Assembly (NCBI GenBank): GCA_947476955.1
Contig: CANJSS010000017.1
Span: forward strand, 1-33,160
Direction: 5' to 3'
Length of the DNA stretch: 33,160 nucleotides
From: Flavobacteriales bacterium
Lineage (GTDB): Bacteria; Bacteroidota; Bacteroidia; Flavobacteriales_D; Crocinitomicaceae
The position numbers were made by a program, and so were the translations under genes. The notes beneath the pieces were generated by a model. The model was not told the DNA's origin. It saw nothing but the letters and a program-made list of their open reading frames with translations, and did not search any database. Positions 1 to 33,160 of the stretch are shown here, piece after piece (the first letter of the stretch is position 1; each line of letters starts with the position of its first letter).

Positions 1-53
1 CAGCTAAAAAACCAGCAGCTAAAAAACCAGCAGCTAAAAAAGTAGCAAAGTAA
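1..53 (+). CDS. topA: C-terminal tail of a Lys/Ala-rich protein, probably DNA topoisomerase I (partial)
   Basis: The frame open at the left edge reads AKKPAAKKPAAKKVAK and stops at 51-53. The tail consists of AAKKP repeats encoded by near-identical 15-base units. Bacteroidota DNA topoisomerase I commonly ends in such a basic tail, and topA followed by an arginase-family gene and the gldK operon is an arrangement I recall from flavobacteria. No catalytic part is visible, so another basic-tailed protein, such as a histone-like protein, remains possible. A strong terminator follows directly, which confirms the end of a transcription unit. Confidence 0.5.
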   Translation, partial: AKKPAAKKPAAKKVAK

Positions 54-77
54 AAATAATAGGGTATAAACTATTTC

Positions 78-114
78 AAAAAAAAAAGGTTAGCTATTCG
101 TTAACCTTTTTTTT
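78..114 (+). terminator. Intrinsic terminator after the Lys/Ala-rich gene
   Basis: Stem GGTTA (88-92) pairs with TAACC (102-106). It is extended by an A tract (78-87) facing a T tract (107-114), so it could work in both directions. Confidence 0.75.
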
Positions 115-275
115 ATCTAAAAACCTAATAATTTTACCACTCCCCAAAGTATAAGTCCTCTTTTTTGAGCTTCAAAAGCCTGTTTATTGCATTAAAAGAA
201 CAAAAGCATATCTTTTAAACATTGCACTCTTTAATACTTTTAAGCGTTTTTAAACAGTTGTCTTTTTATTTCATA

Positions 276-283
276 TAGCTTTG
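276..283 (+). promoter_or_regulatory. -7 promoter box TAGCTTTG of the arginase-fold gene
   Basis: The box matches the Bacteroidota -7 consensus TAnnTTTG and ends 13 bases before the ATG at 297. A TTG at 258-260 is a possible -33 element, but the 15-base spacing is short. Confidence 0.5.
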
Positions 284-296
284 AAAAAAATACAGA

Positions 297-1451
297 ATGA
301 AGGATATTTCCATTTATTTCAAACCTGTTGATCAGGAAGAATCTTATTCAGACCAACAAGTTGGATTCAATATTAAGGTCAATAAGGAACATTTTCCTGA
401 AATTAGTTCTGGCGGAATTGCTTTGTTTTATGTACCCGAATTTAGAGGGGAAAAACTACAGAATCCAAATCGAAATGCAGCATCCTTCAGAAGTTCTTTT
501 TACCAATTGAACCTTGGTGTCGATTGGAAATTACCACTGTATGACTTAGGAGATATTTTACCTGGAAACGAATTGAATGACACCTATTTCGCAGTCAGTC
601 AGGTTGTTGCAGAATTGGTCAAACGGAAAGTCATTCCAGTGATTATTGGCGGAAGTCAAGACTTAACACTTGCAGTTTACAAAGGTTATGAGCAGTTGGA
701 ACAAATGGTAAACCTGTGTTCGATCGACTATAAATTAGACCTTGGAAACCCGGAAGATCCTATTTCTTCCGACGGATTTTTAAGCCATCTTTTACTTCAA
801 AGACCCTGCTATTTATTCAACCATTCAAACATCGGCTTGCAAGCGCCATTCGCATCTAAATCAGAATTGGATCTTTTTGATAAATTGTACTTCGATATGT
901 GCAGATTGGGAGAATTTAACGCGGATTTCAAGAAAGCAGAGCCTTTATTGCGTAATTCTGATATTCTAAGCATCGACTTTAAAAGTATTCGTGCCTCCGA
1001 ATTAAGACAGCCGGAGTACATTTCTCCAAATGGATTTTATGCCGATCAGATTTGCCAAATCGCTAAATATGCAGGAATCAGTGATAAACTAACAAGCTTT
1101 GGCGTGTTTAATTACGATCCTGAAAAAATAGCAGGCAGTGTATCCGCAATTCTTGCGCAAATAATCTGGTATTTTTTAGATGGCGTTTCCCAAAGGAAAG
1201 GTGATTTTCCAATAGGAAGTAAAAGAGATTACATGAAATTTACTGTTCATTTAGATGACTTTAAAGACGAAGTAATTTTCTATAAAAGCAACAAATCAGA
1301 TAGATGGTGGATGGAAGTGCCTTATCCACCGCAAAAAGGACTAAAATATGAACGACACCATTTGGTTCCCTGCGATATGAAAGACTACGAAAGGGCCATG
1401 AAAAATGAAATACCTGATTTATGGTGGAAAACCTATCAAAAACTAGGTTGA
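297..1451 (+). CDS. Arginase/formimidoylglutamase-fold protein with degenerate metal site
   Basis: A 384-residue ureohydrolase-superfamily protein, recognisable from three motif positions. The GGDHS motif is replaced by GGSQD (118-122), with Gln121 where the Mn-binding His should be. The DAHxD motif is DYKLD (144-148), with Lys146 for His. The SxDxD motif is SIDFK (225-229), with Lys229 for Asp. Three of the usual six metal ligands are therefore changed, so hydrolase activity is doubtful although the fold is probably kept. Annotation pipelines usually call such proteins formimidoylglutamase or arginase family. It lies just upstream of porP-gldK, separated by about 190 bases, and has its own promoter box. 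A structural or regulatory role is inference only. Confidence 0.7.
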   Translation: MKDISIYFKPVDQEESYSDQQVGFNIKVNKEHFPEISSGGIALFYVPEFRGEKLQNPNRNAASFRSSFYQLNLGVDWKLPLYDLGDILPGNELNDTYFAVSQVVAELVKRKVIPVIIGGSQDLTLAVYKGYEQLEQMVNLCSIDYKLDLGNPEDPISSDGFLSHLLLQRPCYLFNHSNIGLQAPFASKSELDLFDKLYFDMCRLGEFNADFKKAEPLLRNSDILSIDFKSIRASELRQPEYISPNGFYADQICQIAKYAGISDKLTSFGVFNYDPEKIAGSVSAILAQIIWYFLDGVSQRKGDFPIGSKRDYMKFTVHLDDFKDEVIFYKSNKSDRWWMEVPYPPQKGLKYERHHLVPCDMKDYERAMKNEIPDLWWKTYQKLG

Positions 1452-1519
1452 AAATAATCAATACCACAACTCCTTTAAAGTGTATTAGTTAGCTGTTAAA
1501 AATAACTTAATATTTAGTT

Positions 1520-1527
1520 TATATTCG
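1520..1527 (+). promoter_or_regulatory. Possible -7 box TATATTCG upstream of porP
   Basis: It fits TAnnTTCG, the variant seen before several genes in this window. No clear -33 TTG is present at the expected distance, and the leader would be about 105 bases. It is the best candidate for the start of the T9SS operon, but weak. Confidence 0.3.
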
Positions 1528-1638
1528 GAAGGAAATAAAAAAAATTTCATTTGTAAATAAAAATAATTATTTTAGTCGCCAATTGGAGAGGTTTTAAATC
1601 ACCTTTTTAATCATTAACCTCAAGTGAAAAGGAGTTGT

Positions 1639-2574
1639 ATGAAGAAAAAAATTATTCTCTTAACGTCATTTTTATCCCTTGCTACTGGCGCTATCATTGC
1701 GCAACAGGATAAATTACTTACCCATTTTATTTACGATAAAATGAGCATTAATCCAGGCGAAACAGGTTTGGACGATGGGATTTGTGCTACCACAATTTAC
1801 CGGAATCAATGGGATAAAATAAACGGTGCACCTAATTCCGCAGTACTAAATGTTGAAGCTAATGCTAAAAGATTTGGAGGATTTGGACTTTCGTTTTTTC
1901 ACGACGCAATCGGGTTTAACCGTCAAAATAATGTTCTATTGAATTATGCATATCCTGTAACTGTTGGTAATGCCGGAATTCTTGGTATTGGGTTAGGCGT
2001 TGGAATCGTTAATTTTGGAATGTCACCGGTTTGGGTTCCACCAACAACTGCAATTGATCCAACACTACCTGTTTCTTTTTCTGCAACAAATTTGGATTTA
2101 AATTTTGGTTTGTACTGGAAGGGTAAATCGGATTATTATGTTGGTCTTTCATCGACGCACTTAAATGAATCTTTGTTAAAACAAACAGTAGGTACAATTG
2201 ACCAAACTTACCAGACTGCAAGACACTACTACATCATGGGTGGAAAAAAATTCCTAGATGTTGCTGGTGGTGATATTGATGCTCAAATTTTAATGCGAAC
2301 AGATTTAGTAAAATTTTCTGCAGACATAAATGTTCGCTACATGTGGAGAGATATGGCTTATGGCGGTTTAACATATAGAACTATAGATGCGATAGGTTTA
2401 ATGATTGGAGGGAAACCGTTTCAAGGTATCGATATGACTGTAGGATATTCCTATGATGTTACAACGAATAAGCTTGCTAGTGTTTCAAGAGGTTCACACG
2501 AAATTCTTTTAAAATACTGTTATTACATACCATTACCGCCTATCACGAGGTCAAATCACCCAAGATGGTTGTAA
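1639..2574 (+). CDS. porP: PorP/SprF-family type IX secretion outer-membrane protein
   Basis: A 311-residue protein with a signal peptide (about residues 1-21, ending before QQDKLL) and the PorP/SprF opening, a conserved N-terminal block with HFIYDKMSINPGETG. The rest alternates short hydrophobic strands and Gly/aromatic turns, as in an outer-membrane beta-barrel. I chose the ATG at 1639 over an in-frame GTG at 1624 because it gives a clean Lys-rich signal peptide start. In Porphyromonas gingivalis, porP heads the porP-K-L-M-N operon, and the order here is the same. PorP-type proteins bind secretion or surface-anchoring components at the outer membrane; which SprF or PorP paralogue this is cannot be decided here. 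Confidence 0.85.
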   Translation: MKKKIILLTSFLSLATGAIIAQQDKLLTHFIYDKMSINPGETGLDDGICATTIYRNQWDKINGAPNSAVLNVEANAKRFGGFGLSFFHDAIGFNRQNNVLLNYAYPVTVGNAGILGIGLGVGIVNFGMSPVWVPPTTAIDPTLPVSFSATNLDLNFGLYWKGKSDYYVGLSSTHLNESLLKQTVGTIDQTYQTARHYYIMGGKKFLDVAGGDIDAQILMRTDLVKFSADINVRYMWRDMAYGGLTYRTIDAIGLMIGGKPFQGIDMTVGYSYDVTTNKLASVSRGSHEILLKYCYYIPLPPITRSNHPRWL

Positions 2575-2691
2575 TATTGAAAAAAAATACAAATATTTGT
2601 AACCATTTTTGAGCAGTATCCGTTATATCTCAAAATATAGTTCCTGTAGAATGTTATAATTGATATCTGAAAGAAGATAAAATAAGGTAGA

Positions 2692-4287
2692 ATGAAAAAA
2701 CTTTTGTTAATTGGTTTATTAGGTGTAGTGATTGCTTCTTGTAGCACAAGAACAGGACATCTAACAGGTACAATGGGAAGACCATTGTATAATCCTGAAA
2801 TCCCACTTGGGATGATATACGTACCTTCAGGTTCCTACCAGATGGGTGAGAACGACCAGGATGTTCCATTTTTGCACCAAACGCGTGCGAAAACAGTTTC
2901 TGTGCAGGCGTTCTACATGGATCAAACGGAAATTTCCAACAATGAATACCGCCAATTTGTGGAGTGGGTGCGCGATTCTATTGCCCGTGAAACTTTGTAT
3001 TTAAATCCATCGGATAGAACAAGTGGATACGATAATGAGGATTGGGCAGATGAAGATGCAGAGCGCTTTATCAACTATGAAGAAAGATATTTAGATGAAG
3101 GTGCAATGGAATACGTTGAATACGATCCATCTGACCGTGAATTGAATCGTTCTGTTTTCAACTTAAATTGGGATCGTCAATTGGACTATTCTGATCCTGC
3201 AGTTGTTCCAATTCTTGCGGATATGTACTACATACAGCCTGAAAGATTTTACAAAAGAAGAGAAATTGATGTGCGTAAGTTGATGTACCGTTATTTCTGG
3301 ATTGATTACCGCGAAGCAGCAAAACGTGGAAGAATTGATATCAAACAAAATGGTTTCGATGCATCAACTGGTGTGCAAGATCCAGGAAGTAAGGCAAATG
3401 AAGATCACCGATCACTTCAAACTCCTCCACATCCATTTACTGGAGATCCGCAAGGACAAGACAAGGATTTGGGTTATTTCAATAAGAAAGGACAAAACAA
3501 TGCAATTAGAGGACATGATAATCGAGGTCGTTTTGTAATCGATGAGGTTATTAATGTGTATCCGGATACGTTATGTTGGGTGAGAGATTTTACATACTCT
3601 TTCCATGATCCAATGACAAACATGTACTTTTGGCATCCAGCTTATGATAACTACCCAATTGTTGGTGTAACTTGGTTTCAAGCAAAAGCTTTCTCTGTAT
3701 GGAGAACACAATTGTTGAACAATTGGTTGGTTGCAATGGGTGATATTTTTGTAAATGATTTCCGTTTGCCATCAGAAGCAGAATGGGAAAGAGCTTCTAG
3801 AGGTGACTTGAACATGTCTCAATATCCTTGGGGCGGTCCATACATCAGAAATGAAGCTGGATGTTTCCTTGGTAACTTTAAACCAATGCGAGGACGTTAC
3901 TTTGAAGATGGTGGTTTCCATACAGTTAAAGTATTCTCTTACAATCCAAATGGATGGGGATTATATTGTATGGCAGGAAACGTCGCAGAATGGTGTGAAA
4001 CTGCATACGATGAATCTATGTACGAATTCTCTCATGATTTGAATACAGATTATAGATACGATGCAATGGACTGGGATCCACCTTCAATGAAAAGAAAGGT
4101 TCTTCGAGGAGGTTCTTGGAAAGATGTTGGATACTATTTACAAAATGCAACACGTACATTTGAATACCAAGATACTGCAAAGTCTTATATTGGATACCGA
4201 AATGTGATGACTCACCTGGGAAGAGGTGGTAAAGACTTCACAAGAGAAGGTGGCGAAGAAATTCGAAGCGATATTCAACTTCGTTAA
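2692..4287 (+). CDS. gldK: GldK, T9SS ring lipoprotein of the formylglycine-generating-enzyme fold
   Basis: A 531-residue lipoprotein with an N-terminal lipobox (VIASC, Cys17). The body is a sulfatase-modifying-factor (FGE/SUMF1-like) domain. The opening block IYVPSGSYQMGEND is followed by DQTEISNNEYRQF, then RLPSEAEWERASRG, PWGG, GLYCMAGNVAEWC and VLRGGSWKD near the end. GldK (PorK) forms the large periplasmic ring under the outer membrane with GldN. This copy looks longer than the roughly 465-490 residues I recall for characterised GldK/PorK, mostly through an acidic insert around residues 105-200. The gene lies 117 bases after porP and 54 bases before gldL. Confidence 0.95.
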   Translation: MKKLLLIGLLGVVIASCSTRTGHLTGTMGRPLYNPEIPLGMIYVPSGSYQMGENDQDVPFLHQTRAKTVSVQAFYMDQTEISNNEYRQFVEWVRDSIARETLYLNPSDRTSGYDNEDWADEDAERFINYEERYLDEGAMEYVEYDPSDRELNRSVFNLNWDRQLDYSDPAVVPILADMYYIQPERFYKRREIDVRKLMYRYFWIDYREAAKRGRIDIKQNGFDASTGVQDPGSKANEDHRSLQTPPHPFTGDPQGQDKDLGYFNKKGQNNAIRGHDNRGRFVIDEVINVYPDTLCWVRDFTYSFHDPMTNMYFWHPAYDNYPIVGVTWFQAKAFSVWRTQLLNNWLVAMGDIFVNDFRLPSEAEWERASRGDLNMSQYPWGGPYIRNEAGCFLGNFKPMRGRYFEDGGFHTVKVFSYNPNGWGLYCMAGNVAEWCETAYDESMYEFSHDLNTDYRYDAMDWDPPSMKRKVLRGGSWKDVGYYLQNATRTFEYQDTAKSYIGYRNVMTHLGRGGKDFTREGGEEIRSDIQLR

Positions 4288-4341
4288 GAATACAACAAAC
4301 AAAAAAGTAGTAAATTTTAAACCCAAAAAAAAAGGAAAACT

Positions 4342-5139
4342 ATGAAACCAGGAAGTAAAGGATGGAAGAAATTTATGGCGAAATTATACGGTTGGGGCGC
4401 AGCTGTAGTAATCGTTGGAGCGTTATTTAAAATTGAACACTTACCAGGAGCATCAATAATGCTCTCAATAGGTTTAGGGGTAGAAGCGTTTATATTCTTT
4501 ATGTCGGCATTTGAACCTCTCCACGAAGACCCAAACTGGGAGTTAGTTTATCCTGAATTAGCTGTTGGACATACAGATGATTTAGATCATGCTGCAATTT
4601 CAACAAAAGGTAAAGGCATCACAGATCAATTGGACAAAATGTTGGAGGAAGCTAAAATTGATAGTCAACTCTTAGAGCGTTTAGGTGATGGTATGAGAGC
4701 GCTTGGAGAAAACGCAGCCCAATTAAAAGGTGTTACTTCTGCTGCGGCAGCAACTGATTCTTATGTATCAAGTTTGCAAGCAGCATCTGATAAAGTCTCC
4801 TCATTGTCTGAAGCATATGAAAGAGCTTCGGTTTCTATTTCTGGAATGACTTCAAATGCACAAGAAGGTGAATCTTTCGGAGAGCAAATGCAAAAAGTTT
4901 CCAAGAACCTTGCTGCATTAAACAATGTGTATGAATTGCAATTGAAAGGTTCTGCTGCACACTTAGAGTCTACAGAGAAATTCCAATCTCAAGTAACAGA
5001 AATGATGTCTAATCTTGCGGCTTCAACGGAAGATACAAGAATGTACAAAGAGAATATGGCAATGTTATCCAAGAATTTAACTGACTTGAACAACGTTTAT
5101 GGAAATATGTTAAAAGCTATGACAATAACAAAAGCTTAA
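4342..5139 (+). CDS. gldL: GldL, inner-membrane proton-channel subunit of the T9SS motor
   Basis: A 265-residue protein with two transmembrane helices close together (about residues 15-32 and 36-57), then a long cytoplasmic region rich in heptad-like Ala/Leu/Ser that is probably coiled coil. Glu48 lies within the second helix (GLGVEAFIFF) and corresponds to the functionally essential membrane glutamate of Flavobacterium johnsoniae GldL. GldL forms a pentamer around a GldM dimer and couples proton flow to rotation. The gene is in the gldKLMN operon, 70 bases before gldM. Confidence 0.95.
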   Translation: MKPGSKGWKKFMAKLYGWGAAVVIVGALFKIEHLPGASIMLSIGLGVEAFIFFMSAFEPLHEDPNWELVYPELAVGHTDDLDHAAISTKGKGITDQLDKMLEEAKIDSQLLERLGDGMRALGENAAQLKGVTSAAAATDSYVSSLQAASDKVSSLSEAYERASVSISGMTSNAQEGESFGEQMQKVSKNLAALNNVYELQLKGSAAHLESTEKFQSQVTEMMSNLAASTEDTRMYKENMAMLSKNLTDLNNVYGNMLKAMTITKA

Positions 5140-5209
5140 TCTAAGGATTATCTTTTAGTTTATTGAAATTGAACATTAATTTATTGTAATCAATAATATT
5201 TAATTAATC

Positions 5210-6970
5210 ATGGCAGGAGGAAAAGAAACCCCTAGACAAAAGATGATCGGTATGATGTACTTAGTACTTACCGCACTTTTGGCTCTTAACGTATCAAAGT
5301 CTATTCTCGACGCATTCGTTGCGATAGAAGAAAACATCCAGATCTCGAATGAAAATGAATTCACCCGAGGTCAGGAAAAATATTTAGCATTGAAAGAAGT
5401 TTCTGAAGATAAATCTCAGAAAGATGTTCAAGTCAAAGCGCTAAAATTAATGAAGACCGTATCGCAGATTGATAAAATGACTGCACAGCGTATCAAATAT
5501 ATCGATGACTTAAAACTCGAAATATTAGGTGCTTGTGGGGAAGAAATCAAAATAATCGGGACGAAGAAAAGTATCATTTTTAAAGCGTACGATACCAAAG
5601 AACCATTGAAGCCAATTCGTATGAAATTGGAGCATGTTCAAGGTATGGATAAATACGATGAAGCAATGCACATAATTATCGGTGAGGACATTACTAAACC
5701 AACCGGTAAAGGTATTGAATTGTGGAAAACATACAATGGCTATAGAAAAGAACTTACGGAGTTAATTGCAAGTTCTGTAATCGTTGAGAAAGGGAAACCT
5801 GCATTTAAATTTAATGCACCTGAAATCAATAAGTTTGCCGACATGTTGGATTTATCCAAGCAAGTAGATAAAGCAATTGAAAGTTCAAACGTTGCACAAG
5901 ACGACAAGGAAGCGATCAAGAAAATTTATATCTCTTTGACGAAAAGTGAAAGAAGCAATGTACACGATGTTAAAGATGTTCATTGGATTGGAAAAACCTT
6001 TGACCATACTCCTGTTGTAGCAGCTTTGGCTTCTCTATCATCCATGCAAAAGGAAATCTTAACTGCTCGAGCAGATGCTGTTTCTATAATTAGAGCGCGT
6101 GTTGGTGGAGGAGAGTATTCTTTCAACAAAATTATGGCACTTGCATACGGTCCTGAATTAGCTAATTCAGGAGATGAAGTTAAAATTGAAGTATTGATGG
6201 CTGCTTTCGATACCGATAAGCAACCTGAGGTGACTTATGCAGGTAAAGTCGTAACGGATGTTAAAGAAGGTAAAGGTTTTATTACTACAAAGGCTTCAGG
6301 TGGAAATGAAATGGTCTTAAAAGGTGAAATCACCATTAAGAACAAGTCTGGAATGCCAAAAACAATGCCTTGGACAAAAACAATCAAAATCATGAAGCCG
6401 CAAGGAAATGCTTCTCTTCCTGAGATGAATGTTTTGTACCGAGATTATGATAATAAGTTATTAGCTGTAGCATCTGGTTACGAAAAAACAATTGTTACAA
6501 TATCGAACGGTGTCTCATTAAAACCAGGGAGCTACTCTATTGATGGAAAACAGATAAATGGACACATTGTGCGTCCCTCTGGAGCTTCAAAAACATGTGA
6601 AGTGTTTGTGTCAGGTCAAAATACATTGACAAAGAAAACGGTTAAATTGGGAAGTTTTCCTTTTAGAATCAAGAATTTACCGCCTCCAACATGTTTCTTT
6701 GGAAAAGCTTCAAATGGAGGTTCTGCTTTGAAATCAGATGTTGTACTTTCAGCTCGTTACGAAGATTCTCCATTAAATGCAGTATTTACTGTTGTAAGTT
6801 GGGAATTAGAATTTATGGGTAGAAGTGCATCTGGTAATGGAAATATTATTAATGCTCAAGCAGCTTCCTTGTTAAAACAAGCCAGACCAAATGCAACAGC
6901 TAGTTTTCTAGTTAAGTATAAAGGTCCAGACGGCAAGTTGAAACAAAGTGCTGTTGTTGTTAAACTTTAA
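5210..6970 (+). CDS. gldM: GldM, T9SS motor shaft protein
   Basis: A 586-residue protein that begins MAGGKETPRQKMIGMMYLVL and has one N-terminal transmembrane helix (about residues 12-29). The helix runs into the conserved SKSILDAFVAIEENI segment. A long periplasmic region follows, with the repeated Ig-like domains expected of GldM/PorM, which reach across the periplasm to the GldK/GldN ring. It is somewhat longer than F. johnsoniae GldM (about 510 residues as I recall). The stop is 10 bases before the gldN start, so the two are surely co-transcribed. Confidence 0.95.
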   Translation: MAGGKETPRQKMIGMMYLVLTALLALNVSKSILDAFVAIEENIQISNENEFTRGQEKYLALKEVSEDKSQKDVQVKALKLMKTVSQIDKMTAQRIKYIDDLKLEILGACGEEIKIIGTKKSIIFKAYDTKEPLKPIRMKLEHVQGMDKYDEAMHIIIGEDITKPTGKGIELWKTYNGYRKELTELIASSVIVEKGKPAFKFNAPEINKFADMLDLSKQVDKAIESSNVAQDDKEAIKKIYISLTKSERSNVHDVKDVHWIGKTFDHTPVVAALASLSSMQKEILTARADAVSIIRARVGGGEYSFNKIMALAYGPELANSGDEVKIEVLMAAFDTDKQPEVTYAGKVVTDVKEGKGFITTKASGGNEMVLKGEITIKNKSGMPKTMPWTKTIKIMKPQGNASLPEMNVLYRDYDNKLLAVASGYEKTIVTISNGVSLKPGSYSIDGKQINGHIVRPSGASKTCEVFVSGQNTLTKKTVKLGSFPFRIKNLPPPTCFFGKASNGGSALKSDVVLSARYEDSPLNAVFTVVSWELEFMGRSASGNGNIINAQAASLLKQARPNATASFLVKYKGPDGKLKQSAVVVKL

Positions 6971-6980
6971 TTTTTTTAAT

Positions 6981-8048
6981 ATGAAAATGATTCATTTTTT
7001 ATGTACACTATGCTTTTGTTTAGGTACATTATCTTTTCAGGCTTGGTCTCAACCGGAAGTAACTGGTGGTCCATTGAACGTACCAACTAATGGTATAATT
7101 GATGGAGTGTACATGAAAGAAATCATTCCAACAAAGAAATTAATTGAATACGAGCACGTGCGGGAAGCTGATTATGTTTGGGGCAAACGTGTTTACCAAC
7201 GAATTGATTTGAGAGAAAGAATTAACCATCCAATTTACTTTCCTTTTGATGAGATTAGAGGAGAAAATGAATGGGTGCGGAATGCATCTCGTTGGTCACT
7301 TTGGACAATCATCCGGAATTCAATTGTTTACGGAGATTTAACAGTGTTTGATAATGAAAATCCAAATGCTTTAGGAGTCTATGATGGAGATCAATTTAAA
7401 TATCCAATTACTTCAGGTATGATGGGTGGAAATTACCAGAGCGATTCGTTAATGAAAAAAGACATTAATCGTTTGTTAGGTACATTAGCTCCACCAAAAA
7501 CGGATGCACAAGGAAACTTCCTTGCCCTAACGAGTGTTCTTGATCCTGAATTGGATTCTTTGGATCTTGCTGGCAATCCAGTTTATCCTGAAAGAGAAAT
7601 GATTTGGATAACATCGCAAGATATCGTAGCATATTATTTGAAAGAAGATTGGTTCTTTGACAAGGAACGTTCTGTTTTGGATTGTAGAATATTAGGTATT
7701 GCACCTGTAGTTTATTTTGACTCAAAAGGTAAACAAGTAATCACTGATTCTGAAACTGGAGCTATCTCGGATGCAATTCAATCTGAAAGAGCATTGTTTT
7801 GGTTGTATTTCCCACACTTGCGTTATACACTAAATAACTATTTCGTATACAACGATGCAAATGATGCGCAATGGATGAGTTTTGATGATTTATTCTGGAA
7901 AAGAAGATTTAATAGTACAATGTACAAAGAAAGTAATACCTACGATCGTAAAATTGAAAGCTACCGAACTGGCGCAGAGGCCTTGATGGAAGCAGATAGA
8001 ATTAAAGAGGAAATCAGAACTATCGAACACGATGTTTGGAGTTTCTAA
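6981..8048 (+). CDS. gldN: GldN, periplasmic ring partner of GldK
   Basis: A 355-residue exported protein. I set the start at ATG 6981 (MKMIHFLCTLCFCLGTLSFQ), which gives a normal signal peptide; an upstream in-frame start at 6948 would lie inside gldM and spoil it. The mature part carries family features such as the segment EREMIWITSQDIVAYYLKEDW, in two parts around residues 205-225, and the WLYFPHLRYTLNNYFVYN region near residue 275. GldN (PorN) forms the periplasmic ring with GldK. It is the last gene of the operon and is followed by a terminator. Confidence 0.95.
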   Translation: MKMIHFLCTLCFCLGTLSFQAWSQPEVTGGPLNVPTNGIIDGVYMKEIIPTKKLIEYEHVREADYVWGKRVYQRIDLRERINHPIYFPFDEIRGENEWVRNASRWSLWTIIRNSIVYGDLTVFDNENPNALGVYDGDQFKYPITSGMMGGNYQSDSLMKKDINRLLGTLAPPKTDAQGNFLALTSVLDPELDSLDLAGNPVYPEREMIWITSQDIVAYYLKEDWFFDKERSVLDCRILGIAPVVYFDSKGKQVITDSETGAISDAIQSERALFWLYFPHLRYTLNNYFVYNDANDAQWMSFDDLFWKRRFNSTMYKESNTYDRKIESYRTGAEALMEADRIKEEIRTIEHDVWSF

Positions 8049-8064
8049 TTACTTTTAAAAATTG

Positions 8065-8092
8065 AAAGCCTCAGGAAACTGGGGCTTTTTTT
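8065..8092 (+). terminator. Terminator of the porP-gldKLMN operon
   Basis: A nine-pair stem (8065-8073 with 8080-8088, including one T-G pair), loop GGAAAC, then a T run to 8092. It starts 17 bases after the gldN stop. Confidence 0.8.
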
Positions 8093-8187
8093 ATGTCCAT
8101 TTAAGTTAAGGTTAAAATTTAGGGACCGAAATCATAATTGTTAGTGTCCTTTTTTTTAAAATTGAAGTTTTAATTCTTATCTCGTAG

Positions 8188-8195
8188 TATCTTTG
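8188..8195 (+). promoter_or_regulatory. -7 box TATCTTTG four bases before the ABC-F start codon
   Basis: A perfect TAnnTTTG box; a TTG at 8162-8164 lies 23 bases upstream as a possible -33 element. Only CCGT separates the box from the ATG, so transcription should start at or beside the start codon and give a leaderless or near-leaderless mRNA. Confidence 0.65.
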
Positions 8196-8199
8196 CCGT

Positions 8200-10149
8200 A
8201 TGATTAATTTGGAACAATTAGGTGTGCATTTGCCGCAAGGGTATTTATTTCAAAATTTAAGCCTTCAAATCAATAAAGGAGACAAAGTAGGTCTTGTTGG
8301 TAAAAATGGCGCTGGAAAATCTACATTATTGCGTTTAATTGCTGGTTGGGATACACCAACAGATGGTAATATCCACAAACCAAAAGATTGCACAATTGGC
8401 TTTTTAACGCAAGATATTAAAATTGATACGACACAAACGGTATTTGAATATTTAGATACTTCCAATCAAGTATTAACAGAGTTGAGAACTAAACTCGAAG
8501 CAATAAATAACGATTTGGTTGTTCGAGAAGATTATACTTCAGAAAGTTATTTGGATTTGCTGAATCAGTTAAATGAGTTGAACCATACGTTTGCACTACA
8601 CGAAGGTTTTCTCTGGGAGGAAAAAATTATTTCTACGCTAAAAGGACTTGGGTTTTTGGAAGAGGAATTGCATAGAAGTTTAACTACTTTTTCGGGAGGC
8701 TGGAAAATGCGTGCAGAGCTAGCGAAAATTCTTGTGAATCAGCCGGATATCATATTATTGGATGAACCTACTAATCACTTGGATATAATTTCAATCGGTT
8801 GGTTGGAGTCTTATTTGCAGAAATTTGAAGGTGCAGTAATCGTAATTTCCCACGACCGTTTATTTTTAGATAATGTCACAAAACGAACGGTTGAAATCAG
8901 TATGGGACGTATTTTGGATTTCCCTTTTCCCTATTCTAAATATAAAATTGCACGAGAAGAGGAAATAGACCGATTGGAAGGTGCAAAAAAGCAACAAGAA
9001 AAGGAGATTAAACACACTGAAGAATTAATAAATAAATTTCGCGCAAAGAAAAATAAAGCAGCTTTTGCGCAGTCGTTAATCAAGAAATTGGAAAAAACAG
9101 AATTGATTGAAGTGGAACGCGATAGCGTTGCGAAAATGCGGATTGCTTTTCCATTAAGTGTTCAACCCGGGAAATGGGTGATGGAAATGCACGATATGGG
9201 TAAAACGTTTGGAAATAAAATTCTATTTAAGGACATCAACATTACAGTTGGAAGAGGTGAGAAAATTGCCCTTTTAGGTCCGAATGGTGTTGGTAAATCT
9301 ACTTTATTGAAGCGTATGATGAATACCCTGGATGGAGATGGAATTGTAAATCTTGGTCACAATGCACATATTACCTATTTCGCACAAGACCAAGCGGAGG
9401 CTCTCGATCCAGCCAAAACGATTTATGAAACGGTTGACGATGTCGCAAAAGGAGATATTCGAAGAGATTTAAGGAGTGTTTTGGGCGCATTTTTATTCAC
9501 AGGAGAAGATGTAGATAAAAAAGTTGGCGTTTTGTCTGGGGGTGAAAGAACGCGATTGGCATTGTGTCAGTTATTATTGAGTCCATCCAATTTTTTAATT
9601 CTCGATGAACCGACCAATCACCTAGATATTCAAAGTAAGGAAGTGCTCAAAGAAGCGTTGAAAAATTATGAAGGAACGTTTATTGTTGTTTCCCACGACC
9701 GCGAGTTCTTGGATGGTTTGACGAATAGAATTTGGGATATTGAGAATAAAACATTGAAAATTCACCATTTCGGTGTCCACGAATTTTTAAAGCGGAAAGT
9801 TGAAATTGGTCAAGACATTTCTGCTGCAAAAAAAGTAGTTTCACTAAAAAATGAATCAGCGCCTATCCCAGTAGATAGAACAAGTGATTCTTTGTCTTTT
9901 GAGGAAGCTAAAGATTTGAAACGCAGAAAAAACCAACTGAATAATCAGATAAAGAGAACCGAAGATGCAATTGGTGATTTGGAAGCAAAATTAGCAGCGA
10001 TGGATTTACGGATTGCAGATTTAGATTACTCCAATGAACAGGCAGCTGCAAAATTATTGGACGATTACCACAAGTTGAAAGTAGCGTTGGATGGAAAAAT
10101 GAATGAGTGGGAAATGGTAACAGAGGAATTAATGGAATTGGAATCCTAA
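8200..10149 (+). CDS. ABC-F family ATPase (Uup/EttA/YdiF type)
   Basis: A 649-residue protein with two ABC ATPase domains on one chain and no membrane segment, the ABC-F layout. Domain 1 has Walker A GKNGAGKS (about residues 34-41), signature FSGGWKMR and Walker B ILLDEPTNHLD. A charged linker follows (about 245-320). Domain 2 has Walker A GPNGVGKS, signature LSGGERTRL and Walker B LILDEPTNHLD. The C-terminal 100 residues are a Lys/Glu-rich coiled coil, as in Uup-like members that act on the ribosome or on nucleic acid. ABC-F proteins bind the ribosomal E site and relieve stalling. The subtype is uncertain, and nothing points specifically to antibiotic resistance. The 3' end overlaps the convergent small gene by four bases. 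Confidence 0.92.
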   Translation: MINLEQLGVHLPQGYLFQNLSLQINKGDKVGLVGKNGAGKSTLLRLIAGWDTPTDGNIHKPKDCTIGFLTQDIKIDTTQTVFEYLDTSNQVLTELRTKLEAINNDLVVREDYTSESYLDLLNQLNELNHTFALHEGFLWEEKIISTLKGLGFLEEELHRSLTTFSGGWKMRAELAKILVNQPDIILLDEPTNHLDIISIGWLESYLQKFEGAVIVISHDRLFLDNVTKRTVEISMGRILDFPFPYSKYKIAREEEIDRLEGAKKQQEKEIKHTEELINKFRAKKNKAAFAQSLIKKLEKTELIEVERDSVAKMRIAFPLSVQPGKWVMEMHDMGKTFGNKILFKDINITVGRGEKIALLGPNGVGKSTLLKRMMNTLDGDGIVNLGHNAHITYFAQDQAEALDPAKTIYETVDDVAKGDIRRDLRSVLGAFLFTGEDVDKKVGVLSGGERTRLALCQLLLSPSNFLILDEPTNHLDIQSKEVLKEALKNYEGTFIVVSHDREFLDGLTNRIWDIENKTLKIHHFGVHEFLKRKVEIGQDISAAKKVVSLKNESAPIPVDRTSDSLSFEEAKDLKRRKNQLNNQIKRTEDAIGDLEAKLAAMDLRIADLDYSNEQAAAKLLDDYHKLKVALDGKMNEWEMVTEELMELES

Positions 10150-10421
10150 TTTTTTTTAGCACGAGCAATGCGTTTTTGACGCTTTGCATTTCGTTTAATC
10201 GATTTTCTAGCTGTTTTAGTCTGCATTTTCCAGAAGCTTTTATAAGCAAGCTTCTTTTGTTTTTTTGCAATTTTATCTTTTCTCTTCTGTTCTTTCGCTA
10301 AGAATTCTTCCGCTTCTTCTGCAGAAAGAGCAACCGTAACCTCTTTTGATGTTTTGCATTGCACCAACATAAAAGTTATGTAAAGCAATAAAATTAACTG
10401 CAGAAACGTTTTAATCTTCAT
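10146..10421 (-). CDS. Small Lys/Arg-rich lipoprotein, unknown function
   Basis: A 91-residue product with an N-terminal hydrophobic stretch and lipobox ending at Cys22 (FMLVQC). A short linker with LSAEEAEEFLAKE follows, then a very basic helix to the end in which roughly half of the last 45 residues are Lys or Arg. I do not recognise a named family, though small basic-tailed lipoproteins of this kind are common in Flavobacteriales. A basic tail could touch nucleic acid, lipopolysaccharide or peptidoglycan; that is inference. It is convergent with the ABC-F gene (four-base overlap) and divergent from the next lipoprotein gene, whose ATG is only 27 bases away. Confidence 0.65.
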   Translation of the reverse strand: MKIKTFLQLILLLYITFMLVQCKTSKEVTVALSAEEAEEFLAKEQKRKDKIAKKQKKLAYKSFWKMQTKTARKSIKRNAKRQKRIARAKKN

Positions 10422-10437
10422 ACATTTGTACGGTACA

Positions 10438-10445
10438 TATTTTTG
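10438..10445 (+). promoter_or_regulatory. -7 box TATTTTTG three bases before a lipoprotein start codon
   Basis: It matches TAnnTTTG; three T bases separate it from the ATG at 10449, again predicting a leaderless mRNA. An in-frame TTG at 10443 lies inside the box and is therefore an unlikely start. Confidence 0.5.
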
Positions 10446-10448
10446 TTT

Positions 10449-10874
10449 ATGAAGTTACACTATTTTTTGTTTTTTTTCGTGTTGATGCTCTTTTCGAGTT
10501 GCAATAAAAACAAGAATCATCCAGTACCAAATATCGCTTTTGATATGGTGATTGATATCAATTTACCAAGTTACAATGCATTGATAGGCGTTGGGAATTG
10601 GTCGTATGTCAATGGTGGTTCCCGCGGAATAATTGTTTATAGAAGATCCATTGATGAATTTGTAGCTTTTGATAGACACTCACCCGCAGATGCTGCTGGA
10701 ACGTGCCCACAACCGTTGATTCCAGATCCGGATAATTTCTTAACCTTAGTCGATTCATGTTCCTCTGCAACTTTTTCGCTGTACGACGGATCTCCAATTA
10801 GTGGGTCAGATTTTGGCCTACGCATGTATCAAACTTCCTTCGACGGCTCGAGTCTCTTGCGTATCTATAATTAA
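10449..10874 (+). CDS. Rieske-like lipoprotein with a degenerate cluster site
   Basis: A 141-residue lipoprotein (lipobox FSSC, Cys18). The mature part begins FDMVIDINLPSYNALIGVGNW, split by strand turns, and carries GGSRGIIVYRRS, FVAFDRHSP and a late DSCSSATFSLYDG. This order resembles Bacteroidota lipoproteins annotated as Rieske (2Fe-2S) domain proteins: a strand, a first ligand loop, a second ligand loop, then FxLxDG. The canonical CxH and CxxH pairs are not intact: the first loop has only the His, and the second has a Cys without the following His. Iron-sulfur binding is therefore doubtful. It sits directly before a ferredoxin gene, but each has its own promoter box. Confidence 0.5.
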   Translation: MKLHYFLFFFVLMLFSSCNKNKNHPVPNIAFDMVIDINLPSYNALIGVGNWSYVNGGSRGIIVYRRSIDEFVAFDRHSPADAAGTCPQPLIPDPDNFLTLVDSCSSATFSLYDGSPISGSDFGLRMYQTSFDGSSLLRIYN

Positions 10875-10884
10875 GATATTTCAT

Positions 10885-10892
10885 TATTTTTG
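10885..10892 (+). promoter_or_regulatory. -7 box TATTTTTG of the ferredoxin gene
   Basis: It matches TAnnTTTG and lies 13 bases before the ATG at 10906, giving a very short leader. Confidence 0.5.
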
Positions 10893-10905
10893 CAGAAAAA
10901 ACCAC

Positions 10906-11226
10906 ATGAACGACGTTAAAGTTACAATTATAGATAGAGAAAATGTAGTGCATGAACTTTTAGGCCCAACGGATATGAACATGAATATCATGGAGCTTTG
11001 TAAAGCATACGAACTTCCTGTTTTGGGTGAATGTGGCGGAATGGCAATGTGTGCTACATGTCAATGTTATTTGGAATCAGATACCCAATTACCGGAACAA
11101 AGCGATGCGGAACTCGACATGTTGGATCAAGCATTTTTCGTGAAGCCAAATAGCCGTTTGGGCTGTCAAATACACTTAGCTGAAGAAATAGATGGAATCG
11201 TTTTAAGATTAGCTCCGGAAGCTTAA
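10906..11226 (+). CDS. Adrenodoxin-type 2Fe-2S ferredoxin
   Basis: A 106-residue protein with the vertebrate/bacterial adrenodoxin cysteine pattern: Cys43, Cys49, Cys52 and Cys87 (C-x5-C-x2-C-x34-C), in GECGGMAMCATC and RLGCQI. It should carry one 2Fe-2S cluster and pass single electrons; partners are not visible here. Candidate roles for this class are iron-sulfur assembly or P450/oxygenase systems, and neither hsc nor isc genes are nearby. I use the ATG at 10906 because it gives the usual family length and directly follows the promoter box; open frame extends upstream only into the lipoprotein gene. Confidence 0.9.
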   Translation: MNDVKVTIIDRENVVHELLGPTDMNMNIMELCKAYELPVLGECGGMAMCATCQCYLESDTQLPEQSDAELDMLDQAFFVKPNSRLGCQIHLAEEIDGIVLRLAPEA

Positions 11227-11262
11227 TTTTGCGATTACGTAATCTTTAGAAAAAAACAGCAT

Positions 11263-11297
11263 AAAAAAAAGAGAAAGGATAGCCTTTCTCTTTTTTT
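11263..11297. terminator. Bidirectional terminator between ferredoxin and barrel-protein genes
   Basis: The stem GAGAAAGG (11271-11278) pairs with CCTTTCTC (11283-11290) around a four-base loop. An A tract on the left and a T tract on the right allow it to serve both convergent transcripts. Confidence 0.85.
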
Positions 11298-11316
11298 GTG
11301 TTAAAAATTTTACTTT

Positions 11317-12159
11317 CTAAAAGACGAAAGTTAATCCTGCGAATGCATTTATAAATGAAAAGGAGCGAGACCTAGAAATTTGGTATTCAAGTTCATCTGT
11401 ATAACGAGAATTAGCGCTTGTTTCAGGATTTGAATAAATGTTATTCTCACGCGGTCCACCAACACTCAATGTGTATTTTACGCCGTAGTTAATCATCAGA
11501 TTTTTAGTTATTGGGGTACGCATATTCAAAGCATACATCAATACATATTTTTTTACTGTTTCTATTTCTTGAAAATTTATTGGATCCACATAGGTTTTAT
11601 TATCACTATAATTTTCGTAGAATGTAGTTGAAGTAAAATAATTATCGGTTATACCATACACATAATCTTTTTCTATCGCATTGGAAAAAGAAACGCCTAG
11701 GCCAATTTGGTGGCTCAATCCCATAGGCGATAAAGCATTGGAAGTTGAAAATTCTAACTTCGGCATTATCACAGTAGTTTTAATATCTACCATCTCATGG
11801 GTAACTTCAAAATAGGAATTAAAATTCCAATTTACAGTGCTATATGGATCTGGATAAACACTTGCGAAATCCTGCCCAAATTCAAAGGAAATTGCGAGAT
11901 TTCGCTTTACGGCGTAACCAGCACTAACTCGAAAACCATAATTGAAATTATCGTTTTTCGCCAGTAATCTAGGTGCAGTGCTTGATTTGTCTGCTTGGTA
12001 ACCATTTCCAAGGTTAACAGCAGTGTAAAACAAAGGAACATTCCCAAGCGTTTCAACTTGTAAAAAGCCTTTTTTTCCAAAGAATCCGTTGTCTTTTTGG
12101 GCAATTGCGGTTGCAGAACAAAATGCAATTAAACTGAATAATATAATAGTACTTTTCAT
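11317..12159 (-). CDS. Exported outer-membrane beta-barrel-like protein, unknown function
   Basis: A 280-residue protein with a signal peptide cut after about residue 20 (ATAIAQ). The mature part alternates polar/aromatic strands such as YGFRVSAGYAV, LAISFEFGQDF and MINYGVKYTLSVGG, and ends in Phe (GLTFVF), the typical last residue of an outer-membrane barrel strand. No named family recognised. Its ATG is four bases after the stop of the M48 protease gene, so it is the last gene of that operon. The protease and barrel may act together in outer-membrane quality control; this is inferred from position only. Confidence 0.7.
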   Translation of the reverse strand: MKSTIILFSLIAFCSATAIAQKDNGFFGKKGFLQVETLGNVPLFYTAVNLGNGYQADKSSTAPRLLAKNDNFNYGFRVSAGYAVKRNLAISFEFGQDFASVYPDPYSTVNWNFNSYFEVTHEMVDIKTTVIMPKLEFSTSNALSPMGLSHQIGLGVSFSNAIEKDYVYGITDNYFTSTTFYENYSDNKTYVDPINFQEIETVKKYVLMYALNMRTPITKNLMINYGVKYTLSVGGPRENNIYSNPETSANSRYTDELEYQISRSRSFSFINAFAGLTFVF

Positions 12160-12163
12160 CGTT

Positions 12164-14392
12164 TTATTTTTTAGGTTCTGTACTTAATTTTTTGAATATA
12201 TCGAACATGTGCGCACCTAGTTGTAATTTCTTTGGAGAATCTTTGAAGTAGTAATTTACCCCATTTTCAATCGAACCGTCTTCTAAATCCAGAATCAATA
12301 CACTCAATTCCGACTCGTGTCCTGTTAAAAATCCGATTGGAACATACAAGAATAGAACAGGGTAAATTAACAGGGAAGAAAACACACCAGAGAAAGAAAT
12401 ATTTGGAGCGTATTCATGCTCAACAAGTGAAAACATTACTTTGCTTGTTCCATAATTGCTTTTGATCAAGTTTAAATATTGGTAGTCTACCGGAAAAATA
12501 TTTACTTCATCCTCTTGTGCAATTTGATTCAAAAGGGCAGTTAAAATACTACGTTCATTAAATCCTTGTGTTCCTTTTGTTGTTAAGCTTCTGCTGTCAA
12601 TGTTGTACGTCGTAACACCTGCGTCGTTTGCAGCGTCTTCTATTGCCTCAGAAAAATCTGCTTCCAGTTTTTCAGATTTAACATTGTCAACTTTTCCTTT
12701 ATTGTAGCTATATACCATTGGTTCGACAACAATAAATTCTTTGATTCCAAGACGATTCACATTTTGCGCTTCTTTCTTGTCGAAGGCCTTCTTTTCTTTT
12801 TTAGAAAGTGCATCGTATGCAATTTTCTCTTTTTCTTTATCTTCGGAAATCTTCTTGAATTTGTTGTTTAAATCAACAAATTCCTGATCGGAAATAATAT
12901 CTGCAATTCCATATAAATAGAACTTAGTAGAATCAAAGTTTTCTGCAATATCCGCATTCTTTTTGTTTTTGATTCGATCGTATTTTGAATTAGATTTTAT
13001 TGTTGTATCCTTTACAGCCCCTTTCAAAGAATCATTTTTCATAGCCATGAAATCATTTGCCGCTTCTGAAAATGTCTTTTTAGAATATATTTCCGACTTG
13101 AATTTTGAGTATTCATTTAAGTCCTTCACAAATTTCTGGAAGATTGCATTAATCTCCTCGTCTTGCGGATAGGCTTTATGAATATCATAAATCTGACGCA
13201 ACGACATCGTTACTAATGCTTCTTTAGATAATTTTTTCAAGAAGAAATGCAACGTTGCGGACTCACCCTCTAATTCTGCTGTTTTATCTACTGCTTTGTT
13301 CGAAATGTTTTCCGATTTGTACAACATCAAATTCATCCATATTTGAGCCTTCATTCGCTTCAAATAAATTGAATTTGGGAAATCTTTCTCTAGTAAGAAG
13401 ATGGAATACATCGCATCTCCGTAGTTAGCATCTAGAATATCAGTTCTTACACTTTCAAATCGCGCAATGTTTCGAACGGTAACAAATCGAGTAGCTCCTA
13501 AAAATTCTGTTTTTTTGCCCCAAGTTGAAAATTCGCCAACTTCTTTTTCTGCAGCTTCTTTTCTTTTCTTGATATTTGGATGCGAACTATTTTCGTCATC
13601 GTAGTCATCCACAGCCGTGATTTCGTATTTCTTAGTAGGAAAAAGACTTTTCGGAACGTAAATTTTATTGGTATTGAAGTGCGTTTGTGGAAAAGCAATT
13701 TCATCGAATGGCAAATACGAATACATCAACACATCAAAAGTGGAGAAAATCTCATCTTCTGAGTATCCAGCTTCGTTGTACATGCGAATACCGATTTTAT
13801 CAGCCTCAAATTCTTTATCTTTGGAGTATTGACTTAATTTCTCGATTCTAGAATCTTGTCGGCTATTCTTTGCTTTCCAGTCAAATGTTGCAACAACGTG
13901 TTTTTCCGTGTAATGTGAAATTTCATGTGCTAAAACATATGCTAATTGCGCTTCACTCGTTAATTGAGCAATTAATCCGGTTGTTACAAATACAATTCCC
14001 TGATCGGTACTAAAAGCATTCGAGGAGTTTGATTTAATAGTGTAAAATCGAAGTTTTGATCGCAATTGAGCGTCGTTTATAAGCAGTTTATCTGCTATTT
14101 CACCAATAAATGTGGATATATCATCTCCATATACGACCAATCCTGAATGCAGAATTTCATCGATAGCATAATTCGTCCCCTCAAAGAAGACTTTTTCCTG
14201 TCCTCTTCTTAATTCTTCCCGCCCTGTTTTAAGGTCGTCTTTTAACTTGTCATAAGTTAATTTTGTGAAATCTTCTGGAATTTTCCCCTTTGCTAGTAAA
14301 GTAGAATAATTGTTAAAATCTACTTGCGCAACGAGGGATCCTGCACTTAACAGGATAAAAGAAACCACGGTGATCGCATTTTTAAAATACAT
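12164..14392 (-). CDS. Secreted M48-family zinc metallopeptidase with long C-terminal region
   Basis: A 742-residue exported protein (signal peptide about residues 1-22, ending in SLVAQ). The catalytic motif HEISH is at 156-160, and the third zinc ligand is likely Glu194 in EFEADKIG (194-201), the arrangement of M48 (Ste24/BepA/LoiP) peptidases. The catalytic part is about residues 70-260. The remaining ~480 residues are helical and charged, with TPR-like character around 330-480 and a hydrophobic segment near 680-700 (SSLLIYPVLFLYVPIGFLTG). BepA-type M48 proteins degrade or help assemble stalled outer-membrane proteins, which fits the barrel genes on either side of this operon. It starts five bases after nadE, so the two are surely co-transcribed. 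Confidence 0.85.
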   Translation of the reverse strand: MYFKNAITVVSFILLSAGSLVAQVDFNNYSTLLAKGKIPEDFTKLTYDKLKDDLKTGREELRRGQEKVFFEGTNYAIDEILHSGLVVYGDDISTFIGEIADKLLINDAQLRSKLRFYTIKSNSSNAFSTDQGIVFVTTGLIAQLTSEAQLAYVLAHEISHYTEKHVVATFDWKAKNSRQDSRIEKLSQYSKDKEFEADKIGIRMYNEAGYSEDEIFSTFDVLMYSYLPFDEIAFPQTHFNTNKIYVPKSLFPTKKYEITAVDDYDDENSSHPNIKKRKEAAEKEVGEFSTWGKKTEFLGATRFVTVRNIARFESVRTDILDANYGDAMYSIFLLEKDFPNSIYLKRMKAQIWMNLMLYKSENISNKAVDKTAELEGESATLHFFLKKLSKEALVTMSLRQIYDIHKAYPQDEEINAIFQKFVKDLNEYSKFKSEIYSKKTFSEAANDFMAMKNDSLKGAVKDTTIKSNSKYDRIKNKKNADIAENFDSTKFYLYGIADIISDQEFVDLNNKFKKISEDKEKEKIAYDALSKKEKKAFDKKEAQNVNRLGIKEFIVVEPMVYSYNKGKVDNVKSEKLEADFSEAIEDAANDAGVTTYNIDSRSLTTKGTQGFNERSILTALLNQIAQEDEVNIFPVDYQYLNLIKSNYGTSKVMFSLVEHEYAPNISFSGVFSSLLIYPVLFLYVPIGFLTGHESELSVLILDLEDGSIENGVNYYFKDSPKKLQLGAHMFDIFKKLSTEPKK

Positions 14393-14397
14393 ATAAT

Positions 14398-15171
14398 TTA
14401 GTTTAATGCAGATGGAATTTTACAAACTGGTATCGGTTCCATCTTATGTTTATTAATCGTATTGAATTTCCGATAAATTTTCAATACGGCTTTTTCTCGC
14501 TCGTTTAATTCTATTTCTTCTCCAGTAAAAGCCATAGCCCATTCTAATTCCGGATAACTTGCACCAAGTTGGTCTTCATCGCTTCGGTTATCTCCCCAAA
14601 GTCCATCGGTAGGTTTAGCGCGAATAATTTCGTCAATTATACCAATTTCTATTGAAAGACCCATAACTTGCGATTTTGTTAAATCCGCAATTGGACTTAT
14701 ATCTACACCGCCATCTCCATATTTTGTATAGAATCCTACACCAAAATCTTCTATTTTATTACCTGTTCCTACAACGAGACAAGCATTTGCCTGACCAATT
14801 GCATACAATGTTGTCATGCGTAATCTTGCCCTTGAATTAGCCATGGATAAATCATTTTTCGCAGTAGTTTCTGGCACTGTTTTTTCCAGTAAATCAAAAA
14901 GTGGAGTCAAATCGATTTCAATTTCTTCCACATTATTGAATTTGGATTTCAAATCGAAAATATGACTTTGTGCTCTTGAATATTCAGCAGGAGATTGTCG
15001 AATGGGCATATTTACTAGCAGTGTCTTCTTTCCCGTTTGTGCGCACAAAGTTGAAGTTAACGCGGAATCTATTCCACCAGAAATTCCAATTATAAAACCT
15101 TCCAAATTGGAGATATTGCAATAATCAGCGAGCCAAGACGCAATATACTTTGCTACTTTTGAATAATTCAA
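14398..15171 (-). CDS. nadE: NH3-dependent NAD+ synthetase
   Basis: A 257-residue enzyme that makes NAD+ from nicotinate adenine dinucleotide, ATP and ammonia. The P-loop of the N-type ATP pyrophosphatase family is SGGIDS (31-36). Further family motifs are GTGNKIEDFGVGFYTKYGDG (about 146-165) and the following DISPIADLTKSQV. No glutaminase domain is present, so ammonia is used directly. Short NadE next to gldB-gldC is a recurrent flavobacterial neighbourhood. Here nadE lies 17 bases after one barrel gene and five bases before the M48 gene, an unexpected place for a cytoplasmic metabolic enzyme. Confidence 0.93.
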   Translation of the reverse strand: MNYSKVAKYIASWLADYCNISNLEGFIIGISGGIDSALTSTLCAQTGKKTLLVNMPIRQSPAEYSRAQSHIFDLKSKFNNVEEIEIDLTPLFDLLEKTVPETTAKNDLSMANSRARLRMTTLYAIGQANACLVVGTGNKIEDFGVGFYTKYGDGGVDISPIADLTKSQVMGLSIEIGIIDEIIRAKPTDGLWGDNRSDEDQLGASYPELEWAMAFTGEEIELNEREKAVLKIYRKFNTINKHKMEPIPVCKIPSALN

Positions 15172-15188
15172 GGTTTTTCCAAATAATA

Positions 15189-16022
15189 TTAAAATAGAAT
15201 TGAAACTTTTAATACCAACTGCTTTTGTGTAGCCTTGTTATTAAATGGTATTGTGTTTGTAGCATATTGATCCGCATTGGTTGCGAAAAAATAGTTATTT
15301 TCTTTATCAATGCTTCTGTTAGAGTGCAAAGGAGTGAATCCGTAGTAAAATCCTAATTCAGCAACTAAGCAAGTTGAACCAGAAAAATTCCATTCCCCGC
15401 CGCCAGTAATTCCAACCGCTGATTTAAAGAAGAACATTTCGCCCTTTGATTTCATGTCATTTTGCGCTGTGCTCATAACCGGTTTTGTAATATCATTGTC
15501 TGTAAAGTTGAAACCTTGGTCGTTCGATTTATTGGACAATAAGAAACTGTTTCTCAATCCAAATTTCCCGAAATAACGCATATATCCAAAGAATTTTGTT
15601 CTAAATACCATCATAGTTGGTATGGTCAAATAAACTGCTTTTTGCTGGCGTTCTGTCATCTGATACAACTTGTGAGAAGTATTTGTTGCATCAAAATCCT
15701 TTATTGGAAGGATGTCTGAATCGTTGTAATAATAATATGTCCCAAAGTCAACGTAATTTGTGCTTTTGTATTTAAGTGTCTCAAAATCGAACTCTAAACC
15801 AGATTGAAAACCAATTGTCTCGGTTATGTTGTAAATAATATTTGCCCCAACAGTAAGATCATTTCCAACACCGTTTGCTTCGATTCGTTTGGTCCCCATT
15901 GCTTGAAAATTCAGACCAGAATTAAAAATCAAACCACTTTGAATTTTTTTCTCTGTAGCTTCTTGTGCAAAAGATGTAAAGATTACTTCAAAAATGAACA
16001 AGGTAAACAATATCTTTTTCAT
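15189..16022 (-). CDS. Outer-membrane beta-barrel (PorT-like) protein
   Basis: A 277-residue protein with a signal peptide (about residues 1-19, ending in SFAQ). The mature part looks like the small outer-membrane barrel families common in Bacteroidota: VGANIIYNITETIGFQSGLEF early, KFFGYMRYFGKFGLRNSF in the middle, and a terminal aromatic-ended strand (LVLKVSILF). It is the first gene of a probable operon with nadE, M48 and a second barrel gene, and it is divergent from gldB across about 70 bases. I could not find a convincing TAnnTTTG box on its strand. Function unknown. Confidence 0.7.
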   Translation of the reverse strand: MKKILFTLFIFEVIFTSFAQEATEKKIQSGLIFNSGLNFQAMGTKRIEANGVGNDLTVGANIIYNITETIGFQSGLEFDFETLKYKSTNYVDFGTYYYYNDSDILPIKDFDATNTSHKLYQMTERQQKAVYLTIPTMMVFRTKFFGYMRYFGKFGLRNSFLLSNKSNDQGFNFTDNDITKPVMSTAQNDMKSKGEMFFFKSAVGITGGGEWNFSGSTCLVAELGFYYGFTPLHSNRSIDKENNYFFATNADQYATNTIPFNNKATQKQLVLKVSILF

Positions 16023-16063
16023 AGTTTTTCTATTTAATTACACAAAAAACTGACTGATTTATG

Positions 16064-16071
16064 TACTTTTG
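16064..16071 (+). promoter_or_regulatory. -7 box TACTTTTG of gldB
   Basis: It matches TAnnTTTG, 22 bases before the gldB ATG. No clear -33 TTG is seen upstream. Confidence 0.5.
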
Positions 16072-16093
16072 ATTACAATATTAAAGAAATTTA

Positions 16094-17101
16094 ATGACTC
16101 TTAAAAGTATTTTAACATTACTATTTGTAATATTAGTTGCAGTAAGTTGCAATCGAAATCCGCTTCAAGTGGATGCTACCAATGTAAAACTGAAAATTGG
16201 CTTTGTAAACATGGATTCTATATTGTTTCATTCAAATTCTTTGGACTTGATATCCGCACACCATCAGTTTAAAAATGCCATTCCGGAAATTTATGATTAT
16301 GAGTTAGGTTATTGTCTTCACATTGGGGAATTAGAGGATTCTGCTTTTGTGAGAAGCATTCAACTTTTTTTTGCGGATCCATATATTGCTCGCTTAGAGA
16401 AACGAATTCAGGAAAAATTTCCAACACTTGAAAATCAGAAAAACGATATCAATTTAGGATTCAAACACCTGAAGTACCATATTCCTAGCGGGAAAATTCC
16501 AGAAAATGTAGTGTTCATGAATTCATTTTTTGCATCGAACGCATTTAGCACGGAAGATCAAATTGGAATAGGTTTGGAACGGTACCTTGGAAAGCAGACG
16601 GATGTCATTCAGGAATTGCCATCAGATCAGTTTTACGAATGGATTCGAGATGGAATGGATGCTGAATTTCTAACGCGCGATGCTCTTTGTTCCTGGATTA
16701 TGACGCATTATGTGGATGAAGTAGATGGAAATCTTGCCGAAAATATTATCCGTTGGGGAAAAATAGTCTACTTGACCCATGCCGCTTTTCCAGATGCGAG
16801 TGAAGCATGGATAATGCGGTATTCGGAGGAAAAGTACCAATGGGCAATAGATAATGAATACGAAATTTGGAAATATTTAGCCGATCAGAAAATGCTTTTC
16901 AAAATTGACGATCGCAATAAAATGAATCTGCTCAGCGAAGGCCCCTATACAGTCGGATTACCAGAAAAGGGTCCAGATCGTTTAGGTCAATTTATCGGAT
17001 TTCGAATGCTTCAAAAATATATGGAGGTTAAAAATGTTTCCGTTGAAAAATTAATACAAACACCTTACACAGAGATTCTTGTAGAATATCAAATCGATTA
17101 G
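16094..17101 (+). CDS. gldB: GldB, gliding-motility lipoprotein
   Basis: A 335-residue lipoprotein with lipobox VAVSC (Cys19). The family-specific middle reads VVFMNSFFASNAFSTEDQIGIG followed by LERYLG (the IGLDMFLG-like block of GldB), then RWGKIVYLTHAAFP, and the C-terminal GQFIGFRMLQKYM block. GldB is needed for gliding and T9SS function in F. johnsoniae; its biochemical role is unsolved. The neighbour gldC starts one base after the gldB stop, as in other flavobacteria. Identification rests on these blocks together with the neighbouring gldC. Confidence 0.9.
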   Translation: MTLKSILTLLFVILVAVSCNRNPLQVDATNVKLKIGFVNMDSILFHSNSLDLISAHHQFKNAIPEIYDYELGYCLHIGELEDSAFVRSIQLFFADPYIARLEKRIQEKFPTLENQKNDINLGFKHLKYHIPSGKIPENVVFMNSFFASNAFSTEDQIGIGLERYLGKQTDVIQELPSDQFYEWIRDGMDAEFLTRDALCSWIMTHYVDEVDGNLAENIIRWGKIVYLTHAAFPDASEAWIMRYSEEKYQWAIDNEYEIWKYLADQKMLFKIDDRNKMNLLSEGPYTVGLPEKGPDRLGQFIGFRMLQKYMEVKNVSVEKLIQTPYTEILVEYQID

Positions 17102-17102
17102 T

Positions 17103-17453
17103 ATGGAAAACAAAGTAGTTAAGTCATCGGATATCCAAATTAAAGTTGGATTGAACGAAAATAATTTACCAATTGGGATTAAATGGTCAGCCGCAGATGG
17201 TGGCGTTGAAAATGCAGATGCAAAAGCATTCATGCTATCCATTTGGGATCCGAAAGATAACAATACGATGAAAATTGATTTGTGGACAAAGGAAATGTCC
17301 ATCGAAGAAATGAAACAATTTTTCCATCAATCGCTATTGACAATGGCAGATTCTTTTGAAAAAGCAACTGGTGAGCATTTAATCTGTGAGGATTTGCGCG
17401 ATTACTGTTTCCATTTTGCCGAAAAAATGCAAATCTTACCAGAAGATAAATAA
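17103..17453 (+). CDS. gldC: GldC, gliding-motility accessory protein
   Basis: A 116-residue soluble protein without a signal peptide. The typical GldC pattern is visible: IQIKVGLNENNLPIGIKWSA near the start, an acidic ADAKAFMLSIWDP block, then LWTKEMSIEEMKQFFHQSL. In F. johnsoniae, gldC mutants still glide but poorly, and GldC is thought to support GldB. It starts one base after gldB ends, and its stop shares a base with the next start codon (TAATG), so translation of the following gene is probably coupled. Confidence 0.92.
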   Translation: MENKVVKSSDIQIKVGLNENNLPIGIKWSAADGGVENADAKAFMLSIWDPKDNNTMKIDLWTKEMSIEEMKQFFHQSLLTMADSFEKATGEHLICEDLRDYCFHFAEKMQILPEDK

Positions 17454-18250
17454 TGGCATCCGGAAATTTGCGTAAAATGACTGTTTCCCAAGAAGAAACA
17501 ATTCGCTATGATATGGTATTAGACGAAAATATTCGTGTGAATACTTTGATTGGAAAAGTAATTTCTTTGAATTGGAATGGCGTTATCACCTGCACAGTAT
17601 GTCAAAAAAATACTAAGAAATCATTTGGTGATGGATTTTGTTATACCTGCTTTATTAGTGCACCGGAAGCTGCAGAATGTACAATTCGTCCAGAATTGTG
17701 TCGGGCGCATTTGGGAGAGGGTCGAGATCCGGAATGGGAAGAACGAAACCATAACACGCCACATATTGTTTATTTGGCCGCGACAGATATTGTAAAGGTT
17801 GGCGTAACAAGAATCACACAAGTTCCAACCCGCTGGATTGATCAAGGAGCAAGTTCTGCTATCCGATTAGCGGAAACTCCAAATCGCTATGAAGCAGGAA
17901 GGTTAGAAGTTGCATTGAAGAATTTTTTTGCAGATAAAACCAATTGGCAGCGCATGTTGAAAAACGAAATAGATGAATCAATCGATCTTATTGAGGAGAA
18001 ATGGACCTTACACGATCAATTACCAGCTGATTTAACACAATTTTTCACGGAAAACGATGAAGTGATAGCGCTAAATTATCCTGTTTTGGAGTTTCCAGAA
18101 AAAGTAAAAAGTTTGAGCTTTGATAAAACAGCCCATATTTCAGGAAAACTGATGGGAGTAAAAGGCCAGTATTTATTATTTGAAGGAGGCGAAGTTCTAA
18201 ATATCCGCAAACACACAGGATATTTTGTGACATTGGATATTTTGAATTAA
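17453..18250 (+). CDS. DUF2797 protein: zinc-ribbon plus GIY-YIG-like domain
   Basis: A 265-residue cytoplasmic protein. A zinc-ribbon-like set CxxC (47, 50) and CxxC (63, 66) is followed by more cysteines at 76 and 83. The next segment resembles the GIY-YIG/T5orf172 nuclease core: hydrophobic strand HIVYLA (104-109), VKVGVTR (114-120), an Arg (127) in PTRWIDQGA, and acidic candidates Glu147 and Glu152 in NRYEAGRLE. DUF2797 is annotated as unknown; I see this nuclease-like pattern but have no proof of activity. The stop-start overlap with gldC is the only link to gliding. A role on RNA or DNA is inference. Confidence 0.75.
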   Translation: MASGNLRKMTVSQEETIRYDMVLDENIRVNTLIGKVISLNWNGVITCTVCQKNTKKSFGDGFCYTCFISAPEAAECTIRPELCRAHLGEGRDPEWEERNHNTPHIVYLAATDIVKVGVTRITQVPTRWIDQGASSAIRLAETPNRYEAGRLEVALKNFFADKTNWQRMLKNEIDESIDLIEEKWTLHDQLPADLTQFFTENDEVIALNYPVLEFPEKVKSLSFDKTAHISGKLMGVKGQYLLFEGGEVLNIRKHTGYFVTLDILN

Positions 18251-18321
18251 ATAAAGCCTTTCATTTTATATGCTTTTACTTGCTTTCTATTATTCTCCTT
18301 TCAATCTAAATTCTTATTATT

Positions 18322-18329
18322 TAACTTTG
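18322..18329 (+). promoter_or_regulatory. -7 box TAACTTTG four bases before the trmB start codon
   Basis: A perfect TAnnTTTG box with only TTGC before the ATG at 18334, predicting a leaderless mRNA. Confidence 0.6.
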
Positions 18330-18333
18330 TTGC

Positions 18334-19002
18334 ATGGGAAAAGATAAGATTCGCCGATTTGCAGTTATGAAGGAGTATGCCAATGTATTTGAACCGATAA
18401 TCGGCGAAGAATATGCAATGAAAGGCAAATGGCGTAGCGATTATTTCAACAATGAAAATCCTATTGTTTTGGAATTAGGATGCGGAAAGGGCGAATATTC
18501 CATTGGTTTAGCAAAACATTTTCCAGAGAAAAACTTCATCGGTGCAGATATTAAAGGGGCGCGAATGTATATTGGTGCAACAGAAGCTCTGGAAGAGAAA
18601 ATGACAAATGTTGCATTTTTACGCACAAAAATAGACTTTATTAACCAATGTTTTGCAGAATCCGAAGTGGATGAAATCTGGTTGACTTTTTCCGATCCGC
18701 AGCCCAATAAGCCGAATAAACGCTTATCCTCAGCACCTTTTATGGATCGATATAGAAAATTATTGAAACCAGGAGGATTAGTGCACATGAAAACAGATTC
18801 GGATTTATTATTTCAATTCACGGAAGAAGAAATAAAAGAACACAAATACGAATTGCTAGAACTTAGTTGGGACCTTTATGGCGAATTAACGGAGAATATC
18901 GACCCTCAATTACGCGAAATTTTCCATATAAAAACGCATTACGAAAAGCTATTCACCGCTAAAGGAAGTGTGATTAAATATGCAAAATTTAAAATCAACT
19001 GA
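18334..19002 (+). CDS. trmB: tRNA (guanine-N7-)-methyltransferase TrmB
   Basis: A 222-residue Rossmann-fold enzyme that transfers methyl from S-adenosylmethionine to N7 of guanosine 46 in tRNA. The SAM site is ELGCGKGEYS (about 47-56) and the acidic strand end is GADIKG (about 71-76). The family FPDPWPKKRHxKRR block appears as SDPQPNKPNKRLS (about 123-136), a Bacteroidota-style variant. LKPGGLVHMKTD follows. The length is normal. It is transcribed alone and is convergent with clpX. Confidence 0.93.
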   Translation: MGKDKIRRFAVMKEYANVFEPIIGEEYAMKGKWRSDYFNNENPIVLELGCGKGEYSIGLAKHFPEKNFIGADIKGARMYIGATEALEEKMTNVAFLRTKIDFINQCFAESEVDEIWLTFSDPQPNKPNKRLSSAPFMDRYRKLLKPGGLVHMKTDSDLLFQFTEEEIKEHKYELLELSWDLYGELTENIDPQLREIFHIKTHYEKLFTAKGSVIKYAKFKIN

Positions 19003-19026
19003 TAAGTATTGATCAACCACAAATCC

Positions 19027-19056
19027 TGGATCCCAGCCGCTGCAGGCAGCATCGAC
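19027..19056. other. Short GC-rich patch with a small inverted repeat
   Basis: Between trmB and clpX, about 30 bases around GCTGCAGGCAGC (19039-19050) are clearly more GC-rich than their AT-rich surroundings and contain the perfect arms GCTGC/GCAGC. There is no T tract, so it is not a standard terminator. It may be a fragment of an extragenic repeat; no second copy is visible in the window. Confidence 0.3.
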
Positions 19057-19103
19057 TGAAAGGAAATAATTTTAAACGTCGAATCCCAAATTCCAAATTC
19101 CCC

Positions 19104-20330
19104 CTACGCTACGCGCAGCTTTGCCATTTTCGACTTCATGAATTGACCTTCAGCATAATCTATTGTTACACGATAGTGGGTTTCATTTTTAGATGGCAAC
19201 TCGTACATCGCGTCATTTAAAATTGCTTCACAGATAGATCGTAATCCACGTGCTCCAAGTTTGAATTCAATTGCTTTGGTAACAATAAAATCAAGCACAT
19301 CGGCATCAAACGTGAGTTTCACACCATCTATTTCAAATAAGCGCAGGTATTGTTTCACCAAAGCGTTTTTCGGTTCCGTTAGAATGCGTTTTAAACTTGC
19401 CGCATCTAATGGCTCTAGATAGGTTAATACAGGGAAACGACCAATTAATTCAGGAATTAAACCAAAGGTTTTAATATCCGTAGGATTAATGTATTTCAGT
19501 AAAACTTCGCTATCGATTCGTTCCGATTCCGAAGAGGTAAAACCAATTGTTTGACGATTCACACGATTTGCAATAATACGCTCGATTCCGTCAAAAGCTC
19601 CTCCACAGACGAATAAAATATTTTTAGTGTCAATCTGGATCATTTTCTGCTCTGGATGTTTTCTTCCTCCTTGCGGTGGAACATTAACAATAGAGCCTTC
19701 TAACAATTTTAACAATGCTTGTTGAACGCCTTCCCCGGACACATCGCGCGTAATCGAAGGATTGTCGCTTTTTCGGGCAATTTTATCAATTTCATCGATG
19801 AAAACAATTCCATGTTGGGCAGCATTTACATTGTAGTCCGCAGCCTGCAGCAAACGAGAAAGAATACTCTCTACATCTTCTCCAACATATCCAGCTTCGG
19901 TAAGAACAGTGGCGTCAGCAATGCAGAACGGAACATTTAACATTTTAGCAATTGTTTTGGCTAAAAGCGTTTTTCCAGTTCCAGTTCGTCCGACTAATAT
20001 GACATTGGATTTTTCAATTTCTACTTCATCTTTGGAAGGTGGTTGGTTCAATCTTTTGTAGTGGTTGTAAACACCAACTGAAAGTACTTTTTTAGCATCT
20101 TCTTGACCAATCACGTATTCGTCGAGCTTAGCTTTTATTTCGGCCGGCTTCAATACATTTACAATTTCAGAAGTAGGTTTTATTTTATCACCAAGATCTT
20201 CCTCTTTTATAATTGAATGCGCCTGTTGCACACAATTTTCGCAAATATGTCCGGAAACACCTGCAATTAATATTCCTACCTCACTGCGAGATCTGCCACA
20301 AAACGAACAACCGCCTTCTTTCTTTGCCAT
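19104..20330 (-). CDS. clpX: ClpX, AAA+ unfoldase of the ClpXP protease
   Basis: A 408-residue protein that recognises, unfolds and feeds substrates to ClpP. The N-terminal zinc domain has Cys8, Cys11, Cys30 and Cys33. Walker A GRTGTGKT is at 114-121, the pore loop GYVG at 147-150, Walker B FIDE at 177-180, the RKH loop at 223-225, and the ClpP-docking IGF loop at 262-264. I chose the ATG at 20330 ([10 protein letters not shown]), the usual start; an in-frame ATG at 20354 would add eight residues encoded by the terminator arm and T tract. It follows clpP in the same direction, with a terminator-like hairpin between them. Confidence 0.96.
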
Positions 20331-20342
20331 ACTTATTTTTGA

Positions 20343-20372
20343 AAAAAAAGCCATCCGTAAACGAACGGATGG
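20343..20372 (-). terminator. Terminator-like hairpin between clpP and clpX
   Basis: On the minus strand an eight-pair stem CCATCCGT/ACGGATGG (20372-20365 with 20358-20351), loop TCGTTT, is followed by C and eight T bases. It looks like an intrinsic terminator for clpP, but it ends only 13 bases before the clpX ATG, so it may also lie in the clpX leader. Confidence 0.75.
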
Positions 20373-20390
20373 TCTCTTTAATAGTTTTGT

Positions 20391-20398
20391 AAAGTTAT
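20391..20398 (-). promoter_or_regulatory. Possible -7 box TAACTTTA upstream of the clpX leader hairpin
   Basis: One mismatch to TAnnTTTG. If used, the clpX transcript would begin just before the terminator-like hairpin, which would make it an attenuator-like element. Weak evidence. Confidence 0.25.
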
Positions 20399-20409
20399 TT
20401 TATTTTAGC

Positions 20410-21078
20410 TTATTTTGGATTACGAAGTAAAATCTCGTCTACCATACCATACGCTTTTGCTTCTTCGGATGTCATCCAATAATCACGATCGGAATCTGCC
20501 CATACCTTCTCATAGGTCTGGTGCGAATGGAAAGCAATTATATCGTATAATTCCTTTTTCAATTTTTGAATTTCACGCGCAGTGATTTCAATATCCGAAG
20601 CTTGACCTTGCGCACCACCTAGTGGTTGGTGAATCATTACGCGCGCATGTTTCAAGGCTGAACGCTTTCCTTCTGCGCCAGCGCACATTAAAACAGCACC
20701 CATTGAGGCTGCCATTCCAGTACAAATAGTTGCAACATCTGGTTTGATGTATTGCATCGTGTCATAAATCCCCAAACCTGCATAAACAGAACCTCCAGGA
20801 GAGTTTAAATAGATTTGAATATCCTTGTTCGGATCTGCAGATTCAAGAAACAACAATTGTGCATTGATAATATTCGCCACATAATCGTCAATTCCCGTTC
20901 CAAGAAATATAATTCGATCCATCATTAAACGCGAGAAAACGTCCATTTGCGTCATATTCAACGAACGCTCTTCAATAATATACGGTGTTAATGAAGATTC
21001 AATATAGTGATCCACGTGCATGCTACTCAAACCCATGTGTTTGGTGGCATATTTCTTAAATTCGTTTCTATCAAACAT
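20410..21078 (-). CDS. clpP: ClpP, proteolytic subunit of ClpXP
   Basis: A 222-residue serine peptidase. The catalytic triad is visible: Ser125 in GMAASMG, His150 in MIHQPLGG and Asp199 in SDRDYWM. NSPGGSVYAGL (92-102) and the handle helix (about 162-188) are typical. The N terminus is about 25-30 residues longer than E. coli mature ClpP and may be a removed propeptide. ClpP assembles as two heptamer rings and works with ClpX, encoded next on the same strand. Confidence 0.96.
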   Translation of the reverse strand: MFDRNEFKKYATKHMGLSSMHVDHYIESSLTPYIIEERSLNMTQMDVFSRLMMDRIIFLGTGIDDYVANIINAQLLFLESADPNKDIQIYLNSPGGSVYAGLGIYDTMQYIKPDVATICTGMAASMGAVLMCAGAEGKRSALKHARVMIHQPLGGAQGQASDIEITAREIQKLKKELYDIIAFHSHQTYEKVWADSDRDYWMTSEEAKAYGMVDEILLRNPK

Positions 21079-21110
21079 AGTTCGTTGTATTAATCAATTG
21101 TTTTAAAAGT

Positions 21111-21140
21111 TAAAGATAGAACCAAAGTTGGGATTTACAA
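21111..21140 (-). promoter_or_regulatory. Probable clpP promoter
   Basis: On the minus strand, TTG (21140-21138), 19 bases, then TATCTTTA (21118-21111). The -7 box has one mismatch to TAnnTTTG, but the spacing is what is expected for Bacteroidota promoters. Confidence 0.5.
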
Positions 21141-21270
21141 TCAAAAAAATCAAAAATTCTTGGGATAAAATCAACTGCTGTTATCTATAGATTATTCTCT
21201 TTACCAAAATTTCGATTCTTGAGATATATATTCCCTTGTCTATGTGCGTTCATTCTTCGTTTTTTAAAAT

Positions 21271-21278
21271 TATCTTCG
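21271..21278 (+). promoter_or_regulatory. -7 box TATCTTCG four bases before a glycosyltransferase start codon
   Basis: TAnnTTCG variant of the -7 box; CGGT then the ATG at 21283, again predicting a leaderless mRNA. Confidence 0.55.
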
Positions 21279-21282
21279 CGGT

Positions 21283-22254
21283 ATGTTGCCGTCAGACATT
21301 TATAATAAACGAATTTTGCTCTCACCACTTAACTGGGGAATGGGGCATGTTGCGCGCTGCATTCCTTTAATAGATGGGCTTTTAAAGAATGGCAATTATT
21401 TGATTGTTGCAGCAAATCTGCAGCAGCAGCAAATTTTCAAGCAGTATTTTCCACAATTGGAATATCTTGAGCATTCGGGGTATCCATTTAAATTTGGGAG
21501 ACGAGGAAATTTTAGTTTGGATCTTGCCTTGCAATTTCGTTCGTTGAAAAAAAGACTGGAAGTAGAGAAAAAAGAAGTAAAGTCCTATATTGAAAAGTTT
21601 GGATGTGATATTCTTATTTCCGATCACCGTTATGGATTCTGTTCCGATGGGATTTTTTCAATTTTATTAACACATCAATTAAATTTACCTGTTAGATGGT
21701 ATGAAGGTTGGGTGCAGAAATTACACGAGCGATTTTTAGCGAACTTTGATGAAATTTGGGTGCCAGATTCGCCGCAATCTGATTTATCAGGCGATTTAAG
21801 TCATAACAAGGCTGGTTATAAAGTGGAATACATTGGAGCATTGTCAAGATTCAGTTTATACAATATTCCAGTAACTAAAAAGAGCCATTCGGTTGTTATT
21901 GTAAGTGGTCCAGAAATTTATGGTAAAAACTTCTTAAAAGAGCAAGTAGGAATCTCGGAAATAAATGAATCGGAAGTGATTTTCATTGTTCCAAATGGGC
22001 TAGCTGAATTTGTTAAAAATTCAGCACACAAATTGGTTGTTTCTGACGACTGGTTGGCGTGTGATCAACTTATTTTAAATTCAATAAAAGTTACAGCTCG
22101 TTCTGGTTATTCGTCTTTGATGGATTTGTTTGTTTTGAAAGTTCCTTTTTCGATTACGCCTACGCCATTTCAGAGAGAACAGCAATACTTATTTAATTTA
22201 TGGAGCAGAAAAGCTAGTGTTTTGTATAGCAATCAAGATGATGAAGAAGTATAA
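21283..22254 (+). CDS. Glycosyltransferase of the family-28 / MurG-like GT-B fold
   Basis: A 323-residue protein. The N-terminal Gly-rich loop reads ILLSPLNWGMGHVARCIPLI (about 11-30), the GT-B donor/acceptor loop of MurG-like and MJ1255-like transferases. A later C-terminal half has IVSGPEIYGKNF and ARSGYSSLMDLF with TPTPFQREQQYL, which matches the sugar-nucleotide-binding region of the GT28 C-terminal domain. Substrate unknown; surface glycan or lipid glycosylation is inference. No transmembrane helix is seen. Confidence 0.75.
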   Translation: MLPSDIYNKRILLSPLNWGMGHVARCIPLIDGLLKNGNYLIVAANLQQQQIFKQYFPQLEYLEHSGYPFKFGRRGNFSLDLALQFRSLKKRLEVEKKEVKSYIEKFGCDILISDHRYGFCSDGIFSILLTHQLNLPVRWYEGWVQKLHERFLANFDEIWVPDSPQSDLSGDLSHNKAGYKVEYIGALSRFSLYNIPVTKKSHSVVIVSGPEIYGKNFLKEQVGISEINESEVIFIVPNGLAEFVKNSAHKLVVSDDWLACDQLILNSIKVTARSGYSSLMDLFVLKVPFSITPTPFQREQQYLFNLWSRKASVLYSNQDDEEV

Positions 22255-22309
22255 GTCACTATTTTCACAAAACATTTTGAAAGTTCACCAATTGTAATAA
22301 ACCACTAAA

Positions 22310-22984
22310 GTGAAAAAAATAGGAGTATTTTTTATGGTAACAATTGCGCTTTTATTAGTGCATTTGATTTTTACCCAAAATTGGAAAACCCAAAATTATA
22401 AGGTGTTACGCGCTAAAAAAATACAAAGTTGTGATTTTGATGTCGTATATGCTTTAGAGCTAACGGATAAGGTGAAACATTATTTAGAAGAATCCTACTT
22501 AAATGGAACAAGAGTTACACTGCGTTCAAAGAAGGATATCTACCAGCTTCTAAAGGAAGAAAAATTAGTTAGAATTGAGGAAAATGAATATTATTGCCTC
22601 GACACGATGTATTACAGTTATCCTTTTTTGACATTGAAATCGAAACTGTTGTTGGACACAATTGGTGAGATTTTCCAGCGAAAACTAGAAAATACAGGAT
22701 TGGAATGCACAAGATTTACCATTACTTCCATGTTGCGAACCACTAATTCAATTGCAAGACTTAGGAAATGGAACCGAAATTCAATTCAGAATAGTGCACA
22801 TTTGCATGGAACTACATTTGATATTTCATACAAAACGTTTTTTGCTTCCCGGGATTTAACACCTATTGAATGCAACTATTTAGCCGACGCACTAGCCAAA
22901 ACAATATGGGAATTACGCTGCGAAAAGAAATGTTGGGCAACCTATGAAACATGGCAAACTTGCTTTCATGTTGTGGTAAGGTAA
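22310..22984 (+). CDS. DUF5715 protein, M15-like zinc peptidase (membrane-anchored or exported)
   Basis: A 224-residue protein from a GTG start, with one N-terminal hydrophobic helix (about residues 4-21) that can be a membrane anchor or uncleaved signal. The C-terminal half fits the M15/LAS peptidase pattern: TSMLRT (139-144) like the substrate-binding SGYR loop, the full SxHxxGxxxD signature at 162-171 (Ser162, His164, Gly167, Asp171), and a third ligand candidate His220 in TCFHVV. The CWATYETWQTCFH block is what I recall of DUF5715. LAS enzymes cut peptidoglycan stem peptides, so a wall-trimming role is plausible but unproven. It follows the glycosyltransferase by 55 bases. Confidence 0.7.
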   Translation: MKKIGVFFMVTIALLLVHLIFTQNWKTQNYKVLRAKKIQSCDFDVVYALELTDKVKHYLEESYLNGTRVTLRSKKDIYQLLKEEKLVRIEENEYYCLDTMYYSYPFLTLKSKLLLDTIGEIFQRKLENTGLECTRFTITSMLRTTNSIARLRKWNRNSIQNSAHLHGTTFDISYKTFFASRDLTPIECNYLADALAKTIWELRCEKKCWATYETWQTCFHVVVR

Positions 22985-23075
22985 AAGATTGGCTTCCTAT
23001 TATTATTTAATAATTGGTTTGTTACAGTTTGAAAAAACACTTATTTGAAGTGCTGCATCGCGAAAAATAATGGAC

Positions 23076-23105
23076 AAAAAAAATCCCGCCAATTGACGGG
23101 ATTTT
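23076..23105 (-). terminator. Terminator of the OmpA/TPR lipoprotein gene
   Basis: On the minus strand the arms AAAATCCCG and CGGGATTTT (23105-23097 with 23088-23080) are followed by a T tract down to 23076. It begins 17 bases after the stop codon. Confidence 0.8.
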
Positions 23106-23122
23106 CAATGTAAGGAAATTAT

Positions 23123-24823
23123 TTAATTAACAATTCCTGTGAATGCAACATTGTCAGCTAATCCTAAAAATTCTCTATCGTTCGATGCTTTAGCTTTCAA
23201 TGAAGCATCTTTTCCGAATGCATTTTTCAAGTTGCTAACAACAGCGTCCGTTTTATCTTGACGAGCAGCAGCTACAGCTTTCAAATAGTAACCTTGAGCA
23301 CTTTCTTTGTCTGAAGTAGCATCAACAGTTTTAATTGCAGCATCTACAGAACCATTCAAAAGTTGTGCTAATGCTTTATTGAAAGAATTATCAGCACCAA
23401 AACTAGCTACCGCATCTGCGTATTTTCCATTTTGGATGTTTAGAATTCCCATGTTGTAATTAACTTCAGATCCAGCCCCTTTTGCTTGATTTAATAGTTG
23501 CTTAGATTTTGAACGATCTCCAGAAACTCCAGCAATTGCAGCAAGATTATTCTTAGAAATAGCATTATCTTTCAAACTATTTGCTTTTTCGAAATGAGAC
23601 TTAGCTTCCATCATTTTATTTTGCATGTACAAAATTGCTCCAGCATTGTTGTGCGTTCTGTGGTCTGCAGGATAATTTTTCATCGCAACTTTGTAAATTT
23701 GTAACTTATCATTTAAGTCAGAAACGAGTGTTGCTGTAAATAACAATTCTTCCAAGTTCAAAGAATCTGGCGTTGTTTTTGAAATTGATTTCAACTCTTC
23801 ATCCGTATAACCAGTCAAATCATAAATAGCAGTTATTTCTGAACGACGCAACATCGGGAAAATCGATTTATCCAATTCGATAAATGTTTTACCCATATTT
23901 CGCATTTCAGTTTCTCGTGTTGCAGGATCTTGGTGCATTTCTAAAACTCGAATCACTAAATTCGCCTCGTCTGCGTTCATGGTAGATTTCTTCAATTCTT
24001 TTTTGAATCCTTCGTAATCTTCTCCACTACCACTTAAAGCATAAATTTCAGTTTGCGATTTTTCGTTTTTAACTTTCTTACCTAAGTCCATTATAACTTT
24101 CTTTCCAGCTTCAGCGCGACTTGTAGATAAAGTGTTGTTTTTATCTTCTTCACCTTCTGGAGAGGCATAACCAGTTATATTAATAGCTTTAATAGCAATT
24201 CTTGAATTTCCTTGAGCAGCAAGCAACCAAGAAGAAAAATCGAGGATATCTTTATCTTTCAGTTCAGCCGGTTTTACAGTAGATTTTCCTTTGTCAAAAT
24301 TCACTTGAGCAACAAAAGTCTCTTCTGTAACACGCTTAAACTCATCTTTATCTAAAATCACTTTGAAATCCTTGTTCACAGCGTATGGAGTAATAATCGT
24401 TCCATCCGCAATTTTCATATCTGTGAATTTTCCTACTTTTTCCTTTCCACCTTTGAAAACTTTACCAGTTGCCGTAAGAACAGCATTTTCAAATTCTGGT
24501 TTGTACGCAACTACATCCGTATAAACCATTTTTCCACCTGGTTTATATTGAATCACAGAACCATTTCCAATCGCTTTCTCGCCTTGAACAGTAACCGTTT
24601 TCAATGCAGTGCTGCCAAACATTGGTGTAATTTCAGCGCTAGCTTTCTTTTTAATCCCTTTTTCAGGAAAAGTAACGTCGATTTTAACACGTACAGAGTC
24701 ACCGTGCATCTCTAATGGATTTGGAGTAACTTTATAATCTAAATCTTTCAAAAGGTCACAACTAGTTACTAATGAACTAGTAATAGCAAAAAAAGCTAAC
24801 CCATAAATGCTTTGTTTTTTCAT
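23123..24823 (-). CDS. OmpA-like plus TPR lipoprotein
   Basis: A 566-residue lipoprotein (lipobox LVTSC, Cys22). Residues about 25-165 form a strand-rich N-terminal domain. An OmpA-like segment follows (about 185-275), with VNFDKGKSTVKP, then ITGYASPEGEEDKNNTLSTSRA, the Bacteroidota form of the peptidoglycan-binding OmpA motif. The last ~190 residues are tetratricopeptide-like repeats (about 375-550), as in HRTHNNAGAILYMQNKMMEA and YNMGILNIQNGKYADAVASF. OmpA before TPR is the reverse of the P. gingivalis T9SS protein PorE, so I do not assign it to that family. It probably links outer membrane to wall and binds partners. Confidence 0.8.
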   Translation of the reverse strand: MKKQSIYGLAFFAITSSLVTSCDLLKDLDYKVTPNPLEMHGDSVRVKIDVTFPEKGIKKKASAEITPMFGSTALKTVTVQGEKAIGNGSVIQYKPGGKMVYTDVVAYKPEFENAVLTATGKVFKGGKEKVGKFTDMKIADGTIITPYAVNKDFKVILDKDEFKRVTEETFVAQVNFDKGKSTVKPAELKDKDILDFSSWLLAAQGNSRIAIKAINITGYASPEGEEDKNNTLSTSRAEAGKKVIMDLGKKVKNEKSQTEIYALSGSGEDYEGFKKELKKSTMNADEANLVIRVLEMHQDPATRETEMRNMGKTFIELDKSIFPMLRRSEITAIYDLTGYTDEELKSISKTTPDSLNLEELLFTATLVSDLNDKLQIYKVAMKNYPADHRTHNNAGAILYMQNKMMEAKSHFEKANSLKDNAISKNNLAAIAGVSGDRSKSKQLLNQAKGAGSEVNYNMGILNIQNGKYADAVASFGADNSFNKALAQLLNGSVDAAIKTVDATSDKESAQGYYLKAVAAARQDKTDAVVSNLKNAFGKDASLKAKASNDREFLGLADNVAFTGIVN

Positions 24824-24865
24824 ATACTTTATTTAAATCCTACCAATTTTTAGGGCAATATTAAG

Positions 24866-24873
24866 CAAAATTA
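24866..24873 (-). promoter_or_regulatory. -7 box TAATTTTG of the OmpA/TPR gene
   Basis: A perfect TAnnTTTG on the minus strand, 42 bases before the ATG at 24823, in the gap after folK. No clear -33 element. Confidence 0.45.
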
Positions 24874-24912
24874 TTGTCTTAAAAAATAAAATTGTGAATT
24901 ATTCTCAACAGC

Positions 24913-25410
24913 CTAAACAGGCATTATTTTTTTTGGTAAGACACTTGTGTCTGAACAAACATCTTTTAATTGTTTGATGGTCAATCCGTTTCTTGGATCC
25001 TTAAGTTTAGGAGCAATATCACACAAGGGTATCAAAACGAATAGCCTTTCAGTATATCTTGGGTGAGGAATCTGAATGGTTTCAGATTTTACGATAAGCG
25101 AATTGAAAAAAATAATATCAATATCTAGTGTTCTAGATGCATATCCTGAAAACGATTTTAGACTTCTACCATTTTCGCTTTCTATTTGTTGAGTAATAGA
25201 AAGGATTTCGATTGGATTTAGTCGCGTTTTAACTTCTATACAGGCATTTAAAAAGCTGTCATTTGATTCAAAACCAACTGGTTCAGTTTCGTAATTATAG
25301 GATTTTTTGGAGATTTCTCCAATACGCATTTCAATTTCTTCAAGTGCTTTTTGAAGGTATTTTGATTTGTCACCTTGGTTACTTCCAAGACTAAAAATTA
25401 CAGAATTCAT
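24913..25410 (-). CDS. folK: HPPK, 2-amino-4-hydroxy-6-hydroxymethyldihydropteridine pyrophosphokinase
   Basis: A 165-residue folate-synthesis enzyme that transfers pyrophosphate from ATP to the pterin. Family marks: FSLGSNQGDK near the start, YETEPVG (39-45 region), the catalytic SRTLDIDIIFF block and HPRYTERLFVLIPLCDIAP. It starts four bases after gldD and is the last gene of the mutY-ssb-gldE-gldD-folK run. Its place behind gliding genes looks like shared transcription rather than shared function. Confidence 0.93.
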   Translation of the reverse strand: MNSVIFSLGSNQGDKSKYLQKALEEIEMRIGEISKKSYNYETEPVGFESNDSFLNACIEVKTRLNPIEILSITQQIESENGRSLKSFSGYASRTLDIDIIFFNSLIVKSETIQIPHPRYTERLFVLIPLCDIAPKLKDPRNGLTIKQLKDVCSDTSVLPKKIMPV

Positions 25411-25414
25411 CCAA

Positions 25415-25975
25415 TTACCATTTGAATGAATTCACCATTTTTAACAAATCAACTTTCAAATAGTCTAAGCTAGGTTTAAGGGAATCGTAATTTGGACGAG
25501 TATTAAAATATACGACACCGCTGATGAATTTTGAAGTTGAATCGGTTAAATAAAATTGAAAAGGGGAAGCTACATCGCCCTGCAATTCAAAGAAAGTGCC
25601 ATAGACGTTGTTTTCTGGATGCAAGATTAGTTGATCGTCAATTGCTGTTGCTTTCAATTTATGTTCGTCAACTTTATCGTTTGCAAAATTAACATATGTT
25701 GCAAGCGGCTCTTTCATTTCAATGTATGAAAAGTGAATTACGCCATTCAATGTGCCGAGTTCGATATCTTTGTGGCATGTTATTCCGGCAGAATCATACA
25801 CATCTTTAACCGTGAAAATACTGGAAGCATCAAATCCGTAACCGCAAGAGCTTTTATATCTTGTATAAGAATGTTCCGGAAGATCCATTCGCAAGTAAGT
25901 TGGCGGTTTAGGAATAGTCATCTCCTCACTGCAGGAAAAAAGAAGGAGTATTAAAAAAATTGAATAATTTTTCAC
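25415..25975 (-). CDS. gldD: GldD, gliding-motility lipoprotein
   Basis: A 186-residue lipoprotein (lipobox LLFSC, Cys15). GldD family features are clear: PKPPTYLRMDLPEHSY at the mature N terminus, SSCGYGFDASSIF, THKDI-like ITCHKDIELG, and the late FQFYLTDSTSKFISGVVYF (GALYF-type block). GldD is required for gliding and T9SS function in F. johnsoniae; mechanism unknown. Its ATG overlaps the gldE stop (ATGA), so translation is probably coupled. This gldE-gldD order is conserved in flavobacteria. Confidence 0.92.
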   Translation of the reverse strand: MKNYSIFLILLLFSCSEEMTIPKPPTYLRMDLPEHSYTRYKSSCGYGFDASSIFTVKDVYDSAGITCHKDIELGTLNGVIHFSYIEMKEPLATYVNFANDKVDEHKLKATAIDDQLILHPENNVYGTFFELQGDVASPFQFYLTDSTSKFISGVVYFNTRPNYDSLKPSLDYLKVDLLKMVNSFKW

Positions 25976-27321
25976 ATTTCTGGAGTTAAATTCGGAAGAA
26001 CGATTTTTACCATTTTTATTCTTCTTTTATCGGATGATTCAACGATTAATTTAAAATTGTCGAAAACGATAAATTCATTATTTTTTAAAATTCTACCTGC
26101 TTGTTCAACAATAAATCCTCCTAAAGTATCGGAATCTCTCTTCTGTTGATCAAATTCTTTTCCGTCAATATCTAAAACTTTATAGAAATCAACCAATGCT
26201 GTTCGACCTTCAAATAAGTAGGTTTGATTGTCAATTTTTGTGTAAACGATTTCCTCATCGTCGAATTCATCTGTAATATCTCCAACGATTTCTTCTAAAA
26301 TATCCTCCAAAGTGATTAATCCACTAGCTCCGCCATATTCGTCAACAACAATAGCCATGTGCATTTTTTTCGTTTGGAATTCTTTTAAAAGGTCATCTAT
26401 TTTTTTGTTTTCAGGAATAAAAAGCGGCTTTCGGATTAAGCTTTTCCAATTAAATTCAGTTGATTCATTTAGGTGCGGCAAAAGATCCTTAATGTAAAGA
26501 ATTCCGATAACATTATCGAAAGATTCCTTATAAATTGGAATTCGTGAATAGCCGGAATCGAGAATTACTTGTAAAACGGCCTCGGCAGTTGCTTCTTCTT
26601 CAATTCCCGTTACATCCATGCGCGATTTCATAATCTGGCAGGCCTCTGTATTTCCGAATTTTACAATTCCCTCTAAAATTTTTTGTTCCTCGTCAGAGGT
26701 ATTTTCTTCTTTTGTTAAGGCCAGAGCTTGTTCCAATTCATCTGTAGTAATTTTAATTCCTTTTCGCCTTGTTTTATTGTTTATAATTCTGCTGCCAAAA
26801 AGTAATAATTCCTTTAACCATGAAAGAGGTGGAACAGCTTTTAATGTCATTATGGGCAAAGCCATCGCCTTAGCAATTGGCAAAGAATTTTTTGTAGAAT
26901 AGATTTTTGGAATGACTTCACCAATTAGTAACAACATAAATGTAATTCCAATTACTTCGATTACGAAGCGAAAAGCTTCATTAGCAGGCAGTAAATATTT
27001 AAAATCATTAAGTATGGAGCTGGATAGAATTACTATTCCAACATTTACAAAATTATTACTGATTAGAAGTGTTGCTAGTAGTTCTTTTGGATTTTCTAAA
27101 AGTTTCAAAACTGTTTTAGATGCTTTTCCATCTTCGTGTTTTAGCGTCTCTTTTTCATTGGGACCAAGAGAGAAAAATGCGGATTCTGATCCTGAAGCCA
27201 AAGCGGAAAGACAAAGAAGTAGTATTAAAACGATAAAACTAACAATGGTACTTGAAAAACTTATTCCTGCATAAATAGCCTCCGAAAGAGGCGCGATACT
27301 GGACGGTTCTAGGGGATTCAT
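25972..27321 (-). CDS. gldE: GldE, DUF21/CBS/CorC membrane protein
   Basis: A 449-residue inner-membrane protein of the CNNM/CorC (hemolysin-related) family. The N-terminal DUF21 part has about three to four helices (30-50, 85-110, 115-135, 145-165) with the SGSESAFFSL motif. Two CBS repeats occupy about 210-340 (MKSRMDVTGI; VVDEYGGASGLITLEDILEEIVGDI) and a CorC/HlyC transporter-associated domain closes the protein (about 350-445). Relatives act in Mg/Co efflux; GldE supports GldD in gliding. It is seven bases after ssb and overlaps gldD. The gliding identity comes from its neighbour gldD more than from sequence alone. Confidence 0.9.
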   Translation of the reverse strand: MNPLEPSSIAPLSEAIYAGISFSSTIVSFIVLILLLCLSALASGSESAFFSLGPNEKETLKHEDGKASKTVLKLLENPKELLATLLISNNFVNVGIVILSSSILNDFKYLLPANEAFRFVIEVIGITFMLLLIGEVIPKIYSTKNSLPIAKAMALPIMTLKAVPPLSWLKELLLFGSRIINNKTRRKGIKITTDELEQALALTKEENTSDEEQKILEGIVKFGNTEACQIMKSRMDVTGIEEEATAEAVLQVILDSGYSRIPIYKESFDNVIGILYIKDLLPHLNESTEFNWKSLIRKPLFIPENKKIDDLLKEFQTKKMHMAIVVDEYGGASGLITLEDILEEIVGDITDEFDDEEIVYTKIDNQTYLFEGRTALVDFYKVLDIDGKEFDQQKRDSDTLGGFIVEQAGRILKNNEFIVFDNFKLIVESSDKRRIKMVKIVLPNLTPEM

Positions 27322-27327
27322 AGGCTT

Positions 27328-27780
27328 TTAAAATGGAAGTATTCCTTCGCCGGCAGTTGAAAATCCATCCAATTTTGATGGCAATTCAGGCGTTCCTGAT
27401 TCCGAGTATGGTGGTTTTATCTCTGAAGATTTTTCGCTTCCCTCAGGACGAGACAAAATAGTTAGTTCATCGGCAATAATTTCAGTGGAATAACGCGTAT
27501 TTCCATCTTTATCTTGCCAAGATCTTTTCTTTAATTTCCCTTCGACGTATACTTTGTAGCCTTTTTTTAAATATTTCTCTGCAACTTCTGCTAAGCCTCT
27601 CCATACAACAATGTCGTGCCAATCAGTCGTTTCTCGTTTCTCGCCAGATGATTTGTCGGTGTAAACTTCTGAGGTAGCGAGGGAGAAATTTGCAACAACA
27701 CCGCCATTTTCTAGGTGACGAACTTCTGGATCTTTCCCTAAATTCCCAATTAAAATTACTTTATTTACGCTTCCAGCCAT
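27328..27780 (-). CDS. ssb: Single-stranded DNA-binding protein
   Basis: A 150-residue protein with a standard OB fold: [22 protein letters not shown] at the start, [23 protein letters not shown] (about 52-74), and [12 protein letters not shown] Ser/Pro/Glu-rich tail of ~40 residues ends in ILPF. The usual acidic tip (like DDDIPF) is reduced to one Glu nearby, although the final Pro-Phe is kept. SSB coats single-stranded DNA and recruits repair proteins through this tip. It lies downstream of mutY and has its own promoter in the gap. Confidence 0.93.
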
Positions 27781-27796
27781 TTTTTGAATTAAAAAA

Positions 27797-27827
27797 CAAA
27801 TATAAGATTTTTTGAATCGTTTGACAA
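27797..27827 (-). promoter_or_regulatory. ssb promoter
   Basis: On the minus strand, TTG (27827-27825), 20 bases, then TATATTTG (27804-27797), a full Bacteroidota-type promoter 17 bases before the ssb start. It probably drives ssb-gldE-gldD-folK. Confidence 0.65.
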
Positions 27828-27851
27828 AATGCTATTTTGTTTTAGGGGGAA

Positions 27852-28877
27852 TTATTCAATAGTTTCTGTTTCCAAGTAACGGTCAATCAATCTAGGAATT
27901 GGAAAGTCTTGAATTTCAGCAATTTTAACAGCCATCCAATCGCTATTAATTAGCAAAGGCAATTGATTAAAATGGTAGAAACGCGCATGAATTTTCTGGT
28001 GGGAAAGTACGTGTACAATTTCCGCAGAAATTTTAGAAGGAGGGAATGGTGAATAGTTTTCAAAATTATTCAATTCGGAATCCTCCTGCGTTTCAATCAA
28101 GGGGAATTGATATAAATTTTGCCAAATATCCTTCCCGCTGCGTTTTTGCAAATAGGTAGTTTGGTCCTTTTGAAAGATCAAGAAATGAAAAAATCGGTTT
28201 TTGACCGACGTCTTTTTGGATTTCACTGGTCGGTTCATCCATGTGCCGTTTGATTTGGAAAGACAGATAGATTCTAGCGGGCATATTTCACAATTTGGAT
28301 TTTTCGGAACACATTGCAGAGCACCGAATTCCATGATGGATTGGTTAAATAGCGCAGGTTCAACTTTGTCAATTAAATTTTGCGCAAGATCGAAAAAATA
28401 TTTTTTCCCTTCGCTTGAATCCATTGCAATTTTCACATCAAACACCCTGCTTAACACTCTATAGACATTTCCATCCACTACTGCTACCGATTCATCAAAA
28501 CAAAAAGATGCAATTGCGGCAGCTGTGTAACTTCCAACTCCTTTGAGTTTCAATAATCCAGTATATGTGTTGGGAAATGTTCCTTTGTGCTCATTTACAA
28601 TAGTTTTCGCCGTAAAATGAAGATTTCTAGCACGACTATAATACCCCAAGCCTTGCCAAAGATTCAACACTTCTTGTTCGGAGGTTTTAGCTAAATCTTC
28701 AGCCGTTTGAAAATGATCTGTAAATTTCAAATAATAAGAAAGTCCTTGTTCAACTTTGGTTTGCTGTAAGATTATTTCAGAAAGCCAAATTTTGAATGGG
28801 TCTTTTGTCTGGCGCCAAGGAAGGTCGCGTTTATTTAGTCTATACCAATCCTTTATTAGTGTGTTAAAATCTGCCAT
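27852..28877 (-). CDS. mutY: A/G-specific adenine DNA glycosylase
   Basis: A 341-residue repair enzyme that removes adenine mispaired with 8-oxoguanine. Catalytic Glu34 lies in LSEIILQQT and Asp135 in VVDGNVYRVLSR; the helix-hairpin-helix is LKGVGSYTAAAIA (111-123). The 4Fe-4S cluster ligands are Cys189, Cys196, Cys199 and Cys205 (C-x6-C-x2-C-x5-C). The C-terminal ~120 residues form a Nudix-like domain that reads 8-oxoguanine. The length is normal. It is divergent from the HU gene. Confidence 0.94.
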   Translation of the reverse strand: MADFNTLIKDWYRLNKRDLPWRQTKDPFKIWLSEIILQQTKVEQGLSYYLKFTDHFQTAEDLAKTSEQEVLNLWQGLGYYSRARNLHFTAKTIVNEHKGTFPNTYTGLLKLKGVGSYTAAAIASFCFDESVAVVDGNVYRVLSRVFDVKIAMDSSEGKKYFFDLAQNLIDKVEPALFNQSIMEFGALQCVPKNPNCEICPLESICLSKSNGTWMNRPVKSKKTSVKNRFFHFLIFQKDQTTYLQKRSGKDIWQNLYQFPLIETQEDSELNNFENYSPFPPSKISAEIVHVLSHQKIHARFYHFNQLPLLINSDWMAVKIAEIQDFPIPRLIDRYLETETIE

Positions 28878-28910
28878 TTATGGAAAAATAATTTTTTTTT
28901 TTACAGAATG

Positions 28911-28918
28911 CAAATTTA
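28911..28918 (-). promoter_or_regulatory. -7 box TAAATTTG of mutY
   Basis: A perfect TAnnTTTG on the minus strand, 33 bases before the mutY ATG. It lies back to back with the HU promoter, only 15 bases away. Confidence 0.5.
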
Positions 28919-28933
28919 TTACTTTTCCTGAGT

Positions 28934-28941
28934 TACTTTTG
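28934..28941 (+). promoter_or_regulatory. -7 box TACTTTTG of the HU gene
   Basis: A perfect TAnnTTTG, 42 bases before the ATG at 28984. Its upstream elements must overlap those of the divergent mutY promoter. Confidence 0.5.
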
Positions 28942-28983
28942 CAGTCTGATTATCAAAAAATTGAATAATAAAAATCTATTAAA

Positions 28984-29274
28984 ATGACAAAAGCAGACAT
29001 CGTTGCAGACATTGCAGAAGGAACAGGATTAGAGAGAGTGGAAGCTCTAAAAGCAGTTGAGGCATTTATGGCATCCATTAAAACATCATTATCAAATGGA
29101 CAAAATGTTTATTTAAGAGGTTTTGGAAGCTTTGTTGTAAAAACAAGAGCAGAGAAAACTGGGAGAAACATTTCAGAAAAGACAACAATTATTATTCCTG
29201 CACACAATATTCCTTCATTTAAGCCTGCAAAAACATTTGTAGACGAAGTTAAAAGCAAGGTAAAAGTAAATTAA
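28984..29274 (+). CDS. hup: HU-family histone-like DNA-binding protein
   Basis: A 96-residue nucleoid protein. The helical N terminus is followed by NVYLRGFGSFVVKTRAEKTG, the signature at the base of the DNA-binding arms, and by IPAHNIPSFKPAKTFVDEVK at the end. The arms (residues about 55-75) contain RNISEKTTI rather than the common NPxTGE series, but the conserved Pro-containing tip region is partly kept. HU bends and compacts DNA as a dimer. Single-gene unit. Confidence 0.93.
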   Translation: MTKADIVADIAEGTGLERVEALKAVEAFMASIKTSLSNGQNVYLRGFGSFVVKTRAEKTGRNISEKTTIIIPAHNIPSFKPAKTFVDEVKSKVKVN

Positions 29275-29316
29275 TCACCAATTTCGGTTAATTGTAAAAA
29301 ATTCAGTTGAATTTAG

Positions 29317-29324
29317 TATCTTCG
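29317..29324 (+). promoter_or_regulatory. -7 box TATCTTCG directly abutting a terminator hairpin
   Basis: TAnnTTCG box with TTG (29292-29294) 22 bases upstream. The hairpin at 29325 begins at the next base, so the expected start point falls inside the stem. Confidence 0.5.
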
Positions 29325-29357
29325 CACTCTCGTCGTAAAAAGCGAGAGTGTTTTTTT
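29325..29357 (+). terminator. Perfect eight-pair hairpin with T tract (terminator or attenuator)
   Basis: CACTCTCG (29325-29332) pairs perfectly with CGAGAGTG (29343-29350) around TCGTAAAAAG, followed by seven T bases. It can end the HU transcript. It is followed by a second small hairpin, TACCTG-TTTA-CAGGTA (29357-29372), before the tiny gene at 29407. Confidence 0.75.
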
Positions 29358-29406
29358 ACCTGTTTACAGGTATTTTAAAAGAAATCAATAATTTAAATAT
29401 AGGATT

Positions 29407-29499
29407 ATGCCAAGTGGTAAAAAGAGAAAAAGACATAAAATGGCGACGCACAAGCGTAAGAAAAGACTAAGAAAAAATCGTCATAAAAAGAAAAAGTAA
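29407..29499 (+). CDS. AURKAIP1/COX24-type 30-residue basic protein (ribosome-associated)
   Basis: A very short gene, 30 codons plus stop, beginning MPSGKKRKRHKMATHKRKK and made almost entirely of Lys, Arg and His. It is the Bacteroidota small protein annotated with the AURKAIP1/COX24 domain, which is the domain of mitochondrial ribosomal protein mS38. A structural role on the ribosome is therefore likely, but the bacterial function is inference. The conserved MPSGKKRKRHK and THKRKKR blocks, the clean stop, the promoter box upstream and the terminator downstream all support a real gene. It is easily missed by gene finders because of its size. Confidence 0.85.
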   Translation: MPSGKKRKRHKMATHKRKKRLRKNRHKKKK

Positions 29500-29521
29500 C
29501 ATTTTGTTACACAACATTATA

Positions 29522-29553
29522 AACTTAGTAGGTCTTTATCTGCTAAGTTTTTT
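29522..29553 (+). terminator. Terminator after the tiny basic gene
   Basis: The arm AACTTAGTAG (29522-29531) pairs with CTGCTAAGTT (29540-29549), ten pairs with one T-G wobble, followed by T-rich sequence. It ends about 30 bases before the rng start. Confidence 0.75.
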
Positions 29554-29583
29554 CTGTTTTTTTAACATTTTAAAAAGGCTTTC

Positions 29584-31131
29584 GTGAGTTTAGAACTAGT
29601 AGTAGATTCCAGAAAAGGAGGAATCTGGCTTGCTTTGTTGCGCGATGGTAAACTTATTGAATTACATGAAGAGCGAGGAAACAACGAATTTGCAGTAGGT
29701 GACATTTACCTTGGCAAGGTTCGGAAAGTTGTTCCAAGTTTAAACGCGGCTTTCGTGGATGTTGGTTTTGAAAAAGATGCTTTTTTGCATTATTTGGATC
29801 TTGGACCACAATTTAATTCATTGAATAGATTTACCAAGGATACGCTGCATGGCAAGCAAAACGTAGCCGATCTTCTTTATTTCAAATGCGATAAAGACAT
29901 TCCAAAGGACGGAAAGATTGATGAAATCGTTTCCTCTTCGCAACCAATTTTGGTGCAAGTGGCGAAAGAACCAATCTCCAGTAAAGGTCCACGTTTGAGC
30001 GCTGAAATTACATTAGCGGGACGTTACCTTGTTTTGGTTCCTTTTTCTGATAAGATCTCTATTTCACAGAAGATCAAAGAACCAGAAGAAAGAGACCGTT
30101 TGAAGAATTTGATGGATAGTATAAAACCCAAAAATTTTGGTGTTATTATCCGAACTGTCGCTGAGAATAAAAAGATTGAGCAACTTGATCAAGACCTTAA
30201 AAATTTGCTTGACAAGTGGAAAATCATGTTTGGGAATCTAAAAACTTCTACACCGCCGAAACGCGTTTTAGGAGAGATAGACAAAACATCTTCCATATTG
30301 CGTGATTTATTGAACGCGGATTTCTCGAATATCCACGTCAATGATGAAGCGCTGTGCGCTGAAATGAAAGAGTTTGTTGCCGGTATTGCTCCAGGTCGTG
30401 AAAAGATCGTGAAGCTATACGATAGCAAAATCAGCATTTTTGAACGGTTTGGTATTACCAAACAGATTAAAACCCTTTTCGGTAAAAAAGTTCCACTTTC
30501 AAATGGTGGATATTTAATTATCGAACACACAGAAGCCATGCACGTTATCGATGTTAATAGCGGCAACAGAAAAGGCTCTGATGGACAAGAAAGTAATGCA
30601 CTTGCAACCAATATGGAAGCGGCGGAAGAAATTGCGCGTGTATTACAACTGCGCGATATGGGAGGTATTGTTTGTGTCGACTTTATCGACATGCACAATC
30701 GTGAAAATAACAAGTTGCTTTTTGAAACATTGAAAAGTCACATGTTGCGCGATCGTGCAAAACACAATATATTGCCACCATCGAAATTTGGAGTAATTGA
30801 AATTACTCGCCAGCGCGTGCGACCTGAAACAGATATCAAAACATCTGAGATGTGTCCAACATGCAATGGTACAGGTGAAGTTCAAGCAAGTATCTTGTTT
30901 GCGGAAGAAATTGAATCAAATTTAAATTATTTGATTCTAGACCGTAAAGAAGCACACGTGAGTTTATTGGTACACCCTTATTTAGAAGCGTTTTTCAAAA
31001 AAGGAATCTATTCCCGTCAGGTAAAATGGTTTTTTAAATACAAGAAGTGGATTTCTGTGCGAGGAGTTACCGCTCATCACTTGCTTCAATATTCATTTGT
31101 AAATAAAAAGAACGAGGAAATTACACTCTGA
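29584..31131 (+). CDS. rng: Ribonuclease E/G family endoribonuclease
   Basis: A 515-residue RNase from a GTG start (MSLELVVDS). An S1-like RNA-binding domain lies near the start (about 38-125, with GDIYLGKVRKVVPSLNAAFVDVG). The catalytic Mg-binding aspartates are Asp323 in DVNSG and Asp366 in VDFID, 43 residues apart as in E. coli RNase E (303/346). The zinc link is Cys424-xx-Cys427 in CPTCNGTG. It lacks the long C-terminal scaffold of RNase E, so it is RNase G-like in length. It processes rRNA and degrades mRNA in the cytoplasm. The next gene starts one base after its stop. Confidence 0.94.
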   Translation: MSLELVVDSRKGGIWLALLRDGKLIELHEERGNNEFAVGDIYLGKVRKVVPSLNAAFVDVGFEKDAFLHYLDLGPQFNSLNRFTKDTLHGKQNVADLLYFKCDKDIPKDGKIDEIVSSSQPILVQVAKEPISSKGPRLSAEITLAGRYLVLVPFSDKISISQKIKEPEERDRLKNLMDSIKPKNFGVIIRTVAENKKIEQLDQDLKNLLDKWKIMFGNLKTSTPPKRVLGEIDKTSSILRDLLNADFSNIHVNDEALCAEMKEFVAGIAPGREKIVKLYDSKISIFERFGITKQIKTLFGKKVPLSNGGYLIIEHTEAMHVIDVNSGNRKGSDGQESNALATNMEAAEEIARVLQLRDMGGIVCVDFIDMHNRENNKLLFETLKSHMLRDRAKHNILPPSKFGVIEITRQRVRPETDIKTSEMCPTCNGTGEVQASILFAEEIESNLNYLILDRKEAHVSLLVHPYLEAFFKKGIYSRQVKWFFKYKKWISVRGVTAHHLLQYSFVNKKNEEITL

Positions 31132-31132
31132 C

Positions 31133-31609
31133 ATGAAGTCGGAGTGTAAATACTCTTTTTTGGAAGCCAAAGCAAAATTAGAAGCGCTTTGTGCATACCA
31201 AGAACGCTGTCAGTTTGAGATAGATCAAAAACTTATTTTGTGGGGTTTTTTTCTTGAAGACCGACAGCAACTAATTTCTGACCTTATTTCCAATCGATTT
31301 TTAGATGAAGAACGTTATGCATCTGCGTATGTTTCTGGTAAGTTTCGAATTAAAAAATGGGGAAGAATCAAAATTAAAAGTTACCTCGCTCAAAAACACA
31401 TTTCCAACTACTCAATTCAAAAAGCGTTGAAGGAAATTGATAGCGAAGAATACTGGCAAACACTTGTTCAGCTCGCAAATAAGAAAGCTCAGGAACTTAT
31501 TCTCGTAAAAAATTCATGGGACAAACAATCTAAAATAATGCGTTATCTACAATCCAAAGGATACGAAAGTGATCTAATTAGAGATGCGGTCGAAAATACT
31601 GCTCTATAG
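31133..31609 (+). CDS. recX: RecX-family regulatory protein
   Basis: A 158-residue all-helical protein. The typical RecX stretch is FLDEERYASAYVSGKFRIKK followed by WGRIKIKSYLAQKHIS (about 61-97), then helices with EIDSEEYWQTL and a terminal YLQSKGYESDLIRDAV repeat. RecX inhibits RecA filaments. Here it is separated by one base from rng rather than lying beside recA, so expression with RNase G is likely. No recA in the window. Confidence 0.85.
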   Translation: MKSECKYSFLEAKAKLEALCAYQERCQFEIDQKLILWGFFLEDRQQLISDLISNRFLDEERYASAYVSGKFRIKKWGRIKIKSYLAQKHISNYSIQKALKEIDSEEYWQTLVQLANKKAQELILVKNSWDKQSKIMRYLQSKGYESDLIRDAVENTAL

Positions 31610-31647
31610 AACTTTTATTATTTCACGGTATAAATTGAAGTAGTTTA

Positions 31648-33027
31648 TTAGTGAACGATAAACTTTTTTGTACTCGTAATTGTTTCCTGCAAATAATTAG
31701 TGTAAGTAATTTTCACGAGATAAATACCTGCGGAATTAGGTGTTTTAACTGAAATGAATGTTTTATTTTTAGCCATTTCGGATTGAATAATTTTGCCATT
31801 TTCAGAATAGATAGAAACTGTGAATTCTCCAATAGCATCATCCATAGAGCGCACGATAATTTGCTTTCCTTTTTCTGCAGGATTTGGATACAACGAAAAA
31901 TCCTTTGAAGCAGGATTTAAAAAAATAGTTTGGTCGAAGTGGAAAAGGAATAAGCCATTTTGTCGATCGGAAATAATTAATCTTCCGCTGGAATAATTAG
32001 AAAAAACGCCCCATGCGCCATTCATTTTAAAAAAGTTTTCGGTCGGATAAGTATCAAAACTTGCAATTTCATTTGGAACGTTTCTGATATCAAAAATGCG
32101 CAATCCTTCATTGTAATAAGCCACAAAAGCAAATTCATTTGTTATCATTATATTGTGTGGAATGCTGTTGTTCTCATAATTAGTTCCGAAGAAATTTTCA
32201 ACTTGAATGGTGTAATCTAAAGCAATAGAACATTTTTTTAACCTTTTTCCGTTAGTTTCATCACCGAAAATGTATGTTTTTCCGTCTGGGCTCAACCAAC
32301 CTTGATGATTATATCCTTGGTCTTGGTAAAAAAGCAGGTTACTTGCATACGTTGGTGCGGATGGAACTGTGAAATCATAAACCCGCAATCCATTTTCGCC
32401 ACAATTTAAAATCGCAATATTATTCCGAACATATATATCGTGAACTTCTGGTATGTCTGAAGGACCTTGCCAAAGTAAAACAGGATTAATTGGATTTAAA
32501 AGAGAAAAAACACGCAAAGGAACAAGCGAATTTGCAATCCCATCGACTATTGGAGTTACCAAGCAAGCATATAATAGGGCGTTTGTTGTATCAATAAATA
32601 AATTATGAACTTTTCCGAAATTGGCATCTTGAATATCTGCAACTTTCACGACTGAATCTGGTAAGTACGATAAATCAATTATTTGCATACTGCTATTTCC
32701 TTCATCACAAATGGAATAGGCGTAATTTCCAAAAGTTTTGAACTCGCGATGAATTACTTGTGAAGAATTGAATTTTCCTTCAATAAATCCGCAAGGTTTA
32801 AGTTTGTTTGTTTCATCCAACTGAAAAAAATGCGTTCCTTCCGTCGAGCCAATAATTGCATATTCCTTATCGCCTTGCGTGAAGCCCCAGCAACCGCTAT
32901 AGCGCACAAGACTTGTGTTCGTTATAAGTGAATCTTCCGACCAATTATCAAGAAATGTAATGTTTTTTTGCTCCTGCGAATGAACAAGCATAGCATAAAA
33001 AAAACACAAAAATAAAATACGTTCCAC
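31648..33027 (-). CDS. Secreted LVIVD/choice-of-anchor-B protein with T9SS sorting domain
   Basis: A 459-residue protein from a GTG start, with a signal peptide (about residues 1-17, ending in VHSQ). The body (about 20-375) is a beta-propeller-like series of LVIVD-type repeats, for example MQIIDLSYLP, LRVYDFTVPSAP and LRIFDIRNVP, with HDIYVRNNIAIL. This matches the choice-of-anchor-B family. The C terminus (about 378-459) is a type A T9SS sorting domain: FSLYPNPAEKG, then EFTVSIYSENGKII and GIYLVKI, ending in a basic strand. It is therefore probable cargo of the secretion system encoded earlier in the window. Confidence 0.85.
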   Translation of the reverse strand: MERILFLCFFYAMLVHSQEQKNITFLDNWSEDSLITNTSLVRYSGCWGFTQGDKEYAIIGSTEGTHFFQLDETNKLKPCGFIEGKFNSSQVIHREFKTFGNYAYSICDEGNSSMQIIDLSYLPDSVVKVADIQDANFGKVHNLFIDTTNALLYACLVTPIVDGIANSLVPLRVFSLLNPINPVLLWQGPSDIPEVHDIYVRNNIAILNCGENGLRVYDFTVPSAPTYASNLLFYQDQGYNHQGWLSPDGKTYIFGDETNGKRLKKCSIALDYTIQVENFFGTNYENNSIPHNIMITNEFAFVAYYNEGLRIFDIRNVPNEIASFDTYPTENFFKMNGAWGVFSNYSSGRLIISDRQNGLFLFHFDQTIFLNPASKDFSLYPNPAEKGKQIIVRSMDDAIGEFTVSIYSENGKIIQSEMAKNKTFISVKTPNSAGIYLVKITYTNYLQETITSTKKFIVH

Positions 33028-33045
33028 TCAGAAATATTAGATATA

Positions 33046-33053
33046 CAAAGATA
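33046..33053 (-). promoter_or_regulatory. -7 box TATCTTTG of the LVIVD/T9SS cargo gene
   Basis: A perfect TAnnTTTG on the minus strand, 18 bases before the GTG at 33027. This supports the GTG start over a later ATG. Confidence 0.55.
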
Positions 33054-33104
33054 AAACAATAGCATGATTTAAGTTAAATTAACTTTTGATAAATTATAAT
33101 TAAC

Positions 33105-33112
33105 TATTTTTG
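33105..33112 (+). promoter_or_regulatory. -7 box TATTTTTG of the gene at the right edge
   Basis: It matches TAnnTTTG; TTTG at 33085-33088 lies 16 bases upstream as a possible -33 element, and the GTG start is 19 bases downstream. Confidence 0.45.
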
Positions 33113-33131
33113 TTTTATAAATACCTGTTAA

Positions 33132-33160
33132 GTGTCAGATTCAGTAATTATTATTCCAAC
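33132..33160 (+). CDS. Start of a polyprenol-phosphate mannosyltransferase-like (GT2) gene (partial)
   Basis: From a GTG start the nine complete codons read MSDSVIIIP, followed by a partial Thr codon, and run off the window. MSDxxVIIPTYNE is the usual opening of Bacteroidota family-2 glycosyltransferases annotated as polyprenol monophosphomannose synthase. With so few residues this is recognition of a start pattern, not proof; the promoter box upstream supports a gene start here. Confidence 0.5.

Follow-up and report, generated by a model that had tools for sequence, protein, structure and literature searches.

An arginase-fold protein family lacking the complete ureohydrolase metal site and often encoded beside type IX secretion genes

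The window, a stretch of 33,160 nucleotides from a Flavobacteriales bacterium, raises the question of why an arginase-fold protein is encoded next to the porP-gldKLMN genes of the type IX secretion system (T9SS), and whether this protein is still an enzyme. The first-pass annotation had hinted at a recruited pseudoenzyme, encoded beside the T9SS genes. The open reading frame (positions 297–1451, forward strand, 384 residues) was borne out as described and its neighbourhood was confirmed, with the order topA tail, hairpin, gene, porP, gldK, gldL, gldM and gldN (Table 1). The contig starts inside the basic tail of topA. In locus L006, which allowed the recognition of this tail, the family protein is 94% identical to the pseudo-ureohydrolase of the window. 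The hairpin located between topA and the gene is possibly a terminator. It is missing from the list of the terminator scan, whose criteria require a higher number of G-C pairs, and the scan listed none between the gene and porP. Six terminator-like and 25 promoter-like sites were counted compared to 5.1 and 29.1 in shuffled sequences, so that such sites are weak evidence. The GldK protein was 531 residues long for a profile of 408 positions, corresponding to approximately 100 extra residues.

Table 1. Location of the features discussed in the text, in window coordinates.
Feature	Position	Strand	Basis or description
Last topA codons (AKKPAAKKPAAKKVAK-stop)	1..51	+	resembles the end of TopA that precedes the family gene in L006
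AU-rich hairpin, -15.4 kcal/mol	80..114	+	in the topA/gene gap; 3' arm ends in eight U
Pseudo-ureohydrolase gene	297..1451	+	384 residues, with the arginase-fold domain at 1-301 and the C-terminal module at 302-384
Motif 1 GGSQD, aa 118-122	648..662	+	Q121; His in arginases, Asn in two aligned formiminoglutamases
Motif 2 DYKLD, aa 144-148	726..740	+	D144 and D148 kept; K146 replaces the metal-B His
Motif 3 SIDFK, aa 225-229	969..983	+	D227 kept; K229 replaces the metal-B Asp
Family-specific C-terminal module, aa 302-384	1200..1448	+	near-invariant F328, R336-W337-W338, P358-C359, Y364, P373, W376
porP/sprF family gene	1624..2574	+	Pfam, NCBIfam
gldK/porK	2692..4287	+	NCBIfam
gldL/porL	4342..5139	+	Pfam, NCBIfam
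gldM/porM	5210..6970	+	Pfam, NCBIfam
gldN/porN	6948..8048	+	Pfam, NCBIfam
Terminator-like hairpin after gldN	8064..8089	+	strongest of the six in the scan

The arginase fold was confirmed by the structure model (pLDDT 94.2), by its VIA matches and by the Pfam Arginase score (PF00491), which at 27.6 bits was just above the cut-off of 22. The product is a member of the ureohydrolase (arginase) superfamily. The top VIA matches of the model were the T. cruzi formiminoglutamase (4mxr), with a Z of 33.0 and an rmsd of 2.4 across 277 residues, and B. subtilis HutG (3m1r), with a Z of 31.4. Ureohydrolase structures covered approximately residues 12–305 of the model, the formiminoglutamases residues 18–302. 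The NCBIfam hutG model gave 42.9 bits, far under its cut-off of 229.15. This cut-off was also missed by the HutG-like protein of the window's genome (78.2 bits), which makes the hutG score alone a weak criterion. The N-terminus, MKDISIYFKPV, read by eye, showed no evident signal peptide, and for this reason the protein is probably cytoplasmic. GldL has a cytoplasmic part, and the pseudo-ureohydrolase would probably share this compartment with both GldL and TopA.

The replaced ligands were found where the first-pass annotation had placed them, with Q121, K146 and K229 at three of the six ligand positions and D144, D148 and D227 remaining. When the family profile was aligned to 3m1r and 4mxr (alignment A2, built from 86 members after L120, L121, L123 and L063 had been removed from the 90 with less than 80% identity), GGSQ lay opposite GGDN and GGGN, DYKLD opposite DAHHD and DSHLD, and SIDFK opposite SVDMD and SFDVD. 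It had been envisaged that the true ligands might lie intact elsewhere. No further copy of GG-x-H/N, D-x-H-x-D or S/T-x-D-x-D was present anywhere in the protein, and the ligand assignment therefore holds; intact ligands hidden by misalignment were rejected, as the motif scan and the alignment to the two structures agree. We take positions 121, 144, 148 and 227 to be the metal-A set and positions 146 and 229 to be the ligands special to metal B, as in arginase structures. With these roles, the loss concerns one whole metal site (metal B), not a random half of the ligands, and one bound metal ion is possible because the metal-A set is mostly intact in the family. The His-to-Gln change at position 121 is milder than it looks: both aligned formiminoglutamases have Asn there (N114 in the T. 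cruzi enzyme, solved with Mn according to the PDB titles), so that Q121 alone is no argument against a metal.

The site was then considered across 125 distinct family members from the fetched loci, identical and near-identical copies being dropped. The six-ligand binuclear site, of which the window protein has three ligands, was complete in none of them: one member showed five canonical ligands, 16 four, 87 three, eight two, ten one and three none. GG-x-H together with D-x-H-x-D was found in none of the 125, anywhere in the protein. H146 was present in five members and D229 in five, both together in none. The metal-A set (Q, H or N at 121 plus the three Asp) was intact in 102 members, with Gln in 86, His in 12 and Asn in four. 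The three Asp were all present in 103; at least one was lost in 22 members and all three in five (L108, L111, L112, L120 and L121). In the ranking of the 384 columns by entropy, the three Asp columns stood at 36, 42 and 49, and columns 146 and 229 at 280 and 278. The first-pass annotation had argued that the Lys pair speaks against a bound Mn pair. Its outcome stands, as no Mn pair is expected, but the argument carries less weight than was given to it, positions 146 and 229 being variable across the family (Lys or Arg in 71 of the 125 members at 146 and in 11 at 229). In the alignment of orthologues, which it had suggested in order to see whether the changed ligands are conserved, K146 and K229 themselves were not conserved. 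The idea that the protein might be explained by a Lys conserved at 146 and 229 alike was rejected on this variability.

Individual members departed from the common pattern in both directions. L033 (H, D, K, D, D, D) was canonical at five of the six ligand positions, K146 being the sole departure. L120 and L121, from family f16, were among the most decayed, with the three Asp lost and the C-terminal RWW changed into LWY; in both, topA was located within a few genes and no T9SS genes were present in the 20 kb read.

The family was detected in 279 of the 296 sampled genomes of the class, which we infer to be the Bacteroidia. The profile search at E<=1e-25 found it in 278 genomes; the remaining 18 comprised one with a divergent member and 17 with none, the weak match of genome G043 being its canonical arginase-family gene. 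A search with one protein matched 56 of 60 relatives, the match in G043 being another arginase-family gene and that in G020 a 50-residue fragment. No match to member L137 was found in plasmid records. Within the window's genus the dN/dS ratio was 0.018–0.065 for the nine of ten pairs with finite dS (one pair was saturated), the values being rough for the four of these nine in which dS exceeded 1. The gene is under strong purifying selection in this genus. A decaying pseudogene was rejected by the open frame and by these ratios. A quick tree with 53 rows and several long branches separated 38 of the 125 members from 15 other arginase-family proteins of the same order at a branch with an SH-aLRT of 99. 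The genome of the window carries three other arginase-family genes, arginase-like (210 bits), agmatinase-like (162.7 bits) and HutG-like, each under its own curated cut-off; the agmatinase-like and HutG-like proteins show the GG-x-H and D-x-H-x-D motifs. As had been claimed, the protein is not a standard arginase or formimidoylglutamase: no family member has all the ligands, and genes that look like arginase, agmatinase and HutG exist in the same genome. The superfamily fold, the replaced metal ligands and the maintenance by selection, which would be expected of a pseudoenzyme, were all found. The pseudoenzyme part of the earlier description is supported by ligands that are replaced, in a gene conserved and selected; recruitment to the T9SS would be a tentative reading.

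Beyond the arginase-fold domain, the family possesses a C-terminal module. Among the 50 PDB matches listed, the aligned region ended at or before model residue 305. The module was modelled as strands plus two helices, and its prediction alone from one sequence reached a modest pLDDT of 73.2. Searched alone, it gave no Foldseek match at E<=0.001 and no clear structural match with VIA (best Z 4.2); these missing matches are no evidence for a new fold. Its mean column entropy was 2.06 versus 2.15 for the rest of the protein, indicating that both parts are about equally conserved. Two cysteines were near-invariant, C253 in the arginase domain (117 of 125 members) and C359 in the module (124 of 125).

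Conservation of gene order was assessed in two collections. In the 113 genomes for which both positions were among the matches listed, a sample in which weak members are under-represented, gldL was located within 8 kb of the family gene in 83 genomes, across 25 families, and was unlinked, by distance only, in 30. The second collection consisted of the best 80 of 578 loci; it leans to the window's relatives and overlaps the genomes searched earlier. There, 50 of the 77 loci with at least 1 kb readable had topA as the immediate upstream neighbour of the gene, and porP or gldK was downstream in 48 of the 61 loci with at least 3 kb readable. The topA-to-gene gap had a median of 55 nt and was 25 nt or less in 18 of 51 loci; the gap between the gene and porP or gldK had a median of 140 nt (n=57, two negative values being an artefact of start choice). 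Both topA and gldK were beside the gene on contigs of Fluviicola, Crocinitomix algicola, Tenacibaculum and Flavobacterium, and neither was on one Pedobacter contig. Among 40 wide loci, a selection that favoured divergent members, T9SS genes were downstream on the same strand in 13 (in at least two of the 40, L142 and L157, the contig ends within 3 kb downstream); in L123, gldK and porP were close by on the other strand. Of 13 loci lacking T9SS genes downstream, four (L220, L223, L232 and L265) kept topA. Conversely, the T9SS link existed without topA in some loci (e.g., L196, L200 and L203). In eight of the 40 wide loci, all without a T9SS link (L129, L131, L132, L133, L134, L135, L143 and L147), a divergent gene for an NAD-dependent epimerase/dehydratase (a short-chain dehydrogenase/epimerase, HpnA-like, below cut-off) was adjacent. 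The recurrent neighbours that were identified, each seen in at least three loci, were not ureohydrolases.

A GldL match was obtained in 289 of the 296 genomes. The gene and gldL were both present in 277 genomes, gldL only in 12, the gene only in two, and neither in five. The gene was missing in five of the seven genomes without a GldL match compared to 12 of the 289 with one, a co-loss with a Fisher p of 7e-6 when kinship is ignored; three of the five double absences came from one family (f22), and another of the five genomes, G496, has a partial GldN. The 12 gldL-only genomes belonged to f21, f23, f22 (two genomes) and, as single genomes, to f8, f83, f118 and f126, and GldN was present in all of them. 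The two genomes with the gene only showed no GldL or GldN match: G494 (95% complete) and G404 (locus L050, 99% complete), in which the conserved C-terminal residues are kept. G404 is a natural test of T9SS independence. The T9SS link is real as gene order, but from these counts the T9SS would not require the gene, nor would the gene be restricted to genomes with a T9SS. The earlier hint of a recruitment to this system keeps the support of gene order in 83 of 113 genomes, against which stand the nearer position of topA, the 12 gldL-only genomes and G404. In the open-access literature searched, the family protein is not named as a T9SS component.

Because one of the two metal sites is lost while the gene is widely kept, often beside T9SS genes, the protein probably has a non-enzymatic job. 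We propose, with a probability of about 0.5, that it is most likely a non-catalytic pseudo-ureohydrolase, which may help to assemble or regulate machinery encoded at the same locus. From the ligand residues, ureohydrolase activity is very probably absent: a branch that has lost the metal-B site and kept most of the metal-A acidic set would not hydrolyse guanidino or formimino compounds. The Lys or Arg at position 146 may pair with D144 and D227 and in this way make up for the lost metal B; the fold would be held by the Asp residues of site A, whether or not one metal ion is bound. Less surely, the protein would be a soluble cytoplasmic protein that binds a partner by means of its C-terminal module and the former pocket. 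The assembly or regulation of machinery from the same locus would be its most likely job, and the GldL/M motor would be the best single candidate partner. A T9SS-related role is tentative, and the likelihoods given to T9SS, topA and another enzyme overlap in part. It is conceivable, with odds well short of even, that the type IX secretion and gliding motor has in this protein a cytoplasmic component or regulator not described before, derived from a ureohydrolase and already possessed by the ancestor of the class. Just as tentatively, such a part might have arisen by the removal of one metal site and the addition of a tryptophan-rich C-terminal module, and might have been overlooked through its resemblance to formimidoylglutamase.

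The gene order might also be read from its other side. The protein could serve topA or general housekeeping, its closeness to the T9SS genes being a leftover of the ancestral gene order of the class. The frequent position of topA directly upstream, with short gaps in 18 of 51 loci, its retention at the four loci devoid of T9SS genes and the presence of the gene in the T9SS-negative G404 are consistent with this reading, but in the window the hairpin stands between topA and the gene, with none listed between the gene and porP, and in L196, L200 and L203 the gene stays linked to T9SS genes although topA is absent. We consider it doubtful. A different enzyme is unlikely. In this case a single A-site metal, or the near-invariant Arg, Cys and Trp of the pocket and the C-terminal module, would catalyse another reaction. 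The metal-A set kept in 102 of the 125 members, in which residue 121 is Gln, His or Asn, would allow for it, Asn at this position being compatible with the Mn-loaded T. cruzi formiminoglutamase, and the near-invariant polar residues (R203, E215, R219, C253, R300, R336 and C359) point in the same direction. We assume that position 272 is the equivalent of the arginase catalytic Glu. It is Glu in 46 of the 125 members, which would suit an altered one-metal enzyme, but Asn in 56, so that it is not conserved; in addition, 22 members are short of one or more of the three Asp and five have none of them, and we know of no one-metal hydrolase of the arginase fold. As to a link with histidine degradation, urocanase was detected in 253 of the 296 genomes, including that of the window, and was absent from 43; as so many genomes have it, its presence alone does not separate the readings. 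That the gene encodes a working formimidoylglutamase or arginase, the name that automated annotation might give it from its weak family scores (27.6 bits for Arginase, 42.9 for hutG) and from formiminoglutamases being the nearest fold, is highly improbable, being contradicted by the alignment (none of 125 members with all ligands), by the separate arginase-, agmatinase- and HutG-like genes of the same genome and by the gene being kept in 17 of the 20 urocanase-less genomes among the matches listed.

The non-catalytic pseudo-ureohydrolase that we favour is a warning to metabolic annotation, since it can pass for a formiminoglutamase. In the excerpt available from a paper on Flavobacteriaceae genomes (PMC11278836), histidine degradation was undetected "except for formiminoglutamase", and this exception may be the protein of the present family. 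If the link to secretion is true, a class-wide (279 of 296 genomes) and strongly selected gene often located beside the rotary secretion motor would possibly encode a missed part of this motor. Searches of the open-access literature found neither the family itself nor an arginase-like protein tied to the T9SS, and found no text combining formimidoylglutamase with gldK or type IX secretion with pseudoenzyme. Where type IX secretion and arginase were mentioned together, the arginase belonged to the accessory genes carried by mobile elements; where arginase turned up in connection with porP or gldK, it was the name of a biochemical test. Mentions of gldK, topA and gldL together were confined to a reference list, and arginase is not mentioned in the excerpt of PMC12635249.

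Among known systems, HutG (3m1r, 4mxr) shares with the family the fold, the order of the three motifs and a non-His residue at position 121; the family differs in being devoid of the metal-B His and Asp, in its added module 302–384 and in the lack of conservation of the catalytic Glu. The arginase-like protein of T. brucei (4rhm, 4rhq) is likewise a ureohydrolase fold with a lost binuclear site. Where the window protein has K146 it carries Arg151, likewise a basic residue (the title of 4rhm is that of a mutant including R151H), and we infer that the basic residue in both would be a convergence fitting the replacement of a metal by a charge. Its Asp ligands were lost too (Ser149, Ser153 and Ser226, implied by the title of 4rhm), whereas here the three Asp are kept in 103 of the 125 members, and unlike the T. 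brucei protein the present family spans a bacterial class. MetCb/MfmB (8ryi, 8snf, 8x3g) is described in the excerpt of PMC11271267 as a metal-free pseudoenzyme subunit of metformin hydrolase. It is, as the present protein may be, a metal-free partner protein of the arginase family; it is encoded beside its active partner MetCa, whereas the identified recurrent neighbours of the family gene are not ureohydrolases. The same excerpt cites eukaryotic and prokaryotic pseudoenzymes of the superfamily, the functions of the earlier cases being elusive. With the T9SS core operon porP-gldKLMN the family gene shares its location, gldL being within 8 kb in 25 families, and the 13 linked loci that were read fully agree in strand; unlike the core genes, it is missing from 12 genomes that have gldL. 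Pseudoenzymes of the ureohydrolase superfamily are already known, and the family described here would add to them.
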